Shown: positions 1 to 64,000 of the stretch, piece by piece | Position numbering within the stretch: the first letter of the stretch is position 1 | Layout: every line of letters begins with the position of its first letter | Source of the DNA: Lachnospiraceae bacterium UBA1818 | Lineage (GTDB): Bacteria; Bacillota; Clostridia; Lachnospirales; Lachnospiraceae | Direction: 5' to 3' | DNA length: 64,000 nt | Assembly: GCA_904419285.1 (NCBI GenBank) | Contig: CAJFQZ010000009.1 | Location: 1 to 64,000 of the forward strand | The notes under the pieces: model-generated | Database searches by the model: none | Seen by the model: the letters and a program-made list of their open reading frames with translations, nothing else | Told to the model about the DNA's origin: nothing | Program-made: the position numbers and the translations under genes

Positions 1-1
1 A

Positions 2-576
2 GCTTTGGCAAACTGTATCGTAAATACAGACTTTTATTTCCCGAGAGGGATTGTGATCCGGAAAGATGCAGATTCTATCGTAATGGAGAATCCGGGAAGC
101 ATTCGGACAGGAAAAGCCCAGATGCTCAAAGGCGGTATTTCAGATCCGAGAAACAAAGCTTTGATGAAGATGTTCAATCTGATCGGTATTGGAGAGAGAG
201 CCGGCAGCGGCGTGCCGGATATATACAGCGTGTGGGAACAACAGGGATGGAAGCAGCCGGAAGTCGCAGAAGAATACGGACCCGACAGAACTATTTTGAA
301 ATTATCGTTTGTAAAAAGCATGGATAAAAAAGCGCTGATAAAAAGTGCTGATAAAAAAGCGCTGATAAAAAGAAACTTACAAATAAAACCAGACAACAGT
401 TAGAAAAAATAATAGAATGGATGGAGTTGGATCGAGAATATAGAATAGCTGAGATAGCAGAATTCCTCGGGGTTAAAGAAACAAGAGCTCGTCAATTGGT
501 GAGAGAATTGATACGGCTTAAGAAAATAGAGGCGATGGGGGAAAATAAAGGCCGCAGATATAGAAAAATAGTATAG
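2..576 (+). pseudogene. 3' end of AlbA_2/HATPase-type ATP-binding regulator, frameshifted
   Basis: The gene enters from the left edge, so its start is missing. Residues around GIVIRKDAD, ENPGSIRTGK, GGISDPRN and GIGERAGSGVPDIY match the C-terminal ATPase-like part of the COG2865 (AlbA_2) family of putative transcriptional regulators. The first frame stops at 401-403. Reading one frame over from about 350, the sequence continues to a stop at 574-576 and gives a winged-helix tail of the kind usual for this family (REYRIAEIAEFLGVKETRA). The break lies in a repeated A-rich stretch (323-372; unit GATAAAAAAGCGCT, two 27-bp copies), where one A appears to be missing. A sequencing slip, slippage-driven phase variation or ribosomal frameshifting at the A6G run would explain it equally well. 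Function is inferred from family only. Confidence 0.7.
323..372 (+). repeat. 27-bp A-rich tandem repeat at the frameshift site
   Basis: Two near-identical 27-bp copies (323-349 and 350-376, the second diverging after 372) each made of GATAAAAAAGCGCT plus GATAAAAAGTGCT. The copies encode the repeated peptide DKKALIKSA. The A5 and A6 runs are natural slippage targets, and the reading frame is lost here. Confidence 0.75.
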
Positions 577-661
577 CAGAATGTGGAGTAAATATCATTT
601 TTGTATGCTGAAAACTTAGACAAAAGGCAAAGCAGAAGATGACAATGCTTTATCGACTTAC

Positions 662-712
662 ACCCCTTTCTGTGCTATGATTATGAATGCATAATCATAG
701 ACAGAAAGGGGT
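662..712 (+). promoter_or_regulatory. Long hairpin sequestering the SD of the GTPase-nuclease gene
   Basis: Arms 662-684 and 691-712 pair over 22 bp with a single bulged G at 674; G685-C690 can close an AATG loop. The right arm contains AAAGGGG (705-711), the only SD-like sequence, seven bases before the ATG at 719. The fold would therefore hide the ribosome binding site. There is no U-run directly after the stem, so it is not a typical intrinsic terminator. It could be a translational switch, an RNA processing site or a DNA operator. No clear promoter was found between 577 and 661. Confidence 0.7.
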
Positions 713-718
713 ATTTTC

Positions 719-3445
719 ATGGAAAATACGTCTGAAAATAAGGAAAGATCATCAAAAAAGAATTTATGTATAGGAATTCTCGCCCATGTGGATGCGGGGA
801 AGACGACGCTGTCGGAGAGCATGCTCTATTTAAGCGGAAGTATCCGGAAGCTGGGGCGTGTGGACCACAGGGACGCCTTCCTTGATACATACGGACTGGA
901 GAAAGAGCGGGGAATCACCATCTTCTCCAAGCAGGCGGCCTTCACCTGGAAGGATACGGACGTCACTCTTCTCGACACCCCGGGGCACGTGGATTTCTCG
1001 GCGGAGATGGAGCGTGTCCTGCAGGTGCTTGACTGTGCGGTCCTTGTGGTGAGCGGGGCTGACGGAGTGCAGGGGCACACGGAGACACTGTGGAAGCTGC
1101 TGAAGCGGTATGAGATTCCCGCTTTTCTTTTTGTAAATAAGATGGATCAGGACGGGACGGACAGAGACCGCCTTATGGCAGAGCTGAAAGCCCGGTTCGG
1201 CGAGGGCTGCGTTGATTTTTCGGGAATATCGAAAGGGGATCCGGAAGCGCTGGAAGAGCTTGCCTTCTGCGGCGAGGAAGTCCTTGAGGAGTATCTGGAG
1301 ACGGGAACTGTCAGTTACCGCTCCATCAGGCGATCTGTCGCCCAGAGGAAGCTTTTCCCCTGCTTTTTCGGATCCGCTCTTCATGTTCAGGGTGTGGAGG
1401 AACTGCTGGACGGCCTGGAGCGGTACACACAGACGCCGCAGTATGGAGAGGAGTTCGGGGCAAAGGTTTACAAGATCGCAAGGGACGACCAGGGAAACCG
1501 GCTGACTTATCTGAAGATCACCGGCGGCACGCTGAGTGCGAAGGAAGTCCTTCCTGACGTTGAGGAAAAGGTAAACCAGATAAGGATCTATTCCGGAGCA
1601 AAATATGAGCTTGTCCCCTCTGTCAGAGCGGGGCAGGTCTGCGCAGTGACCGGGCCGGAGGATACATGTCCGGGACAGGGACTGGGCGCGGAGCAGGCGT
1701 CAGACATGCCTGTGCTTGAGCCTGTGCTCACCTACCGGATCGAGCTGCCTGAGGACTGCGATGTCCATGCCATGCTCAGAAATTTAAGACAGCTGGAAGA
1801 AGAAGAACCGGAACTCCACATCGTATGGGATGAGGCGTCCGGCGAGATCCATGCCCAGCTTATGGGAGAGGTGCAGATCGAGATACTCCGAAGCCTGATC
1901 TATCAGAGGTTCAGAGTACGAGTGGAGTTCGGAGAAGGCAGGATCGTGTACAAGGAGACGATAGAGGCACCGGTGGAAGGCGTCGGGCACTTTGAACCGC
2001 TGCGGCATTATGCGGAGGTGCATCTGCTCCTGGAACCGGGAGAACGGGGCTCCGGGCTCCAGGTGGCTTCCTCATGCAGCGAGGATGTGCTGGACAGGAA
2101 CTGGCAGAGACTTGTCCTGACCCATCTGGAGGAAAAGGAGCACGTGGGAGTGCTGACCGGTTCCCCTGTCACGGATCTGAAGATCACGCTGATCGCAGGG
2201 AGAGCCCACCAGAAGCATACCGAGGGCGGAGATTTCCGGCAGGCGACATACCGCGCGGTGCGTCAGGGACTCAAGAAGGCGAAGAGCATCCTTCTGGAGC
2301 CGTACTATGAGTTCCGCCTTGAGATGCCGACAGAGAATATCGGGCGGGCAATGACAGATATTCAGAAAATGTACGGAAAGTTTGAATCACCCCTGACAGA
2401 AGGCGATGTATCGGTGCTCACAGGAAGTGCGCCTGTATCTGCAATGCGCGGCTATCAGACGGAATTCACCGCGTACACCGGCGGCAGGGGAAGGATGTCC
2501 TGTTCGCTGAAAGGATATGACGTCTGCCATGACCAGGAAGAAGTTGTGGCAGCAATCGGCTATGATTCGGAATCGGACCTGGAGAATCCGACAGGATCTG
2601 TCTTCTGCGCCCACGGAGCGGGATTCATCGTGCCCTGGTATCAGGTGGAGGAATACATGCATCTTGAGAGCAGCGAGAAGACTGAGAAAGAGGTGAAGGC
2701 GGCTGAAATGGCAGTGCGCCGGGCAGCCTCGCGGATCGAGCTGACCCAGGAAGAGCTTGACGCGATCTATATCCGCACGCCGGATCCGGTACGCCAGAGC
2801 CGCGGTCCGGTGACAGTGCGTTCCGCGGATGATACAGCGGGAACCCGAACGGATCTGCCTGTGAAGGAAAAAGGAGAAGCCAGGGGCAAATGGGCGGATT
2901 ATAAAAAGGAACGGGAAAAGCAGGAAGAATATCTTCTGGTGGACGGATACAATATCATTTTTGCCTGGGAGGATCTGAACCGGCTTTCCGAGACGAACAT
3001 GGCGGCGGCAAGAGGAAAACTGGCGGATATCCTGTGCAATTATCAGGGCTGGAAGAAGTGTACCCTGATCCTTGTGTTTGACGCATACAAGGTGGAGGGG
3101 AATCCGGGCGAAGTGCTGAAATACCATAATATCTATATCGTCTACACAAAAGAGGCGGAGACGGCGGACCAGTACATCGAGAAGACAGTCAGGCGGATCG
3201 CCCGGTCAGCGGATGTGACCGTGGCGACCTCGGACGGGCTGGAGCAGGTCATCATCCTCGGCCAGGGCGGACGCCGGATGTCAGCGGCAGGCCTGCGGGA
3301 AGAGGTAGAACTTGCCATGAAGGAGATAAGGCAGGAACATCTGGGCAGGACATCGGGAGGAAAGAACTACCTCTTTGATTATCTGGATGAAGAAGACGCC
3401 CAGAAGCTGGAGCAGGTGAGGCTCGGGCAGACACCGGAGCCCTGA
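719..3445 (+). CDS. TetM/EF-G-like GTPase fused to YacP/Rae1-like NYN nuclease
   Basis: 908 residues. The N-terminal ~690 residues are a ribosome-protection/EF-G-type translational GTPase: G1 AHVDAGKTT (22-30), G2 RGITI (64-68), G3 DTPGHVDF (86-93), G4 NKMD (140-143), followed by domain II-V-like sequence. A charged linker (about 690-735) leads to a C-terminal NYN/PIN-like domain (about 736-880) that resembles Bacillus YacP (Rae1): LLVDGYN, VFDA, ETAD, ATSD and FGQG-like ILGQGGRR. The acidic residues expected for metal binding are present (D742, D788, E814/D817, D839). Rae1 is a ribosome-associated nuclease that cuts mRNA in the A site, and TetM-type GTPases also enter the A site. A role in releasing or cleaving mRNA on stalled ribosomes is therefore inferred. 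Tetracycline protection is possible but should not be assumed. SD AAAGGGG lies inside an upstream hairpin. Confidence 0.88.
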   Translation: MENTSENKERSSKKNLCIGILAHVDAGKTTLSESMLYLSGSIRKLGRVDHRDAFLDTYGLEKERGITIFSKQAAFTWKDTDVTLLDTPGHVDFSAEMERVLQVLDCAVLVVSGADGVQGHTETLWKLLKRYEIPAFLFVNKMDQDGTDRDRLMAELKARFGEGCVDFSGISKGDPEALEELAFCGEEVLEEYLETGTVSYRSIRRSVAQRKLFPCFFGSALHVQGVEELLDGLERYTQTPQYGEEFGAKVYKIARDDQGNRLTYLKITGGTLSAKEVLPDVEEKVNQIRIYSGAKYELVPSVRAGQVCAVTGPEDTCPGQGLGAEQASDMPVLEPVLTYRIELPEDCDVHAMLRNLRQLEEEEPELHIVWDEASGEIHAQLMGEVQIEILRSLIYQRFRVRVEFGEGRIVYKETIEAPVEGVGHFEPLRHYAEVHLLLEPGERGSGLQVASSCSEDVLDRNWQRLVLTHLEEKEHVGVLTGSPVTDLKITLIAGRAHQKHTEGGDFRQATYRAVRQGLKKAKSILLEPYYEFRLEMPTENIGRAMTDIQKMYGKFESPLTEGDVSVLTGSAPVSAMRGYQTEFTAYTGGRGRMSCSLKGYDVCHDQEEVVAAIGYDSESDLENPTGSVFCAHGAGFIVPWYQVEEYMHLESSEKTEKEVKAAEMAVRRAASRIELTQEELDAIYIRTPDPVRQSRGPVTVRSADDTAGTRTDLPVKEKGEARGKWADYKKEREKQEEYLLVDGYNIIFAWEDLNRLSETNMAAARGKLADILCNYQGWKKCTLILVFDAYKVEGNPGEVLKYHNIYIVYTKEAETADQYIEKTVRRIARSADVTVATSDGLEQVIILGQGGRRMSAAGLREEVELAMKEIRQEHLGRTSGGKNYLFDYLDEEDAQKLEQVRLGQTPEP

Positions 3446-3505
3446 GAATTTCCAGAGAGATCCTTCTGAAAAAGTGGACTGCATGAAAATGATAAAACTG
3501 GACAT

Positions 3506-3559
3506 TTTAAAATGACCAGTGTGGTGATAGTATACCAATATCGAACAGAGAGTGTTCGA
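3506..3559 (+). promoter_or_regulatory. Possible promoter with operator-like inverted repeat
   Basis: TTTAAA (3506-3511), 16 bases, then TAGTAT (3528-3533) with an upstream TG (extended -10). A perfect 7-bp inverted repeat TCGAACA-gagag-TGTTCGA (3541-3559) lies at the expected transcription start. It looks like a repressor site for the S component gene that follows. The half-site resembles the Firmicute LexA box, but the spacing (N7 instead of N4) does not fit. Confidence 0.4.
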
Positions 3560-3616
3560 GAAGAATATTCAATCGGAATCAGATTTCGGCAGATTTACAG
3601 GAAAAGAGGGAGTATG

Positions 3617-4222
3617 ATGGAAAGAAGAAATGAAACAGTGATCAAGCTTGCACAGACAGCGCTTATGGCGGCGCTGTGCTATGTGGCATTTACATTTTTA
3701 CAGATCAAGATACCAATGCCGGGAGGCGATGCGACGTCGCTGCATGTGGGAAATGCGTTCTGCGTGCTGGGCGCGCTGATCCTGGGCGGATGGTACGGCG
3801 GCCTTGCGGGAGCGGTAGGGATGACGATCGCGGACCTGATGGATCCGGTCTACATCACCGGCGCGCCGAAGACATTTGTGCTGAAGCTGTGTATCGGCCT
3901 GATCGTAGGACTGGTTGCACACAGGATCGCGAAGATCAATGAGAGCACAGACCGGAAATATGTACTGCGCTGGAGCCTGATCGCTTCTGTGGCGGGGCTG
4001 GGGTTCAATGTGATCGCAGATCCGCTCGTGGGATATTTCTATAAGATGTTTATCCTGGGGCAGCCTCAGCAGATGGCGGAGGTACTGGCAAAATGGAGTA
4101 CAGCGACGACATTTGTCAATGCAGTGGTATCTACAGTGCTGGTGGGAGTCATCTACAATGCGCTCCGCCCGGTGCTTTTAAGATCCGGACTGATCCGGAC
4201 GGTGAAGACGAAGACGGCATGA
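3617..4222 (+). CDS. ECF transporter S component
   Basis: About 201 residues and strongly hydrophobic with five to six membrane segments (TALMAALCYVAFTFL, AFCVLGALILGGWYGG, KLCIGLIVGLVAH, SLIASVAGLGFNVIAD, TFVNAVVSTVLVGVIY). The sequence matches the substrate-binding S subunits of energy-coupling factor transporters (COG4720-like), which import vitamins or their precursors. The substrate cannot be read from the sequence. The ATG at 3617 is chosen over 3614 because AGAGGGA (3605-3611) is then well spaced. The shared ATPase and T subunits are probably those encoded at 49822-52323, typical of group II ECF systems. An intrinsic terminator follows directly. Confidence 0.85.
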   Translation: MERRNETVIKLAQTALMAALCYVAFTFLQIKIPMPGGDATSLHVGNAFCVLGALILGGWYGGLAGAVGMTIADLMDPVYITGAPKTFVLKLCIGLIVGLVAHRIAKINESTDRKYVLRWSLIASVAGLGFNVIADPLVGYFYKMFILGQPQQMAEVLAKWSTATTFVNAVVSTVLVGVIYNALRPVLLRSGLIRTVKTKTA

Positions 4223-4237
4223 TGAAAGCGGCAGGGA

Positions 4238-4277
4238 GAATCCGAAGGAAGAGAAACCTTCGGATTCTTTTTTTCTT
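4238..4277 (+). terminator. Intrinsic terminator after the ECF S gene
   Basis: Perfect 11-bp stem GAATCCGAAGG (4238-4248) / CCTTCGGATTC (4257-4267), 8-nt loop, followed by a T-run of TTTTTTTCTTTT. Confidence 0.93.
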
Positions 4278-4291
4278 TTCTCCCTGTTCGC

Positions 4292-4321
4292 TTGCCAACA
4301 TGGCGCCGGGTATTATATACT
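4292..4321 (+). promoter_or_regulatory. Predicted promoter for pyrF-pyrK-pyrD
   Basis: TTGCCA (4292-4297), 18-base spacer, TATACT (4316-4321), placed between the upstream terminator and pyrF. No PyrR-type attenuator is evident in the short leader. Confidence 0.6.
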
Positions 4322-4376
4322 AGATAAAAGTATCGCCTGGATATTTGTGAAATGGTAAGTAAACGGAGGAAATGAT

Positions 4377-5306
4377 ATGATTAACAAACTGGTTGAAAAG
4401 ATCAAAAAGACAAATGCGCCTATCGTTGTGGGACTTGACCCGATGCTCAGCTATGTTCCCCAGCATGTGCAGGACAAGGCATTCGCAGAGTACGGTGAGA
4501 CACTGGAAGGAGCTGCTGAGGCGATCTGGCAGTTCAACAAGGAGATCGTGGACAAGACCTATGATCTGATCCCGGCAGTGAAGCCGCAGATCGCGATGTA
4601 TGAGCAGTTCGGTGTGCCGGGGCTTATGGCGTTCAAGAAGACGGTGGACTACTGTAAATCAAAGGATCTGGTCGTGATCGGAGACATCAAGAGAGGCGAT
4701 ATCGGTTCCACTTCCGCAGCGTACGCAGTGGGACATCTCGGAAAAGTGAAAGTCGGAAGCAAGGAATATGTTCCGTTCGACGAAGATTTTGCTACAGTGA
4801 ACCCGTATCTCGGCTCAGACGGAGTAAAGCCGTTTATCGAGGTGTGCAGGGAGGAGAAGAAAGGCCTCTTTATCCTGGTGAAGACTTCCAACCCGTCCAG
4901 CGGAGAGTTCCAGGACCGCCTCATCGACGGACGCCCGCTCTACGAACTGGTGGGAGAGAAAGTGGCCGAGTGGGGCGCTGACTGCATGGGCGATGAGTAC
5001 AGCTACATCGGCGCTGTCGTGGGTGCGACTTATCCGGAGATGGGAAAAGTGCTGCGCAGGATCATGCCCAAGTCTTATATCCTTGTGCCCGGATACGGCG
5101 CCCAGGGCGGACAGGGCAAGGATCTGGTGCATTTCTTCAATGAGGACGGACTCGGCGCGATCGTGAACTCTTCCCGTGGAATCATCGCAGCTTATAAACA
5201 GGAGGCGTATGCCAAGTTCGGACCGGAGAATTTCGGAGATGCGTCCAGAGCGGCCGTGGAGGCGATGATCGCTGACATCAGCGGAGCGCTGGAAGCGGCG
5301 AAATAG
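4377..5306 (+). CDS. pyrF: Orotidine 5'-phosphate decarboxylase
   Basis: 309 residues, the long (type 2) form of OMP decarboxylase, which makes UMP in the last step of de novo pyrimidine synthesis. The active-site signature DIKRGDIGS is at 103-111 (catalytic D-x-K-x-x-x-x-D), and VGLDPM (18-23) and VPGYGAQGG near the C-terminus bind the phosphate and base. The ATG follows GGAGG at good spacing. It heads a pyrimidine cluster with pyrK and pyrD. The 127-bp gap to pyrK holds no recognised signal. Confidence 0.96.
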   Translation: MINKLVEKIKKTNAPIVVGLDPMLSYVPQHVQDKAFAEYGETLEGAAEAIWQFNKEIVDKTYDLIPAVKPQIAMYEQFGVPGLMAFKKTVDYCKSKDLVVIGDIKRGDIGSTSAAYAVGHLGKVKVGSKEYVPFDEDFATVNPYLGSDGVKPFIEVCREEKKGLFILVKTSNPSSGEFQDRLIDGRPLYELVGEKVAEWGADCMGDEYSYIGAVVGATYPEMGKVLRRIMPKSYILVPGYGAQGGQGKDLVHFFNEDGLGAIVNSSRGIIAAYKQEAYAKFGPENFGDASRAAVEAMIADISGALEAAK

Positions 5307-5433
5307 AGCGGGACAGCAGGCGGCACGGACACGAACCGCAGAGCGCCGGAGCAGAGTACGGAGTCAGAGTGCGGAAGTGCCGGACGGGCAGCAGGGCACT
5401 GCAGAAAACAGAGCAGGACAGAGGAAAGAAGAT

Positions 5434-6216
5434 ATGACAAAGAAGAAAGAGAATGCAGCGGTCGTCTCCCAGGAGCAGATCGCAGAAAATATTTATAGTA
5501 TGTGGATCAGGACAGAAGCGGCGGCGGAAGCGGCGCCGGGACAGTTTATTTCCATGTATACGAACGACGGGAGCAAGCTGCTCCCGCGCCCGATCAGTAT
5601 CTGTGAGATCGATCGGGAGAAGGGACAGCTCCGTGTTGTATACCGTGTGACAGGACCGGGGACCGGAACGGAAGAATTCTCCCGGATGAAAGCCGGGGAT
5701 ACGATCCCGGTGATCGGACCTCTGGGGAATGGATTTCCGTATGAGAAGGCGGAAGGAAAGAGAGTGTTCCTCATGGGCGGGGGAATTGGAGTTCCCCCTA
5801 TCCTGGAGCTGGCGAAAGAGATGAAGTGTGAGAAGAAGCAGATCGTTGTGGGATACCGGGACGCGGAGACTTTCCTGAGAGAAGAGTTTGAACAGAACGG
5901 AGAAGTCTATATCTCCACAGAAGACGGAAGCGTGGGGACAAAGGGAAATGTCATGGACGCCATCCGGGAAAACGGGCTTGAGGCGGATATCATCTATGCC
6001 TGCGGACCGACCCCGATGCTCCGTGCCATCAAGGCGTATGCCGAGGAAAACGGAATTGTGTGTTATCTCTCCCTGGAAGAGCGCATGGCATGCGGCATCG
6101 GCGCCTGTCTTGCCTGTGTATGTCAGACAAAGGAGAAGGATCATCACAGCAATGTGAACAATAAGCGGATCTGCAAGGACGGTCCGGTATTCCTGTCAAC
6201 GGAGGTGGAGATCTGA
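5434..6216 (+). CDS. pyrK: Dihydroorotate dehydrogenase B, electron transfer subunit
   Basis: 260 residues. PyrK carries FAD and a [2Fe-2S] cluster and passes electrons from dihydroorotate oxidation in PyrD to NAD+. The FAD-binding LLPRPIS is at 49-55, the NAD-binding GGGIGVPP at 115-122, ACGPTPML at 189-196, and cluster cysteines C220, C225, C228 and C247. The start at 5434 is chosen because it follows GAGGAAAG and gives the usual length; earlier in-frame codons lack an SD. It overlaps pyrD by one base (TGATG), so the two subunits are translationally coupled. Confidence 0.95.
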   Translation: MTKKKENAAVVSQEQIAENIYSMWIRTEAAAEAAPGQFISMYTNDGSKLLPRPISICEIDREKGQLRVVYRVTGPGTGTEEFSRMKAGDTIPVIGPLGNGFPYEKAEGKRVFLMGGGIGVPPILELAKEMKCEKKQIVVGYRDAETFLREEFEQNGEVYISTEDGSVGTKGNVMDAIRENGLEADIIYACGPTPMLRAIKAYAEENGIVCYLSLEERMACGIGACLACVCQTKEKDHHSNVNNKRICKDGPVFLSTEVEI

Positions 6217-7115
6217 TGAATATGAAGGTGAATATCGCAGGTGTGGAATGGAAGAATCCGGTGACAGTAGCGTCAGGGACTTTCGGCTCCGGAGCTGAGT
6301 TCGCTGACTATGTGGACCTTAACCGTCTGGGCGCGGTGACGACCAAAGGAGTCGCCAGTGTTCCATGGACGGGAAATCCGACTCCGAGAGTGGCGGAGAC
6401 CTACGGCGGGATGATGAATGCGGTCGGACTGCAGAATCCGGGGATCGACCTGTTCTGCGAGAGGGATATCCCGTTCCTGAGAAAGTATGATACAAAGATC
6501 ATCGTCAATGTCTGCGGACGGTCTGAGGAGGACTACTGCGAAGTGGTCGAGCGGCTGGCAGGCGAGGACGTGGATATGCTGGAGATCAATATCTCCTGTC
6601 CGAATGTAAAGGAGGGCGGGATCGCCTTCGGCCAGGATCCGAAGGCTGCGGAAAAGATCACAAAGGCTGTGAAGAAATATGCGAAGCAGCCGGTGATCAT
6701 GAAGCTGAGCCCCAATGTGACGAGCATCGCCGAGATGGCAAAAGCTGTGGAGGCGGGCGGCGCGGACGCGGTTTCTCTGATCAATACGATCACGGGTATG
6801 AAGATCGATATCAACAGGAAATCGTTTGTCCTGGCGAATAAGACAGGCGGCGTATCCGGACCGGCGATCCATCCGATCGCAGTGCGCATGGTGTATGAGG
6901 CGGCTAATGCTGTGAAAGTTCCGGTCATCGGCATGGGAGGAATTTCTACGGCGGAGGATGCCATCGAGATGATCCTTGCAGGAGCGAGCGCTGTGTCCGT
7001 CGGAACAGCGAATTTTCACAATCCGGGTGTGACGATGGAGATTGTCGACGGGATTGCGGAGTATATGGAGCGGCAGGGCTTCAAGAGTGTCTCTGATATG
7101 GTCGGGATTGTGTAA
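6216..7115 (+). CDS. pyrD: Dihydroorotate dehydrogenase B, catalytic subunit
   Basis: 299 residues. This is the class 1B FMN enzyme that oxidises dihydroorotate to orotate together with PyrK. Visible features are VASGTFG (18-24), TTKGV with the FMN lysine (42-46), NISCPN with the catalytic cysteine C128 typical of class 1 enzymes, and the C-terminal FMN-phosphate motif GMGGIS and SVGTANF. The start overlaps the pyrK stop. Class 1B suits an anaerobe because electrons go to NAD+ instead of quinone. Confidence 0.96.
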   Translation: MNMKVNIAGVEWKNPVTVASGTFGSGAEFADYVDLNRLGAVTTKGVASVPWTGNPTPRVAETYGGMMNAVGLQNPGIDLFCERDIPFLRKYDTKIIVNVCGRSEEDYCEVVERLAGEDVDMLEINISCPNVKEGGIAFGQDPKAAEKITKAVKKYAKQPVIMKLSPNVTSIAEMAKAVEAGGADAVSLINTITGMKIDINRKSFVLANKTGGVSGPAIHPIAVRMVYEAANAVKVPVIGMGGISTAEDAIEMILAGASAVSVGTANFHNPGVTMEIVDGIAEYMERQGFKSVSDMVGIV

Positions 7116-7167
7116 GCGTTCACAGTAATGAAATCGTCAAATAAATAACAGTTCGGCCCTGCCTTAA

Positions 7168-7196
7168 TTGAAAATGGCACCAGTTTATGCTAGAAT
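7168..7196 (+). promoter_or_regulatory. Predicted promoter for pyrE
   Basis: TTGAAA (7168-7173), exactly 17 bases, TAGAAT (7191-7196), with TG one base upstream (extended -10). It gives pyrE its own transcription start even though it follows pyrD. Confidence 0.8.
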
Positions 7197-7281
7197 TTAA
7201 CAGAATGAATCGTTGAGTATCTTCAGTATGAATATAGAAGTAATGGCAGGAAAAGCCATAAATGTGGAGGTTTTAAGAATT

Positions 7282-7962
7282 ATGGAACAGTATAAGCAGG
7301 AATTTATCGAGTTCATGGTTGACAGCGACGTGCTGAAATTCGGAGAGTTTACGCTCAAGAGCGGGAGAAAGTCTCCGTTTTTTATGAATGCGGGCGCTTA
7401 TGTGACAGGTTCTCAGCTGAAGAAGCTGGGAGAGTATTACGCGAAAGCGATCCACGACAAGTACGGGGATGATTTCGACGTGCTGTTCGGACCGGCTTAC
7501 AAGGGAATTCCGCTCAGCGTGGTGACCGCCATCGCATACAGCGAGCTGTACGGAAAGGAAGTGCGCTACTGCTCGGACCGCAAGGAGGAGAAGGATCACG
7601 GCGCAGACAAGGGAAGCTTCCTCGGAAGCAGCCTGAAGGACGGAGACCGTGTGATCATGATCGAGGATGTCACCACATCCGGCAAGTCCATGGAAGAGAC
7701 TGTCCCGAAGGTGAGAGGCGCAGCGGATGTGACGATCGTGGGTCTGATCGTGTCGCTGAACCGCATGGAGGTCGGAAAAGGCGGAGAGAAGTGTGCGCTG
7801 GATGAGATCAGAGATCTCTACGGGTTCGACACCGCGGCGATCGTTTCCATGGACGAAGTGGTCGAGCATCTCTATAATAAACCGTATCACGGGAAAGTTG
7901 TGATCGACGACACATTAAAAGCGGCGATCGATACATACTATGAAACATATGGAGTGAAATAA
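7282..7962 (+). CDS. pyrE: Orotate phosphoribosyltransferase
   Basis: 226 residues. It transfers ribose phosphate from PRPP to orotate to give OMP, the substrate of PyrF. The PRPP loop MIEDVTTSGKS (126-136), the flexible-loop region YCSDRKEEKDHG (97-107) and FGPAYKGIPL (69-78) are all present. The ATG at 7282 is chosen because GTGGAGG precedes it and the length fits; the frame is open further upstream, but that part runs into the leader. It is followed after 13 bases by a small membrane protein gene. Confidence 0.95.
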   Translation: MEQYKQEFIEFMVDSDVLKFGEFTLKSGRKSPFFMNAGAYVTGSQLKKLGEYYAKAIHDKYGDDFDVLFGPAYKGIPLSVVTAIAYSELYGKEVRYCSDRKEEKDHGADKGSFLGSSLKDGDRVIMIEDVTTSGKSMEETVPKVRGAADVTIVGLIVSLNRMEVGKGGEKCALDEIRDLYGFDTAAIVSMDEVVEHLYNKPYHGKVVIDDTLKAAIDTYYETYGVK

Positions 7963-7975
7963 GGAGGCGCATAAT

Positions 7976-8125
7976 ATGGAAAAGGCATATCGGACAATGA
8001 AAAACAGCGGCGCAGGCAGTATCGCAGTCGGGATCATCGTTCTGGTCGTGGGGATCACGGTGGGAGTCATTTCCATTATAAACGGCGCAAGCCTGCTCAG
8101 GCATAAGAAAGAGATCATATTTTAA
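7976..8125 (+). CDS. Small single-pass membrane protein downstream of pyrE
   Basis: 49 residues, preceded by AAGGAGG seven bases before the ATG. After a short basic N-terminus (EKAYRTMKNSG) there is one long hydrophobic helix (residues 14-35, rich in V, I and G) and a basic tail (LLRHKKEI). The strong SD, tight spacing behind pyrE (13 bp) and typical membrane-protein composition support a real gene. No domain is recognised and no function is claimed. A hairpin follows immediately. Confidence 0.75.
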   Translation: MEKAYRTMKNSGAGSIAVGIIVLVVGITVGVISIINGASLLRHKKEIIF

Positions 8126-8132
8126 TCAGAAA

Positions 8133-8161
8133 GGGACAGACCCTTCACAGGGGGCTGTCCC
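8133..8161 (+). terminator. Hairpin after pyrE unit
   Basis: GGGACAG (8133-8139) pairs with CTGTCCC (8155-8161); an inner CCCT-tcac-AGGG adds stability. The tail ATCTTCAT is T-poor, so termination strength is uncertain. Confidence 0.6.
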
Positions 8162-8196
8162 ATCTTCATAGGAACATCCTTTCGGCAGGGACGTTC

Positions 8197-8225
8197 TATC
8201 AGATGGAGGAAGCCTCCATCTGATA
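8197..8225 (+). repeat. Perfect 13-bp inverted repeat in the pyrE-VanZ gap
   Basis: TATCAGATGGAGG (8197-8209), AAG, CCTCCATCTGATA (8213-8225). It has no T-run and lies in a 235-bp gap (8126-8360) with no other recognised element. It may be an intergenic palindromic repeat or a leader RNA structure. Confidence 0.75.
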
Positions 8226-8360
8226 AACGCTTTGCGGGGATGCGCAGGGATTCAGAGAAACATCGTATCGGATGATGCCGACCCGAATCCTGCGCCAGGA
8301 CTCGGGAGTGAGTCTTGCATATGCTGTAAAGATTCGTGAGATTTGTGAAGGGGTATTGAT

Positions 8361-8837
8361 TTGAGCAAAAAACAGGAGAAAAAGGTCAGGACTTTGGGGA
8401 AGGTCCTGTTTGTGTTATATATCGGGTTCCTGATCTATTTCCTTTTTCTGTCGGACTGGTACGGCAGGGAAGGGGTGATGGATGAGTACCGCTACAATCT
8501 GGAACTTTTTAAGGAAATCAGAAGGTTTATCGTATATCGTGAACAGCTTGGAGCGTTCGCGGTATTTTCCAATCTTTTCGGTAATATTCTCATATTTGTG
8601 CCGTTTGGTTTTTTTATCGCCATGGCGAGTTCGTCTAGAAGCTTTTTCAAGGCATTATTCAACAGCCTGGGACTGAGCCTGTGTGTGGAGATCCTGCAGC
8701 TGGTGACCAGAGTGGGGAGCTTTGATGTGGACGATATACTGCTGAATACCATCGGCGGCATGCTTGGCTACATCGTATTTATGATATGTAATCTGATAAG
8801 GAGAAAATGTTATGTTCGGAAACGGAAAAGACGCTGA
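8361..8837 (+). CDS. VanZ family membrane protein
   Basis: 158 residues, starting at TTG (8361) seven bases after GAAGGGG; no better start exists in frame. There are four predicted membrane helices (KVLFVLYIGFLIYFLFL, NLFGNILIFVPFGFFIAM, SLGLSLCVEILQLVTR, LLNTIGGMLGYIVFMI). The NIxxFxPxG and E-x-x-Q-x-x-x-x-x-x-G-x-x-D-x-x-D patterns (NILIFVPFG; EILQLVTRVGSFDVDD) are the VanZ signature. VanZ proteins give low-level teicoplanin or lipoglycopeptide tolerance in some bacteria, but the normal role of chromosomal members is unknown. Its 3' end overlaps the next gene by 26 bases. Confidence 0.88.
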   Translation: MSKKQEKKVRTLGKVLFVLYIGFLIYFLFLSDWYGREGVMDEYRYNLELFKEIRRFIVYREQLGAFAVFSNLFGNILIFVPFGFFIAMASSSRSFFKALFNSLGLSLCVEILQLVTRVGSFDVDDILLNTIGGMLGYIVFMICNLIRRKCYVRKRKRR

Positions 8838-9183
8838 AGACAGACAGAAACAGAAGGAACGTAAAAAAAGAGGAACGAGAAAATACGGACAGGCGAAATA
8901 TAAGCATTCTCATATGGGGATCGTTTCATGCAGCTGCGCGGGAGCCGCGCTGGTCCTGCTGGCGGGATGCATTCTGTATGCCTATCTTGCGCGGGGCGCA
9001 GCGGCAGGGATCGTCGGCGGGATCGCCATCGTGTCCCTGATCCTCTCGATCCTGGGGATCAGAGCGGCAGCCAAGGGATTCAGGGAGAGGGAGAGAAATT
9101 ATCTGACCTGTAAGATCGGACTTCCGGGCAGTGCGCTGGTCCTTCTCCTGTTCCTTGTGATCTTTATAGGAGGACTGAGATGA
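8812..9183 (+). CDS. Small membrane protein, DUF6142-like
   Basis: 123 residues. A basic N-terminus (residues 1-35, with many K and R) is followed by three hydrophobic segments (SCSCAGAALVLLAGCILYAY, GIVGGIAIVSLILSILGI, GLPGSALVLLLFLVIFIGG). It resembles short Lachnospiraceae membrane proteins grouped as DUF6142; the assignment is from memory and moderate. It overlaps VanZ at the 5' end and the aminopeptidase start at the 3' end (ATGA), so the three are probably translated together. Confidence 0.75.
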   Translation: MFGNGKDAEDRQKQKERKKRGTRKYGQAKYKHSHMGIVSCSCAGAALVLLAGCILYAYLARGAAAGIVGGIAIVSLILSILGIRAAAKGFRERERNYLTCKIGLPGSALVLLLFLVIFIGGLR

Positions 9184-11276
9184 TGAGCAGAAAAGAGATA
9201 CAGAGAGAAAAAAATGAACAGTGTGCCGAGCGCCATGCCCTGGCTGTTGACAGGCTGAGAAGCATGGTCTCGGAGGAGACCGCGGCGGAGAAATACCGCC
9301 CGTTTTTTCAGGATACGGCAATCTTTCTTCTGGAGCTTGAGAATGTGAGGAGAAAGATCAGTGAAGGGATTTGGGAGAGCTATACTCTGGAACAGATGCA
9401 GAGCCTGAACGAGATCCTCTACAGCGATATTCTGGGAGACCACTATGAAAAAAGCTATGCCAATCCTGCATTTGCAGCAGAGAAGTTCGGAAAAGAGATA
9501 GGCCAGTTGCTCAGCTGTCTCTATGCGGAGATGCGGTCGGGAATCCCCTATGCATTTGAGGAGCGGTCGGACTATCTGACGATCCTGTATGAACTTTTTA
9601 TCGAAGTCTACAACTGTTTTGAGGAGAACGCAGAGCCTGCTCCGAAAGAGATCCGGGATATTATCTACTGGTATGCCAGTGATTACTGTGACGTGTTCCT
9701 GGCGGACCGGATCGAGGAGCAGATCGATCCGGAGTACTCCTTTGCGGCGGATATTATCGAGAATGCAGATCTGGACAGCGACAGATATCTCTATCGTTTC
9801 GGTGAATATATCACGGAGAATGAACTGGGTACAGCGAGGCATTTAAGAAGCCTGCCGGAGGAGACGATCCGGAAGATGGCGGACGTGTATACGGAAGGAT
9901 ACAGGATCGGATTCATTAACACCGGGAAAGACCTGTCGAAGAAATCTGTTGTGAACATCCGGTATACACTGGGATTCGAGAGAGTCGTGCGAGCTGCCAT
10001 TGACAATTTCAGAAAAATGGGGCTGGAGCCCACGATCTACCGGGCGGCGTCCAGCGTGATCACGAAAAAGGAACATCACAAGATCGGTTATCATGGAGCG
10101 TCTGCCAGCTGGCAGTATGAGTATGACCACCGACAGGACCAGGCACTGTTTATGGATAAACGGTATATTGAGCGGAAACTGGAGGTTACCCGCACAGTAT
10201 ATGAGAAAAACAGAGAACTTGCGGCACAGTTTGCCGGACCGGCTGTCATCGAGACGTTCGGTGAAACTCCGTTTTCTCCGGAGGCAGATCCGGATGCGCC
10301 TGCATACAGCAGTGAACAGAGAGAACTGGCACTTCTGTATGACAGCAGAGCCGGGCAGATGACAAATGAATATATCAGGGGCGATGAGAGAAGCTTCACG
10401 ATCATCGCTTACCCGGTGCCGGAGATCGGAGACAAATATCCGGAGATCTTTGACGAGGTCATCCGTATCAATACGCTGGACGCGAAGCTTTATGAGAAGG
10501 TTCAGCAGACGATGATCGACGCCCTGGATCAGGGAGAGTATGTGCATGTGACCGGCCGTGGCGGGAATGAGACTGATATCCGTGTACAGCTCTGCAGTCT
10601 GAACGATCCTGAGAAGGAGACGAAGTTCGAGAACTGTGTTGCGGATGTGAATATCCCGGTGGGAGAGGTGTTTACTTCCCCGGTGCTGGAGGGGACGGAC
10701 GGAGTGCTCCATGTGAGCCGCGTTTTCCTGGACGGGCTGGAGTACAGAGATCTGAAGATCACATTTCAGGATGGAAAGATCACGGATTATACCTGTGCGA
10801 ATTTTGAGAGCGAGGCGGAAAACCGAAGATATATCTACGACAATGTGCTCAAGAACCATGAGACTCTGCCCCTTGGAGAGTTCGCCATCGGCACTAATAC
10901 GACTGCCTATGTGGCGGCGAGAAAATACGGCATCGAGGATAAGATGCCTATCCTGATTGCGGAGAAGACGGGGCCGCATTTTGCCGTGGGCGACACCTGC
11001 TATTCCTGGAGCGAGGATATCCGTGTCTATAATCCCGGCGGGAAGGAGATCATTGCGAAAGATAATTCTGTGTCGATCCTGAGAAAAGAGGATGTGTCAA
11101 AGGCGTATTTTAACTGTCATACAGATATAACTATACCTTATGAAGAATTAGAAGAAATAAGTGTAGTGACAAAAGAAGGCAAAAACATTATACTATTAAA
11201 GAACGGAAGATTTGTACTGCCGGGAACTGAAATTTTGAACGAACCACTTAAGGAGGAAATGAAATGCCAAAAGTAG
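9180..11276 (+). CDS. M29-type metalloaminopeptidase
   Basis: 698 residues. The C-terminal 300 residues match the M29 (AmpS/AmpT/PepS) aminopeptidase family, cytosolic enzymes that remove N-terminal residues from peptides. Candidate metal ligands are in order: E496 (PVGEVFTSP), E567 (LGEFAIGTN), H600 (GPHFAVGD), and H647-x-D649 (CHTD). The N-terminal ~270 residues are an extra domain longer than in classical AmpT, as in Clostridia. The start follows AGGAGG. The last ~170 bases are AT-rich compared with the rest and contain a promoter-like pair for the pur genes. It overlaps purE by 13 bases. Confidence 0.85.
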   Translation: MMSRKEIQREKNEQCAERHALAVDRLRSMVSEETAAEKYRPFFQDTAIFLLELENVRRKISEGIWESYTLEQMQSLNEILYSDILGDHYEKSYANPAFAAEKFGKEIGQLLSCLYAEMRSGIPYAFEERSDYLTILYELFIEVYNCFEENAEPAPKEIRDIIYWYASDYCDVFLADRIEEQIDPEYSFAADIIENADLDSDRYLYRFGEYITENELGTARHLRSLPEETIRKMADVYTEGYRIGFINTGKDLSKKSVVNIRYTLGFERVVRAAIDNFRKMGLEPTIYRAASSVITKKEHHKIGYHGASASWQYEYDHRQDQALFMDKRYIERKLEVTRTVYEKNRELAAQFAGPAVIETFGETPFSPEADPDAPAYSSEQRELALLYDSRAGQMTNEYIRGDERSFTIIAYPVPEIGDKYPEIFDEVIRINTLDAKLYEKVQQTMIDALDQGEYVHVTGRGGNETDIRVQLCSLNDPEKETKFENCVADVNIPVGEVFTSPVLEGTDGVLHVSRVFLDGLEYRDLKITFQDGKITDYTCANFESEAENRRYIYDNVLKNHETLPLGEFAIGTNTTAYVAARKYGIEDKMPILIAEKTGPHFAVGDTCYSWSEDIRVYNPGGKEIIAKDNSVSILRKEDVSKAYFNCHTDITIPYEELEEISVVTKEGKNIILLKNGRFVLPGTEILNEPLKEEMKCQK
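11166..11194 (+). promoter_or_regulatory. Possible internal promoter for the pur genes
   Basis: GTGACA (11166-11171), 17 bases, TATACT (11189-11194), inside the AT-rich 3' end of the aminopeptidase gene, about 70 bases before purE. It would let purE-M-N-D be expressed apart from the peptidase. Confidence 0.5.
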
Positions 11277-11770
11277 GAATTGTAATGGGAAGTGATTCGG
11301 ATCTCAAAGTGATGAGCAAGGCTGCATCAATGCTTGAGAAATTCGGAATTGACTATGAGATGACGATCATCTCTGCACACCGCATGCCTGACGTGTTCTT
11401 CGACTGGGCAAAAGCTGCGGAGGGAAAAGGGATCAAAGTGATCATTGCAGGAGCAGGCATGGCGGCACACCTTCCGGGAATGTGTGCGGCTCTGTTCCCA
11501 ATGCCGGTGATCGGAGTGCCGATGTCAGGAAAGAACCTGGACGGTGTAGACGCACTTTATTCTATCGTACAGATGCCGCCTGGAATCCCGGTTGCCACAG
11601 TGGCGATCGACGGCGGAATGAATGCGGCGATCCTCGCGGCGAAGATCCTCGCTGTATCTGACGATGAGATCTTGAAGAAACTGAAAGATTATTCTGCTGA
11701 GATGAAGGATACAGTTCAGGCGAAAGCTGACAGACTGAAAGAAGTGGGATACGAAGAATATCTGAAATAA
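11264..11770 (+). CDS. purE: N5-carboxyaminoimidazole ribonucleotide mutase
   Basis: 168 residues, a class I PurE. It rearranges N5-CAIR to CAIR in de novo purine synthesis. The nucleotide-binding GSDSD (9-13), the catalytic SAHRMP (37-42) and GAGMAAHLPG are visible. AAGGAGG lies within the end of the preceding gene and the two frames overlap. purK is not next to it. purM, purN and purD follow in the same direction. Confidence 0.96.
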   Translation: MPKVGIVMGSDSDLKVMSKAASMLEKFGIDYEMTIISAHRMPDVFFDWAKAAEGKGIKVIIAGAGMAAHLPGMCAALFPMPVIGVPMSGKNLDGVDALYSIVQMPPGIPVATVAIDGGMNAAILAAKILAVSDDEILKKLKDYSAEMKDTVQAKADRLKEVGYEEYLK

Positions 11771-11878
11771 TCCCGGAAACAGCAGACAGCAGGCGGAGCG
11801 CCCTCAGAGCAGGGCGTCTGCGCCGTATCTCGGAAGAAGAACGGGAAGAAGCTGGAAAAATGAAAAGGAGATAACAGT

Positions 11879-12904
11879 ATGGATTATAAGAATGCAGGCG
11901 TTGATATTGAGGCCGGCTATAAATCAGTGGAACTTATGAAAGAGCACGTGAAGAAGACGATGCGCCCGGAGGTCCTGGGGGGACTGGGCGGATTCTCCGG
12001 AGCTTTTTCTCTGGCAAAGATCAAGGAGATGGAGGAACCAGTACTCCTGTCCGGAACGGACGGATGCGGTACGAAGGTGAAGCTGGCGATGATCCTTGAC
12101 AAACATGATACGATCGGTATCGATGCCGTCGCTATGTGTGTGAACGATATCGCGTGTGCAGGCGGAGAGCCGCTGTTCTTCCTTGACTATATTGCATGCG
12201 GAAAGAATGAGCCTGAGAAGATCGCTACGATCGTAAAGGGAGTGGCTGAGGGATGTCTGCAGTCAGGAGCAGCGCTTATCGGCGGAGAGACTGCGGAACA
12301 TCCGGGACTGATGGATGCGGAAGAATACGATCTGGCGGGCTTTGCAGTAGGCGTCTGTGACAAAAAGGATATGATCACAGGTGAAGATCTTAAACCTGGG
12401 GACGTGCTGATCGGTATGGCTTCCTCAGGTATCCACAGCAACGGATTTTCTCTTGTGAGAAAAGTATTTAATATGAAGAGAGAGGCCCTGGATACATACT
12501 ATGACAGTCTGGGATGTACTCTGGGCGAAGCACTTCTTGTACCTACAAGGATCTATGTGAAGGCGCTGAAGAGCATTAAGGATGCAGGCGTTGTGATCAA
12601 GGCGTGCAGCCATATCACGGGCGGCGGATTCTATGAAAACGTACCGCGTATGCTCAAAGAGGGAACTCACGCTGTGATTCGCAAGGACAGCTATCCGATC
12701 CCGCCGATCTTCCATATGCTTTCAGACGACGGAGACGTGGAAGAGCACATGATGTACAATACGTTCAACATGGGACTGGGAATGGTGCTCGCAGTAGATG
12801 AGAAGGATGTTGACGCTGCGATGGAGGCAATCCGCGCGGCAGGAGAAGCTCCGTACGTTGTCGGACAGATCGAGGCAGGAGAAAAGGGAGTGACCTTATG
12901 TTAA
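11879..12904 (+). CDS. purM: Phosphoribosylformylglycinamidine cyclo-ligase (AIR synthetase)
   Basis: 341 residues. It closes the imidazole ring of FGAM to AIR using ATP. Family features include LGGFSGAF near residue 36, GTDGCGTK, DIACAGGEPLFFLDY, GGETAEHPG and GGGFYENVPR. An AAGGAG site precedes the ATG. It overlaps purN by 7 bases, which implies coupled translation. Confidence 0.97.
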   Translation: MDYKNAGVDIEAGYKSVELMKEHVKKTMRPEVLGGLGGFSGAFSLAKIKEMEEPVLLSGTDGCGTKVKLAMILDKHDTIGIDAVAMCVNDIACAGGEPLFFLDYIACGKNEPEKIATIVKGVAEGCLQSGAALIGGETAEHPGLMDAEEYDLAGFAVGVCDKKDMITGEDLKPGDVLIGMASSGIHSNGFSLVRKVFNMKREALDTYYDSLGCTLGEALLVPTRIYVKALKSIKDAGVVIKACSHITGGGFYENVPRMLKEGTHAVIRKDSYPIPPIFHMLSDDGDVEEHMMYNTFNMGLGMVLAVDEKDVDAAMEAIRAAGEAPYVVGQIEAGEKGVTLC

Positions 12905-13524
12905 GGATCGTTGTGATGGTATCAGGCGGCGGTACGAATCTGCAGGCGATCATCGACGGAGTGAAGAACGGGACGATCACCAATACAGAGATCGCAGGCG
13001 TGATCAGCAATAACCGGAACGCTTACGCTCTGGAGAGAGCGGAAAAAAGCGGGATACCGAACAGATGTGTCTCACCGAAGGATTATGAGAGCCGGGAGAT
13101 ATTCAACGAGAAGCTTCTCGAGGCGGTGGACGAGTACAGTCCGGATCTGATTGTGCTCGCGGGATTCCTTGTCGTGATCCCGCCGGCCATGATCGAGCGT
13201 TACAGGAACCGGATGATCAATATCCATCCATCCCTGATACCTTCCTTCTGCGGGAAAGGGTACTACGGGCTGAAGGTCCATGAGGCGGCGCTCGAACGGG
13301 GAGTAAAAGTGGTCGGAGCTACAGTACATTTTGTGGATGAAGGGACAGACACAGGACCGATCATCCTGCAGAAGGCAGTTGAGACGCAGCAGGGAGATAC
13401 ACCGGAGGTGCTCCAGCGCAGAGTCATGGAGCAGGCGGAGTGGATCATCCTTCCGCGTGCGATCGACCTGATCGCCAACGGGAAAGTCCGTGTGGAAGGC
13501 CGCAGGACTGTGATAGAGGAATAG
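12898..13524 (+). CDS. purN: Phosphoribosylglycinamide formyltransferase
   Basis: 208 residues. It transfers a formyl group from 10-formyl-THF to GAR. The N-terminal SGGGTNLQA (9-17), the active-site NIHPSLIPSF (N108, H110) and the later HFVDEGTDTGP with the catalytic Asp are all present. The start overlaps the purM stop and its SD lies in purM. A hairpin separates it from purD. Confidence 0.96.
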   Translation: MLRIVVMVSGGGTNLQAIIDGVKNGTITNTEIAGVISNNRNAYALERAEKSGIPNRCVSPKDYESREIFNEKLLEAVDEYSPDLIVLAGFLVVIPPAMIERYRNRMINIHPSLIPSFCGKGYYGLKVHEAALERGVKVVGATVHFVDEGTDTGPIILQKAVETQQGDTPEVLQRRVMEQAEWIILPRAIDLIANGKVRVEGRRTVIEE

Positions 13525-13544
13525 TTTGGATAGACAAATGTGCG

Positions 13545-13571
13545 ATGCGTCTGTGGATCTCACAGGCGCAT
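13545..13571 (+). terminator. Hairpin between purN and purD
   Basis: 11-bp stem ATGCGTCTGTG (13545-13555) / CACAGGCGCAT (13561-13571) with one G-T pair and a 5-nt loop. The tail (TTCGCTT) is only weakly T-rich, so it may attenuate or protect mRNA instead of terminating. Confidence 0.5.
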
Positions 13572-13611
13572 TTCGCTTAAGAGTGAGAGCAGAAAAGAAA
13601 AGGAGGCAGTT

Positions 13612-14883
13612 ATGAAAGTACTGATAGTTGGAAGCGGCGGAAGAGAACATGCGATCGCGGCGAGCGTTGCGAAGAGCCCGAAGGCGGACAAGATCTACTG
13701 CGCGCCGGGCAATGCCGGAATCGCGGAGTATGCGGAGTGCGTGGACATCGGAGCCATGGAGTTCGACAAGCTGGCAGCATTTGCAAAGGAGAAAGAGATC
13801 AATCTCTGCATCGTCGGAATGGACGATCCTCTTGTGGGAGGTCTGGTTGACGTCCTGGAGGAGGCAGGGATCCGCACATTCGGTCCGAGAAAGAATGCAG
13901 CGATCCTGGAGGGATCCAAGGCGTTTTCCAAGGATCTGATGAAGAAGTACAATATACCGACAGCTGCCTATGAGAATTTTACGGATCCGGACAAAGCGCT
14001 CGCTTATCTGGAGACTGCGAAGTTCCCGATCGTGCTGAAGGCGGACGGTCTTGCTCTCGGAAAAGGCGTCCTGATCTGTAAGGATCTGGAAGAGGCAAAG
14101 GAAGGCGTCCGGACGATCATGCTGGACAAGAAGTTCGGTTCCGCGGGAAATGAGATGGTGATCGAGGAGTTCATGACAGGGCGCGAGGTGTCCGTTCTCT
14201 CCTTCGTGGATGGAAAGACGATCAAGACAATGACAAGCGCACAGGATCACAAGCGTGCGGGAGACGGAGATACCGGACTGAATACAGGCGGTATGGGAAC
14301 GTTCTCTCCGAGCCCGTTCTACACGAAAGAAGTGGAAGAATTCTGTGAGAAATATATCTACCAGCCGACCGTGGACGCCATGGCGGCAGAGGGGCGTCCG
14401 TTCAAGGGCGTGATCTTCTTCGGGCTGATGCTGACTGCCGATGGACCGAAGGTGCTTGAATACAATGCGCGCTTCGGAGACCCGGAGGCGCAGGTCGTGC
14501 TCCCGCGCATGAAGAACGATATCATCGACGTTGCAGAGGCATGCATCGACGGCACACTGGATCAGATCGACCTGCAGTTCGAGGACAACGCGGCTGTCTG
14601 CGTCGTTCTCGCATCAGAAGGCTATCCGGTGAAATACGATAAAGGTTTCCCAATCTCCGGGCTGGACGAGTTCAAGAAGCATGAGGGATACTACTGCTTC
14701 CATGCAGGAACAAAATTTGACGGAGATGAGATCGTCACAAACGGCGGGCGCGTGCTCGGCGTGACGGCGAAAGGAAAAGATCTGAAGGAGGCTCGCGCGA
14801 ACGCTTATGCGGCGACAGAGTGGGTGCAGTTCAAGAATAAATATATGAGGCACGACATCGGAAAAGCAATTGATGAAGCTTAA
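13612..14883 (+). CDS. purD: Phosphoribosylamine-glycine ligase
   Basis: 423 residues, ATP-grasp enzyme that makes GAR from phosphoribosylamine and glycine. GSGGREHAIA is at 7-16, followed by the ATP-grasp core (ADGLALGKGV, GREVSVLSFVDG, DHKRAGDGDTGLNTGGMG, EYNARFGDPEAQ). The ATG at 13612 is chosen because it follows AGGAGG and begins the typical MKVLIVGSGG; the in-frame upstream stretch runs through the hairpin. It is the last gene of the pur cluster. Confidence 0.97.
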   Translation: MKVLIVGSGGREHAIAASVAKSPKADKIYCAPGNAGIAEYAECVDIGAMEFDKLAAFAKEKEINLCIVGMDDPLVGGLVDVLEEAGIRTFGPRKNAAILEGSKAFSKDLMKKYNIPTAAYENFTDPDKALAYLETAKFPIVLKADGLALGKGVLICKDLEEAKEGVRTIMLDKKFGSAGNEMVIEEFMTGREVSVLSFVDGKTIKTMTSAQDHKRAGDGDTGLNTGGMGTFSPSPFYTKEVEEFCEKYIYQPTVDAMAAEGRPFKGVIFFGLMLTADGPKVLEYNARFGDPEAQVVLPRMKNDIIDVAEACIDGTLDQIDLQFEDNAAVCVVLASEGYPVKYDKGFPISGLDEFKKHEGYYCFHAGTKFDGDEIVTNGGRVLGVTAKGKDLKEARANAYAATEWVQFKNKYMRHDIGKAIDEA

Positions 14884-14921
14884 AATGATATAGTATATCC
14901 TGGTGGACGAAAAAGAGTCCG

Positions 14922-15026
14922 ATGGTCGATTGTTTTATGATGGGGCATTCTGGGAGTGACGGGAAGTTCTATCTGGAATTTGGCAGAAAGCAGATGGAAC
15001 TGCCGGAGAAATACTTCTGGAGATAA
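14922..15026 (+). CDS. Possible 34-residue ORF inside the left arm of a large inverted repeat
   Basis: Reads MVDCFMMGHSGSD then GKFYLEFGRKQMELPEKYF and WR-stop. The inverted right arm, read on the other strand, gives the similar KIFRKPMKLPEKYSF. This suggests that both arms derive from one coding-like sequence. The SD is weak and no family is recognised. It may be a decayed gene fragment and not a functional gene. Confidence 0.25.
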   Translation: MVDCFMMGHSGSDGKFYLEFGRKQMELPEKYFWR

Positions 15027-15265
15027 GAGCAGGGCGGTTCAGGTGACTAGAATAATCTGCTAGAAAGACTTAAGGAAGCGGCGTTCCGCGTTAAGGTCTG
15101 CAATAAGATTTGTCCGAACGAAGTGAGTTTCTTATTGCAGACCTTGTTTTTAGCGGAATGCCGCTTCTTTAAGGATTTCTCAGATTATGGGACGGAATCT
15201 GAACCGCCCTGCTCTTATCGAAAATGAATATTTTTCTGGCAGTTTCATCGGCTTTCGGAAAATTT
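14975..15265. repeat. ~290-nt imperfect inverted repeat after purD
   Basis: This fills the gap between two convergent genes (14884-15297). Nested arms: 15022-15042 with 15199-15219 (21 bp perfect, GATAAGAGCAGGGCGGTTCAG), 15076-15090 with 15153-15167 (one G-T pair), and 15093-15107 with 15131-15145 (15 bp perfect); similarity continues outward to about 14975 and 15265. The centre is near 15119. It could be a palindromic mobile element, two inverted copies of one element, or a structured RNA. Confidence 0.85.
15093..15151 (+). terminator. Terminator-like core of the large inverted repeat
   Basis: 15-bp perfect stem AAGGTCTGCAATAAG (15093-15107) / CTTATTGCAGACCTT (15131-15145), 23-nt loop, then GTTTTTA. 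It probably ends the pur transcript. Confidence 0.7.
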
Positions 15266-15297
15266 TGCCAGTAGTAATTCACAGTGTCTCCTAGAAT

Positions 15298-15897
15298 TCA
15301 CTTCCCCTGATTTTCACTGTATACTTCGAAGGATTTCTCCATCTTTTCCAGTATGTCTGAATACTGCCGGAAGGCATTTTTCATTTCCAGTTCATTGAAG
15401 GGCTGGTTCTTATAGCAGATCCGGTGTTCCATGGCAGCCCAGAAGTCCATGGAGATGGTCCGGAACTGGATTTCCACAGGATAATATTCCATTGTATCCA
15501 TATAGTAGATCGGCACGCCGACGATCAGATGATAGCTGCGGTATCCGTTGGGCTTGGGATTCGTTATGTAGTCCTTTTCCTTGATCAGGATCAGGTCGGA
15601 CTGTTTTTTGAGAGCATTCTTAAGATGCCGGATATCCTGCTCAAAGAAACAGACGACGCGGACTCCGGCAATATCCTGTAGCAGGCTCTTGGCGTCGCGG
15701 ACGCTTCCGTTTGAGTGCTTGCGCTGAAGTTTCTTTTCAATGCTTTCTTTTGTCTTGATGCGGCTGGTTATGCTGTGTATCGGCTTGATCTCATCCTTGT
15801 CATAGACCTGATGGTTCAGGATATCCAGACGCGTCAGGATCAGGTTCATGGCGTCTGTATACGGACGGATCAGTGAATGATACTGCTCATTTGTCAT
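15298..15897 (-). CDS. Small alarmone synthetase (RelA/SpoT domain)
   Basis: 199 residues, a single RelA_SpoT synthetase domain without hydrolase, TGS or ACT domains, like RelQ/YjbM. It makes (p)ppGpp or related alarmones from ATP and GTP/GDP. Motifs: HSITSRIKTKESIEKK, LQDIAGVRVVC, PNGYRSYH and VEIQFRT. The start at 15897 follows GGGAG at slightly long spacing (11 bases). The gene is divergent from a Crp/Fnr regulator. Function from family is well supported; the exact nucleotide product is not known. Confidence 0.9.
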   Translation of the reverse strand: MTNEQYHSLIRPYTDAMNLILTRLDILNHQVYDKDEIKPIHSITSRIKTKESIEKKLQRKHSNGSVRDAKSLLQDIAGVRVVCFFEQDIRHLKNALKKQSDLILIKEKDYITNPKPNGYRSYHLIVGVPIYYMDTMEYYPVEIQFRTISMDFWAAMEHRICYKNQPFNELEMKNAFRQYSDILEKMEKSFEVYSENQGK

Positions 15898-15997
15898 TTT
15901 ATATCATACTCCCTTTCATGTTCACGGAACAGTTTAGAAGAGGAATGTGACAATTCCGTGCATAGATTCTTATGATTTTATAAAGTTTCAGCTCCGC

Positions 15998-16026
15998 TTT
16001 ACTTGCGTGGAAGCATCCGATATAAT
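15998..16026 (+). promoter_or_regulatory. Predicted promoter for Crp/Fnr regulator
   Basis: TTTACT (15998-16003), 17 bases, consensus TATAAT (16021-16026). The expected transcript start (~16033) lies after the GTG at 16030 and supports translation from the ATG at 16057. Confidence 0.75.
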
Positions 16027-16056
16027 TGAGTGAAGAAAAGAAAGGCGGGCGTGACG

Positions 16057-16713
16057 ATGAAAGAATTATTGCAGAGATCATTTCCATTCTGGGATGGGCT
16101 GAGCAGAGAACAGCAGAAAGCGATGGAGCAGGGAATCACGAAGACGTTCTGTGAGAAGAAGACGCGGCTCCATTTCGGCGGCGGGGAGTGCGCCGGCGTG
16201 CAGATCATCGAGAAGGGGCGTGCGAGGATCTTCATCACATCGCCGAATGGCGGGGATATTACTCTTTTCCGTCTGATGGATGGAGATGTGAGCATCCTGA
16301 GCGCCGCATGCATGCTGAACGGCATGGACATTGAACTGGATATGGAGATGGAGACGGACTGTACGGTCTATACGATCCCGAAAAGAGTCTATAAGAAGCT
16401 GTATGATGAGAGCGGCGCGGTGAAAGACTATACGATGGAGATGATTTCAGAGAAGTTTTCGGATATCATGTGGCTGTTCAATCAGTTTGTCTTTTCTAAT
16501 GTGGCATCCCGGCTCGCGGGGACTCTTCTTGAGCACCGCGCCCTGGAAGGAAGCGACGTCCTGCCCGTCACACATGAAGTGCTGGCGCGGGATGCAGGGA
16601 CAGCGAGGGAAGTCGTGTCAAGGCTTCTGAAGCAGTTTCAGGCGGACGGGCTTGTCAGGCTTACCAGAGGAAAGGTCGAGATCATTGATGCGGGCAGACT
16701 TGGAAAAATTTGA
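16057..16713 (+). CDS. Crp/Fnr family transcriptional regulator
   Basis: 218 residues. The N-terminal cyclic-nucleotide-binding-like beta barrel (about 10-130; EKGRARIFI, GDITLFRLMDGDVSIL) is followed by a C-terminal helix-turn-helix (THEVLARDAGTAREVVSRLLKQFQ split at the turn, near 170-192). There is no Fnr-type cysteine cluster at the N-terminus, so oxygen sensing by Fe-S is not indicated. The ATG at 16057 fits the promoter and AAAGGCGGG. A CRP-like palindrome before the nearby trxA gene is a plausible target. Confidence 0.88.
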   Translation: MKELLQRSFPFWDGLSREQQKAMEQGITKTFCEKKTRLHFGGGECAGVQIIEKGRARIFITSPNGGDITLFRLMDGDVSILSAACMLNGMDIELDMEMETDCTVYTIPKRVYKKLYDESGAVKDYTMEMISEKFSDIMWLFNQFVFSNVASRLAGTLLEHRALEGSDVLPVTHEVLARDAGTAREVVSRLLKQFQADGLVRLTRGKVEIIDAGRLGKI

Positions 16714-16812
16714 TCTGCCTGGCAGCGGGGATCCTGCTTCGGGGCAGGAAGAGATAGTAAATGCGCAGGATCTGTACTACAATATCCGCAGAAAATAAGC
16801 GGAGGACAGCAT

Positions 16813-16956
16813 ATGATCAAAGCGGTATTTTTTGATATTGACGGTACACTGCTGCCGCACAGCACGGGGAAAGTTCCATTGAGCACGGAACGGGCGGTGA
16901 GCGCTCTGAGAGAGAAAGGGATCAGCGAAGCTTTGAAATACTATGGAATTTTGTGA
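16813..16956 (+). pseudogene. HAD (Cof-type) hydrolase remnant with internal deletion
   Basis: 47 codons after a good SD (GGAGG). The first ~37 residues are a normal Cof-type HAD N-terminus with the catalytic FDIDGTL (7-13) and ALREKGI. The reading then jumps in frame to SEALKYYGIL and stop, which looks like the usual C-terminal end of these proteins (DGIxxALxxxGI). About 220 residues of the core are missing, so it cannot fold as a phosphatase. It most likely arose by in-frame deletion between two KGI/DGI-like points. Confidence 0.7.
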
Positions 16957-16992
16957 TTTTGTCACAGAAAAAATATGATCTTGTGATATACT
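16952..16992 (+). promoter_or_regulatory. CRP/Fnr-like operator and extended -10 for trxA
   Basis: Palindrome TGTGA-ttttg-TCACA (16952-16966) sits about 40 bases upstream of the start predicted from the extended -10 TGATATACT (16984-16992). There is no good -35, as expected for an activator-dependent (class II) promoter. The half-sites are spaced by 5 bases and not the usual 6, so the match is imperfect. Confidence 0.5.
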
Positions 16993-17036
16993 AAGTACAT
17001 CGAAACAGAAAACTGATTCACAAGGAGGATATAAAT

Positions 17037-17345
17037 ATGGCAGTAGTTAAGTTAACAGCAGAAAATTTTGATCAGGAAGTAATGCAGTCCGACAAGCCGG
17101 TCCTGGTAGATTTCTACGCAGACTGGTGCGGTCCGTGCAAGATGATGGGACCGGTCGTAGAGGAGATTTCCAACGAGGAGCCGGGGATCAAGGTGTGCAA
17201 GATCAATATCGACGAGCAGATCGAGGTGGCGCAGAGATTCGGCGTGATGAGCATTCCGACTTTTATCGCGGTAAAGAACGGAGAGATTGCAGGAAAGCAG
17301 ATCGGCGCCGTGCCGAAGAGCACGCTGCTGGGGCTGGTGAAATAG
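17037..17345 (+). CDS. trxA: Thioredoxin
   Basis: 102 residues, a complete thioredoxin fold with the redox motif WCGPC (C31 and C34) and cis-proline region MSIPT. It reduces protein disulfides in the cytosol with electrons from thioredoxin reductase. CAAGGAGG precedes the ATG at good spacing. It appears to be a single gene under a candidate Crp/Fnr-controlled promoter. Confidence 0.96.
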   Translation: MAVVKLTAENFDQEVMQSDKPVLVDFYADWCGPCKMMGPVVEEISNEEPGIKVCKINIDEQIEVAQRFGVMSIPTFIAVKNGEIAGKQIGAVPKSTLLGLVK

Positions 17346-17435
17346 CAGGATTATGAAATGAAAGAAAAAGAATCGTTGCGATAAAAATAAAAAACTGTCG
17401 GGAAGGGCAGAAATCCGGGAAGTAGAGAAATACGG

Positions 17436-17490
17436 TTGACAGAAAATGACTATTGTAGTAGTATGATTGTGAAAATACTATTGCAATAGT
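17436..17490 (+). promoter_or_regulatory. Promoter with two BlaI-like operators
   Basis: TTGACA (17436-17441), 17 bases, TAGTAT (17459-17464). ACTATTGTAGT (17449-17459) lies between the boxes and the perfect palindrome ACTATTGCAATAGT (17477-17490) lies just downstream. Both share ACTATTG, and they fit autoregulation by the BlaI-type repressor that follows. Confidence 0.7.
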
Positions 17491-17513
17491 CATTTTTAAT
17501 TGGAGGAATGAAT

Positions 17514-17873
17514 ATGGAGATAAAACTGTTTGATTCAGAATTGAAGGTTATGGAAGTCCTCTGGCGGGAGGGTGATCTGACCGCGGGACAGATCGCAGGG
17601 ATCTTGAAGGAAGAGATCGGATGGAACCGGAATACCACATACACGGTGATAAAAAAGTGTATTGAAAAAGGCGCCGTTGAGCGCAGGGAGCCGAAGTTCG
17701 GATGCCATGCGCTGATCTCGAGAGAAGAGGTCCAGGCATATGAGACGGAAGAGCTGATCGACAGGATGTTCGACGGTTCAAAGAAGCAGTTTTTTGCCGC
17801 ATTTCTCTCGGAAGAGCATCTTACTTCCGATGAAATTCAGGAACTGAAAGACATGATAGACAGGATTAAGTGA
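17514..17873 (+). CDS. BlaI/MecI/CopY family repressor
   Basis: 119 residues. The winged-helix N-terminal domain (LFDSELKVMEVLWREG, TAGQIA, WNRNTTYTVIKKC) and the helical dimerisation tail match BlaI/MecI repressors, which leave DNA when cut by a BlaR1-type protease. The ATG at 17514 is chosen over 17508 because GGAGG (17502-17506) would be only one base from the latter. It is followed after 10 bases by the M56 protease gene, and two palindromic operators lie upstream. Confidence 0.9.
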   Translation: MEIKLFDSELKVMEVLWREGDLTAGQIAGILKEEIGWNRNTTYTVIKKCIEKGAVERREPKFGCHALISREEVQAYETEELIDRMFDGSKKQFFAAFLSEEHLTSDEIQELKDMIDRIK

Positions 17874-17883
17874 GGAAATACAT

Positions 17884-19272
17884 ATGCTGCTCAGAATGAG
17901 TTTATCAGGAGGGATCCTGATCATTATGATCGCTGCCGTGCGGCTCTTCGCCGTAAACAGACTGCCGAAGAAGTATTTTATGATGCTGTGGGGCGTTGCC
18001 CTTCTGCGGCTGCTTGTGCCGGCGGAACTGCCGTTTCGCTTTGGAGTCACTATACCTGTAGAGAAGGCTGTTGCGGATAAAATGAAGCTGGTGGCCTTAA
18101 ATCGGGATTTCCTGCAGGAAGCAGCTATCCGGCAGGGGGCGGGACAGGCCGGAGCAGACATTGGGGAAGACATCATGCAGGCACTGCCCTGGCTGTGGGC
18201 GGCCGGGACGCTGGCGCTGTCTGCAGCGCTGATCGTCCTGTATCTGCGCGAGTGCCGCAGGATGAATGAGGCAATCCCTCTTGAGGCGGAACAGGCGTGC
18301 AGGCTCAGGGCAGAGGCGGATATTCCCGGGCGGACGAAGCTTCTTGTATCCGACCGCATTGTTACTCCGCTGGTGTTCGGGATCGTGAATCCGAAGATCA
18401 TCCTCCCGGCATTTCTGACCGCAGATGGCAGCGGACGGCTTAAGTTCGTGCTGGCACACGAGGCGGTGCATGTCAGGAGAGGTGATAATCTGTGGAAGAT
18501 CGTTATGATGGTGGCAGTCTGCATCCACTGGTTCAATCCGCTTGTATGGATCATGTATGTCCTGTTCACACGGGACATGGAGCTGTCCTGTGATGAAAAA
18601 GTGCTTTCCCGCTTCGGCGAGGGAGCGAAGAGAGAATATGCCAGAGCCCTGGTCGGTCTGGCGGAGAAACAGTATCGGTTTTCGCTTTTCGCCCAGGGAT
18701 TCGGGAAAAGCGCCATTAAAGAAAGGATCGAGGCAATTATGAAATTTAAAAAAGCAACTGCGCTCAGCGCGGCGTGTGCTGTACTCCTTCTGGGAACGGC
18801 GATCACAGTGTTCGCGCAGAACGATCAGCGCGAAATCAGCATCAATGACAATGATATTGCCGCAGTTCAGAGAGAGACCGGCACAGTCGGAGACGATATC
18901 GCAGAGAAAGAAGGACCAGTGGAGGAAAATGCAGAAGAGAACACAGCGGTCGACATAAATTCCATCAGCAGTCTTGTGAATTCAGAAGAATTTTCTGAGT
19001 ATGAGAAATACGGAGTGTCCTATGACAGCGAGACAGGAGATCTGATGTATAACGGAGAGCCTGTAAGTTTCCTGTATGTAATGGGGGAAACAGAAGGAGA
19101 AATAGAGATGTGTATCAGCCTGCCTTCTGACATGGAAGACGAGTCGGGTGAGACAAAAGGCATCTGTGTCTCCAAGGATGCTGACGGAATGATCACCGGG
19201 ATCACCGGGATCGAGGGACCTTCTGTGACGATCGAGGACGGAGAGGTAAGAACGGAAATGCAGTTTGACTGA
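17884..19272 (+). CDS. BlaR1-like M56 family metallopeptidase
   Basis: 462 residues. Membrane helices at about 8-25, 33-48 and 100-121 precede the zinc protease motif HEAVH (192-196) with MELSCDE further on as the third ligand region. Another helix follows at about 297-313 (SAACAVLLLGTAITVFA). The C-terminal ~150 residues are acidic and show no penicillin-binding sensor motifs (no SxxK or KTG as in BlaR1). The pair with a BlaI repressor suggests signal-induced cleavage of the repressor, with a signal other than a directly bound beta-lactam. Terminator follows. Confidence 0.85.
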   Translation: MLLRMSLSGGILIIMIAAVRLFAVNRLPKKYFMMLWGVALLRLLVPAELPFRFGVTIPVEKAVADKMKLVALNRDFLQEAAIRQGAGQAGADIGEDIMQALPWLWAAGTLALSAALIVLYLRECRRMNEAIPLEAEQACRLRAEADIPGRTKLLVSDRIVTPLVFGIVNPKIILPAFLTADGSGRLKFVLAHEAVHVRRGDNLWKIVMMVAVCIHWFNPLVWIMYVLFTRDMELSCDEKVLSRFGEGAKREYARALVGLAEKQYRFSLFAQGFGKSAIKERIEAIMKFKKATALSAACAVLLLGTAITVFAQNDQREISINDNDIAAVQRETGTVGDDIAEKEGPVEENAEENTAVDINSISSLVNSEEFSEYEKYGVSYDSETGDLMYNGEPVSFLYVMGETEGEIEMCISLPSDMEDESGETKGICVSKDADGMITGITGIEGPSVTIEDGEVRTEMQFD

Positions 19273-19325
19273 ACAGACTGACAAAATGGCTGTTCTGTGG
19301 TGAGCAGGACAGCAGAAGCGCTGTA

Positions 19326-19377
19326 CCGCGCGCATATGTGAGAGAATCTGGCATATGCGCGCGGATTTTCTGTTTTC
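19326..19377 (+). terminator. Intrinsic terminator after the BlaI/M56 pair
   Basis: Perfect 13-bp stem CCGCGCGCATATG (19326-19338) / CATATGCGCGCGG (19352-19364), then ATTTTCTGTTTTC. The remaining gap to 19616 is AT-rich and no clear promoter was identified in it. Confidence 0.88.
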
Positions 19378-19616
19378 AGGGGCTGTTATTACATGCATCT
19401 GCCTGTACTATTGTTACATACGCCAGACCTGTTTTAGAATCACAGAATTTTTTCGAAGGTCCCGCAGTCACTCAGAAAAAATGAATTATAGGAATTTGCT
19501 ATTTGTTTTATCATAAAAATCAATACCTCATCCGGTGTTTTTTGATTGTGCGGGAAATGGAAAAATGATACGGTTATATCAGTGTTGACAGTCTGAAGAT
19601 ACAGGAGATGAAGACA

Positions 19617-20393
19617 ATGAATTATGTAGGGATCGACATCGGTTCAACAGCTGCCAAGGTGGTGACCCGGGGGGACGTGAATCTGGAGTTTGTCCTTCCC
19701 ACGGGATGGAGCAGCAAAGAGACGGCAGGCATTATCCGGGAGAGACTGCTCCTGGAGGGGATCGACGTTCTTGACGACGGAACGCAGACCGTGGCAACCG
19801 GATATGGAAGAGTAGCTGTGGATTATGCGGATCATGTGATCACGGAGATCACCTGCCATGCCAGAGGCGGCAGGGAGATCGGAAGCGGGGACTGCGCCGT
19901 GATCGATGTGGGCGGACAGGATACAAAGGTAATCCTGATCAGTCAGGGCATGGTGCAGGATTTTCTTATGAATGACAAGTGTTCCGCAGGGACGGGAAAG
20001 TTCCTTGAGATCATGGCAAACCGGCTCGGCGTAAGTCTGTCCGAGCTGTTCGATCTGGCGGATACGGGAGAGGCGCTCCCAATCAGCTCGCTGTGCACAG
20101 TGTTTGCCGAGTCAGAGGTGATCAACTATATCGGAGAAGGAAGGAGACGGGAAGACATCGCGGCAGGCGTGGTGGATTCTGTCGCGGCGAAGGTGGCGCA
20201 GCTAGCACTTCGAAAGGAACTTCCGGAACAGGTCATACTGACCGGAGGGCTCAGCGGCAGCGGATACTTTGCCCGCATCCTTTCAGAGAAGATCGAAAGG
20301 AAGGTAGAATCGGAGGACTGCGGCAGATATGCAGGGGCGCTGGGCGCGGCACTGCTGGCAGAAGAGAAGTTTAAACGCAGAGGAGGAAAATGA
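19617..20393 (+). CDS. 2-hydroxyacyl-CoA dehydratase-type activase (HgdC/YjiL-like)
   Basis: 258 residues, ASKHA-fold ATPase of the BcrA/BadF/HgdC family. GIDIGSTAAK (5-14) and VIDVGGQDTK (95-104) bind ATP. C122 (DKCSAGTGKF) and C160 (SLCTVFAESE) are the two cysteines that ligate the [4Fe-4S] cluster shared by the dimer. Such proteins push single electrons at low potential into a partner enzyme. The ATG at 19617 is preferred because AGGAG abuts the ATG at 19608. The partner gene begins one base after its stop. Confidence 0.92.
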   Translation: MNYVGIDIGSTAAKVVTRGDVNLEFVLPTGWSSKETAGIIRERLLLEGIDVLDDGTQTVATGYGRVAVDYADHVITEITCHARGGREIGSGDCAVIDVGGQDTKVILISQGMVQDFLMNDKCSAGTGKFLEIMANRLGVSLSELFDLADTGEALPISSLCTVFAESEVINYIGEGRRREDIAAGVVDSVAAKVAQLALRKELPEQVILTGGLSGSGYFARILSEKIERKVESEDCGRYAGALGAALLAEEKFKRRGGK

Positions 20394-20394
20394 A

Positions 20395-21546
20395 GTGGAG
20401 CTGATCAAAGATTTACCGGAGGTATTTGAAGAATTTGCAGAGCAGAGGAAGAATTCATTCCTCGGAGTAAAGAAGCTGAAGGAGCAGGGCGTGCCGGTCG
20501 TGGGCGCCTACTGTACATATTTCCCGCAGGAAATTGCGATGGCGATGGGCGCGGCGACGGTCGGGCTGTGCTCTACGTCGGATGAGACCATCCCGGACGC
20601 GGAGAGGGATCTGCCGAAAAACTTATGTCCGCTGATCAAGTCCAGCTACGGATTTGCCAAGACGGATAAATGTCCGTTTTTCTATTTCTCGGACGTAGTT
20701 GTCGGTGAGACGACCTGCGACGGAAAGAAAAAGATGTATGAGTATATGTCAGAGTTCAAGGATGTATTTCTTATGGAACTGCCCAACACCCAGGGGGAAG
20801 AGGCGCTGAAGCTCTGGAAGAGCGAGATCATCCGCTTTAAGGAATACCTGGAGAAGAAGTTCGACGTGACGATCACAGAGGATGACATCCGGGAAGCGAT
20901 CAAGGTAAACAACGCGGGCAGGAGATCCCTGAAGAAGCTCTATGAAGTGATGCAGAATGATCCGGTGCCGATCAGCGGCCATGATCTGTTCAAGGTACTG
21001 TACGGAAGCACATTCAAGTTCGATCGGAAAGCGATACCGGCGGAAGTGGACGCCCTGGTCGAGAAGATCAACCAGGAATATGCGGAAGGAAAGATGCTGG
21101 AGAAGATGCCCCGTATCCTGCTGACAGGATGTCCCGTGGGCGGCGCCACGGAAAAGATCATCCAGGCTATTGAGAGCAACGGCGCGGTGGTCGTGACCTA
21201 TGAGAACTGCACGGGCGCAAAGTCTATCGACAAGCTGGTGGATGAGGACGCGGAGGACGTATATGATGCGCTTGCAAGGCGCTATCTGAACATCGGATGT
21301 TCCGTCATGACGCCGAATCCGAACCGTCTTGAACTTCTGGGTCGCCTGATCGATGAGTATCAGGTGGACGGTGTGGTGGAGATGACGCTGCAGGCCTGTC
21401 ATACATATAATATTGAGTCTTACGGCATCCGCAGATTTGTGAATCAGGAGAAGGGGATTCCGTATATCAGCATAGAGACTGATTATTCACAGGCGGATAT
21501 CGGACAGCTGAATACAAGGATCGCGGCATTTATCGAGATGCTGTGA
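20395..21546 (+). CDS. 2-hydroxyacyl-CoA dehydratase D-like / double-cubane cluster protein (YjiM-like)
   Basis: 383 residues, GTG start eight bases after AGGAGG. It matches the HgdB/FldC-like family. Cysteines in VGAYCTYFP, GLCSTSDE, NLCPLIKSSYG, DKCPFF, TTCDGKKK, LTGCPVGG, ENCTG and LQACHTY are in the positions expected for an Fe-S enzyme. The single-subunit form paired with one activase resembles the YjiM/YjiL double-cubane [8Fe-9S-type] systems, whose physiological substrate is unknown, more than the two-subunit acyl-CoA dehydratases. No CoA-transferase or acyl-CoA dehydrogenase gene lies nearby. Confidence 0.88.
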   Translation: MELIKDLPEVFEEFAEQRKNSFLGVKKLKEQGVPVVGAYCTYFPQEIAMAMGAATVGLCSTSDETIPDAERDLPKNLCPLIKSSYGFAKTDKCPFFYFSDVVVGETTCDGKKKMYEYMSEFKDVFLMELPNTQGEEALKLWKSEIIRFKEYLEKKFDVTITEDDIREAIKVNNAGRRSLKKLYEVMQNDPVPISGHDLFKVLYGSTFKFDRKAIPAEVDALVEKINQEYAEGKMLEKMPRILLTGCPVGGATEKIIQAIESNGAVVVTYENCTGAKSIDKLVDEDAEDVYDALARRYLNIGCSVMTPNPNRLELLGRLIDEYQVDGVVEMTLQACHTYNIESYGIRRFVNQEKGIPYISIETDYSQADIGQLNTRIAAFIEML

Positions 21547-21680
21547 TGCTGTGGAAGACAATCCTCAGAAGCAGTAGTTTGCGAGAAAGATATTCGTTTA
21601 CAAGAAAAGAAATTTGTGAGAAAAGTAGTCCGCAGAGGAAGCGGTCTGCAGGGAAAATGATTCTCATGAGGAAAAGGAAA

Positions 21681-21714
21681 GGGCAGGCAGCCGAAGAAGA
21701 CCGGCTGCCTGCCC
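21681..21714 (-). terminator. Intrinsic terminator, probably for the ABC-F transcript
   Basis: Perfect 13-bp stem GGGCAGGCAGCCG (21681-21693) / CGGCTGCCTGCCC (21702-21714). On the - strand it is followed by TTTCCTTTTCC, while the + side has no T-run. It may also stop the + transcript of the dehydratase pair weakly. Confidence 0.75.
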
Positions 21715-21736
21715 TGCTGTCTGTCCGTCAGACGTG

Positions 21737-21832
21737 CTATTTTTCCCTCGGATACTTGATACATGCCGGAATGACAAGAAACGTCATTACCACATTCAGC
21801 AGTCCGCCAAGATACCCCAGGATCAGCATCAT
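21737..21832 (-). CDS. Possible 31-residue membrane peptide after the ABC-F gene
   Basis: Starts MMLILGYLGGLLNVV and ends CIKYPREK, with one hydrophobic helix and a basic tail. It begins about 24 bases after the ABC-F stop with GCAGGAAG just upstream and ends before the terminator. It could be a small membrane protein or the remnant of a transporter C-terminus. No family is recognised. Confidence 0.4.
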   Translation of the reverse strand: MMLILGYLGGLLNVVMTFLVIPACIKYPREK

Positions 21833-21856
21833 ACTTCCTGCAGCTCTTTTGCAGGA

Positions 21857-23338
21857 TCAAAGTTCAACGATCCTTGTCGCGATCTTCTCGCGGAACGCCC
21901 GGTCGTGCTCGATAAAGAGCATTGCGGGCTGAAAGGTGAGCAGCAGATCCTCGAGCTGCATCCGGGAGAAGATATCGATAAAGTTCAGCGGCTCATCCCA
22001 GAGAAAGAGGTGAGCAGGCTCGCACAAAGATTTTGCCAGGAGTACTTTTTTCTTCTGCCCTTCGCTGTAGTCCTCGATCCGCTTTTCAAACTGCGCACGC
22101 TCCAGTCCGAGTTTCCGCAGGACAGTGAAGAGCAGCGGCTCGCTGATGCCGTATTTGACAGCAAGTTCTGAGAGGGTGCCGCTCAGATAAGAGGTGTCCT
22201 GGGAGATGTAGGAGATGACAAGACCGCCTGCGGTCCAGACCTGCCCGGTGTGCGGGATATCTTCTCCAAGGATCAGCTTCATCAGGCTCGTCTTGCCGCA
22301 GCCGTTCTTTCCGGACAGGGCGATGCGGTCGCCCTGGCAGATCTCCAGACTGAAGTGTTCCATCAGGGGCGAAGAATCTCCGTATCTGATCGCGATATCA
22401 TCCAGCGAGATCAGACGCCGGCTGTGATGCTCCAGCACGTTGAGCTTTAAGCTGTCCAGCGTCTCTATGTCTTTGAGCAGCCCTTCCTTTTCACGGACGG
22501 CGGCTTCTTTCCTGTTTTCAAGAGATTTTGCGCGTTTCATCATCTTTGCGGCCTGGTGTCCGATATGGCCACGGTCCGGTCTGAGCCCAGCGATGCGTGA
22601 ACCGGTCTTTGTCGCTTCAACTTTATCTGACCAGCGCGCCGCCTGCCGGGCGGCCTCTTTTAACTTGCGGATATCTTTTTTCAGGTGTTCGTTCTGCCGT
22701 ATTTCCATGCTGTCCCGGGCAGTTTTGTCTGCATACCAGGAAGAGAAATTTCCTTTCCGCACTTCGATGGTCTGCCTGTTCAGCACAAGCACGTGGTCCA
22801 CGCAGCGGTCGAGAAAGTCTCTGTCGTGGGATACAAGGATGAAGCCTTTTTTACAGGAAAGGTAATCCGCGACTTTGTCTCTTGCAGGACCGTCCAGATG
22901 GTTCGTCGGCTCGTCGATCAGGAGAAAAGCATGTTCCTTAAGAAACAGAGCGGCGAGAAGTGATTTCGTCTGTTCGCCGAAGCTTAAGGTGGAGAAGGGG
23001 CGGTACAGGATCTCTGCATCTGTATCCAGCAGACTCAGTTCCCGGATCAGTTCCCACTGTTCCATGACAGGATTGATCTCTTCCAGGATCTCCAGCGTCA
23101 TCCGCGAGCGGTCCTTTACCGGAAACGGAAAATACTCGAACTCTGCAGACGATGTGATGGAACCGCTGTATCCATAAGCGCCAGTGAGCAGCTTCAGAAA
23201 GGTCGTTTTTCCTTTGCCGTTCCTTCCGATGAATCCAAGTTTCCAGTCAGTATCGATCTGGAAAGAGACATTTTCAAAGACAGGATCAAAGCTCCCGTCG
23301 TAAGTAAAGCTCAGATTGTTTATCTGTATGATTGACAT
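21857..23338 (-). CDS. ABC-F ribosomal protection protein, Lsa/CplR-like
   Basis: 493 residues with two ABC ATPase domains and no membrane part. Walker A motifs are GRNGKGKTT (first) and GKNGCGKTS (second), with signature-like TLSFGEQTK and EGQKKK, and Walker B LIDEPTNHLD and LWDEPLN. The spacing and sequence are closest to the Lsa/CplR group, which displaces lincosamides, pleuromutilins and streptogramin A from the ribosome. The start at 23338 is chosen because GGAGGG lies seven bases before it. A long leader with a short ORF and a terminator precedes it, as is common for drug-induced ABC-F genes. The drug spectrum is not known. Confidence 0.88.
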   Translation of the reverse strand: MSIIQINNLSFTYDGSFDPVFENVSFQIDTDWKLGFIGRNGKGKTTFLKLLTGAYGYSGSITSSAEFEYFPFPVKDRSRMTLEILEEINPVMEQWELIRELSLLDTDAEILYRPFSTLSFGEQTKSLLAALFLKEHAFLLIDEPTNHLDGPARDKVADYLSCKKGFILVSHDRDFLDRCVDHVLVLNRQTIEVRKGNFSSWYADKTARDSMEIRQNEHLKKDIRKLKEAARQAARWSDKVEATKTGSRIAGLRPDRGHIGHQAAKMMKRAKSLENRKEAAVREKEGLLKDIETLDSLKLNVLEHHSRRLISLDDIAIRYGDSSPLMEHFSLEICQGDRIALSGKNGCGKTSLMKLILGEDIPHTGQVWTAGGLVISYISQDTSYLSGTLSELAVKYGISEPLLFTVLRKLGLERAQFEKRIEDYSEGQKKKVLLAKSLCEPAHLFLWDEPLNFIDIFSRMQLEDLLLTFQPAMLFIEHDRAFREKIATRIVEL

Positions 23339-23424
23339 GACAGATCCCTCCATTCTGTAAGTTCGTTTGATATGTGTAAAAGGGGCGGCAGTTCCGTCGG
23401 AATCCTGTCCCGGCACAACTTCCG

Positions 23425-23462
23425 CAAAAGAAAGAACCGCAGAAAAGTTATCTCTGCGGTTC
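23425..23462 (-). terminator. Attenuator-like terminator in the ABC-F leader
   Basis: Perfect 10-bp stem GAACCGCAGA / TCTGCGGTTC (23434-23443 with 23453-23462). On the - strand it is followed by TTTCTTTTG. It lies about 90 bases before the ABC-F start and inside the leader, so it would stop transcription before the gene unless an alternative fold forms. GGGGCGG (near 23481) can pair with CCGCCCC (near 23383) as part of a competing structure. Confidence 0.7.
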
Positions 23463-23651
23463 TCTCATATACACACTGGGACCGCCCCCTGAAATCGGAA
23501 GGCAGTACCGGTCTATTCCCATGGAGAAGAATCAAGATGAAAACTTTCCTGCGAAGGCATAGCAGAAGAACAGGTCAAAGTTTCTCTGACCATTCGGCGT
23601 CCGTGCGGATAAGCCCGCCGGAAAGCAGTGTCCTGTTATGCCGCTGTGTGT

Positions 23652-23672
23652 TTAGCAGGAAATAATAATCAT
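23652..23672 (-). CDS. Candidate leader peptide of the ABC-F gene (MIIISC)
   Basis: A six-codon ORF ATG-ATT-ATT-ATT-TCC-TGC-TAA, preceded by CGGAG eight bases upstream, within the leader between promoter and attenuator. Leader peptides of this size sense drug-stalled ribosomes upstream of several ABC-F and erm genes. Too short to prove by sequence alone. Confidence 0.4.
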   Translation of the reverse strand: MIIISC

Positions 23673-23719
23673 CTTTTCAACTCCGATCTTACGGGGAAGG
23701 ATCCCTTTATTCTGCTGAC

Positions 23720-23748
23720 AGGATAGCAGAATCCGGCTCCAAAGTCAA
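23720..23748 (-). promoter_or_regulatory. Predicted promoter of the ABC-F gene
   Basis: On the - strand TTGACT (23748-23743), 17 bases, TATCCT (23725-23720), with TGC before the -10 (extended). It predicts a ~370-nt leader before the ABC-F start. Confidence 0.75.
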
Positions 23749-23799
23749 ACGGATTTAAAAATTCAAATACAGCAATTCAAAAAGGATGTCTGCGCATCA

Positions 23800-23828
23800 T
23801 TGTATTTCCCAAGAACAGAAGGTATAAT
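23800..23828 (+). promoter_or_regulatory. Predicted promoter of the sulfatase gene
   Basis: TTGTAT (23800-23805), 17 bases, consensus TATAAT (23823-23828); it diverges from the ABC-F promoter. Confidence 0.78.
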
Positions 23829-23863
23829 TTACTGGCAGAAAGAAGAGAAGGAGGTGCGCGGTT

Positions 23864-25360
23864 ATGAAGGCGATCATGATCATGTATGATTCCCTGAACC
23901 GAAAATACCTTGAGCCATATGGATGCGGCTGGACGCTGATGCCGAATTTCAGCCGGCTTGCGCAGAGATGCGTTCAGTTCGAGAACTGTTATGCGGGGAG
24001 CATGCCGTGTATGCCGGCACGGAGAGAACTGCATACGGGGCGTTATAATTTCCTGCACCGCAGCTGGGGGCCCCTGGAGCCTTTTGACGACTCCATGCCG
24101 GAAATACTGAAAGAGAACGGGATTTATACCCATCTGATCAGCGATCACCAGCATTACTGGGAAGACGGCGGATGCACCTACCATACGAGATATTCTTCCT
24201 GGGAAATTTCCCGCGGGCAGGAGGGAGATCCATGGAAGGCGGATCTGAGGATAACGTTTGACAAAGATACATTTTTTAAAGCAAAGAAGCCGCTTGTCGG
24301 GGACAAGGCCTACCGGGAATGGTATGCAAAGGATGAGCGCAACCGCGCATATATGAACACAGAAGCGCGCACTTCCCAGGCAGTGACCTTCGAGAACGGG
24401 ATACAGTTCATCCGTCAGAACCATGCGCTGGACGACTGGTTCCTGCAGATCGAGACCTTTGATCCTCATGAGCCGTTTTTTACCCTGCCGGATGACAAAG
24501 CACTGTATCCTCATCAGTCTGCCGGAGACTGTGAGGACGACTGGCCGCCGTACGCAGAAGTGGCGGAGGACAGTCAGACCGTACAGCATGTCCGTTTTGA
24601 TTACGCCGCGCTGGTGAGTAAATGCGACCGTTATCTGGGAAAGATACTGGATCTCATGGATCAGTATGATCTTTGGAAGGACACCATGCTCATTGTGAAC
24701 ACAGACCACGGGTTCCTGCTCGGAGAGCACGGCTGGTGGGGGAAGACGGTGATGCCGATGTATGATGAAATCGCCCACACACCGCTGTTCCTCTACGATC
24801 CCCGTTTGCCGGAGTGCGGCGGAGAACACCGATCTTCCATCGTTCAGACGATCGATCTGGCTCCTTCGCTCCTGGAGTTCTTTGGAGTGGAGATCCCGCG
24901 CGGCATGCAGGGAAAGCCGCTGTATCAGGTGGTAAGGGATGACAGCCCGGTCCGTGACTGTGCTGTTTCAGGCTATCACGGAAGCCAGATCGTTCTTTCG
25001 GATGGGCGGTATGTGTATATGAGGTCGGCGTCCGCCCCGGATACGCCGGTGTTTGAATATACGCTGATGCCGACCCATATGAGATGCATGTTTTCTCCGG
25101 AGGAACTGCGCACGGCTGAACTTGCCGGCCCGTTTTCGTTTACCAAGGGCTGCAGGGTACTGAAGATCAAAGCGGAAAACAGATCGGGGGATACAACCTC
25201 TTTTGGAACGAGACTTTATGATCTGCAGACGGATCCGGAGCAGAATGCACCGATCGACAATGAAAAAGTACGGGAATGTATGGAAAGCCGTCTGCAGAGG
25301 TTCTTCGATGAGAATGAAGCGCCGGAAGAACTGTATGAGCGGTTCGGACTGAAGAGATAG
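23864..25360 (+). CDS. Sulfatase family hydrolase
   Basis: 498 residues, arylsulfatase/phosphoglycerol-transferase superfamily. MYDSLN with metal ligand D9, and CMPAR (49-53), the C-x-P-x-R motif in which Cys49 would be converted to formylglycine. Further motifs are FDPHEPFF, VNTDHGFLLGEHGWWGK and the C-terminal substrate region. No signal peptide is visible, so it acts in the cytosol unless the substrate is imported. An anaerobic sulfatase-maturing radical SAM enzyme is required but not encoded here. Possible substrates include sulfated sugars from mucin or glycosaminoglycans; this cannot be settled from sequence. AAGGAGG precedes the ATG. Confidence 0.88.
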   Translation: MKAIMIMYDSLNRKYLEPYGCGWTLMPNFSRLAQRCVQFENCYAGSMPCMPARRELHTGRYNFLHRSWGPLEPFDDSMPEILKENGIYTHLISDHQHYWEDGGCTYHTRYSSWEISRGQEGDPWKADLRITFDKDTFFKAKKPLVGDKAYREWYAKDERNRAYMNTEARTSQAVTFENGIQFIRQNHALDDWFLQIETFDPHEPFFTLPDDKALYPHQSAGDCEDDWPPYAEVAEDSQTVQHVRFDYAALVSKCDRYLGKILDLMDQYDLWKDTMLIVNTDHGFLLGEHGWWGKTVMPMYDEIAHTPLFLYDPRLPECGGEHRSSIVQTIDLAPSLLEFFGVEIPRGMQGKPLYQVVRDDSPVRDCAVSGYHGSQIVLSDGRYVYMRSASAPDTPVFEYTLMPTHMRCMFSPEELRTAELAGPFSFTKGCRVLKIKAENRSGDTTSFGTRLYDLQTDPEQNAPIDNEKVRECMESRLQRFFDENEAPEELYERFGLKR

Positions 25361-25404
25361 AAGGCCGGGAGAAGATTCCGGTCCGGCAGCACAGGAGGCA
25401 GATT

Positions 25405-28400
25405 ATGTCATTACAGTTTATTTTCGGGAATTCCGGAAGCGGAAAGTCCCATTATCTATATCACTATATCGTGGAGGAGTCAGTACGGCACCCGGATAAG
25501 AATTATCTTGTCCTTGTGCCGGAACAGTTTACCATGCAGACTCAGAAGGACCTCTGTCTGGCGCATCCCCGGGGCGGCATCATGAACGTTGATGTCTTAA
25601 GCTTCGGGAGGCTGGCCCACAGGATCTTTGAGGAAGTAGGGGAGGACGGCAGACCGGTCCTGGACGACGAGGGAAAGAACCTGGTCCTTCGGCGGATCGC
25701 CGGAAACTATGAGGATGAGCTGACCGTGCTGAAGGGGAACCTGAAGAAGCAGGGGTATATCAGTGAGGTGAAGTCCGTGATCTCGGAGTTTACCCAGTAT
25801 GGGGTGGATTTTGAGAGGCTGGACGGATTCATGGAGAGCCTGAACCCGGACAGCTATCTCTTCTATAAATTAAAGGATATAAAAAAAGTCTACGAAGGGT
25901 TCGAAGAGTATCTGAGAGAGAAGTATATCACTAAAGAAGAAATGCTGGACGTGTTGAGCAGCGTGGTGCCGGATTCGCAGATCCTGCGGGGCAGCGTTGT
26001 GGCGATGGATGGATTTACGGGATTTACGCCGGTCCAGAACCGTCTGCTGGGTGAGCTGCTGCGCGTCTGCGATAAGGTGATGATCACCGTGGAAATGGAT
26101 CAGCGGGAGGATCCTTATGTCTGCCGGCATCCTTACCAGCTTTTTGCCCTGAGCAAGCAGATGGTGACTTCGCTTGTGGCGATCGCCGGGGAGACCGGAA
26201 CGGAGATCGAGGAACCGGCCTGTCTGTATGAGAAGCCGGTCCGGCGCTTCCGCGGGAATCCGGCGATGGCGTTTCTTGAGTCAGAGCTGTTCCGATATTC
26301 TTCGGCGGCTTTTGAAGAAGAGCAGGAAGCGGTGTCACTCCATGAGGCGCGGAATCCCAGAGCCGAGGCGCAGTACGTGGCGGAAGAGATCCGGCGTCTG
26401 GCGAGGACGAAAGGGTATCGGTACCGGGAGATCGCTGTGATCGCGTCGGACATGAATGTGTATGCCGACGCGCTGGAAAAGGCATGCGGGGCATTTGACA
26501 TCCCCGTCTTTATGGACTATAAGAAGAGCATTCTGCTGAACGCGTTCGTTGAGTATCTGAGAAGTCTTCTTGCCATGGTGGAGCAGAATTTCACCTATGA
26601 AAGCGTGTTCCGACATCTTCGGACCGGTCTTTGCGGCTTCACTTCGGAGGAGATCGACCGGATGGAGAACTATGTGATCGCGCTTGGGATCAAGGGATAT
26701 AAGAAATGGCAGCAGGCCTGGGTGAGGCGCACGCCCCGGACCGGTGAGGAGGAGCTGAATGCCCTGAACCACCTGAGAGTCCGGTTCGTGGAGAAGACCA
26801 GCGGTCTGATGGCAGTGCTGAAACAGCGGAAAAAGACGGTCCGCGACGTGACGCTCGCCGTGTATGAATACCTGGTGCAGGAGAAGATACAAGACCAGCT
26901 TCACGGGATGGAGCTTGCATTTCAGGAGGCGGGTGAACTTGCCCTGGCGAAGGAGTATGCCCAGGTGTACCGGATCGCCATGGAGCTGTTCGATAAGTTT
27001 GCGGAACTGCTGGGAGAAGAAACGATCTCTCTGAAAGAGTACTGCGATCTGCTGGACGCAGGTCTTGAGGAAGCAAAGGTAGGAGTGATCCCTCCCAGCC
27101 TGGATCAGGTTGTCATCGGGGATATGGAGAGGACCAGGATCAAGAATATCCGGGCGCTTTTTTTTGTCGGTGCGAATGACACACTGCTTCCAGGCAATAC
27201 AGGCGGGGGCGGCCTGCTCTCAGAGCGCGACAGAGAACAGTTTAAGGCAGGAGAGATCGCCCTTTCACCCGGACCGAAAGAAAAGATCTATGAGCAGAAG
27301 TTCTATCTCTATATGAACCTGACGAAGCCGTCAGAGTATCTCTTCCTGTCCTGGGCGAAGGTGTCCGGGGACGGCAAGACCCTGCGGCCGGCTTATCTGA
27401 TCCAGGATATCCGGAGAATGTTCCCGAACATTGTCCCGGAGGAGGAAGAGAAGAAGTCGGTCTCAGAGCGGGAACTGACAAGAGCAGCCGGGATCCGCAG
27501 GATCGCGGAGGGACTGCGCGAGCGCAGAAGCGGACTGGATGAGGAGTGGAAGGAACTCTATACCTGGTTTTCCGGCGATGCAAAGAGCGCCGGGGAGATG
27601 GAAGAGGTCCTGCGGGCGGGATTTCTGACACACGGAAAAGAGCAGATCAGCCCGGCTGCGGCGGAACGTCTCTATCCGGATCCGGAACGGGTCAGTGTTA
27701 CCAGGCTGGAACAGTTCGCGGCCTGTGCGTATGCCCATTTCCTGAACTACGGACTGCGCCTGTCCGAGCGGGAGGAATACAGCTTTGAGGCGCTTGATCT
27801 GGGAAATATCGCCCACCAGTCTCTTGAGCGGTTTGCCCGTAAGGCAGACAGGGAGAATCTGGCATGGACAGAGATGACGGAGGAAAAAAGGGATGAACTG
27901 ATCGAGGAGAGCGTGGAGGAAAGCATCCTTGATTACGGTAATACGGTTCTGTTCAGTTCGGCGAGGAACGAATATATGATCCGCCGGATCAAGCGGCTGA
28001 TCCGGCGTTCGGTCTGGGCGCTGACAAAGCAGCTGGAGAAAGGAGACTTTGTCCCCAGCGGATATGAGCTGAAGTTCGGCAGCGGGAAGATCGACAGGAT
28101 CGATACCTGCGAGGATGAGGACCGTATCTATGTGAAGGTGACAGATTATAAGACCGGGATGAAAAGCTTTGATATCACATCCTTTTACCACGGGCTCCAG
28201 ATGCAGCTGCCGGTCTATATGAACGCTGCGCTGGGGGTGGAGCGGAGAAAGCACCCGGATAAGGAGGTCCTTCCGGCGGGGATCTTCTACTATCGGATCC
28301 AGGATCCTATCGTGGAGAAGGCGGAGACGGATGATGCGGTGGAAAAGAGCATCCTGAAGGAATTGAAACTGGACGGTCTGATCAATGCCGGAGACCAGGT

Positions 28401-28890
28401 GGTGGAGCATCTGGAGCATGATCTCTCGGGGGCGTCTGTCCTGTTCCCCATGGGGCGCAATAAGGACGGCACTTTGAGCCGCACTTCGAGGGTTCTGGAG
28501 CCGGAAGCGTTTGAGACAGTGCTGGCTTATACGGAGAAGAAGGAGCAGGAGCTGAAGGAAGCTATGTATGCCGGAGAGGTGAAGGCTGCTCCCTATGAGC
28601 TTGGCGGCGCCTCGGCGTGCGACTACTGTGCCTGCCGGGATATCTGCGGTTTTGACCAGAGGATACAGGGGGATGAGTACCGCAGGCTGGAGAAATACAC
28701 CCTGGAAGAGGCGGTGGCCAAGATGAAAGAACGTCTTGACAGCGGGAAGGATTCCGGCGGAGATCAGAAAGCGCTGTCCGGGACGACAGCAGAGCTGAAC
28801 GCGCGCTCTGGAAAAGAGCGGGGCGGAAAAGAGAGCGGAGCAGAAAACCACAGGAAAGGAGGAGCCGGGGATGGGCGTGAAATGGACTGA
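25405..28890 (+). CDS. addB: ATP-dependent nuclease/helicase subunit B
   Basis: 1161 residues. AddB pairs with AddA to resect double-strand breaks for recombination (the Firmicute counterpart of RecBCD). The N-terminal Walker A GNSGSGKSHY (about 9-18) is followed by an inactivated-helicase-like body. The C-terminal RecB-type nuclease domain has VTDYKTGMK. Cys in QFAACAYAHF and the later CDYCACRDIC (C, +3, +9) form the AddB [4Fe-4S] set. It ends with a charged low-complexity tail and overlaps addA by 20 bases. Confidence 0.96.
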   Translation: MSLQFIFGNSGSGKSHYLYHYIVEESVRHPDKNYLVLVPEQFTMQTQKDLCLAHPRGGIMNVDVLSFGRLAHRIFEEVGEDGRPVLDDEGKNLVLRRIAGNYEDELTVLKGNLKKQGYISEVKSVISEFTQYGVDFERLDGFMESLNPDSYLFYKLKDIKKVYEGFEEYLREKYITKEEMLDVLSSVVPDSQILRGSVVAMDGFTGFTPVQNRLLGELLRVCDKVMITVEMDQREDPYVCRHPYQLFALSKQMVTSLVAIAGETGTEIEEPACLYEKPVRRFRGNPAMAFLESELFRYSSAAFEEEQEAVSLHEARNPRAEAQYVAEEIRRLARTKGYRYREIAVIASDMNVYADALEKACGAFDIPVFMDYKKSILLNAFVEYLRSLLAMVEQNFTYESVFRHLRTGLCGFTSEEIDRMENYVIALGIKGYKKWQQAWVRRTPRTGEEELNALNHLRVRFVEKTSGLMAVLKQRKKTVRDVTLAVYEYLVQEKIQDQLHGMELAFQEAGELALAKEYAQVYRIAMELFDKFAELLGEETISLKEYCDLLDAGLEEAKVGVIPPSLDQVVIGDMERTRIKNIRALFFVGANDTLLPGNTGGGGLLSERDREQFKAGEIALSPGPKEKIYEQKFYLYMNLTKPSEYLFLSWAKVSGDGKTLRPAYLIQDIRRMFPNIVPEEEEKKSVSERELTRAAGIRRIAEGLRERRSGLDEEWKELYTWFSGDAKSAGEMEEVLRAGFLTHGKEQISPAAAERLYPDPERVSVTRLEQFAACAYAHFLNYGLRLSEREEYSFEALDLGNIAHQSLERFARKADRENLAWTEMTEEKRDELIEESVEESILDYGNTVLFSSARNEYMIRRIKRLIRRSVWALTKQLEKGDFVPSGYELKFGSGKIDRIDTCEDEDRIYVKVTDYKTGMKSFDITSFYHGLQMQLPVYMNAALGVERRKHPDKEVLPAGIFYYRIQDPIVEKAETDDAVEKSILKELKLDGLINAGDQVVEHLEHDLSGASVLFPMGRNKDGTLSRTSRVLEPEAFETVLAYTEKKEQELKEAMYAGEVKAAPYELGGASACDYCACRDICGFDQRIQGDEYRRLEKYTLEEAVAKMKERLDSGKDSGGDQKALSGTTAELNARSGKERGGKESGAENHRKGGAGDGREMD

Positions 28891-31800
28891 AGAACAGCAG
28901 AAAGTGATCAGCCTCAGGAACCGGAATATTCTGGTGTCCGCTGCGGCGGGATCGGGAAAAACAGCCGTTCTTGTGGAGCGGATCATCCGGAGGCTGACAG
29001 ATGAGAAGGATCCGGCAGATGTGGACCGCCTCCTGATCGTGACTTTTACAGAGGCGGCGGCCGCTGAGATGAAGGAGAGGATCGGGGCTGCGATAGAGAA
29101 AAAGCTGGCGGAGCGGCCGGGGGATACCCATCTGGAACAGCAGGCAACGCTGATCCACAGCGCTGCGATCACGACGATCCACAGCTTCTGTCTCTCTGTC
29201 ATAAGAGAACACTTTCATGTGATCGGGATTGATCCGGGATTCCGGATCGCGGAGGAAGGCGAGCTGAAACTGCTGAAACAGGATGTGCTGGATGAGCTGC
29301 TGGAGGAACGCTATGCACAGGAAGATCCGGGCTTTCTGGAATTCGCAGAGAAGTTCGGTACGGGAAAGAATGATAAGAAGATTGAAGGGATCATCCTCAG
29401 GCTGTATGAGTTCTCCCGCAGTTATCCCCAGCCGGACCGTTGGCTGGATTCCTGTGTGGAGGCTTACTCTCCGGGAGAGCGGCCGGAAGAGTCTGAGCCG
29501 GCTGTGAGAGCGAGGGAGAGGGTGAAGCGAAGAGCAGAGGATGTGTGCAGGATCCTTGCCCGGGCGAAGAAGATCTGCGAGGAGCCGGACGGGCCGTATA
29601 TGTACGGCGATATGATCGAGTCAGATCTGGAGGCGGTCCGCAGGCTGGCGGAGGAAGAAGATTTCCGCCGTATGTATGAGACTGCTGCCGGGCTGAACAA
29701 ATGGAAACGTCTTTCCCCGAAGAAGGATGAGACGGTCTCCCAGGAGAAGAAGGAACTGGTGCAGCAGCTCAGAAAACAGGCGAAGGATCTTGTGAAGAAG
29801 CTTCAGGAGAATTATTTTTACGCGCCCTGCGAGGAATGGGCGGCGGAGATGGAAATGACCCGTGGCACCATGGAGACACTGGCGGGGCTCGTCAGGGATT
29901 TCGCCGCGCTGTTCGATGAGAAAAAGCAGAGCCGGAATATGATCGATTTCAATGATATGGAACAGTTTGCCCTGAGGATACTGACGGAGGAAAAAGACGG
30001 GAAACTTGTCCCTTCTCCGTCAGCAGCAGAATATCAGGACAGATTTGACGAAGTGATGATCGATGAGTATCAGGACAGTAATCTGGTCCAGGAGACGATC
30101 CTGACAAGTGTGTCCAGGGTGTCCCGAGGAAACTGCAATATTTTTATGGTGGGAGACGTGAAGCAGAGTATCTACCGTTTCCGTCTGTCAAGGCCGGAAC
30201 TTTTCATGGAGAAGTATAATACCTACAGCCTCGCGGACAGTGAGCGTCAGAGGATCGATCTTCATCGAAATTTCCGAAGCCGGCATGAGGTGCTGGACAG
30301 TGTGAACTATGTTTTCCGGAAACTGATGCGCAGAGCGTTCGGAGGCATCACGTATGACGAGAGCGCCGCCCTGTATCCGGGGGCGGATTTTCCGGCGCTG
30401 CCGGATGAGGCTGCCGGGGCGTTCAGTGACCGGACTGAGCTTCTCCTGCTGGATAAGGAGGAGACCGGAGAAGCGGATGAACGCAGGGCGGAGGCGAGGA
30501 TGATCGCACAGCGCATCCGGGAGCTGATCACGGGAGGCGTGGTCGTGGATAAGGAATCCGGCAGGTACCGGAAGATCCAGTATCGGGATATCGTGATCCT
30601 GACTCGGAGCATCCGCGGATGGGCAGAGACCTTTTCCGCCGTGCTGGCAGAGGAGGGCATCCCGGCCTACTCAGTCAGCCGGGAGGGGTATTTCGAGACC
30701 TATGAGGTGAGTGTTCTCCTGGATTATCTGAAGATCCTTGACAATCTGCGGCAGGATCTTCCACTGGCGGCAGCGCTGACCTCGCCCTTCGGCGGTCTGA
30801 GCGCGGCTGAGCTTGCCGAGATCCGCCTTGCGTCTCCGAATGTGCCGTTCTACGAGGCGGCTGCAGGATATGCGAAGGGAGAGTCCGGCGGGGAAAGCGG
30901 GGAGCTGAGAGAAAAACTCGCATCCTTTTTCCGGCAGGCGGAAGCATTTCGGGATCGGGTGCCATATACGGCGATTCACGACCTGCTCGCAGAGATCATC
31001 GAAGAGACAGGTTATGGGACCTATATCGCCGCCATGCCTGGAGGCGGACAGCGGACCGCGAATGTGGAGATGCTTGTGGAGAAGGCTGCAGCCTTCGAGG
31101 GGACCAGCTACAAGGGCCTGTTTAATTTTGTGAGATATATTGAACAGCTGAAGAAATATGATGTGGATTATGGGGAAGCGAGCATTCTGGACGAGCAGTC
31201 GGATACAGTGCGCATTATGAGTATCCACAAGAGCAAGGGACTGGAATTTCCGATCGTATTCACCGCAGGACTTGGGAAACGGTTCAACACGCAGGATACA
31301 AGGGGAAGCATCCTGCTCCATCCGGAGCTGGGCGTGGGGATGGACGCAGTGGATCTTGCCCGGAGGACCAGGACTTCCACGTTCCTGAAGAAGATCATTC
31401 AGGAGGAAGCAGCGCTTGAGAATCTTGCAGAGGAACTGAGAGTGCTCTATGTGGCAATGACAAGGGCAAAGGAGAAGCTGATTTTGACCGGCGCTGCGGA
31501 GATCCCGGAGACGCTCAGGATGGAGCCGGAAGATACCGGGGCGGCTGAAGAACGGGAGAGGAAGGCAGAACGCCGTGGAGAAAATGCGCCCTCATCAGTC
31601 GGTGCGGAGGAGATCGGCCTGTATCAGCTGGAGGGGGCGAAGACCTGTCTGGACTGGATCCTTCCGGCAGTCCTTCCGGAGGCCGGGCAGGCATCCTGCC
31701 CGATCGATGTCCGCGTGGTATCCGGGCAGGAGACGATGCTGAGCAGAGCAGTGGAGAGACGGGCGGAAGAGACCGCTCTTGATGTGCTCCGGCACTGGGA

Positions 31801-32530
31801 CCGCACAAAAGTCTATATCCCTGCGCTCAGAAAGCAGCTGGAGGAACAGCTGGGCTACCGGTATCCCTATGCGGATGAGGAAGTCATGAAGCTGAAATTT
31901 ACTGTCTCGGAGCTGAAAAAGAGAGCGTCTCTGTCCGAGGAAGCGGGAGAAGAGATGTATGAGGAGCCGGAGACGGTCCCGCTTATCCCTCAGTTCCTGC
32001 AGGAAGATGAGATCCTGACCGGCGCGCCCCGCGGTAGTGCCTATCACAAGCTGCTGGAACTGCTGGAATTTTCTGTCAGCTACGATGAGGAGACACTGCG
32101 CGAAGCAGTGGAGCGGTTCCGGGAAAACGGAAAACTGACCGGGGAGATGGCGGACTGCATCCGGCCGGGAGACATCCTTTCGTTCCTGAACTGTGGAAGC
32201 GGAAGGCGGATGGCTGATGCTGCCGCCAGAGGAAAGCTGTACAGAGAACAGCCCTTTGTCCTCGGGGTGGATGCATCGGAGATCTACCCGGAAGACCGTT
32301 CGGGAGAGAAGATCCTGGTCCAGGGGATCATCGATGTGTTTTTTGAGGAAACGGACGGTCTTGTAGTGCTGGATTACAAGACAGACAAGGTGAGGTCCGG
32401 ACAGGAACTGAAGGAAAAGTATCACGCGCAGCTGGACTATTATGCCAGGGCGCTGGAGCAGCTCCTTGAAAAGCCGGTGAAGGAGAAGGTCATCTATTCA
32501 TTTACACTGCAGGAGGAGATCAAAGTATGA
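28871..32530 (+). CDS. addA: ATP-dependent helicase/nuclease subunit A
   Basis: 1219 residues, UvrD-type superfamily 1 helicase plus C-terminal nuclease. Walker A SAAAGSGKTAVLVERI (about 22-37), Walker B VMIDEYQDSN, motif QSIYRFR, VRIMSIHKSKGLEFPIVF and LRVLYVAMTRAKEKL are standard. The nuclease motif VLDYKTDKV near the C-terminus supplies the catalytic Asp and Lys. The start lies inside addB, so the subunits are coupled. The 3' end overlaps the DUF1294 gene by four bases (ATGA). Confidence 0.97.
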   Translation: MGVKWTEEQQKVISLRNRNILVSAAAGSGKTAVLVERIIRRLTDEKDPADVDRLLIVTFTEAAAAEMKERIGAAIEKKLAERPGDTHLEQQATLIHSAAITTIHSFCLSVIREHFHVIGIDPGFRIAEEGELKLLKQDVLDELLEERYAQEDPGFLEFAEKFGTGKNDKKIEGIILRLYEFSRSYPQPDRWLDSCVEAYSPGERPEESEPAVRARERVKRRAEDVCRILARAKKICEEPDGPYMYGDMIESDLEAVRRLAEEEDFRRMYETAAGLNKWKRLSPKKDETVSQEKKELVQQLRKQAKDLVKKLQENYFYAPCEEWAAEMEMTRGTMETLAGLVRDFAALFDEKKQSRNMIDFNDMEQFALRILTEEKDGKLVPSPSAAEYQDRFDEVMIDEYQDSNLVQETILTSVSRVSRGNCNIFMVGDVKQSIYRFRLSRPELFMEKYNTYSLADSERQRIDLHRNFRSRHEVLDSVNYVFRKLMRRAFGGITYDESAALYPGADFPALPDEAAGAFSDRTELLLLDKEETGEADERRAEARMIAQRIRELITGGVVVDKESGRYRKIQYRDIVILTRSIRGWAETFSAVLAEEGIPAYSVSREGYFETYEVSVLLDYLKILDNLRQDLPLAAALTSPFGGLSAAELAEIRLASPNVPFYEAAAGYAKGESGGESGELREKLASFFRQAEAFRDRVPYTAIHDLLAEIIEETGYGTYIAAMPGGGQRTANVEMLVEKAAAFEGTSYKGLFNFVRYIEQLKKYDVDYGEASILDEQSDTVRIMSIHKSKGLEFPIVFTAGLGKRFNTQDTRGSILLHPELGVGMDAVDLARRTRTSTFLKKIIQEEAALENLAEELRVLYVAMTRAKEKLILTGAAEIPETLRMEPEDTGAAEERERKAERRGENAPSSVGAEEIGLYQLEGAKTCLDWILPAVLPEAGQASCPIDVRVVSGQETMLSRAVERRAEETALDVLRHWDRTKVYIPALRKQLEEQLGYRYPYADEEVMKLKFTVSELKKRASLSEEAGEEMYEEPETVPLIPQFLQEDEILTGAPRGSAYHKLLELLEFSVSYDEETLREAVERFRENGKLTGEMADCIRPGDILSFLNCGSGRRMADAAARGKLYREQPFVLGVDASEIYPEDRSGEKILVQGIIDVFFEETDGLVVLDYKTDKVRSGQELKEKYHAQLDYYARALEQLLEKPVKEKVIYSFTLQEEIKV

Positions 32531-32802
32531 GATATCTGATGTATTATCTGATCATCATCAATATTGCCGCGTGGATCATGTACGGACTCGACAAGTGGAA
32601 GGCGAAGAGCGGGGCCTGGCGGATCCCCGAGCGGACGCTGCTCCTGACCGCGCTGGCAGGCGGGTCTGTGGGTGCGCTTGCGGGAATGCTCCTTTTCCAC
32701 CATAAGACGAGAAAACCGAAATTTATGATCGGAGTTCCGGTGATGTTCGCGGCGCACTGTGTGATCGTCGGCGTGATCGTGCATCATCTGCTCGCTCTCT
32801 GA
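32527..32802 (+). CDS. DUF1294 membrane protein
   Basis: 91 residues with three membrane segments (YLIIINIAAWIMYGLDK, LLLTALAGGSVGALAGMLLF, GVPVMFAAHCVIVGVIV). The DKWKAK and RIPE-TLL-x-x-AxxGGSxGAxxGMxxFHHKTRKxKF pattern is the DUF1294 signature. The function is unknown. It overlaps the addA stop, so it is co-expressed with the repair nuclease, although DUF1294 genes occur in many contexts. Confidence 0.9.
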   Translation: MRYLMYYLIIINIAAWIMYGLDKWKAKSGAWRIPERTLLLTALAGGSVGALAGMLLFHHKTRKPKFMIGVPVMFAAHCVIVGVIVHHLLAL

Positions 32803-33149
32803 CCGGCGGAACATCGGAAGAACGGAGCGGTTTTATCCGGGCGGACGGCGTTGGAGGAGCCGGTTTTGGCCCGCGGGATGGTGCATATTATACAGTGACA
32901 GGCATAAAAACGACAGGAAGAGATTCAATTTTTCATGAAATGAGAGATATTTTCATAAAAAATCGGACAGACTTCTTTTAAAAAAGGAGATTTTCTGTTA
33001 GAATATGCCTGCAGGATAACAGAGCGGGCTCTTTTATTTCCGCAGTGCCGCAATGGGGCGGCATGACGGGAACAGTCCCGCTTTTTGTCATTAAATCAGG
33101 AAATGCCCGATTCCTGTGAGGGACGGTGCGTAAGAAAGGAAGATTGGAA
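32803..33149 (+). promoter_or_regulatory. dapL leader: extended -10 and attenuator-like hairpin
   Basis: 347 bp without a gene. TGTTAGAAT (32996-33004) is an extended -10 without a good -35. Downstream GCGGG near 33025, a 6-bp hairpin TGCCGC-aatggg-GCGGCA, and CGGGA-ACAG-TCCCG (33067-33080) followed by C and five T (33082-33086) form a terminator-like end about 64 bases before dapL. GCGGG can pair with CCCGC as an alternative. It is not a recognised lysine riboswitch. Confidence 0.45.
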
Positions 33150-34352
33150 ATGCCAAGATTAAATGAAAACTATCAGAATGTAAAGGACAGCTACCTTTTT
33201 GCAGAGATTGCCAGACGAGTGAAGGTATATGAAGAAGAGCATCCGGAGAAAGCGGGAGAGATCATCCGCCTCGGGATCGGCGATGTAACGCGTCCTCTGA
33301 CAAAGAGCGTGATCAGCGCACTCCATGAAGCAGTTGATTCACAGGCTTCGTCAGAGACGTTCAAGGGGTACGGCCCGGAACAGGGATATGAATTTGTCCG
33401 CAAGGCTGTTGCCGAGTATTATGCAAAGAACGGTGTGGAGATCGATCCTGATGCTGTCTTTATCTCTGACGGAGCCAAGAGCGACACCGGGAATATCACA
33501 GAGCTGTTCGCAAAAGACAATGTGATCCTTGTACCGGACCCGGTATATCCGGTCTACGTAGATACGAACACGATGGACGGCAAGAAGATCATCTATATGA
33601 ACGGGACCGAGGAAAATAACTTCCTTCCTATGCCGGATGAGTCGGTGAAGGCGGACATCATTTATCTCTGCTCCCCCAACAATCCGACAGGAGCCTGCTA
33701 CAATAAAGACCAGCTTAAGAAATGGGTGGACTATGCACTGAAGAATGACGCGGTGATCCTCTTTGATTCTGCATACGAAGCATTCGTGTCCGAGCCGGAT
33801 CTTCCGCGCAGCATCTACACTGTAGAAGGGGCGAAAGAGTGCGCCATCGAGTTCTGCTCACTCTCCAAGACCGCAGGATTTACAGGAACCCGTTTCTCCT
33901 ACACGATCGTTCCGAAGGAGCTTGTGTTCACTGTTTCTGACGGAAGCCAGATGAGCCTGCACGACATGTGGAACAGAAGACAGTCCACCAAGTTCAACGG
34001 CACGCCGTATATCATCCAGTATGCTGCGGCGCAGGTATTCACAGATGAGGGCATGAAAGAGTGTCATGAGAATATCGATTATTATATGGAAAATGCACGG
34101 ATGATCGCAGATATGCTGCGCAGGAAGAATATTCCGTTTACCGGCGGAGTGAACTCTCCGTATATCTGGTTCAAGTGCCCGAAAGGGATGGAATCCTGGG
34201 AGTTTTTTGACTACCTTCTGGAGAATGCCCAGATCGTCGGTACACCGGGCGCCGGATTCGGGGAGAATGGAAAGAACTATTTCAGGCTGACCTCCTTCGG
34301 GCTTCATGAGAAGACGGCGGAGGCAATGGAGAGATTCGACCGCTTATTCTGA
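33150..34352 (+). CDS. dapL: LL-diaminopimelate aminotransferase
   Basis: 400 residues, PLP enzyme (class I/II aminotransferase) that converts tetrahydrodipicolinate directly to LL-DAP for lysine and peptidoglycan. LGIGDVTRPL, the substrate loop ETFKGYGPEQGY, ISDGAKSDTGN, SPNNPTG and the PLP lysine in SLSKTAGFTGTRF are characteristic. The ATG at 33150 is selected because AAAGGAAG lies eight bases upstream and the family begins here; the in-frame GTG at 33126 has no SD. Confidence 0.96.
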   Translation: MPRLNENYQNVKDSYLFAEIARRVKVYEEEHPEKAGEIIRLGIGDVTRPLTKSVISALHEAVDSQASSETFKGYGPEQGYEFVRKAVAEYYAKNGVEIDPDAVFISDGAKSDTGNITELFAKDNVILVPDPVYPVYVDTNTMDGKKIIYMNGTEENNFLPMPDESVKADIIYLCSPNNPTGACYNKDQLKKWVDYALKNDAVILFDSAYEAFVSEPDLPRSIYTVEGAKECAIEFCSLSKTAGFTGTRFSYTIVPKELVFTVSDGSQMSLHDMWNRRQSTKFNGTPYIIQYAAAQVFTDEGMKECHENIDYYMENARMIADMLRRKNIPFTGGVNSPYIWFKCPKGMESWEFFDYLLENAQIVGTPGAGFGENGKNYFRLTSFGLHEKTAEAMERFDRLF

Positions 34353-34394
34353 TCATCAGTGTATTCCGATGAGCGGGAGAAAAATAAGATCAGG

Positions 34395-34424
34395 AAGGAC
34401 TGCTGCGGCAGTCCTTTTTCTTTT
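34395..34424 (+). terminator. Intrinsic terminator after dapL
   Basis: 9-bp stem AAGGACTGC (34395-34403), loop TGCG, GCAGTCCTT (34408-34416), then TTTCTTTT. Confidence 0.92.
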
Positions 34425-34499
34425 AGACTCAGACTTCATGAAGCAGCGGCAGTCCGGCGGTCTTTAGAAAATCTTGAGATTATTTAAGTAGTTATTGTG

Positions 34500-34530
34500 T
34501 TGACATCTAATATTATACGAAATATAATAT
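34500..34530 (+). promoter_or_regulatory. Consensus promoter and operator of the PadR module
   Basis: TTGACA (34500-34505), 17 bases, TATAAT (34523-34528): a perfect consensus promoter. The palindrome ATATTATA-cgaaa-TATAATAT (34510-34530) overlaps the -10 box and fits binding by the PadR repressor encoded downstream. A promoter this strong probably depends on repression. Confidence 0.85.
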
Positions 34531-34611
34531 AGAAAACAAAATAATATTACATCAAAATAAAATACCAGATGAGAGCAGAAGAGTAATTCTGTTTCTGAGA
34601 GAGGTGATGAG

Positions 34612-34935
34612 ATGGTTTTCAACACAGGCGCTGCACTTCTGGATGCGATCGTTCTGGCGGTCGTGTCCGGTGAGAGCGAGGGGACATACGGGTATAAGAT
34701 CACCCAGGATGTGCGCAGAGTGCTGGATGTGTCTGAATCCACCCTGTACCCGGTGCTGCGGCGGCTTCAGAAGGATGAATGCCTGGAAGTGTATGACAGG
34801 CAGTTCGACGGAAGGAACCGGAGATACTATAAGGTGACGGAGCGGGGGATGGCGCAGCTGGCACTTTACAAGCAGGAGTGGAAGAGTTACAGCAGCAGGA
34901 TCAGCTCAATATTTGAGGGAGGTGTGTCTGGATGA
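34612..34935 (+). CDS. PadR family transcriptional regulator
   Basis: 107 residues, short PadR type: winged helix with YGYKITQDV, STLYPVLRRLQKDECL and NRRYYKVTERG. PadR repressors respond to small molecules or membrane stress. The gene overlaps the following DUF1700 gene by four bases, so regulator and membrane protein are coupled. It is probably autoregulated through the palindrome at its promoter. Confidence 0.93.
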   Translation: MVFNTGAALLDAIVLAVVSGESEGTYGYKITQDVRRVLDVSESTLYPVLRRLQKDECLEVYDRQFDGRNRRYYKVTERGMAQLALYKQEWKSYSSRISSIFEGGVSG

Positions 34936-35594
34936 GACGTACAGAATTTCTGGCGGAGCTTGAGAGACTGCTCGCCGATCTGCCGGAGGAGGAACGTCAG
35001 GCGGCGATACAGTACTATGAAGATTATCTGCAGGACGCAGGAGAAGAGAATGAGCAGGAAGTGATCAGAGAACTGGGCGGTCCCGAGAAGGTGGCTGCCA
35101 CGATCCGCGCGGACTATTATGGAAATGAGTTCCGGGAGGAAGACTATGAAAAGAAAGATTATATGACAAAGCAGCCGGCAGAGGATTCAGACGGCAGTAC
35201 AGGAAAGCAGGCTCCGTGGACCAGCCGCAGGCTTAAGGTGCTCCTTGTAGTCCTGATCCTCCTCACTGTGGTCCCGGGGATCCTGGGAGGTATAGGAACA
35301 GCCGTGTGCGTGGTGATCGGTGTTTTATGCGCGTTTATCGGAATCTGCGCGGGGCTCGTCGTCGGTGCGGCGGCTCTGATGATCGCCGGCATTGCAGTGA
35401 CAGCGGCCGGAATCGGCCTGTTTTTTGACGTGCTGCCCATGGCGCTGCTGGTGTGCGGGATCGGGATCCTTCTCTTTGTGGTGGGACTGATCGCCGTGGC
35501 AGCTGCCGTGAAATTATGCGCAGTCGTGTATCCGGCCATGCTGAGAGGGTTTGTGAATCTGTGCAGAAGGCCTTTTCAAAGAAGGGAGGCATAG
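34932..35594 (+). CDS. DUF1700 (HAAS) membrane protein
   Basis: 220 residues. The N-terminal cytosolic helical domain (LAELERLLADLPEEERQ, YYEDYLQDAGEENEQEVI, LGGPEKVAATI; residues 5-62) is the HAAS/DUF1700 module that typically partners PadR regulators. It is followed by several glycine/alanine-rich membrane helices (about 100-205). It probably transmits a membrane signal to the PadR protein. Neighbours are PadR, DUF4097 and PspC genes. Confidence 0.9.
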   Translation: MRRTEFLAELERLLADLPEEERQAAIQYYEDYLQDAGEENEQEVIRELGGPEKVAATIRADYYGNEFREEDYEKKDYMTKQPAEDSDGSTGKQAPWTSRRLKVLLVVLILLTVVPGILGGIGTAVCVVIGVLCAFIGICAGLVVGAAALMIAGIAVTAAGIGLFFDVLPMALLVCGIGILLFVVGLIAVAAAVKLCAVVYPAMLRGFVNLCRRPFQRREA

Positions 35595-35600
35595 GGACAG

Positions 35601-36518
35601 ATGAAGAGACGATGGAAAATACTCTGGATCGTGTGCGCAGTACTCGCCGCAGCCGGGATCGTCATGGTGGCGGCAGGAATCATCCTGGGCGCGCCGATCA
35701 GGAATACAGATGGCGAGAGGAAACTGGGAACATGGCTGGACAGTATCAGGGAGAACTGGACGGATCATAGGAACGGAGCGCTCCCGGAGATCACGGGAAA
35801 ACTGGCGGAGCTGGACGCGGAATCTTTTTCTTCAGATTATACGGTTAAGGCTCCCGACGGCGGAGATATCCTCGGGTTTGACGGAATCGATGAGCTGGAG
35901 CTTGAAGTTACGGATATCGCCGTCTTCGTCGGAACATACAGCGGCGATCAGGTCGTCGTTGATACGAGCCGTATGGGAGACGGCATCCGGCAGCAGATCC
36001 GGATCGAACCGAAAGGAAAGAAACTGGAGATCGAAGCAGAGGGAGGAAAACGGCTGAAACAGCTTGCGTCGGATTATTCTGCGGAGGAGCTGAGCCTGTT
36101 CATCAGTATCCCGGAAAGCAGGAAGATGGAGAAGATCACTGCTGATGCGGGTGCCGGCTGTCTGTCAATGGAAGAAATCAGTGCCGGCCGGCTGGATGTA
36201 AGCGCGGATGCAGGCAAGATCGAAGTTTCCGGCTTTTCGGCAGAGAAGCTGGAAGCAGAGTGTGGAGCAGGACAGATCACTTTGGAGGGGGAGACCTCAG
36301 AAAAAGCAAAGCTGGACTGCACAGTAGGAGAGATCCTCTATACAATGCCCGGCAGCCGTACAGATTATAATTATAAAATGAAATGTGATGTCGGAGAGAT
36401 CGAGATCGGCGGTGAGAATTATGGCGGGATCGGAGCCAAAACGTCAGAGGATAACGGGAGCAGCCGTACTATAGAGGCAGAATGCGAGATAGGAAGGATC
36501 GAGATCCTGTTCCGATAA
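35601..36518 (+). CDS. DUF4097 beta-strand repeat protein
   Basis: 305 residues. An N-terminal membrane anchor (about residues 7-30, IVCAVLAAAGIVMVAAGIIL) is followed by an extracytoplasmic region whose C-terminal 170 residues repeat short beta-strand units (AGAGCLSMEEI, DAGKIEVSGF, GAGQITLEG, DVGEIEIGG, EIGRIEI), the DUF4097 solenoid. The family is often linked to LiaFSR-type or PadR-controlled envelope stress modules. The molecular role is not known. Confidence 0.9.
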   Translation: MKRRWKILWIVCAVLAAAGIVMVAAGIILGAPIRNTDGERKLGTWLDSIRENWTDHRNGALPEITGKLAELDAESFSSDYTVKAPDGGDILGFDGIDELELEVTDIAVFVGTYSGDQVVVDTSRMGDGIRQQIRIEPKGKKLEIEAEGGKRLKQLASDYSAEELSLFISIPESRKMEKITADAGAGCLSMEEISAGRLDVSADAGKIEVSGFSAEKLEAECGAGQITLEGETSEKAKLDCTVGEILYTMPGSRTDYNYKMKCDVGEIEIGGENYGGIGAKTSEDNGSSRTIEAECEIGRIEILFR

Positions 36519-36538
36519 TAAGAAATAAGTGCTATACT
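36510..36538 (+). promoter_or_regulatory. Possible promoter for the PspC gene
   Basis: TTCCGA (36510-36515), 17 bases, TATACT (36533-36538) with TGC upstream (extended -10), overlapping the end of the DUF4097 gene. Confidence 0.5.
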
Positions 36539-36566
36539 AAGAAGAAGGAAAACGGGAGGCGATTTT

Positions 36567-36755
36567 ATGGATGGAAAGAAATTATATCGGTCGAGGAAGA
36601 GCAGGATGCTCTGCGGCGTCTGCGGAGGAATCGGAGAATACCTGAATATCGATCCTACTCTGGTCAGACTGCTGGCCGTGCTCCTGGGATGTTCGGGGAC
36701 CGGGATCCTGGTCTACATCATAGCGGCCATCATTATTCCGGACAGTCCGGTATAG
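36567..36755 (+). CDS. PspC domain protein
   Basis: 62 residues. LYRSRKSRMLCGVCGGIGEY and the single helix LLAVLLGCSGTGILVYIIAAIII are the complete PspC domain. PspC proteins sense or buffer membrane stress. GGGAGG precedes the ATG. It completes the PadR-DUF1700-DUF4097-PspC set, which together looks like an envelope-stress module. Confidence 0.93.
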   Translation: MDGKKLYRSRKSRMLCGVCGGIGEYLNIDPTLVRLLAVLLGCSGTGILVYIIAAIIIPDSPV

Positions 36756-36778
36756 AACACAAAATAAGAATCATCCTT

Positions 36779-36817
36779 ACAGAACGGGACAGTCTTCAGA
36801 AGGCTGTCCCGTTCTGT
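36779..36817 (+). terminator. Hairpin after the PspC gene
   Basis: 14-bp perfect stem ACAGAACGGGACAG (36779-36792) / CTGTCCCGTTCTGT (36804-36817), with an inner CTTC/GAAG pairing. There is no T-run, so termination is likely only with help or the hairpin protects the mRNA end. Confidence 0.65.
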
Positions 36818-36871
36818 ATGTCTTCAGGCTTTCCTGGCAATACTCCAGAAAAAGCAGAAAGAAGGCATAGT

Positions 36872-37066
36872 ATGGGAAAGAAAAAAGAGAAACCGATCGA
36901 CCTGAGGAATCTGGAGCCGGAGGAAAAGCTGAAGTATGAGGTCGCTGAAGAGCTGGGGCTGCTGGACAAGGTTATGGAAAGCGGATGGCGTTCTCTTACG
37001 TCCAAGGAGACAGGGCGCATCGGAGGGCTTGTCACAAAAAAGCGGAGGAAAGAAAAGAAAAAATAA
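36872..37066 (+). CDS. Small acid-soluble spore protein, short alpha/beta type
   Basis: 64 residues. KYEVAEELGLLDKV and GWRSLTSKETGRIGG correspond to the alpha/beta SASP core that coats spore DNA; the KYEVAEEL region corresponds to the germination protease site. The lysine-rich ends (GKKKEK and KKRRKEKKK) are typical of the short clostridial form. The ATG at 36872 follows GAAGG at good spacing. It indicates an endospore former. A sigma-G promoter was not identified with confidence. Confidence 0.85.
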   Translation: MGKKKEKPIDLRNLEPEEKLKYEVAEELGLLDKVMESGWRSLTSKETGRIGGLVTKKRRKEKKK

Positions 37067-37082
37067 GGAAAAATAAGGAAAT

Positions 37083-37145
37083 GCCGCCGCTGCGCTGACG
37101 CACTCCGGTTCCGCACTTCGTGCTGAGACCGCTTATGTGGGCGGC
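37083..37145. repeat. Intergenic imperfect palindrome
   Basis: GCCGCC (37083-37088) pairs with GGCGGC (37140-37145) around an inner GCAC-ttc-GTGC hairpin (37113-37123). It lies between the spore protein gene and the next promoter. It may be a REP-like element or a weak terminator. Confidence 0.5.
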
Positions 37146-37177
37146 ACGGACAGTAACCTGATCGAGATGATAACTTC

Positions 37178-37206
37178 TTTACAAAGCCGTTCATCTTTGG
37201 TACAAT
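37178..37206 (+). promoter_or_regulatory. Predicted promoter of the GT26-like gene
   Basis: TTTACA (37178-37183), 17 bases, TACAAT (37201-37206). Confidence 0.75.
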
Positions 37207-37239
37207 TGTACAACTGGGGAGTTGCAGAGGGTGATGAGA

Positions 37240-37914
37240 ATGGAAGAGAAGATAAGTATATTCGATATAGAAATGGACAACCTGACTGCAAAAGAGACGA
37301 TGATACAGGCAATGCAGTTCCTGGAGAGCGAGTCCATAGACACGATCGAGATCATGTCCATGGACATGCTGCTCAGCGGTCAGGAAGATATGGAGTGGAA
37401 GGAACAGGTGGGCCGGATCGGAATTGTCCTTCCCGGAGACAAAGAGATCCTCACGGCAGCGGATGTCCATGACCGCAAGCGGCTGCAGGAGGCGGAAGAG
37501 CGCGTGTTTCTGCGGATGTTCATGAAATATCTCCAGAAAAATCACGGCAGAGTCTATCTTCTTGCGGAGACAGAGGAGGAACTGGAACGGGTCGAAGATT
37601 CGGTCAGAAGATACAACCGGGGGATCAGGATCGTGGGACATGCCCTTCTGTCCGCTCAGAGCGGGCGGGAGGAGACTGTGATCAACGATATCAACGGGAC
37701 GGAGACAGACTGTATTTTGTCCGTTCTGCCGTCCCCGTATCAGGAACAGTTCATATCAGAAAACAAGGCGCTGCTCAATGCCAGGGTATGGTTCGGATGC
37801 GGCCCGGCGCTGGGCAGGAGCTATGACGATCTCCGCATTTTTCGAAGGATAAAACATTTCTTCATAAAGAAGACATTCTGGCACAGAGTGGAAAAAGAAC
37901 AGAAGGATAAATGA
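37240..37914 (+). CDS. WecB/TagA/CpsF (GT26)-like protein with altered active-site motifs
   Basis: 224 residues. The second half follows the GT26 pattern: GRVYLLAETEEELE, IRIVGHAL, INGTETDCILSVLPSPYQEQ, then WFGCG in place of the usual GVGGAFD. The family normally makes the linkage unit of wall teichoic acid or capsule precursors. The N-terminal motifs expected to carry the catalytic Thr (xTPNxx) and Asp (LPDG) appear here as IEIMSMDML and LPGDK, so catalysis by the usual route is doubtful. The ATG at 37240 is chosen for spacing to AGAGG. It has its own promoter and a following hairpin. Confidence 0.65.
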   Translation: MEEKISIFDIEMDNLTAKETMIQAMQFLESESIDTIEIMSMDMLLSGQEDMEWKEQVGRIGIVLPGDKEILTAADVHDRKRLQEAEERVFLRMFMKYLQKNHGRVYLLAETEEELERVEDSVRRYNRGIRIVGHALLSAQSGREETVINDINGTETDCILSVLPSPYQEQFISENKALLNARVWFGCGPALGRSYDDLRIFRRIKHFFIKKTFWHRVEKEQKDK

Positions 37915-37922
37915 GAAAAAAT

Positions 37923-37950
37923 GGCAGGAGGAGGGGAAGCCCTGCCTTTT
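37923..37950 (+). terminator. Weak intrinsic terminator
   Basis: GGCAGG (37923-37928) pairs with CCTGCC (37941-37946), followed by TTTT. Confidence 0.6.
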
Positions 37951-38147
37951 GTGAACAATGTATACGGGAAAAATGTGATTTTTTTGTGAAAAAGTCTGAG
38001 AAAATGCATAAAAAAATTTGATTTCCTCTTTCCTTTTTTGGTGTTTTGCCTTAATATATTAAATGAGTATTTGTACGGACCAGCTATGGGAATTTTAATT
38101 TTGTGAAAAATGTACATGAGATTGCACTGAGAAGCGGAGGGAAAAAC

Positions 38148-39239
38148 ATGATTTCAAATCAGATACTTCAGAATACGATTGAAGGATTGAAGGGGATTTC
38201 AAGAGTGGATTTCTGTGTGATGGACACAGAGGGGAAGGAACTGGCAGAAACATTTGATGCGGCAAAAGAGTACGAAAGTGCTGTGATTTCCTTTGTGGAA
38301 TCTCCTGCGGACAGCCAGGTGATCCAGGGATGCCAGTTTTTTAAGATCTTTGATGAACAGCGCCTTGAGTATGTTCTCCTGGCGGAGGGAGAGTCGGAGG
38401 ATGTGTATATGCTGGGGAAGATCGCGGCGTTCCAGATCCAGTCTCTTCTCGTGGCGTATAAGGAACGTTTTGACAAAGATAATTTCATCAAAAACCTGCT
38501 CCTGGACAACCTCCTTCTGGTAGATATTTATAACCGCGCGAAAAAATTACATATTGACACAGAAGTAAAACGTGTTATCTTTATTATTGAAACCTTGCAC
38601 GAAAAGGACAGTGCCGCGCTTGACAATGTAAGGAATCTACTGGGGGGAAGGTCAAAGGACTTTATCACCGCAGTGGATGAGAAGAATATCATTGTCGTAA
38701 AGGAACTCTCAGAGAAAGACGGCAACAAGGAACTGGAGAAGATGGCGAAGGAGATGCTCGACACGCTTCGGAATGAGGGCGGAGAAGAGCAGGTCCATAT
38801 CGCATATGGTACGATCGTCAACGATATCAAGGAGGTTTCCAAGTCTTACAAAGAGGCGAAGCTTGCACTTGACGTAGGCAAGATCTTCTTTGAGGAGAAG
38901 GATATCGTGGCATACACCACTCTCGGCATCGGACGCCTGATCTATCAGCTCCCGATCCCGCTGTGCAAGATGTTCATCAAAGAGATTTTTGAGGGGAAAT
39001 CTCCGGACGACTTTGACGAGGAGACATTGACGACGATCAACAAGTTCTTTGAGAACAGCCTCAATGTGTCAGAGACGTCCAGGCAGCTTTATATTCACAG
39101 GAATACTCTTGTATACAGACTGGACAAGCTCCAGAAGAGCACCGGGCTGGATCTCCGTGTCTTCGAGGACGCGATCACGTTCAAGATCGCGCTCATGGTC
39201 GTGCAGTATATGAACTACATGGAGTCGCAGGAATATTAG
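38148..39239 (+). CDS. PucR/CdaR-type transcriptional regulator
   Basis: 363 residues. The C-terminal helix-turn-helix (TINKFFENSLNVSETSRQ, IHRNTLVYRLDKLQK) is the HTH_30 domain of PucR/CdaR regulators, preceded by a GGDEF-like middle region and an N-terminal sensor-like region (residues 1-130). The ATG at 38148 follows GGAGGG; the frame extends upstream without an SD. It sits directly before ftsE. Such regulators usually control sugar-acid or purine catabolism, so the ligand and target here are unknown. The upstream 37951-38147 is AT-rich and probably holds the promoter, which I could not place with confidence. Confidence 0.85.
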   Translation: MISNQILQNTIEGLKGISRVDFCVMDTEGKELAETFDAAKEYESAVISFVESPADSQVIQGCQFFKIFDEQRLEYVLLAEGESEDVYMLGKIAAFQIQSLLVAYKERFDKDNFIKNLLLDNLLLVDIYNRAKKLHIDTEVKRVIFIIETLHEKDSAALDNVRNLLGGRSKDFITAVDEKNIIVVKELSEKDGNKELEKMAKEMLDTLRNEGGEEQVHIAYGTIVNDIKEVSKSYKEAKLALDVGKIFFEEKDIVAYTTLGIGRLIYQLPIPLCKMFIKEIFEGKSPDDFDEETLTTINKFFENSLNVSETSRQLYIHRNTLVYRLDKLQKSTGLDLRVFEDAITFKIALMVVQYMNYMESQEY

Positions 39240-39318
39240 AGCACGGAATATCAGGCGGAGACGGCGCGGCAGGGGAGTGCCGGTACAGCACAGGAGTATG
39301 AATAATTAGGAGGAACAT

Positions 39319-40005
39319 ATGATTGAATTAAGAAATGTGACGAAGGAGTATTCCAAAGGGAATGCCGCCCTTAACGGGGTCTCCGTGAAGATCGAGCGGG
39401 GGGAATTCGTTTTCATTGTCGGCGACAGCGGCTCGGGAAAATCCACGCTGATCCGCCTGATCATGAAGGAACTCAATCCTACGGATGGGACCATCATTGT
39501 AAACGGACAGAACCTCAACCGAATGAGACATCGTAACATTGCAAAATACAGAAGAGGTCTTGGAGTTGTCTTTCAGGACTTCCGTCTTCTGAAAGACAGA
39601 AACATCTATGAAAATATTGCCTTTGCACTTCGCGTGACAGAGACTCCGACGAGGATCATCAAGAAGAAAGTGCCGGCTGCGCTTTCTCTTGTGGGCCTTG
39701 CCCAGAAGTACAAGTCTTTCCCGAAGGAGCTTTCCGGAGGAGAGCAGCAGCGTGTCGCGATCGCAAGGGCGCTTGTAAATGAGCCTGCCATTTTGTTGTG
39801 CGACGAGCCGACAGGTAACCTTGATCCCACAAATTCCTGGGAGATCATGAGTATCCTGAAGGAGGCGAACGAGCGTGGAACGACAGTACTTGTCGTTACG
39901 CACAACCAGGAGATCGTAAACGAGATGAACGAACGGGTTATCACGATGAAACAGGGCGTGATCGTGAGTGATGAACAAAAAGGTGGGTATATAGATGAGG
40001 ATTAG
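39319..40005 (+). CDS. ftsE: Cell division ABC transporter ATPase FtsE
   Basis: 228 residues, one ABC ATPase domain: Walker A GDSGSGKST, signature LSGGEQQRV, Walker B LLCDEPTGNLDP. With FtsX it forms a membrane complex that uses ATP to activate a peptidoglycan hydrolase at the septum. AGGAGG precedes the ATG. It overlaps ftsX by 11 bases, and the likely hydrolase activator is encoded next. Confidence 0.96.
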   Translation: MIELRNVTKEYSKGNAALNGVSVKIERGEFVFIVGDSGSGKSTLIRLIMKELNPTDGTIIVNGQNLNRMRHRNIAKYRRGLGVVFQDFRLLKDRNIYENIAFALRVTETPTRIIKKKVPAALSLVGLAQKYKSFPKELSGGEQQRVAIARALVNEPAILLCDEPTGNLDPTNSWEIMSILKEANERGTTVLVVTHNQEIVNEMNERVITMKQGVIVSDEQKGGYIDED

Positions 40006-40942
40006 TACATTAGGATACGTAGGAAAACAGGGTATCAAGAACATTTGGAGAAATAAAATGTTTTCTCTCGCGTCCGTTGCGACCATGTCAGCCTGTATCT
40101 TTCTTTTCGGTCTGTTTTTCTCTATACTTCTGAACTTCCAGTACATTATCAGGACGGCCGAGGAAGGTGTTGCCATCACGGTATTCTTTGATGAGGATGC
40201 GACGGAGGAACAGAAGGAAGAGATCGGGGATCAGCTGAGGGCGAGAGATGACGTGTCAGAGGTACGGTACGTTTCAGCCGAGGAGGCATGGGACACCTTT
40301 AAGACGGAGTACTTTGGCGAAAATTCGAATCTTGCGGACGGATGGAGTGAAAATCCGCTGATGAATTCCGATAACTATGAAGTTTACATGAAGACAATGG
40401 ATAACGATCAGGATATGATCTCAGAGAGCAGATCGCTTTCAGAGACACAGAATGAGCTTGTGAGTTTTGCCGAGAGCCTTGACGGCGTTCGTCAGGTCAA
40501 CAAGTCGGATGTGGTCGCCAACACGCTCTCCAGCGTGAACATGCTGGTTGCGTATGTATCGATCGCAATTATCGCGATCCTGTTCGGCGTGTCCATTTTT
40601 CTGATCAGCAATACGGTCACAATGGGTATCACAGTGCGCCGCGAGGAGATCGCGATCATGAAGTATATCGGAGCGAAGGACTTTGTTGTGCGGTCTCCGT
40701 TCGTGATCGAAGGTATCATCATCGGTATTTTCGGAGCGCTGATCCCGCTTGCGCTGCTGTATGTACTCTATGACAAGGCAGTACAGTTCATCATGGAGAA
40801 ATTCAGCATCCTGCAGAATATCATCGATTTTCTGCCGGTCTGGAGTGTGTACCGCTATCTGCTGCCGATCGGTCTCGCGATGGGAATCGGCATCGGATTT
40901 TTAGGAAGTTTCTTTACAGTACGGAAGCACCTGAAAGTATAG
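39995..40942 (+). CDS. ftsX: Cell division membrane protein FtsX
   Basis: 315 residues with four membrane helices: one near the N-terminus (SVATMSACIFLFGLFFSILL), then a large extracytoplasmic domain (about 55-185), then three helices in the FtsX permease domain (VAYVSIAIIAILFGVSIFLI, VIEGIIIGIFGALIPLALLY, LLPIGLAMGIGIGFLG). The extracytoplasmic loop binds the partner hydrolase. Start is inside ftsE. Confidence 0.95.
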   Translation: MRISTLGYVGKQGIKNIWRNKMFSLASVATMSACIFLFGLFFSILLNFQYIIRTAEEGVAITVFFDEDATEEQKEEIGDQLRARDDVSEVRYVSAEEAWDTFKTEYFGENSNLADGWSENPLMNSDNYEVYMKTMDNDQDMISESRSLSETQNELVSFAESLDGVRQVNKSDVVANTLSSVNMLVAYVSIAIIAILFGVSIFLISNTVTMGITVRREEIAIMKYIGAKDFVVRSPFVIEGIIIGIFGALIPLALLYVLYDKAVQFIMEKFSILQNIIDFLPVWSVYRYLLPIGLAMGIGIGFLGSFFTVRKHLKV

Positions 40943-40951
40943 GAGGATACT

Positions 40952-42073
40952 ATGAGAGGACTGAAGAAAAGATTAACCGGGGGGATGCTGGCGCTTGTTA
41001 TGAGTTCGGCTTTGGTTCTCAATGTAAATGCAGTGACTCTTGATGAGGCGCAGCAGAAAGCTGATGAGCTGGAGCAGCAGAAAGAAGCTGCCGAAGCGGA
41101 GAAGGATTCTCTTACCGAGCAGCTCAGCGGCATCATTACCAGCATGAAAGAGACACAGGAGAAGCTGACGGCGAAAGAGGATGAGATCGCAGATGCTGAG
41201 AATGAGCTGATCCAGGCGAAAGTAGATGAGAATGATCAGTACGAGAGCATGAAGATGCGCATCAAGTTCATGTACGAGAGCGGGAACACGCAGTTCTTTA
41301 CGATCCTTCTTGAGAGCAGGAGCATCACAGAATTTCTCAATAAGGCGGAGTATGTTTCACAGCTTTCTGCATATGATAGAGATATGCTCGAGGAATTCCA
41401 GAGAGTAGTGAAGGACGTCGAAAAGAAGGAGGCTTCTCTTCAGAAAGAATATACTGAGCTGAATACACTTCAGGATCAGCTGACGAGTCAGCAGACAGAA
41501 GTACAGGCCCTGCTGGACAGCAAGGAGGCTCAGATCGACGATCTGGAGAAACAGATCGGAGAGAATGCAGATACGATCGAAGAGCTGAAGCGCCAGGCGG
41601 AAGAGGCTGAGCGTCTCCGCAAAGAGCAGGCTGCCGCACAGTCGGGCGGAAGTTCCTACCGCCCCGGTTCCGGAGGGAATGTAGTGAGCGGAAACGGCTA
41701 CTTTACTCATCCCTGTCCGGGTATGACATATCAGTCCAGTTATTTTGGCGAGAACCGGCCCTATGAGACCGGAGGACATAAGGGGAATGATTATGCCGCC
41801 CGGGCAGGAACGCCGACCTACGCCGCTGCCGCAGGCACGGTCATTACGGCGGGCTGGAGCAACAGCGCAGGCAACTGGGTGGTCATTAACCACGGCAACG
41901 GTCTGGTGACAAAATACATGCACCACTCGGCAATCTGTGTGAGCGCAGGACAGTATGTAGAGAAGGGACAGCAGATCGGATATGTGGGAAGTACGGGACA
42001 GTCTACGGGACCCCACCTTCATTTCCAGGTGGAACTCAACGGTGTTCCGGTAAGGCCGGATAACTATCTGTAG
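40952..42073 (+). CDS. Murein hydrolase activator/peptidase, EnvC-like (coiled coil plus M23)
   Basis: 373 residues. A signal peptide (residues 1-30, GGMLALVMSSALVLNVNA) is followed by a long coiled coil (about 32-225, with a break near 100-150) and a C-terminal LytM/M23 domain (about 255-373). HKGNDY and HLHFQ supply the zinc ligands (H-x-x-x-D and H-x-H), so the domain looks catalytically active, unlike E. coli EnvC. Its position after ftsEX fits the FtsEX-controlled septal peptidase role known for PcsB and EnvC-type partners. Confidence 0.93.
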   Translation: MRGLKKRLTGGMLALVMSSALVLNVNAVTLDEAQQKADELEQQKEAAEAEKDSLTEQLSGIITSMKETQEKLTAKEDEIADAENELIQAKVDENDQYESMKMRIKFMYESGNTQFFTILLESRSITEFLNKAEYVSQLSAYDRDMLEEFQRVVKDVEKKEASLQKEYTELNTLQDQLTSQQTEVQALLDSKEAQIDDLEKQIGENADTIEELKRQAEEAERLRKEQAAAQSGGSSYRPGSGGNVVSGNGYFTHPCPGMTYQSSYFGENRPYETGGHKGNDYAARAGTPTYAAAAGTVITAGWSNSAGNWVVINHGNGLVTKYMHHSAICVSAGQYVEKGQQIGYVGSTGQSTGPHLHFQVELNGVPVRPDNYL

Positions 42074-42171
42074 TATAAAAGGATATACATACAAAGAGGG
42101 AGGACAAAGTGGAAGGCTTCTGCTTTGTCTTTTCCGTTATTTAAGAAAAATCACAGGATGGAGACAGAACT

Positions 42172-43449
42172 ATGAGCCAGGATATGAATCAGCAGAAGGA
42201 TGCGGGAAACACAGGACAGGAGTCGATAAAGCCTCCTGTAAAACGAAAGAAAAGAAGGCATCGATTCGGCGCGGGAATGGCGGTCGGCGCTCTGGCCGTG
42301 CTGCTGATCGGCGCCTGTGCCTGGGGCGTGAAGGTATACCTGTACGGGGGATTTCCGTTCGATACCTATGCATCAGGGGAGGTGTCCGAGGACGATGTGG
42401 CAGTGAAGCTTGATCTGCTCAATTCTCTGATCGACAGGTATTATCTCTACGGCGATCAGATCGATGAGGATGCATTGACGGAAGGAATCTATTCCGGTTA
42501 TGCGGCGGCGCTGGGGGACCCTTACACAGAATACTATGACAGAGAGGAAACAGCGGCCCTTGCAGAGTCTACAAGCGGGGAGTTTTCCGGCATCGGCGCG
42601 TCGATGAGCCAGAATCCGGAAGGGACCGGCGCGGTCATAAACACAGTGTACGAAGATTCCCCAGCACAGAAGGCGGGACTTCAGGCTGGTGACGTCATTT
42701 CCAAGGTGGATGGGACCGATGTTACGGGAATGGATCTGGACAGTATCGTATCCATGATCAAAGGCGAGAAAGGGACAGAGGTGAAGATCACAGTACTCCG
42801 TTACGGGCAGGAGATAGAGACGACTGCGGTCAGAGATACGATCCAGATGCAGACGGTGGACAGCACTATGCTCGATGACCAGGTAGGATATATCTCTGTC
42901 AGTGAATTCGACGATATCACATATGAACAGTTCAAGTCAGCGCTGGACAGTCTGGAAGGGCAGGGGATGGCAGGGCTTGTCATCGATCTGAGGAATAATC
43001 CGGGAGGAAATCTGACTACTGTGACGGATATGCTGAAGCTTCTGCTCCCGGAGGGACCGATCGTCTCGATCGTTGATAAAAATGGAGATGCTGAGGAGAT
43101 CAGCTGTGACGGCTCCAATGAGTTTACGAAACCGCTGGCTGTCCTTGTCAATCAGTACAGCGCCAGCGCTTCTGAGATATTCAGCGGCGCCATCCAGGAC
43201 TATGGGATCGGCAGCATCGTCGGTGTCACCACTTACGGGAAAGGTGTGGTCCAGCAGCTGATGGATCTGGGGGACGGCACCTGTCTGAAGATCACGATCG
43301 CAGAGTATTATACGCCGAACGGCAGGAGTATCAACGGCACCGGAGTCGTGCCGGATGTGGAAGTAGAATATGTCTATGACGAGGAAAATCCGGACGCTGA
43401 CAACCAGCTTCAGACAGCGTACGATACCGTGCTGAGCGAGCTCCAGTAA
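42172..43449 (+). CDS. Carboxyl-terminal processing protease (S41)
   Basis: 425 residues. The cytosolic basic N-terminus (KRKKRRHRF) leads to one membrane helix (about 39-60), then a PDZ domain (about 130-215, GSxGIGAxM-like SGIGASMSQN, VYEDSPAQKAGLQAGD) and the S41 catalytic domain with Ser in YSASASEIFSG and Lys in TYGKGVVQ. These proteases trim secreted and wall-associated proteins; in this operon it may process the FtsEX hydrolase. It closes the ftsEX group. Confidence 0.93.
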   Translation: MSQDMNQQKDAGNTGQESIKPPVKRKKRRHRFGAGMAVGALAVLLIGACAWGVKVYLYGGFPFDTYASGEVSEDDVAVKLDLLNSLIDRYYLYGDQIDEDALTEGIYSGYAAALGDPYTEYYDREETAALAESTSGEFSGIGASMSQNPEGTGAVINTVYEDSPAQKAGLQAGDVISKVDGTDVTGMDLDSIVSMIKGEKGTEVKITVLRYGQEIETTAVRDTIQMQTVDSTMLDDQVGYISVSEFDDITYEQFKSALDSLEGQGMAGLVIDLRNNPGGNLTTVTDMLKLLLPEGPIVSIVDKNGDAEEISCDGSNEFTKPLAVLVNQYSASASEIFSGAIQDYGIGSIVGVTTYGKGVVQQLMDLGDGTCLKITIAEYYTPNGRSINGTGVVPDVEVEYVYDEENPDADNQLQTAYDTVLSELQ

Positions 43450-43505
43450 AAGGCGTGGATGAATTGTCTGCGTTCACAGTAATATGAAATTCATAAAAAA
43501 AACAG

Positions 43506-43534
43506 TTGCAAATCAAAAAGTGATGTGCTAATAT
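43506..43534 (+). promoter_or_regulatory. Predicted promoter of the aspS-gatCAB transcript
   Basis: TTGCAA (43506-43511), 17 bases, TAATAT (43529-43534) with TGC upstream (extended -10). It leads straight into the T-box. Confidence 0.75.
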
Positions 43535-43540
43535 GGGAAA

Positions 43541-43853
43541 CAAGTTTTAATAAACTAAAGTATTAAACTACCAAAGGCAATGAACAAGACTCGGGTCTTC
43601 AGAAACTGACAGGAAGGAGGCGTCACCGACTGAGAGCGCCGGACAGCGGAGGAGATCAAGGGAACACTTGGGAGCTGACCGTCTGAACCTAAGTAGGGCG
43701 GTACGTGGAGCATACGTTACATGCAAAGAGAGGAACCGGATTCCCTGCTGAGGGCGGGAAAGAAGATACGGTTCAATGCGGGTGGTACCGCGGATTTTAT
43801 CTTGATAATTTCCGTCCCGGGATACTGATGTATCCCGGGGCTTTTTGTTTTCT
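43541..43853 (+). ncRNA. T-box leader of aspS, candidate Asn specifier
   Basis: The conserved T-box sequence GCGGGTGGTACCGCGG (near 43779-43794) is followed by a terminator CCCGGGATAC (43816-43825) / GTATCCCGGG (43830-43839) and CTTTTTGTTTTCT. Aligning stem I with the tyrS T-box in this window (TAC-ATCCCTGAGC against AAC-ACTTGGGAGC) places the specifier at AAC (43663-43665), that is asparagine. Uncharged tRNA(Asn) would therefore prevent termination. T-box identity is certain in practice; the specifier is inferred. Confidence 0.92.
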
Positions 43854-43885
43854 CCGGGGTGCAGGATCTGAAAGGAGAAAGAAAA

Positions 43886-45217
43886 ATGGAATTTGTAACA
43901 GGAAAGAAAGAATCACGGACACTGGAACTGAGCGAGCTGCTGACCGGGGAGATGACCGGCAGAGAGGTGCGGGTAAACGGAGCTGTGCACGTTATCCGAG
44001 ACATGGGAAATATCGCGTTTATCATCCTGCGCAAGCGGGAAGGACTTGTACAGTGCGTCTACGAGGAAGGCGTATCCGGATTTGAGCTGAAAGATGTGAA
44101 AGAGGCGGATACGGTGGAAGTGACCGGCGTGCTGACCGAGTCGGAGAAGGCGCCGAACGGGATCGAGATCCGGCTGAACGGCCTGGAAGTACTGAGCAGT
44201 CCTGTGGAGCCGATGCCCCTGGCGATCGCCAAGTGGAAGCTCAATACATCGCTGGAAGCGAAGCTGAATTACAGGCCGATCTCACTGAGAAACATCAGGG
44301 AGAGAGCAAAGTTCAAGATCCAGGAAGGGATTGTGAGAGGATTCCGGGATTTCTTATACGGCGAGGGATTCACAGAGATCCATACTCCGAAGATCGGCGC
44401 CAGGAGCGCGGAGGGCGGGGCGAACATGTTCCGTCTGGATTATTTCCACAGGCCGGCAGTCCTGCAGCAGAGCCCGCAGTTTTATAAACAGATGATGGTG
44501 GGAGTGTTTGACAGAGTCTTTGAGACGGGACCGGTATTCCGTGCGGAGAAGCACAATACAAAGCGTCACCTAAATGAATATACAAGCCTTGATTTTGAGA
44601 TGGGATACATTGATGGATTCGAGGACCTTATGACAATGGAGACCGGCTTTCTCCAGTATACGATGAAGCTTCTTTCGGAGGAGTACGGCAGAGAGCTGAA
44701 GATCCTGGGAGTGGAACTTCCGGAGACAGAGCAGATCCCGGCGGTCCGGTTTGACGAGATCAAGCGTCTTGTATCGGAAAAGTATGAGAGAAAGATCAGA
44801 AACCCGTTTGACCTGGAACCGGAGGAAGAGATGCTGATCAGCAGATATGCGAAGGAAGAATGGGGATCCGATTTCGTGTTTGTGACACATTATCCGTCAA
44901 AGAAACGTCCTTTCTATGCGATGGATGATCCGGCGGATGCAACATATACATTGAGTTTTGACCTGCTTTTCAGAGGGATGGAGATCACCACGGGCGGCCA
45001 GAGGATCCATGATTACCGTGAGCTCCTCGCCAAGATGGAGAAGAGAGGCATGACAGAAGAAGGGATGGAGCAGTACCTCAGCGCATTTAAGCATGGCATG
45101 CCGCCTCACGGCGGACTCGGGATCGGACTGGAGCGTCTGACGATGAAACTTCTGGGAGAGGACAATGTCCGCGAGACAACGCTCTTCCCGAGAGATATGA
45201 GCAGGCTTGAGCCTTAG
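43886..45217 (+). CDS. aspS: Aspartate-tRNA(Asp/Asn) ligase, archaeal-type
   Basis: 443 residues, short class II AspRS of the archaeal/non-discriminating kind without the bacterial GAD insertion (bacterial AspRS is ~590). An N-terminal OB fold (about 20-105) is followed by the catalytic core with motif 2 (FRAEKHNTKRHLNEYTSLDFEM) split across 221-245 and motif 3 (GGLGIGLERLTMKLLG). The ATG at 43886 follows AAAGGAG. With gatCAB downstream it probably charges tRNA(Asn) with Asp, which GatCAB then amidates. Confidence 0.93.
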   Translation: MEFVTGKKESRTLELSELLTGEMTGREVRVNGAVHVIRDMGNIAFIILRKREGLVQCVYEEGVSGFELKDVKEADTVEVTGVLTESEKAPNGIEIRLNGLEVLSSPVEPMPLAIAKWKLNTSLEAKLNYRPISLRNIRERAKFKIQEGIVRGFRDFLYGEGFTEIHTPKIGARSAEGGANMFRLDYFHRPAVLQQSPQFYKQMMVGVFDRVFETGPVFRAEKHNTKRHLNEYTSLDFEMGYIDGFEDLMTMETGFLQYTMKLLSEEYGRELKILGVELPETEQIPAVRFDEIKRLVSEKYERKIRNPFDLEPEEEMLISRYAKEEWGSDFVFVTHYPSKKRPFYAMDDPADATYTLSFDLLFRGMEITTGGQRIHDYRELLAKMEKRGMTEEGMEQYLSAFKHGMPPHGGLGIGLERLTMKLLGEDNVRETTLFPRDMSRLEP

Positions 45218-45261
45218 TGCAGAGAGAAACTGAGAGTACGGATCAATGAGAGGGGAAGCTC

Positions 45262-46389
45262 ATGTTTGGAAAGCAGAGATGTTATCTGTGCGGCGGGAAG
45301 CTGGATAATGGACGGTGTACTGTCTGCGGACTGGATAACACAAGAAAGCAGAAGAAAAATTACCGGCTGAATGAGAGCAGCCTGTCCCCTGCGGGAGAGA
45401 AAGCAGTCGAAAGGGCGGAGCGGGACGAACAAAAGCCGGCGAAGGAAGAAGCTGCCGGAAAGAGGGCGCGGAGAGCAGAGCGGGCAGAGGAAAAGACGAT
45501 TACACAGAAATCAGGCCGTCAGTCTGCGCAAAATGGGAAGGCGCCGGGAACTGCAGCGGCGAAGCCGATGCAGATGACCCGCCGTATGGCAGACCGGCCG
45601 TACGACGGTATGCGGACAAAAAGATATCTGGGCTGGATCGTGGCGGTGGTCCTGATCATTTCGGTCGGGGTGCCGATCGTAACAGAACTTCTTGATTCGG
45701 CAGATTCGGAGGCAGACCGGCAGGTCTGGACGGAGGAAGACTATGATCCGTATCAGTTCGCGGCAAGAGAGCTTTCTGACAGCGGCGATGTGTATGACGC
45801 ACTTTTGGGACAGGGGAAATACTATGTGGGAGTCAATATCCCGGAAGGAAGCTATACAGTGGAGCTTGCAGACGGAGAAGGATCCTTGAATGTAGATGAT
45901 CCGGAGAATGGCATTTATCTCTATCAGTATTTCGGATATGACGAAGACTATGGAGATAAGACCCTGCTTGAAGATGTGAGGCTTTATGAGGGCGCGGCCG
46001 TTTCCATCTCCGGGCAGGTCAGGCTGGATTTTCATTCGGAGAACGCGCAGGTACAGTCAATGTCCTATGAGACAAATCCGCTGACAGAGAGTGTTCCGCT
46101 TGAAGCGGGCAGGACATATACGGCGGGAACAGATTTCCCTGAAGGGGTCTATGATATCAGCGGTTCGGACTGGGTGACAGTCGATTATAAAGTCTATCTG
46201 GGGGAGATCTATGATGAAGAGGACCTGAATTACCAGTGGGAGAATGTCTGGTTCGGTGAAGAACCTGAGGTCTACTGCAATGCGGTGCTCCCGGCAGGAA
46301 CTGAGATCACGGCGGACGGAGACGGCGCGGTGCTCGTGCCAAGTCCCGTGACCGGCGGTCAGGACTATGAAGGATATTATGACAGATAG
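45262..46389 (+). CDS. Zinc-ribbon, single-pass membrane protein between aspS and gatC
   Basis: 375 residues. A zinc ribbon at the N-terminus (C7, C10, C19, C22) is followed by a charged, disordered Lys/Glu/Arg/Ala stretch (about 30-110), one membrane helix (about 122-142, GWIVAVVLIISVGVPIV), and an acidic extracytoplasmic part with two related modules (YYVGVNIPEGSYTVEL near 184; YTAGTDFPEGVYDI near 281), the GxxIPxGxY-type beta fold seen in many secreted Firmicute proteins. No function is known. It is inside the aspS-gatCAB cluster, with 45 bp and 40 bp gaps. Confidence 0.8.
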   Translation: MFGKQRCYLCGGKLDNGRCTVCGLDNTRKQKKNYRLNESSLSPAGEKAVERAERDEQKPAKEEAAGKRARRAERAEEKTITQKSGRQSAQNGKAPGTAAAKPMQMTRRMADRPYDGMRTKRYLGWIVAVVLIISVGVPIVTELLDSADSEADRQVWTEEDYDPYQFAARELSDSGDVYDALLGQGKYYVGVNIPEGSYTVELADGEGSLNVDDPENGIYLYQYFGYDEDYGDKTLLEDVRLYEGAAVSISGQVRLDFHSENAQVQSMSYETNPLTESVPLEAGRTYTAGTDFPEGVYDISGSDWVTVDYKVYLGEIYDEEDLNYQWENVWFGEEPEVYCNAVLPAGTEITADGDGAVLVPSPVTGGQDYEGYYDR

Positions 46390-46428
46390 AAACAGACGAC
46401 AGAGCAGAAGGAGAAAGGATGGTCGGAT

Positions 46429-46722
46429 ATGGCAAACAAGATATCGGATGAGACGATAGAATATGTAGGGATCCTCGCAAAGCTGGAACTGACTGACGAG
46501 GAGAAAGAAGCGGCGAAGAGTGATATGGAGAAGATGCTCGACTATATTGATACTCTTAATGAACTGGATACTGCGGGCATCGAGCCCATGTCCCACGTGT
46601 TCCCTGTGAGCAATGTGTTCCGTGAGGATGTGGTCACTAACGGTGATAACAGGGAAGACACACTGGCAAATGCGCCCCTCCGCAAGGACGACAGTTTTGA
46701 AGTGCCGCGGACGATCGGGTAG
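46429..46722 (+). CDS. gatC: Asp-tRNA(Asn)/Glu-tRNA(Gln) amidotransferase subunit C
   Basis: 97 residues, typical Gat[57 protein letters not shown] and a C-terminal FEVPRTIG. GatC stabilises GatA on GatB. It lies 11-20 bp before gatA. Confidence 0.95.
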
Positions 46723-46742
46723 AGACGGAAAAGGTGGTGAAC

Positions 46743-48221
46743 ATGATGGATATTTTGAAACTTACAGCACTGGAACTTGGTGAGAAGATCAAGAAGAAGG
46801 AAGTTTCCGTACGGGAGGCAGTGGACGCGGTCCTTGCCCGCGCGGAAGAGGCAGAGCCGGTGATCAACAGTTATGTGACGCTGGACAGAGAGGGAGCCTA
46901 TGCACAGGCGGATGAGATCCAGAAAAAGATCGATGCGGGAGAACTGGACAGCCCCCTTGCGGGAGTGCCTGTGGCAGTGAAGGATAATATGTGTATCCGG
47001 GGACAGCTTACAACATGCAGTTCGAAGATCCTCTCAAACTTTAAGCCCACATACACGGCTGAGGCGGTGGAGAACTTGAGAAAAGCAGGGGCGGTCATCA
47101 TCGGCAAGACGAATATGGATGAGTTTGCCATGGGGAGCACAACAGAGACTTCCTATTACGGACCGACAAGAAATCCACACAACACGGCGCATGTGCCCGG
47201 AGGTTCTTCCGGCGGCTCCTGCGCGGCGGTGGCTGCGGAGGAATGCTTCTGCGCGCTGGGATCAGACACCGGCGGCTCCATCCGCCAGCCCAGTTCGTTC
47301 TGCGGCGTGGTCGGAATGAAGCCGACCTACGGGACGGTTTCCCGATATGGCCTTGTGGCATATGGATCTTCCCTTGATCAGATCGGACCTATCGCGAAAG
47401 ATGTGGCGGACTGTGCGGCGCTGCTTGAAGCAGTCGCATCACACGATCAGAAAGACAGCACTTCTATCCTGAGAGAAGATTATCATTTCACGGAGGCTCT
47501 TGTGGACGACGTGAGCGGTCTCCGGATCGGAATCCCGCGGGATTATATGGGAGAAGGCCTTGACGGTGAGGTGAAGGAAGCTGTCCTGAGAGCGGCGGAT
47601 GTGCTGAAAGCGAGAGGCGCATCTGTGGAGATGTTTGACCTGGGACTTGTGAAATATGCGATTCCTGCATATTACACGATCGCAGCGGCGGAAGCAAGCT
47701 CTAACCTGGAACGGTTCGACGGTGTAAAATACGGGTACCGGACAGCGGATTATGACGGCCTTCATGATATGTACAAGCGGACACGGTCGGAGGGATTCGG
47801 TGCAGAGGTCAAGCGCAGGATCATGCTCGGTTCTTTTGTGCTGAGCTCAGGGTATTATGATGCATATTATCTGAAGGCTCTGCGTGTGAAGGCGCTGATC
47901 AAGCAGGCATTTGACAGAGCCTTTGAGAAGTTCGACGTCATCCTCGGTCCTGCGGCGCCGACGACAGCGCCGGAACTTGGAAAAAGCCTGAGCGATCCGC
48001 TCAAGATGTATCTTGGCGATATTTATACTATTTCCGTCAACCTGGCGGGACTTCCGGGCATGAGCGTGCCCGTGGGGAAGGACAGCAGAGGACTTCCTAT
48101 CGGGATGCAGCTGATCGGAAATGTATTCCAGGAGAAAACTCTCATCCGTGCGGCATACACATATGAGTGCGCAACAGAGAAACAGTATGAGACACCGGCA
48201 GAGTTCGGGAAGGAGGCGTAG
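46743..48221 (+). CDS. gatA: Asp-tRNA(Asn)/Glu-tRNA(Gln) amidotransferase subunit A
   Basis: About 492 residues, amidase-signature enzyme that frees ammonia from glutamine. The Ser-cis-Ser-Lys triad lies in VAVKDNM (Lys) and GSSGGSCAAVAAEE / GSDTGGSIRQPSSFCG (both Ser). Ammonia is passed to GatB. The start is taken at 46743 (or 46746) because AAGGTGG lies 5-8 bases before them; the upstream GTG codons are too close to the SD. Confidence 0.96.
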   Translation: MMDILKLTALELGEKIKKKEVSVREAVDAVLARAEEAEPVINSYVTLDREGAYAQADEIQKKIDAGELDSPLAGVPVAVKDNMCIRGQLTTCSSKILSNFKPTYTAEAVENLRKAGAVIIGKTNMDEFAMGSTTETSYYGPTRNPHNTAHVPGGSSGGSCAAVAAEECFCALGSDTGGSIRQPSSFCGVVGMKPTYGTVSRYGLVAYGSSLDQIGPIAKDVADCAALLEAVASHDQKDSTSILREDYHFTEALVDDVSGLRIGIPRDYMGEGLDGEVKEAVLRAADVLKARGASVEMFDLGLVKYAIPAYYTIAAAEASSNLERFDGVKYGYRTADYDGLHDMYKRTRSEGFGAEVKRRIMLGSFVLSSGYYDAYYLKALRVKALIKQAFDRAFEKFDVILGPAAPTTAPELGKSLSDPLKMYLGDIYTISVNLAGLPGMSVPVGKDSRGLPIGMQLIGNVFQEKTLIRAAYTYECATEKQYETPAEFGKEA

Positions 48222-48226
48222 AGAAC

Positions 48227-49663
48227 ATGGCAAAACAGTATGAGACAGTCATTGGACTTGAAGTGCATATCGAGCTTGCTACTAAGACGAAGATCTTCTG
48301 CGGCTGCAGCACAGAATTCGGCGGCGCGCCGAACACGCATACATGCCCTGTGTGCACCGGAATGCCGGGCTCCCTGCCGGTGCTGAACAAACAGGTGGTA
48401 GAGTACGCGATGGCGATCGGGCTTGCGACTAACTGTAAGATCACCCAGGTGTGCAAGTTTGACCGGAAGAACTACTTCTACCCGGATAATCCGCAGAACT
48501 ATCAGATCTCGCAGCTCTACCTGCCGATCGCGAGAGACGGCTATGTGGAGATCGAGACAGGAACAGGAACCAAGAAAGTAAGGATCCACGAAATGCATAT
48601 GGAAGAGGATGCGGGCAAGCTCATCCATGATGAGTGGGATGATACCTCTCTTGTAGACTACAACCGCAGCGGCGTGCCGCTGGTGGAGATCGTATCCGAA
48701 CCGGACATGCGCTCAGCGGATGAGGTCATCGCCTATCTTGAGAAACTGCGGATGATCGTGCAGTATCTCGGCGCATCCGACTGCAAGCTGCAGGAGGGAT
48801 CCATGCGCGCGGATGTGAACCTTTCTGTGCGTGAGGCGGGTTCTGACGCTTTCGGCACCAGAACGGAGATGAAGAATCTGAACTCTTTCAAGGCCATCGC
48901 ACATGCCATCGAAGGCGAGAGGGAGCGTCAGATCGAGCTTCTGGAGGCCGGGAAAGAAGTTGTCCAGGAGACGAGAAGATGGGACGACAATAAGGAGCAT
49001 TCCTATGCGATGCGCTCCAAGGAGGACGCGCAGGACTACCGTTATTTTCCAGAACCGGATCTTGTGCCGGTCGTGATCAGCGACGAGTGGATCGCGGAGA
49101 TAAAGGCGAGACAGCCGGAGCTGAGGACAGAAAAGCTGGAGCGGTATAAGAAAGAGTTCGACATTCCTCAGTATGATGCGGAGATCATCACAGAGTCAAA
49201 ACGTCTGGCAGATATCTTTGAGGAGACTACGACAGTCTGCGGCAAGCCTAAGAAAGTTGCGAACTGGCTGATGGTGGAGACGCTCCGCCTGATGAAGGAG
49301 CACAGCATGGAACCGGAAGATCTGACGTTTTCTCCGAAAAACCTGGCGAAGCTGATCGACCTGACGGACGCCGGGACGATCAACAGCTCTGTTGCGAAAA
49401 AGGTGTTTGAACAGATCTTTACAGATGATGTTGACCCGGAGAAATATGTGGAGGAGAACGGACTCGGCATGGTGAATGATGAGAGTGCCCTGCGGGAAGT
49501 GATCGAGAAGGTTCTTGCCGATAATCCGAAGGCAGTGGAAGATTACAGAGGAGGCAAGGAGAAAGCCATGGGTGCGCTGGTCGGACAGACTATGCGCGCG
49601 ATGAAGGGCAAGGCGAACCCGAGCATGGTGAACGAGATGCTGAAAAAGATGCTGCAGGGCTGA
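48227..49663 (+). CDS. gatB: Asp-tRNA(Asn)/Glu-tRNA(Gln) amidotransferase subunit B
   Basis: 478 residues. GatB phosphorylates the misacylated aminoacyl-tRNA and adds ammonia. Visible: GLEVHIELATKTKIFCGC, NTHTCPVCTGMPGSLP (zinc cysteines), the KNYFYPDNPQNYQISQ stretch, DYNRSGVPLVEIVSEPD and the C-terminal tRNA-binding YqeY-like tail ending in MVNEMLKKML. It follows gatA by five bases. Confidence 0.96.
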   Translation: MAKQYETVIGLEVHIELATKTKIFCGCSTEFGGAPNTHTCPVCTGMPGSLPVLNKQVVEYAMAIGLATNCKITQVCKFDRKNYFYPDNPQNYQISQLYLPIARDGYVEIETGTGTKKVRIHEMHMEEDAGKLIHDEWDDTSLVDYNRSGVPLVEIVSEPDMRSADEVIAYLEKLRMIVQYLGASDCKLQEGSMRADVNLSVREAGSDAFGTRTEMKNLNSFKAIAHAIEGERERQIELLEAGKEVVQETRRWDDNKEHSYAMRSKEDAQDYRYFPEPDLVPVVISDEWIAEIKARQPELRTEKLERYKKEFDIPQYDAEIITESKRLADIFEETTTVCGKPKKVANWLMVETLRLMKEHSMEPEDLTFSPKNLAKLIDLTDAGTINSSVAKKVFEQIFTDDVDPEKYVEENGLGMVNDESALREVIEKVLADNPKAVEDYRGGKEKAMGALVGQTMRAMKGKANPSMVNEMLKKMLQG

Positions 49664-49691
49664 TCTGCGGCGGAAAACGGAAAAAAGACCG

Positions 49692-49723
49692 GAGAGGACA
49701 GCACATTACAGAGCTGTCCTCTC
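49692..49723 (+). terminator. Hairpin after gatB
   Basis: Perfect 11-bp stem GAGAGGACAGC (49692-49702) / GCTGTCCTCTC (49713-49723). T-run is poor on + and better on -. Confidence 0.6.
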
Positions 49724-49742
49724 TGCCTGTCTGAAGATCACC

Positions 49743-49771
49743 TTGCAAAATACCGGCCTATGACGTACAAT
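49743..49771 (+). promoter_or_regulatory. Predicted promoter of ecfA1-ecfA2-ecfT-truA
   Basis: TTGCAA (49743-49748), 17 bases, TACAAT (49766-49771). Confidence 0.75.
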
Positions 49772-49821
49772 AAATTCCGACAAGTCCGGAAACAGAGAAG
49801 AAAAATGGAGGCAGGAAGCCG

Positions 49822-50673
49822 ATGGAAATGATACATGCCGAGAAGCTTGTATACGAATATGACAAGAGAGATGAAGAGGGAAATGTGATCGGAACAGACC
49901 GCGCCATCGACGGTGTGGATATCGATGTCCCCCAGGGCTCATTCGTGGCTGTGCTGGGTCACAACGGATCAGGAAAATCCACCCTTGCGAAACATATGAA
50001 CGCGATCCTCGTGCCGACCGGAGGGACTATGTGGGTGGACGGGAGAGACACCCGTGATCCTGCGGAATTGTGGAACGTCCGTCAGACAGCGGGTATGGTA
50101 TTCCAGAATCCGGATAACCAGATCATCGGGACCGTGGTGGAAGAGGATGTCGGATTCGGACCGGAAAATCTGGGCGTTCCCACAGACGAGATCTGGAAGC
50201 GGGTAGAGGACAGCCTGCGCTCGGTGGGAATGCTGGAGTACAGAAAAGCGTCTCCGAATAAACTGTCCGGAGGCCAGAAGCAGAGGGTTGCCATTGCGGG
50301 CGTCATCGCTATGGAACCGAAATGCATCGTCCTGGATGAACCAACTGCCATGCTGGATCCCAGCGGCCGCAGGGAAGTGATCCGCGCGGTGGAGAAGCTG
50401 AGAAAAGAAAAGAATGTGACAGTCATACTGATCACCCATTATATGGAAGAAGTCATTGACGCGGATCAGGTCTTTGTCATGGACGGCGGACACATCGTCA
50501 TGCACGGTACGCCGAGAGAGATATTCAGCAGAGTCGACGAACTGAAATCCTATCGGATGGATGTTCCTCAGGTGACCATGCTGGCGGAAGAACTGAGGAA
50601 GCGGGGACTGGACCTGCCGCGGGGAATTTTGAGAAGAGAAGAATTGGTGGAGGCATTATGTCGATTGCGTTAG
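49822..50673 (+). CDS. ecfA1: ECF transporter ATPase A1
   Basis: 283 residues, ABC ATPase with Walker A GHNGSGKST, Q-loop MVFQNPDNQI, signature LSGGQKQRV and Walker B CIVLDEPTAMLDP. It is one of two ATPases that power a shared ECF transporter core for several vitamin-specific S components. It overlaps ecfA2 by 16 bases. The S component at 3617-4222 is a candidate client. Confidence 0.95.
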   Translation: MEMIHAEKLVYEYDKRDEEGNVIGTDRAIDGVDIDVPQGSFVAVLGHNGSGKSTLAKHMNAILVPTGGTMWVDGRDTRDPAELWNVRQTAGMVFQNPDNQIIGTVVEEDVGFGPENLGVPTDEIWKRVEDSLRSVGMLEYRKASPNKLSGGQKQRVAIAGVIAMEPKCIVLDEPTAMLDPSGRREVIRAVEKLRKEKNVTVILITHYMEEVIDADQVFVMDGGHIVMHGTPREIFSRVDELKSYRMDVPQVTMLAEELRKRGLDLPRGILRREELVEALCRLR

Positions 50674-51506
50674 AACATGTGAATTATGTATACAGTCCCG
50701 GCACCGCTTACGAAAAGCATGCGCTGAAAGATGTCAGCTTTGAGATCGAGCAGGGCCAGTTCGTGGGGATCATCGGACATACCGGCTCCGGCAAATCCAC
50801 ACTGATCCAGCACCTGAACGGCCTGGTCAAGGCGACGTCGGGAAAGATCCTGTATGAGGGTCAGAATATTTATGAAGAAGGATATGATATGAAGAAGTTG
50901 AGAAGCCAGGTCGGACTTGTGTTCCAGTATCCGGAATATCAGCTGTTTGAGGCGGATGTGCTGAGTGATGTGTGCTTTGGGCCGAAAAATCAGGGGCTGT
51001 CCAGGGAAGAGTGTGAGAAGTGTGCCAGAGAGGCGCTCGCCCTGGTCGGATTTCCGGAGAAATATTACAGCCAGTCGCCCTTCGAACTGTCGGGCGGCCA
51101 GAAACGGCGTGTTGCGATCGCGGGGATACTGGCGATGCATCCGAGGGTGCTGGTGCTTGACGAGCCGACGGCGGGGCTTGATCCGAAGGGGAGAGATGAG
51201 ATCCTCGATCAGATCCAGCATCTCCACCGGGAGACGGGGATGACGGTGATCCTCGTGTCCCACAGCATGGAGGATATCGCAAACTATGTGGACCGCATCA
51301 TTGTGATGAACCGGGGGGAGAAGATGCTGGACGGTACGCCGAAAGAAGTCTTTTCTCATTATAAAGAGCTGGAAAAGGTGGGGCTTGCGGCCCCGCAGGT
51401 CACCTATGTCATGCATGATTTAAAAGAACGCGGATTTCCGGTATCGACGGATGCGACGACGATCCCGGAGGCTGCGGATGAGATAATGAGGAGTTTCCAT
51501 GATTAG
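50658..51506 (+). CDS. ecfA2: ECF transporter ATPase A2
   Basis: 282 residues, second ATPase of the ECF core: Walker A GHTGSGKST, Q-loop LVFQYPEYQLFE, signature LSGGQKRRV, Walker B VLVLDEPTAGLDP. The YPEYQLFE form distinguishes A2 from A1. Its start lies in ecfA1 and its end overlaps ecfT by eight bases. Confidence 0.95.
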   Translation: MSIALEHVNYVYSPGTAYEKHALKDVSFEIEQGQFVGIIGHTGSGKSTLIQHLNGLVKATSGKILYEGQNIYEEGYDMKKLRSQVGLVFQYPEYQLFEADVLSDVCFGPKNQGLSREECEKCAREALALVGFPEKYYSQSPFELSGGQKRRVAIAGILAMHPRVLVLDEPTAGLDPKGRDEILDQIQHLHRETGMTVILVSHSMEDIANYVDRIIVMNRGEKMLDGTPKEVFSHYKELEKVGLAAPQVTYVMHDLKERGFPVSTDATTIPEAADEIMRSFHD

Positions 51507-52323
51507 AGATATAACGATCGGACAGTATTATCCGGCAGAGAGCCCGGTACACAGACTTGACCCCAGGGTGAAGATTGTCTGCACCCTTCTGTTTCTCGTG
51601 TCTCTCTTTATACAGAACAGTCTTATCGGCTATGTGATCGCCACGATTTTTCTTGGATGTGTGATCCACCTGTCCAGGGTGCCGCTTAAATATATCGTGA
51701 AAGGCCTGAAACCTGTTGTGATCCTGCTCCTGTTCACTGTAGTGATGAATCTTTTCCTTACCCGCGGAGGCAGCACCCTGGTACACTTCTGGATCTTTAC
51801 GATCACGGAGAGCGGACTGAGGACTTCTGTTTTCATGGCGATCCGCCTGATCTATCTGGTGATGGGCTCGTCGATCATGACGTTTACCACCTCACCGAAC
51901 GGTCTGACAGACGGTCTTGAGAAACTGCTCCGCCCGCTGAACAGGATCAATGTTCCTGTACATGAAGTGGCTATGATGATGTCCATTGCTCTTCGCTTTA
52001 TTCCGATCCTTCTGGAAGAGACGGATAAGATCATGAAGGCGCAGATCGCCCGGGGAGCTGATTTTGAGTCGGGAAATATCATTCAGCGCGCCAAGGCGAT
52101 GACTCCTATCCTTGTGCCGCTTTTTGTTTCAGCGTTCCGACGTGCCAACGACCTTGCGATGGCAATGGAGGCGAGGTGCTATAACGGCGGTGAGGGACGT
52201 ACCAAGATGAAGCCGCTGAAGTACAAGGCGCGGGACAGATGGGCCTATGTGATCACCCTGCTTTATATCGTGATTATTTTTGCAGTCGGAAGATTCCTGC
52301 CGTTCAGGCTGTGGATCTTCTGA
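51499..52323 (+). CDS. ecfT: ECF transporter transmembrane subunit T
   Basis: 274 residues with about five membrane helices (TLLFLVSLFIQNSLIGYVIA, VVILLLFTVVMNLFL, RLIYLVMGSSIMTF, VAMMMSIALRFIPILLEE, YVITLLYIVIIFAVG). The two coupling-helix motifs appear as AQIARGADF and AMEARCYNG (the Ala-Arg-Gly pattern of EcfT). It joins the ATPases to interchangeable S components. Confidence 0.94.
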   Translation: MIRDITIGQYYPAESPVHRLDPRVKIVCTLLFLVSLFIQNSLIGYVIATIFLGCVIHLSRVPLKYIVKGLKPVVILLLFTVVMNLFLTRGGSTLVHFWIFTITESGLRTSVFMAIRLIYLVMGSSIMTFTTSPNGLTDGLEKLLRPLNRINVPVHEVAMMMSIALRFIPILLEETDKIMKAQIARGADFESGNIIQRAKAMTPILVPLFVSAFRRANDLAMAMEARCYNGGEGRTKMKPLKYKARDRWAYVITLLYIVIIFAVGRFLPFRLWIF

Positions 52324-52334
52324 GAGGAGGGAAA

Positions 52335-53099
52335 ATGAAACGGTTTAAGCTTACGGTCGCTTACGACGGTACGGATTACTGCGGCTGGCAGATCCAGCCC
52401 AACGGGATCACGGTGGAAGAGGTCCTCAACCGGAAACTCTCGGAGCTGACAGGAGAAAAGATCACGGTGATCGGCGCCAGCCGGACAGATTCCGGTGTAC
52501 ACGCGATGGGCAATGTGGCGGTTTTTGACTCGGACACCTCTATTCCGGCAGAGCGGATCGCTTATGCGCTGAACCGGGAGATGCCGGAAGATATCGTTGT
52601 TGTAAAATCAGAAGAGGTGCCTCTCGACTGGCATCCGCGCTATCAGGATACAGTGAAGACATATGAGTACCGCATCCTGAACCGGGAGATGCCGGATCCG
52701 ATCCGGAGACGGGACACTTTTTTTGTGTCCTATCCCCTTGATATCGGGAAAATGCAGGAGGCGGCAGAGTATCTGAGAGGGAGACATGACTTCAAGAGCT
52801 TCTGCAATATTAAGACGGATGTGGAGGATACGGTCAGGACGATCTATGACCTTGATGTTCTAAGAGACGGGGACCTGATCACGATCCGCATCAGTGGGAA
52901 TGGTTTCCTATATAATATGGTTCGGATCATCGTCGGAACTCTTATCAGAGTGGGCAGGGGCTTCTATCCCCCGACCCGTGTGAAGGAGATCCTCGACGCA
53001 GAAAACAGAGAAACTGCCGGTGCAACAGCACCTCCGCAGGGACTTGTCCTTGTGAAAATTGTCTATAAAAAAGAGGAAAATAAAAGAACTGACTGTTAA
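52335..53099 (+). CDS. truA: tRNA pseudouridine synthase A
   Basis: 254 residues. It makes pseudouridine at positions 38-40 of tRNA anticodon arms. AYDGTDYCGWQIQPN near the N-terminus, the catalytic Asp in GASRTDSGVHAMG and the C-terminal GNGFLYNMVRIIVGTL are diagnostic. The ATG at 52335 follows GGAGG directly after the ecfT stop; this pairing with ecf genes is common in Firmicutes. Confidence 0.96.
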   Translation: MKRFKLTVAYDGTDYCGWQIQPNGITVEEVLNRKLSELTGEKITVIGASRTDSGVHAMGNVAVFDSDTSIPAERIAYALNREMPEDIVVVKSEEVPLDWHPRYQDTVKTYEYRILNREMPDPIRRRDTFFVSYPLDIGKMQEAAEYLRGRHDFKSFCNIKTDVEDTVRTIYDLDVLRDGDLITIRISGNGFLYNMVRIIVGTLIRVGRGFYPPTRVKEILDAENRETAGATAPPQGLVLVKIVYKKEENKRTDC

Positions 53100-53102
53100 G
53101 GC

Positions 53103-53131
53103 TTGACAATTCCCAGCTTCATTGTTAGTAT
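53103..53131 (+). promoter_or_regulatory. Predicted promoter of nagB-nagA
   Basis: TTGACA (53103-53108), 17 bases, TAGTAT (53126-53131) with TGT upstream (extended -10). It sits right after the truA stop and leads into the RAT. Confidence 0.82.
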
Positions 53132-53150
53132 TAGTTTAGTTGTAAGTACT

Positions 53151-53178
53151 GGGTTGTTACTCTAAAGCAGGCAAAACC
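53151..53178 (+). promoter_or_regulatory. RAT antiterminator site of nagB (RAT1)
   Basis: 28-nt BglG/LicT-family RNA site: GGGTTGTTACT, a short variable loop, then GCAGGCAAAACC. Its 3' AACC overlaps the 5' arm of the terminator (from 53175), so binding of the antiterminator protein blocks termination. A nearly identical site precedes the PRD regulator (55647-55674). Confidence 0.9.
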
Positions 53179-53231
53179 AGATTTTCAAGAAATAAAGTAT
53201 CACTTTATGCCCTGAAAATCTGGTTTCTTTG
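53175..53231 (+). terminator. Regulated terminator in the nagB leader
   Basis: 13-bp stem AACCAGATTTTCA (53175-53187) / TGAAAATCTGGTT (53213-53225) followed by TCTTTG. Mutually exclusive with RAT1. Confidence 0.85.
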
Positions 53232-53242
53232 TATCCCGTTCT

Positions 53243-53317
53243 GCCACGCACCTCCGTGTGGAGGCGGGCTGTGCAAGCTGGCTTGCTAAAGACCGGCTTC
53301 GCACGGAGGTATGTGGC
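53243..53317. repeat. Inverted repeat before the tandem array
   Basis: GCCACGCACCTCCGTG (53243-53258) pairs with CACGGAGGTATGTGGC (53302-53317) with two mismatches; its right end joins the first 75-bp repeat. Confidence 0.7.
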
Positions 53318-53616
53318 GGGACGCCACAGCGAGATGAAGCGGAGCGGAATCGAGCTGCGTGGCAGAACGGGGATCGCACCGAGAGGTACGGCGGGACGCC
53401 ACAGCGAGATGAAGCGGAGCGGAATCGAGCTGCGTGGCAGAACGGGAATCGCGCCGGGAAGCAAGGCGGGACGCCACAGCGAGATGAAGCGGAGCGGAAT
53501 CGAGCTGCGTGGCAGAACGGGAATCGCACCGGGAAGCAGGGCGGGACGCCACAGCGAGATGAAGCGGAGCGGAATCGAGCTGCGTGGCAGAACGGGAATC
53601 ATACCGGGAAGCAGGG
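53317..53616. repeat. 75-bp tandem repeat, four copies
   Basis: Copies begin at 53317, 53392, 53467 and 53542, with a partial fifth at 53617 just before the nagB SD. The CGGGACGCCACAGCGAGATG start and GGAATCGAGCTGCGTGGCAG middle are identical between copies; only a short 3' part varies. Each unit can fold (GCCACAGC with GCTGCGTGGC, two bulged bases). All copies have the same length, so frames stay open through the array, but these ORFs are judged spurious. Confidence 0.95.
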
Positions 53617-53673
53617 CGGGACGCCGCTGGAGGAACACCTGGAACAAAAACAAAATTGAGGAGGATGAGTCAG

Positions 53674-54405
53674 ATGAAAATTTATGAGGTAAAAGACTAT
53701 CAGGAGATGAGCAGAAAGGCGGCTAACATCCTGTCAGCTCAGGTGATCCTGAAACCGGACTGTGTTTTAGGCCTTGCAACAGGCTCCACGCCGATCGGTA
53801 CATATGATCAGCTGGTTGACTGGTACAACAAAGGCGATGTGGATTTCAGCGAGGTGAAGACAGTCAATCTGGATGAATATAAAGGGCTCGACAAGACGAA
53901 CGACCAGAGCTACTACTATTTTATGCACAAACATCTGTTTGACAGAGTGAACATCAATCCTGACAATACACATGTACCGGACGGAACAGAGCCGGATGCG
54001 GAGAAAGAATGTGCAAGATATGAGGAACTGATCCGTTCAATGGGAGGCGTTGATATCCAGCTGCTCGGCCTTGGACACAACGGACATATTGGTTTTAACG
54101 AACCGGACAGCTCTTTTGCAAAGGTGACGCACTGCGTTGATCTGACAGAGAGCACGATCGAAGCAAACAAACGTTTCTTTGCTTCTGCTGACGATGTGCC
54201 GAGACAGGCATATACAATGGGAATCGGAACGATCATGAAAGCAAAGAAGATCCTTCTTGTTGTAAACGGTGAGGCAAAGGCTGATATTGTAGCGAAAGCA
54301 TTCTTCGGACCGGTTACTCCGGAAGTGCCGGCGTCAGTGCTTCAGCTTCACAGTGATGTAGTGATCGTGGCAGACAGTGCGGCTTTATCAAAGATTCCGA
54401 GATAG
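53674..54405 (+). CDS. nagB: Glucosamine-6-phosphate deaminase
   Basis: 243 residues. It converts GlcN-6-P to fructose-6-P and ammonia, the step that brings N-acetylglucosamine into glycolysis. GLATGSTPIGTY near 32-43, NLDEYKGL with the catalytic Asp region and LGLGHNGHIGFNEP with the catalytic His/Glu are present. The ATG at 53674 has GAGGAGG nine bases upstream; 53665 is in frame but overlaps the SD. nagA follows after 21 bases. Confidence 0.97.
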   Translation: MKIYEVKDYQEMSRKAANILSAQVILKPDCVLGLATGSTPIGTYDQLVDWYNKGDVDFSEVKTVNLDEYKGLDKTNDQSYYYFMHKHLFDRVNINPDNTHVPDGTEPDAEKECARYEELIRSMGGVDIQLLGLGHNGHIGFNEPDSSFAKVTHCVDLTESTIEANKRFFASADDVPRQAYTMGIGTIMKAKKILLVVNGEAKADIVAKAFFGPVTPEVPASVLQLHSDVVIVADSAALSKIPR

Positions 54406-54426
54406 GAGAAAGAAGGAAGCATAGAG

Positions 54427-55542
54427 ATGATTATCAAGAATGTAAAAATATTCGGGGAAGACAGAGTTTTTACAGAAGGAGAAGCCGGAGTCAGGGATGG
54501 AAGATTCGTCCCGGTAAATGAGGCGGACGGCGAGGTGATCGACGGCGAAGGCTGTTATATGATCCCGGGACTTGTGGATATTCATTTCCACGGATGTGTG
54601 GGAGATGACTTCTGCGATGCGAGCGTTGATGCGATCAAGAATATGGCGAAGTATGAGGCGTCTGTTGGTGTGACTTCAATCTGTCCGGCAACAATGACTC
54701 TGGCAGAGTCGGAGCTTCATGAAATCATGAAGACAGCCGGCAGCTATGACGGAAAAGAGGGAGCCAAACTGGTCGGGATCAACATGGAAGGGCCCTTTAT
54801 CAGCGAGAAAAAGAAAGGCGCCCAGGCGGCAGAACATATCCGCAAATGTGATGGACAGCTTTTCAGAAAGCTGCAGGAGGAATCAGGCGGACTGATCAAA
54901 CTGGTGGACATTGCTCCGGAAAATGAGGGCGCCATGGAGTTTATTGAAGAAATGAAGGATGACGTGGTCATCTCTATTGCCCATACCGTAGCAGATTATG
55001 ATACGGCGGCAAAGGCGCTTGAACTGGGAGCAAGCCACGTGACTCATCTTTACAACGCAATGCCTCCGTTCAGCCATCGTGCTCCTGGAGTGATCGGCGC
55101 TGCCCGTGACGATGAGAAGTGCCACGTAGAACTGATCTGTGACGGAGTTCATATTCATCCGTCGGTTGTACGTGCGACATTCGCGATGTTCGGAAGGGAC
55201 AGAGTCATTCTGATCAGTGACAGTATGAGGGCGACCGGGCTTACGGACGGCCAGTATACGCTGGGCGGACAGGATGTCTTCGTGAAAGGACCGCTTGCGA
55301 CACTCGCGGACGGAACGATCGCCGGATCGGCCACGAACCTTATGGGATGCCTGAAAGTTGCAGTTCAGAAAATGGGAATCCCGCTGGAGGATGCTGTTGG
55401 CTGCGCAACGGCTAATCCTGCGAAAGAAATCGGCATCTATGACAGATGTGGAAGCATTTCTGAAGGAAAGGATGCGGATTTCGTTCTCCTTGATGCAGAT
55501 CTGAACGTGAAAGCTGTCTATGTGAACGGCAAAAAGCAGTAA
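54427..55542 (+). CDS. nagA: N-acetylglucosamine-6-phosphate deacetylase
   Basis: 371 residues, amidohydrolase that removes the acetyl group from GlcNAc-6-P. GLVDIHFHGC has the metal HxH, NMEGPFIS the metal Glu, SHVTHLYNAMPPFSHR and ICDGVHIHP further His ligands, and LISDSMRATGL the catalytic Asp. It works directly before NagB in the pathway. Confidence 0.96.
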   Translation: MIIKNVKIFGEDRVFTEGEAGVRDGRFVPVNEADGEVIDGEGCYMIPGLVDIHFHGCVGDDFCDASVDAIKNMAKYEASVGVTSICPATMTLAESELHEIMKTAGSYDGKEGAKLVGINMEGPFISEKKKGAQAAEHIRKCDGQLFRKLQEESGGLIKLVDIAPENEGAMEFIEEMKDDVVISIAHTVADYDTAAKALELGASHVTHLYNAMPPFSHRAPGVIGAARDDEKCHVELICDGVHIHPSVVRATFAMFGRDRVILISDSMRATGLTDGQYTLGGQDVFVKGPLATLADGTIAGSATNLMGCLKVAVQKMGIPLEDAVGCATANPAKEIGIYDRCGSISEGKDADFVLLDADLNVKAVYVNGKKQ

Positions 55543-55594
55543 TGCAAATAATAAAGAAATCATAAACATTATAAACAAAAAATAAAGTTCTTCA

Positions 55595-55623
55595 TTGACT
55601 TTATTGTGTTTTTTTGCTATAGT
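55595..55623 (+). promoter_or_regulatory. Predicted promoter of the antiterminator-PTS transcript
   Basis: TTGACT (55595-55600), 17 bases, TATAGT (55618-55623) with TGC upstream (extended -10). Confidence 0.8.
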
Positions 55624-55646
55624 TTACATATGAATTAAATAGTACT

Positions 55647-55674
55647 GGATTGTTACTGTGAGGCAGGCAAAACC
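55647..55674 (+). promoter_or_regulatory. RAT antiterminator site of the PTS transcript (RAT2)
   Basis: 28-nt LicT/SacT-type RAT: GGATTGTTACT and GCAGGCAAAACC flank a short loop. Its end overlaps the terminator stem starting at 55671. It would let the antiterminator control its own gene and the PTS genes. Confidence 0.92.
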
Positions 55675-55723
55675 AAATTTTATAAACAGAACAAAACGAG
55701 TGTTTATAAGATTTGGTTTTTTT
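55671..55723 (+). terminator. Regulated terminator before the antiterminator gene
   Basis: 17-bp stem AACCAAATTTTATAAAC (55671-55687) / GTTTATAAGATTTGGTT (55702-55718) with one G-T pair, ending in seven T. Confidence 0.92.
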
Positions 55724-55742
55724 GTCCTATGGAAGGCAGATT

Positions 55743-56579
55743 ATGACTGTAGAGAAAGTAATTAACAACAATATTGTTTCTGCTTATGATGAGACCGGAA
55801 GAGAAGTAGTGGTGATGGGAAGAGGCATTGGCTTCGGAGTGAGAGCCGGTGCTGTGATCGATAATTCAAAGATTGAGAAGGTTTTCAGGATCGAGAGCCA
55901 GGGGGTTGCGGAGCAGTTCAAGGAGCTGCTGGCGAATATGCCTCTGGAGCATGCGCAGATCTCGAATGATATCATTTCTTACGCGAAGAGTACTCTGAAG
56001 CTGAAGCTGAATCAGAGTATCTATGTGACTCTGACAGACCATATCAATTTCGCGATCGAGAGATATCAGAAGGGGATCAACTTAGAGAACGCGCTTCTGT
56101 GGGAGATCAAGAGATTTTATCCGCAGGAATACGGGCTGGGCAGATATGCGATCGATCTGATCCGGGAGCGGCTTCATGTGAGTCTGCCGGAGGATGAGGC
56201 AGGATTTATCGCGCTGCATTTTGTGAACGCAGAATACGGAACAGATATCCGGGACGCCCTCCATTTCCCAAATCAGATGAAAGATATTCTTGATATCGTC
56301 ACCAGAGAGCTGGGGATCCGGCTGGATGAAGGAAGCCTGCATTATGAGAGGTTCATCACACATGTCAAATTCCTGCTTCAGCGGGTGTACCGAAAGGAAC
56401 TTCTTCCTGATGAAGAGAGTGAACTGGCAGAGATGATGAAGAAGAAGTATCCAAAGGAGTATGCATGCAGTGAGAAGATAGCCGATTATATTGAAGAGGC
56501 TGCTGGGTGCAGGCTGTCAGCGGAGGAGATTATGTATCTGTCCATCCATATCCGCCGGATCGCGATGGCAGAAGAATAG
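55743..56579 (+). CDS. BglG/LicT-type transcription antiterminator
   Basis: 278 residues. The N-terminal CAT RNA-binding domain (about 1-58; KVINNNIVSA, VVVMGRGIGFG) and two PTS regulation domains follow (about 65-170 and 175-278) with the phosphorylated His candidates in LTDHINFAIERY, ALHFVNAEY, FITHVKFLLQR and YLSIHIRRI. It binds RAT RNA when sugar is transported and its PRDs are dephosphorylated by the PTS. The ATG at 55743 follows GGAAGG. Its targets are very likely RAT1 and RAT2 here. Confidence 0.94.
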   Translation: MTVEKVINNNIVSAYDETGREVVVMGRGIGFGVRAGAVIDNSKIEKVFRIESQGVAEQFKELLANMPLEHAQISNDIISYAKSTLKLKLNQSIYVTLTDHINFAIERYQKGINLENALLWEIKRFYPQEYGLGRYAIDLIRERLHVSLPEDEAGFIALHFVNAEYGTDIRDALHFPNQMKDILDIVTRELGIRLDEGSLHYERFITHVKFLLQRVYRKELLPDEESELAEMMKKKYPKEYACSEKIADYIEEAAGCRLSAEEIMYLSIHIRRIAMAEE

Positions 56580-56587
56580 GAGGAAAG

Positions 56588-57070
56588 ATGTTCAATTTTT
56601 TTAAGAAGAAAGAAGACAAATATGTTCTCGGCGCTCCGGCTAAGGGAAAAGCAGTTCCGCTGAGCCAGGTGAGCGATCCTACGTTCGCGGAAGAGATGCT
56701 CGGAAAAGGAATGGCTGTGATCCCTTCTGAGGGAAAGATCTATGCTCCGGCGGACGGAGAGATCGGCATGGTATTTGATACACTCCATGCAGTCAGCATG
56801 ACCACAGATTTCGGAGCTGAGGTGCTCATCCATGTGGGACTGGACACGGTCAAGATGAACGGAGACGGTTTCACAGGTCATGTAAAAGCAGGCGATCATG
56901 TAAAGAAAGGCGATCTTCTTCTGGAGGTTGACCTGGAAAAGGTGAAGGCAGCAGGCTATGACAGCATCACTCCGATGCTTGTCTGCAACACAACGGATTA
57001 TGCTTCTGTTGAGGGAATCAGCGGAAGTGATGTGAATCCGGGGGATGACGCGGTAGTCATCCAGAAATAA
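56588..57070 (+). CDS. PTS glucose-family IIA component
   Basis: 160 residues, Crr-like IIA. MAVIPSEGKIYAPADGEI, the phosphorylated His in VLIHVGLDTVKMNGDGF and GDLLLEVDLEKV are typical. It passes phosphate from HPr to the IIB domain of the neighbouring transporter. The ATG at 56588 follows TAGGAGGAAAG just after the antiterminator stop. Confidence 0.95.
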   Translation: MFNFFKKKEDKYVLGAPAKGKAVPLSQVSDPTFAEEMLGKGMAVIPSEGKIYAPADGEIGMVFDTLHAVSMTTDFGAEVLIHVGLDTVKMNGDGFTGHVKAGDHVKKGDLLLEVDLEKVKAAGYDSITPMLVCNTTDYASVEGISGSDVNPGDDAVVIQK

Positions 57071-57150
57071 GTTTGATTTTGACCGGTGATGCAGCCGGTT
57101 GAAATAGATAAAGGGATTAACAATGAGAGATGTAAGAAGGAGGTAAACGT

Positions 57151-58620
57151 ATGAAGTTTTTACAGAAATTAGGAAAATCCCTGATGCTTCCTGTAGCGAC
57201 ACTGCCGATCTGTGGTATCCTCATGGGTATCGGATATCTGCTCTGCCCGGGAACAATGCAGGGCTTTGCAGAAGGATATACCCTTTCTGTTGCTGAGCAG
57301 ATTGGATACTATCTGGTAAAAGCGGGCGGCGCTGTCATTGACAATATGGCGATCCTGTTCGCGATTGGTGTAGGTGTAGGAATGTCAGAAGATAACGACG
57401 GTACTGGCGGCCTTGCAGCCCTGGTATCCTGGCTGATGATCACGAATCTTCTGTCAACAGCAAACGTATCCGTTATCAGAACACTTACTGAAGATGCTAC
57501 ACTGGCATTTGACAAGATCCAGAACCCGTTCATCGGTATCATCGCCGGTATCATCGGTGCTCTGTGCTACAACAGATTCAAGAGCACGAAGCTTCCGGAC
57601 TGGCTGTCATTCTTCAGCGGCAAGCGCTGCGTAGCGATCGTTGCCGGTGTTGTTTCTATCATTGTATCAGTGGTTCTTCTGTTCGTATGGCCGATCGTCT
57701 TCACAGGACTGGTTATGCTGGGCGAAGGAATCGCAAACCTGGGAGCTTTCGGAGCTGGTCTCTATGCATTCTTCAACAGACTGCTCATCCCGTTCGGTCT
57801 GCACCACGCACTGAACAACGTATTCTGGTTTGACACCATCGGACTTGGTGACCTGACTCACTTCTGGGCAGGAGATACAAGTGCAGACGTTACATGGAGC
57901 CTTGGTATGTACATGTCAGGATTCTTCCCGTGTATGATGTTTGGTGTACCGGGTGCTGCTCTCGCTATGGTCCACACAGCGAAACCTGGAAAGAAACAGG
58001 CTGCTATCGGTCTTGTTGCTTCCGCAGCTATCGCAGCATTTGTCTGCGGTGTTACTGAGCCGTTTGAGTTCGGTTTCATGTTCCTTGCTCCGGCACTGTA
58101 CCTTGTATACGCTATCCTTTACGGTATCTTCTCAGTTGTTACAACACTGGTTGGCTTCCGCGCAGGATTTAGTTTCTCGGCAGGTGCTACTGACCTTCTG
58201 TTCTCAGCTTCCCTTCCGGCAGCTCAGAATACATGGATGATCATTCCGCTTGGTATCGCAGCGTTCATTATCTTCTATGTTGTATTCCGTTTCGCGATCG
58301 TGAAATTCGATCTGAAGACACCGGGACGTGAGGATGACGATCAGGAAGCAGAGAAGAAAGTTGTTCTTTCCAATGATAACTTTACAGAAGTTGCAAAGAT
58401 CATTCTTGAAGGTGTAGGCGGAAAAGAAAACGTTACATCTATCGACAACTGCATCACAAGACTTCGTCTTGAGATCAAGGATTACACAAAGGTTGACGAG
58501 AAGAAGATCAAATCTGCAGGTGTTGCAGGAGTTATCCGTCCTGGAAAGACTTCCGTTCAGGTAATCGTCGGAACAAAGGTTCAGTTTGTAGCTGACGAGT
58601 TCAAAAAACTTTGCAAGTAA
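57151..58620 (+). CDS. nagE: PTS N-acetylglucosamine IIBC component
   Basis: 489 residues. The IIC membrane domain (about 1-390, with LLIPFGLHHALNNVFWF, GVTEPFEFGFMFLAP and LKTPGRED at the end as in E. coli NagE) is joined to a IIB domain (about 405-489) with the phosphorylated Cys in IDNCITRLRL. It imports and phosphorylates GlcNAc at the membrane. The IIA function is in the separate upstream gene. The nag enzymes and RAT sites support GlcNAc as substrate. Confidence 0.92.
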   Translation: MKFLQKLGKSLMLPVATLPICGILMGIGYLLCPGTMQGFAEGYTLSVAEQIGYYLVKAGGAVIDNMAILFAIGVGVGMSEDNDGTGGLAALVSWLMITNLLSTANVSVIRTLTEDATLAFDKIQNPFIGIIAGIIGALCYNRFKSTKLPDWLSFFSGKRCVAIVAGVVSIIVSVVLLFVWPIVFTGLVMLGEGIANLGAFGAGLYAFFNRLLIPFGLHHALNNVFWFDTIGLGDLTHFWAGDTSADVTWSLGMYMSGFFPCMMFGVPGAALAMVHTAKPGKKQAAIGLVASAAIAAFVCGVTEPFEFGFMFLAPALYLVYAILYGIFSVVTTLVGFRAGFSFSAGATDLLFSASLPAAQNTWMIIPLGIAAFIIFYVVFRFAIVKFDLKTPGREDDDQEAEKKVVLSNDNFTEVAKIILEGVGGKENVTSIDNCITRLRLEIKDYTKVDEKKIKSAGVAGVIRPGKTSVQVIVGTKVQFVADEFKKLCK

Positions 58621-58649
58621 AAACATACATATGATAATCCCTTTTGAGA

Positions 58650-58688
58650 TTGGGGACGCAGACGGATTCAGTTTCGCTGCGTCCCCAA
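58650..58688 (+). terminator. Hairpin after nagE
   Basis: Perfect 12-bp stem TTGGGGACGCAG (58650-58661) / CTGCGTCCCCAA (58677-58688), then TTGAGTTTC. Strong stem with a weak T-run. Confidence 0.65.
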
Positions 58689-58761
58689 TTGAGTTTCAGG
58701 GTGTTTTATATTGGAGTTCACCCTGTTCCTTTTTGAATGCTGTTTTAGGAGGAAAGAGACG

Positions 58762-59517
58762 ATGTCATATATTCTTGAAGTGTGCGCGGACAGCGTGCAG
58801 TCTGCAGTTTCAGCCTGGGAAGGCGGAGCAGACCGGATCGAGCTCTGCTCCGGCCTTGTGATCGGAGGGCTCTCACCGAGCCCGGCGCTTTTTAAGCAGG
58901 TGAGGAGATATACGGATCTGAAGATACGGACTCTTTTGAGGCCGAGATTCGGAGACTTCTGCTATGACGACTATGAATTTCAGACGCTGAAGGAAGAAGT
59001 GGAGATGTTCCGCGATTTGGGCGCCGACGGTGTGGTGATCGGCATACTGAACCCGGACGGAACTCTGAACATGGAGCAGATGAGCGAACTGACGGACGCC
59101 GCGGGAGACGTGGGCGTCACACTCCACCGGGCCTTTGACGTGTGCCGCGATCCGTATGAAGCCCTGGAGCAGTGCGTGACCCTTGGAATCGATACGATCC
59201 TCACCAGCGGTCAGAGGAGCTCAGCCTGGGAGGGGCGCTCCCTTCTGGCGGAACTCGCGGAGAAATCCCGGGGACGGGTCGAGATCCTGGCGGGCGCGGG
59301 GATCACCCCGAAGATCATTGATAAGCTGGCGGACTGTACCGGCGTGAGATCGTTCCACATGTCGGGGAAAAAGGTGACGGACAGCCGCATGGAGTTCCGA
59401 AAGGAGGGGGTTCCGATGGGAATTCCCGGATTCAGTGAGTTTGAGATCTGGCAGACAGACAGAGAACTGGTCAGACGGGCCGCCGGAGTGATGGAGCGTC
59501 TGAGAGAAGAGGGTTGA
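58762..59517 (+). CDS. cutC: CutC family protein
   Basis: 251 residues, TIM-barrel CutC family: LEVCADSVQSAVSAWEGGADRIELCS, LIGGLSPSPAL-like stretch, VTLHRAFDVC, LTSGQ and ILAGAGI. The family was named for copper homeostasis, but direct evidence for that role is weak, so the physiological function is open. The ATG at 58762 follows AGGAGG. Its stop codon overlaps the -35 box of the tyrS promoter. Confidence 0.92.
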   Translation: MSYILEVCADSVQSAVSAWEGGADRIELCSGLVIGGLSPSPALFKQVRRYTDLKIRTLLRPRFGDFCYDDYEFQTLKEEVEMFRDLGADGVVIGILNPDGTLNMEQMSELTDAAGDVGVTLHRAFDVCRDPYEALEQCVTLGIDTILTSGQRSSAWEGRSLLAELAEKSRGRVEILAGAGITPKIIDKLADCTGVRSFHMSGKKVTDSRMEFRKEGVPMGIPGFSEFEIWQTDRELVRRAAGVMERLREEG

Positions 59518-59542
59518 CAAAGCGGGCGCAATAGGCTAAGAT
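59514..59542 (+). promoter_or_regulatory. Predicted promoter of tyrS
   Basis: TTGACA (59514-59519), 17 bases, TAAGAT (59537-59542). The -35 box contains the cutC stop codon. Confidence 0.82.
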
Positions 59543-59548
59543 TGCTAC

Positions 59549-59850
59549 ATATGAGACAAGCGTTGACGGGAACAAGTAGCAGATGACTGCGAAAACAGAA
59601 AGCAGCCGGATGATGAGAGGCGCATGATGCAGTTGTTTTGTGAATACATCCCTGAGCTTCGCACCGAAAAGATTCCTTGAGTGTGGAAGATGAGTAGGCT
59701 GCGACGTTGCAGAGCACGTTACAGCTCTTAATGAGGCTGACAGCCGGAGGCGGACAGAGCCGACTGCGCATACCGGTGTCAGTGAAGTAAGGTGGTACCA
59801 CGGCAGACATACGTCCTTATTGCGATGAGCAGTAAGGACGTTTTCTTTTT
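59549..59850 (+). ncRNA. T-box leader of tyrS, candidate Tyr specifier
   Basis: Conserved T-box AAGGTGGTACCACGGC (near 59789-59804) and terminator ACGTCCTTA (59811-59819) / TAAGGACGT (59833-59841) with TTTTCTTTTT. The specifier is placed at TAC (59645-59647) in GTGAATACATCC, the tyrosine codon, which agrees with the gene downstream. Uncharged tRNA(Tyr) would allow read-through. Confidence 0.94.
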
Positions 59851-59922
59851 CCGCCGGAGTGATCTTCGTCGGAATGGGAGGCGCCGGGGCGTCATACGAA
59901 TAGAAGGAAAAGGAGAAAGAAG

Positions 59923-61146
59923 ATGGGAATTTACGAGGAACTTCAGGCGAGAGGACTGATCGCCCAGGTGACGGATGAAGAGAGAATCAGAGATCTTGTG
60001 AACAATGGGAAGGCAGTGTTCTATATCGGATTCGACCCGACGGCGGACAGCCTGCATGTGGGACATTTTATGGCGCTCTGCCTGATGAAACGACTTCAGG
60101 AAGCGGGCAACAAGCCGATCGCACTGATCGGCGGAGGAACAGGCTATATCGGAGATCCTTCAGGAAGGACGGATATGCGCAGCATGATGACTCCGGAACA
60201 GATCCAGCACAACTGTGACTGCTTCAAGAAGCAGATGAGCAAGTTCATCGACTTCTCAGAGGGAAAGGCTCTGATGGTGAACAATGCGGACTGGCTGCTT
60301 GATCTGAACTATATCGAAGTCCTGCGAGAGGTGGGCCCGCATTTCTCCGTGAACAGGATGCTCACGGCAGAGTGCTACAAGCAGAGAATGGAGAGAGGAT
60401 TAAGCTTCCTTGAGTTCAACTACATGATCATGCAGGCATATGATTTCTACGCACTGTTCCAGAAATACGGATGCAACCTGCAGTTCGGAGGAGACGACCA
60501 GTGGAGCAATATGCTGGCGGGAACTGAGCTGATCCGCCGTAAGCTGGGCGAGGATGCAGGGGCTATGACGATCACGCTCCTTCTGAATTCAGAGGGCAAG
60601 AAGATGGGCAAGACCCAGTCCGGAGCAGTCTGGCTTGATCCTGAGAAGACGTCGCCGTTTGACTTCTACCAGTACTGGAGAAATGTCGCGGACGCTGATG
60701 TATTAAGATGTATCCGTATGCTGACCTTCCTTCCGCTGGAGGAGATCGACAAGATGGATTCCTGGGAGGGTGCACAGCTCAATACTGCGAAAGAGATACT
60801 GGCGTTTGAACTTACCAAACTTGTTCATGGAGAGGAAGAGGCGCAGAAGGCGCAGGAGAGCGCGCGTGCTCTGTTCAGCAGAGGAAATGCGGCGCAGATG
60901 CCGACGGCTGAGCTTACAGAAGAGGATTTTACAGATGGAGTGATCGACATCCTTACAATGCTCGTGAAGAGCGGACTGGTGCCGTCCAAATCCGAGGCGA
61001 GACGTGCGGTGCAGCAGGGCGGTGTAGCCGTAGACGGCGAGAAGGTCGGCGACATCAATGCGGCGTTTGAAAAGGATGCGCTTGCGGGAGAAGGCATTAT
61101 TGTGAAAAAAGGTAAAAAGAATTTCCGCAGAGTAGTCGTAAAATAG
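59923..61146 (+). CDS. tyrS: Tyrosine-tRNA ligase
   Basis: 407 residues, class I Tyr[19 protein letters not shown] carries the HIGH motif as [16 protein letters not shown] carries the KMSKS-like KMGKT, and the C-terminal S4 RNA-binding domain (about 340-405, [17 protein letters not shown]) contacts the tRNA. The ATG follows AAAGGAGAAAGAAG. It is the only gene directly after the T-box. Confidence 0.97.
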
Positions 61147-61184
61147 CAGGCAAAAGAAAGCTTTTTGAGAAAGGATGATCAGAC

Positions 61185-61691
61185 ATGGGATTCAGAGAAG
61201 TGAATGCAGAGGAGCTTCAGTTTAATCCGTTCACCAAAATCGGAAAAGAATGGCTGCTTGTTACAGCCGGAGATGAGAAGAAGCATAATACGATGACGGC
61301 AAGCTGGGGAGCCATGGGAATTATGTGGGGAAAGAATGTTGCAACAGTCTATATCCGTCCCCAGAGATATACGAAGGAATTCATCGACAACGGCGAGATG
61401 TTTACCCTTTCCTTCTACGGAGAAGAGCACAGGAAAGCTCTGAATATCTGCGGATCAAAATCCGGACGTGACTGCGACAAGGAGAAAGAGGCAGGGCTGA
61501 CGCCGTACTATACGGACGGAACGACAGCCTTTGAGGAAGCGGATATGATCTTTGTCTGCAGAAAGCTGTACAGCCAGCCGATGGGACCGGAGTACTTTAC
61601 TGCTGACTGGATCGATGAAAAATGGTATCCGGCAAAAGACTATCATGTGATGTACATGGCGGAGATCGTCAAAGTACTTGTAAAAGAATAA
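61185..61691 (+). CDS. Flavin reductase family protein
   Basis: 168 residues, FMN-binding split-barrel (flavin_reductase) fold: FTKIGKEWLLVTAGDEKKHNTMTASWG split across 15-42, IRPQRYTKEFID and FTLSFYG. Such proteins bind FMN and transfer electrons to it or to partner proteins in anaerobes. The electron donor and partner are unknown. AAAGGATGATC precedes the ATG; a bidirectional terminator follows. Confidence 0.9.
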   Translation: MGFREVNAEELQFNPFTKIGKEWLLVTAGDEKKHNTMTASWGAMGIMWGKNVATVYIRPQRYTKEFIDNGEMFTLSFYGEEHRKALNICGSKSGRDCDKEKEAGLTPYYTDGTTAFEEADMIFVCRKLYSQPMGPEYFTADWIDEKWYPAKDYHVMYMAEIVKVLVKE

Positions 61692-61740
61692 GAACCAGGG
61701 ATGCCGCAGTAAAAACGGCCGCTGCCTGAGAAAAGAAAAA

Positions 61741-61784
61741 CGAGCGCCCCGGGAATGAAACAGCATTCCCGGGGCACTCGTTTT
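61741..61784. terminator. Bidirectional terminator between convergent genes
   Basis: CGAG-c-GCCCCGGGAATG (61741-61757) pairs with CATTCCCGGGGC-a-CTCG (61764-61780) around AAACAG. TTTT follows on +, and TTTTTCTTTTC follows on -, so it serves the flavin reductase and the amylase genes. Confidence 0.92.
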
Positions 61785-61810
61785 GATACTCCTGTTATGC
61801 GAACAGAATT

Positions 61811-63244
61811 TTATACGGATTTCAGATACTGTACACTGTACGGGGGCAGAACAAGCTGGCCGTTCAGCGTGATCTGCGTCTGCGACGGAGAATGATCCGC
61901 CGCAGCAGACTCTGCCTGAGGCGTATCTGCGGCAGAAGGATCTGCCGTTTCCTCGTCAGATGCTCCGGAGCTGTCTTTGGCTGCAGCGCCTGAAGCCGTA
62001 TCCTGACTCAGAAGTTCAATATAACTGCCGTGAAGCTCTCCGTTTGAGGCGGTGAATTCAGAGTCGGAAGCGTTGATCGCAACGAGGATTCTCTCGCTGT
62101 CGGTCTTTCTTTCAAAAACAAGCTGATGATTGGTGATCACAACATTGCGGTAAATTCCATTGCAGAGCGCGTCGCTTGTTCTGCGGATGGCGATCAGCTT
62201 TTTGATGAAGTCTGTCAGTTCATTTGGCTTCGGACTGTCAAAGCATGGGCGCAGAGCGTAGTCGTTATCCGGCGCTTTTACCCCTTCCTCGCCCCATTCG
62301 CTGCCGTAGTAGATGCACGGAATGCCCGGCATTCCGAAGAGCAGGCCGTAGGTGAGCGGCAGATGATTCTTGTTGGTAAGGATGCTCGCGATCCTGGTCA
62401 CATCGTGGTTGTCGACAAAGTTCATAAGATGCTTGCCTCTGTAGATGCACCACTGTTCCGGACCGTACTGGCGGTTCAGGGAGTGGGCAATCTCAAACAT
62501 GTTCATGCTGTTGAAGCTTGAGTAAATACCCTTGTAGCACTCATAGTTCGTGCAGCTGTGGAGCATCTCATCGTTGACGATCAGGTTATAGTCGCCGAAG
62601 AGAACTTCGCCGATCAGCGCAAAGCCGGGCTTGATCTCTTCACAGAAGCGGCGCAGCCGTTTCATGAAATCGTGGTCCAGAGAGTAAGCGACATCAAGAC
62701 GGAGACCGTCGATACCGAATTCCTCGATCCACATTTTTACACAGCCGAGAAGATAATCAACGACAGCTGGATTGCGGAGGTTCAGCTTGACGAGCTCAAA
62801 ATGTCCTTCCCAGCCTTCATACCAGAAACCGTCGTTATAGCAGCTGTTGCCGTCAAAATTGATGACGAACCAGTCCTTGTATGGAGAATCCCACTTCTTT
62901 TCCTGCACATCTTTGAATGCCCAGAATCCTCTTCCGACATGGTTGAAAACGCCGTCCAGCATGATCTTCACATCATGATCGTGCAGCTCCTGACAGACCT
63001 TGACAAAATCTTCGTTCGTCCCGAGCCTGCAGTCAATCTTAGTAAAGTCTCTTGTGTCATACCCATGGTTGTCAGATTCAAAGATCGGATTGAGGATGAT
63101 GGAGCCGATCCCCAGTTCCTGGAGATACTCCGCCCATTCTCCCACCTTGAGGATGCGGTGAGCAGTGACGCCGTCATTGTGCACGGGCGCGCCGCAGAAT
63201 CCGATAGGATATATCTGATAAAAAGTTTCATTGTAAGCCCACAT
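61811..63244 (-). CDS. GH13 alpha-amylase family glycoside hydrolase
   Basis: 477 residues, no signal peptide, so cytosolic. (beta/alpha)8 barrel motifs: DGVFNHVG (97-104), GLRLDVA with nucleophile D184, IGEV with acid/base E213, and FVDNHD with D281. A C-terminal beta domain follows, but it is interrupted by a Ser/Ala/Asp/Glu-rich low-complexity stretch at about 414-456 before the last strands (ITLNGQLVLPPYSVQYL). It probably cleaves maltodextrin-like glucans; subfamily not assigned. It diverges from a GH43 gene. Confidence 0.9.
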   Translation of the reverse strand: MWAYNETFYQIYPIGFCGAPVHNDGVTAHRILKVGEWAEYLQELGIGSIILNPIFESDNHGYDTRDFTKIDCRLGTNEDFVKVCQELHDHDVKIMLDGVFNHVGRGFWAFKDVQEKKWDSPYKDWFVINFDGNSCYNDGFWYEGWEGHFELVKLNLRNPAVVDYLLGCVKMWIEEFGIDGLRLDVAYSLDHDFMKRLRRFCEEIKPGFALIGEVLFGDYNLIVNDEMLHSCTNYECYKGIYSSFNSMNMFEIAHSLNRQYGPEQWCIYRGKHLMNFVDNHDVTRIASILTNKNHLPLTYGLLFGMPGIPCIYYGSEWGEEGVKAPDNDYALRPCFDSPKPNELTDFIKKLIAIRRTSDALCNGIYRNVVITNHQLVFERKTDSERILVAINASDSEFTASNGELHGSYIELLSQDTASGAAAKDSSGASDEETADPSAADTPQAESAAADHSPSQTQITLNGQLVLPPYSVQYLKSV

Positions 63245-63424
63245 AATTCAGTACCTTCCTTTTTAAATAATATCATTGCATGTTTCGCTTCTTTTCCTAA
63301 ATCAGGAACCTGCCCCGGATTTAAGAAATATCACTTAACAGTATAGCACAGAAATTGTGAAAAAAGAACAAAAAAAGCGTTTGATTGGAAAAGAATATGT
63401 GCATCTGCTCTAAATACCTTTCGT

Positions 63425-63453
63425 TTGCACGGCAAAAGCGCTGCTGGTATACT
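63425..63453 (+). promoter_or_regulatory. Predicted promoter of the GH43 gene
   Basis: TTGCAC (63425-63430), 17 bases, TATACT (63448-63453). The rest of the divergent region 63245-63506 is AT-rich without another clear signal. Confidence 0.75.
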
Positions 63454-63506
63454 GATAGTAATCTTTTCTATTGAGAGCAAACAAGGAAAACGGAAGGTGA
63501 TGAAAG

Positions 63507-64000
63507 GTGAAGCAACAGGCTGTAAATCCTTTTCTGCCGAGCTGGGAATATATTCCAGACGGAGAGCCGAGACTTTTCGGAGACAGGGTGTACCTTTATG
63601 GGTCTCATGACAGGTTCGGCGGGAAAGAGTTCTGTATGAATGATTATGTCTGCTGGTCAGTTCCCGCGGATGATCTGTCAGATTGGAGATATGAGGGCGT
63701 GATATGGAAACGCACCGACGATCCCGGAAACAGGGACGGAAAGATGTATCTCTATGCACCGGACTGTGTGCAGGGGCCGGACGGAAGATATTATCTCTAT
63801 TACTTTCTGGGAAAACAGTTTTTGATCGGAGTGGCAGTCTGCGATGAGCCGGCAGGAAAGTTCGAGTTCTATGACTATGTACACTATGCGGACGGTGAGC
63901 GGCTGGGGGAGAAGAAAGGCGACACCGTGCAGTTTGATCCGGGAGTTTATGTAGAGGGGGACAAAGTCTATCTGTATACAGGATGGTGTCCGGCATCCTA
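63507..64000 (+). CDS. GH43-like glycoside hydrolase, 3' end outside window
   Basis: At least 164 residues, cut off by the right edge. GTG start at 63507 with GGAAGGTGAT upstream; the ATG at 63500 is in another frame. NPFLPSWEYIPDGEPRLFGD, YLYGSHDRFGG, the YAPDCVQGPDGRYYLYY strand and FDPGVYVEGDKVYLYTG fit the five-bladed beta-propeller of GH43 (D in the first blade, Asp in the YAPD blade). The family acts on arabino- or xylo-oligosaccharides. No signal peptide is seen. Confidence 0.82.
   Translation, partial: MKQQAVNPFLPSWEYIPDGEPRLFGDRVYLYGSHDRFGGKEFCMNDYVCWSVPADDLSDWRYEGVIWKRTDDPGNRDGKMYLYAPDCVQGPDGRYYLYYFLGKQFLIGVAVCDEPAGKFEFYDYVHYADGERLGEKKGDTVQFDPGVYVEGDKVYLYTGWCPAS

Follow-up and report, generated by a model that had tools for sequence, protein, structure and literature searches.

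The stretch of DNA analysed here, which we call the window, comprises 64,000 nucleotides of Lachnospiraceae bacterium UBA1818 (contig CAJFQZ010000009.1). Near its beginning lies a long open frame which the initial annotation had read as a TetM/EF-G-like GTPase joined in one chain to a YacP/Rae1-like NYN nuclease domain. The frame, its parts and the elements just ahead of it are the following.

653..681, plus strand: promoter-like site (TCGACT, 17 nt, TATGAT, with the TG of an extended -10), consensus match 9/12, within the 5' arm of the leader hairpin
662..712, plus strand: leader hairpin, with the Shine-Dalgarno AAAGGGG (705-711) in its 3' arm; from MFE z, covariation and covariance model R1
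719..3445, plus strand: fusion gene, an open frame of 908 aa, putatively encoding a translational GTPase, a linker and a Rae1/YacP-type NYN nuclease
761..1432, plus strand: G domain, residues 15-238, G1-G4 intact; from Pfam GTP_EFTU (176.3 bits) and motif alignment
1718..1933, plus strand: EF-G domain III, residues 334-405; from Pfam EFG_III
1937..2284, plus strand: EF-G domain IV, residues 407-522; from Pfam EFG_IV
2198..2239, plus strand: tip loop of domain IV, GRAHQKHTEGGDFR, residues 494-507, which differs from the SPVSTPADFR of the TetM/TetO type; from tip alignment and TetO alignment
2291..2536, plus strand: EF-G C-terminal domain V, residues 525-606; from Pfam EFG_C
2537..2674, plus strand: conserved extension with SVFCAHGAGF, residues 607-652, into which the likeness to an unfused sister family extends; from alignments
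2675..2923, plus strand: variable linker, residues 653-735, with predicted disorder at 662-731; from alignment, dN and AlphaFold2
2933..3421, plus strand: NYN_YacP/Rae1 nuclease domain, residues 739-901, with catalytic D742, N745, D788, D817, E821 and D839; from Pfam, PDB sequence match and alignments

Profile searches, PDB matches and structure prediction confirm that two such modules are present in one chain. The N-terminal part carries G1-G4 followed by domains III, IV and V in the order of EF-G, as expected of a translational GTPase of EF-2 type, and the nearest PDB sequence matches of residues 16-603 are TetO, EF-G and TetM. The domain search proposed earlier as a check finds NYN_YacP at residues 739-901 with 172.8 bits (Pfam cut-off 24.6), and this C-terminal domain matches B. 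subtilis YacP/Rae1 in the PDB (5mq9, E 2.9e-22; 5mq8, E 4.9e-22). An AlphaFold2 model of the full chain, built with 90 aligned relatives (mean pLDDT 82, pTM 0.58), is confident for the GTPase module, drops below pLDDT 50 over residues 662-731 and is confident again for the NYN fold from about residue 733; it supports the two modules themselves rather than their relative placement. The confident folds on either side of the low-pLDDT stretch suggest that the NYN domain is a tethered, independently folded unit. When the full model was searched with Foldseek, EF-G chains ranked first, the best 50 of 1952 matches being of EF-G type.

The G1-G4 motifs, which the initial annotation had described as intact, are indeed so by alignment, both in the fusion protein and in nearly all relatives aligned. 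The exceptions in the GTPase alignment are L071, with an altered start of the P-loop, and L095, where switch I is blank. In the nuclease domain, D742 corresponds to D7 of B. subtilis Rae1, and the catalytic residues are in place: D742, N745, D788, D817, E821 and D839 are identical in 90/90 fusion proteins of an alignment (A2) made of the window protein, 79 of 80 fusion loci (L214 omitted) and 10 database proteins. The 80 loci are the best 80 of 593 confirmed candidates, so this sample leans towards the window protein. A broader set at the level of the class has all six residues in 35/35 fused rows and in 33/33 rows labelled as separate, one of which (L050) is in fact a fusion cut by the end of a contig. 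The acidic residues named earlier (D742, D788, E814/D817 and D839) all hold, with E814 the weakest among them (E in 82/90 rows of A2, Q in 8/90); as judged from these alignments, the catalytic set should also include N745 and E821.

The linker, counted from W640 to D742 in all 90 aligned proteins, is 78-154 residues long, with a median of 97. It is fast-changing, and dN is low in the GTPase and NYN domains (dS is mostly saturated). The tail that follows Q843 has at least 60 residues in 36/36 separate Rae1 proteins and fewer than 45 in 35/118 fused proteins, two sets that may overlap in genomes. A change of R166 in the tail of B. subtilis Rae1 behaves as a loss of function, according to the relevant section of PMC6613710, and shortened NYN tails would fit a docking on the ribosome that had been handed over to the GTPase. 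The fusion protein of the window retains the long tail; the argument concerns other members.

The description of the GTPase as TetM-type found no support in comparison with curated families. Its best family by score is tet_protect (NF012153), at 432.3 bits against a curated cut-off of 775, and the EF-G model (TIGR00484) gives 330.7 bits against 659.4. The protein shares fold (by Foldseek) and domain set with elongation factor G but scores below its cut-off, and it has the EF-G-type domain order and G1-G4 motifs of TetM/TetO but differs from them by its score, by a replaced domain-IV tip and by belonging to a separate clade. The tip loop has a role in tetracycline release, as stated in the part of PMC4342817 that deals with it. 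KHTEGGDFR or a near variant stands there in 27/29 fused rows; GRAHxKHTEGGDFR, or a motif close to it, is common to the window protein and to its fused and unfused relatives, L070 and L071 being the most diverged. The TetM/TetO-type tip, which the fusion protein lacks, reads YYSPVSTPADFR in TetO and in four TetM/TetO-like rows (L103-L106). The tip differs again in other Tet-like rows (L096-L098, L100 and L101), which makes the Tet-like group heterogeneous. In two genomes, G174 and G081, the fusion is accompanied by a Tet-type gene whose tip reads SPVSTPADF. Elsewhere in the window genome, a further EF-G-like gene codes for 716 aa.

The closest relatives of the GTPase part are unfused proteins of about 650 aa from Clostridia, which have the same tip motif and the same C-terminal extension but neither linker nor NYN domain. 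For the GTPase part, a tree of 57 rows unites the 29 fused rows in one clade with support 99/99; its sister group consists of the 16 unfused relatives (support 87/74), and 11 Tet-like rows stand apart. At least seven genomes (G065, G068, G093, G107, G216, G241 and G325) have the unfused sister GTPase without any NYN_YacP, which argues for a role of that GTPase apart from Rae1 and counts against the explanation that we prefer below. A strict co-occurrence of the unfused GTPase with a separate Rae1 was rejected on the same grounds, and separate Rae1 without a sister-type GTPase is common in the class survey described below.

The fusion is the usual form of the Rae1 domain in the family of the window, Lachnospiraceae. 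A survey of 140 genomes, one per genus, gives NYN_YacP in 130, of which 121 have it in frames of at least 600 aa. Inspection of all nine remaining genomes revealed three broken or contig-split fusions and six separate Rae1. The former are G354, where the GTPase frame overlaps the NYN frame, G396, cut by the contig start, and G394, with the NYN domain at a contig start and its leader and N-terminus on another contig; among the latter, G341, G397, G333, G360 and G371 have rae1 directly after rlmB and G365 has it elsewhere. The window genome itself has a single NYN_YacP by profile search, that of the fusion, and 37/41 of its relatives have a match. In the class survey, 192/293 genomes have an NYN_YacP match; for the 149 of these that are listed, it falls in frames of at least 600 aa in 86, of at most 220 aa in 59 (G321 being counted in both groups) and of intermediate length in five. 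In these five, the GTPase and NYN parts lie on neighbouring frames or at the ends of contigs, except in G223, where a single part lies at the start of a contig; we regard all five as broken or split fusions. The separate yacP, whose absence alongside the fusion had been proposed as a check, is missing as predicted: none of the 140 family genomes combines the fusion with a separate full-length copy, G351 having an extra fragment at a contig edge, and among the 149 class genomes listed only G321 holds both forms. Second NYN_YacP matches in G159, G212 and G246 are weak and partial (21.3-21.5 bits, below the cut-off) and were rejected as Rae1 copies. Beyond the class, a phylum sample of 299 genomes gives 21 matches at E <= 1e-120, of which 18 reach query residue 865 or further and three, unfused, end near 650. 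Among 7966 database relatives of the fusion protein, the top 120 all have PF05991, and named carriers among the best 80 of 593 candidates include Clostridium polysaccharolyticum, Desulfosporosinus acididurans, Anaerovorax odorimutans and Candidatus Mediterraneibacter.

The position of the separate gene was examined with the proteins of the window genome's own cysE-cysS-mrnC-rlmB-sigH cluster as probes. Its rlmB was identified by TIGR00186, and for cysE, cysS, mrnC and sigH we assume the names given by the B. subtilis operon order. The end of rlmB overlaps the start of sigH in this genome, with no space for rae1, and the fusion gene lies outside the gap between the two, a difference of context and not of protein-defining properties. 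The order rlmB-rae1-sigH is found in 21 genomes with separate Rae1, including G321, G397 and G360. No rae1 adjoins rlmB in any of 26 fusion genomes inspected (the window genome, 5 and 20 others with their rlmB locus), sigH being within the examined stretch in 14 and outside it in 12. Since rlmB and sigH overlap in the window genome and no NYN match lies beside rlmB in any of the 26 fusion genomes, the separate rae1 seems to have been lost where the fusion is present; the fusion thus appears to stand in for it, and G321, with both forms, looks like an intermediate. The ancestral order has exceptions: in G111, G134, G088 and G156 the separate rae1 does not directly adjoin rlmB. Clustering of the ORFs around 31 fused and 15 unfused loci gave no real neighbour that is widely common, and therefore the gene context gives no function; the large ORF clusters shared between loci are made up of the gene's own antisense or shadow frames.

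The tree of the NYN domain (68 rows) has two changes between fused and separate instead of one, and no single clean fused clade. One change is due to L050, the mislabelled contig-cut fusion, and the other to G247, whose separate NYN is placed near the fused group of the window; G247 and G365 may be fissions of the fusion. A single fusion event, followed by spread and by loss of the separate gene, would suit these trees, and horizontal transfer is likely because members of the window's family are scattered in the GTPase tree.

How could such a protein work? We consider it moderately probable that Rae1 has moved onto the C-terminus of a Tet-like GTPase that does not release tetracycline, that it replaces rae1 and that it acts on paused ribosomes. 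The features that can be read from the sequences and that this explanation uses are the two modules with their conserved active sites, a linker predicted to be disordered, the apparent replacement of rae1, the lack of a Tet tip and the presence of tmRNA. EF-G-type factors place domain IV in the A site, the same place as Rae1. Domain IV and Rae1 should therefore compete for it, and we propose that they act in sequence or on neighbouring ribosomes. The GTPase would occupy the factor site of paused ribosomes with an accessible A site, which its altered domain-IV tip would probe; after GTP hydrolysis domain IV would withdraw, and the NYN nuclease, on its flexible linker, would move into the A site thus vacated, or into that of a stacked neighbouring ribosome, and cut the mRNA. 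The cleaved mRNA would leave a non-stop ribosome for tmRNA. In this scheme we infer ribosome binding, GTP dependence, cleavage in the A site and the order of events. For B. subtilis Rae1, the sections of PMC6613710, PMC12320835 and PMC10100781 that concern it describe translation-dependent mRNA cleavage by an A-site nuclease. The window protein shares with B. subtilis Rae1 (5MQ8, 5MQ9) the NYN_YacP domain, the catalytic residues and the long tail, and differs from it in being part of a 908-aa GTPase outside the rlmB-sigH gap.

The same data can be read in other ways. The GTPase could itself be a factor of the rescue or back-translocation type, with the NYN domain attached for convenience (targeting, equal dosage) and acting independently. 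The long, unstructured linker would allow this, as would the existence of a sister family that has the same tip and lives without the Rae1 domain in at least seven genomes, and the frequency of Rae1 without a sister-type GTPase; but one fusion clade has been retained across many families and the separate rae1 has been lost, both of which speak for an advantage of the link, and the shortened tails of 35/118 fused proteins hint at dependence. We find this unlikely on balance. An improbable reading makes the NYN domain a trimming enzyme for rRNA or tRNA on ribosomes or close to them, to which the GTPase would bring it. It goes back to a proposal of 2006 for YacP-like NYN domains, as quoted in PMC4342817, and the separate rae1 does sit beside rlmB and mrnC; against it, later work on B. 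subtilis Rae1 favours, in the sections cited above, translation-dependent cleavage of mRNA.

A function as a tetracycline ribosomal protection protein, to which the RNase domain would add a mechanism of resistance, was suggested in 2015 and seems to us very improbable. Although tet_protect is the best model by score (432 bits), some database entries of the fusion bear Tet names and TetO and TetM rank among its closest PDB structures in sequence, the score is below the curated 775 bits and the tip is of the KHTEGGDFR type and not the YYSPVSTPADFR of TetM/TetO-like rows. Tet-type genes with the SPVSTPADF tip accompany the fusion in G174 and G081; further, about 95% of the family's Rae1-domain genera carry the fusion, and its context is chromosomal with no common neighbours in 31 fused loci, which is not what one would expect of resistance acquired from outside. 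The name 'tetracycline resistance' is probably wrong for it, and the earlier suspicion that automatic names hide the fusion was justified, as at least three names among the matches listed say Tet protein.

The preferred explanation, a Rae1 tethered to a non-Tet GTPase, concerns an architecture that is not itself new. Atkinson 2015 (PMC4342817), in the part devoted to it, reports a Tet-like GTPase with a C-terminal YacP-like NYN domain from ten clostridial species and suggests RNase activity in antibiotic resistance. The window protein has this Tet-NYN architecture of Clostridiales and belongs to that family, with the same bacterial group; there the proteins are called Tet and given a possible rRNA-RNase or resistance role, to which tip and cut-off are opposed here. 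The statement in the initial annotation that no experimental description is known therefore holds for experiments, of which we found none on the fusion in the open literature searched, but not for the architecture, in print since 2015; this was the sole paper found to name it, and nothing was found there on rae1 replacement or on the leader. What is new here is the fusion as the usual form in the family, its apparent role as a stand-in for rae1, its non-Tet traits together with the sister family, and a leader in a subset of genes. These traits suggest a built-in device for stuck ribosomes instead of drug resistance. If this is true, a common gene of gut bacteria that is often listed as tetracycline resistance would be an mRNA-surveillance factor, and resistome counts would be inflated. 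The replacement of a free nuclease by a GTPase-tethered one would also be a natural experiment on the recruitment of Rae1 to the ribosome, in which GTP-dependent access to the A site becomes directly testable.

The leader just 5' of the start codon has an MFE z of -7.6 (positions 600-740). In an alignment of 16 selected leaders (A3; L198, L206, L209 and L256, with the promoter-like pattern but no such hairpin, were omitted and L203, L217 and L052 added by eye), 85.8% of cells are paired and nine pairs show changes of both partners; two-sided changes number 35 cells against 13.4 +/- 3.8 in shuffles. The same alignment has 30 G-U cells, which are more easily explained by an RNA than by a DNA palindrome. 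TCGAC stands at the start of 15/16 rows in A3 and 15/15 in alignment A4. A search of all 140 genomes of the family with covariance model R1 yields 17 matches at E < 1e-6, every one at the start of a fusion gene: 16 lie 2.1-2.3 kb ahead of the NYN match on the same contig, and that of G394 was placed by its N-terminal translation. By a check of core identity, 15 of these matches are absent from the training set, and each of the 15 leads straight into the GTPase frame. A further eight matches, weaker (E 1.4e-4 to 0.01), are located elsewhere. In these 15 new leaders, whose alignment was fitted to the covariance model, 12 cells show two-sided changes against 5.1 +/- 1.7, a number reached by 0/500 shuffles, but pairs with two-sided change (5; 28/500) and further pair types (157/500) do not go beyond the shuffles.

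As a general feature of fusion genes the leader was rejected, because it occurs in a minority: z is below -3 in 19/110 and below -2 in 30/110 fused genes, with a median of -0.7, and some of the low values belong to other hairpins. The promoter-like pattern with TCGAC is present in 17/115 genes, fused and unfused, and all 17 are fused. A gap-free hairpin scan found 13/111 and passed over the window's own leader owing to its bulge, and no known RNA family reached its gathering threshold in the window. If the promoter is real, transcripts from it would begin inside the loop, with an unpaired Shine-Dalgarno; in transcripts that come from upstream the Shine-Dalgarno would be buried. A bolder and distinctly tentative extension of our explanation is that GTP-gated mRNA cleavage by one chain could be the standard response of Lachnospiraceae and many Clostridia to paused ribosomes, in which the GTPase would select the ribosome and clear the A site, the tethered Rae1 would cut, and the promoter-embedded Shine-Dalgarno hairpin would guard the protein's own synthesis, possibly as a control point for Rae1 or ribosome stalling. 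The idea of the hairpin as a guard against read-through met with counter-evidence: upstream genes are co-directional at 21/28 hairpin loci and at 66/87 others (ten further loci were too short and one had no upstream ORF).

The nuclease domain of the fusion differs from most of its stand-alone relatives at one position close to the catalytic aspartate:

window 3086-3088, forward strand: residue 790 of the fusion, just past the catalytic D788.

This residue is Tyr in all fused NYN domains (35 of 35), whereas it is His in 23 of the 33 rows labelled separate, a difference that may bear on substrate choice.

Two separate NYN genes from the window's family, L107 (genome G247) and L273 (genome G365), lie away from the rlmB locus and are possible fissions of the fusion gene. 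The separate NYN of G247 resembles the fused type, and this genome also encodes, at another place, the unfused GTPase. Members of this unfused family (L080-L095) are Tet-like GTPases of about 650 aa with the tip motif KHTxGGDFR, and the Rae1 domain is absent altogether from at least seven of the genomes that carry them. Weak, partial NYN_YacP-like matches (L319, L320 and L321; 21.3-21.5 bits, under the cut-off) were found in frames of 163-165 aa from three genomes of one genus.

A covarying hairpin with the Shine-Dalgarno sequence buried inside precedes the fusion gene (window 653-721), and it includes a promoter-like site. Strong matches to its covariance model (E < 1e-6) among 140 family genomes, one per genus, occur only upstream of the fusion gene; the hairpin is gene-specific.

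Downstream of the fusion (window 3512-7962) lie genes that by eye look like one for a subunit of a transporter and a cluster for pyrimidine synthesis; they showed no link to the fusion in other genomes. Further along (window 19608-21932), adjacent frames of 261, 405 and 129 aa resemble by eye fragments of a single dehydratase-activator-type gene, perhaps broken by a frameshift.
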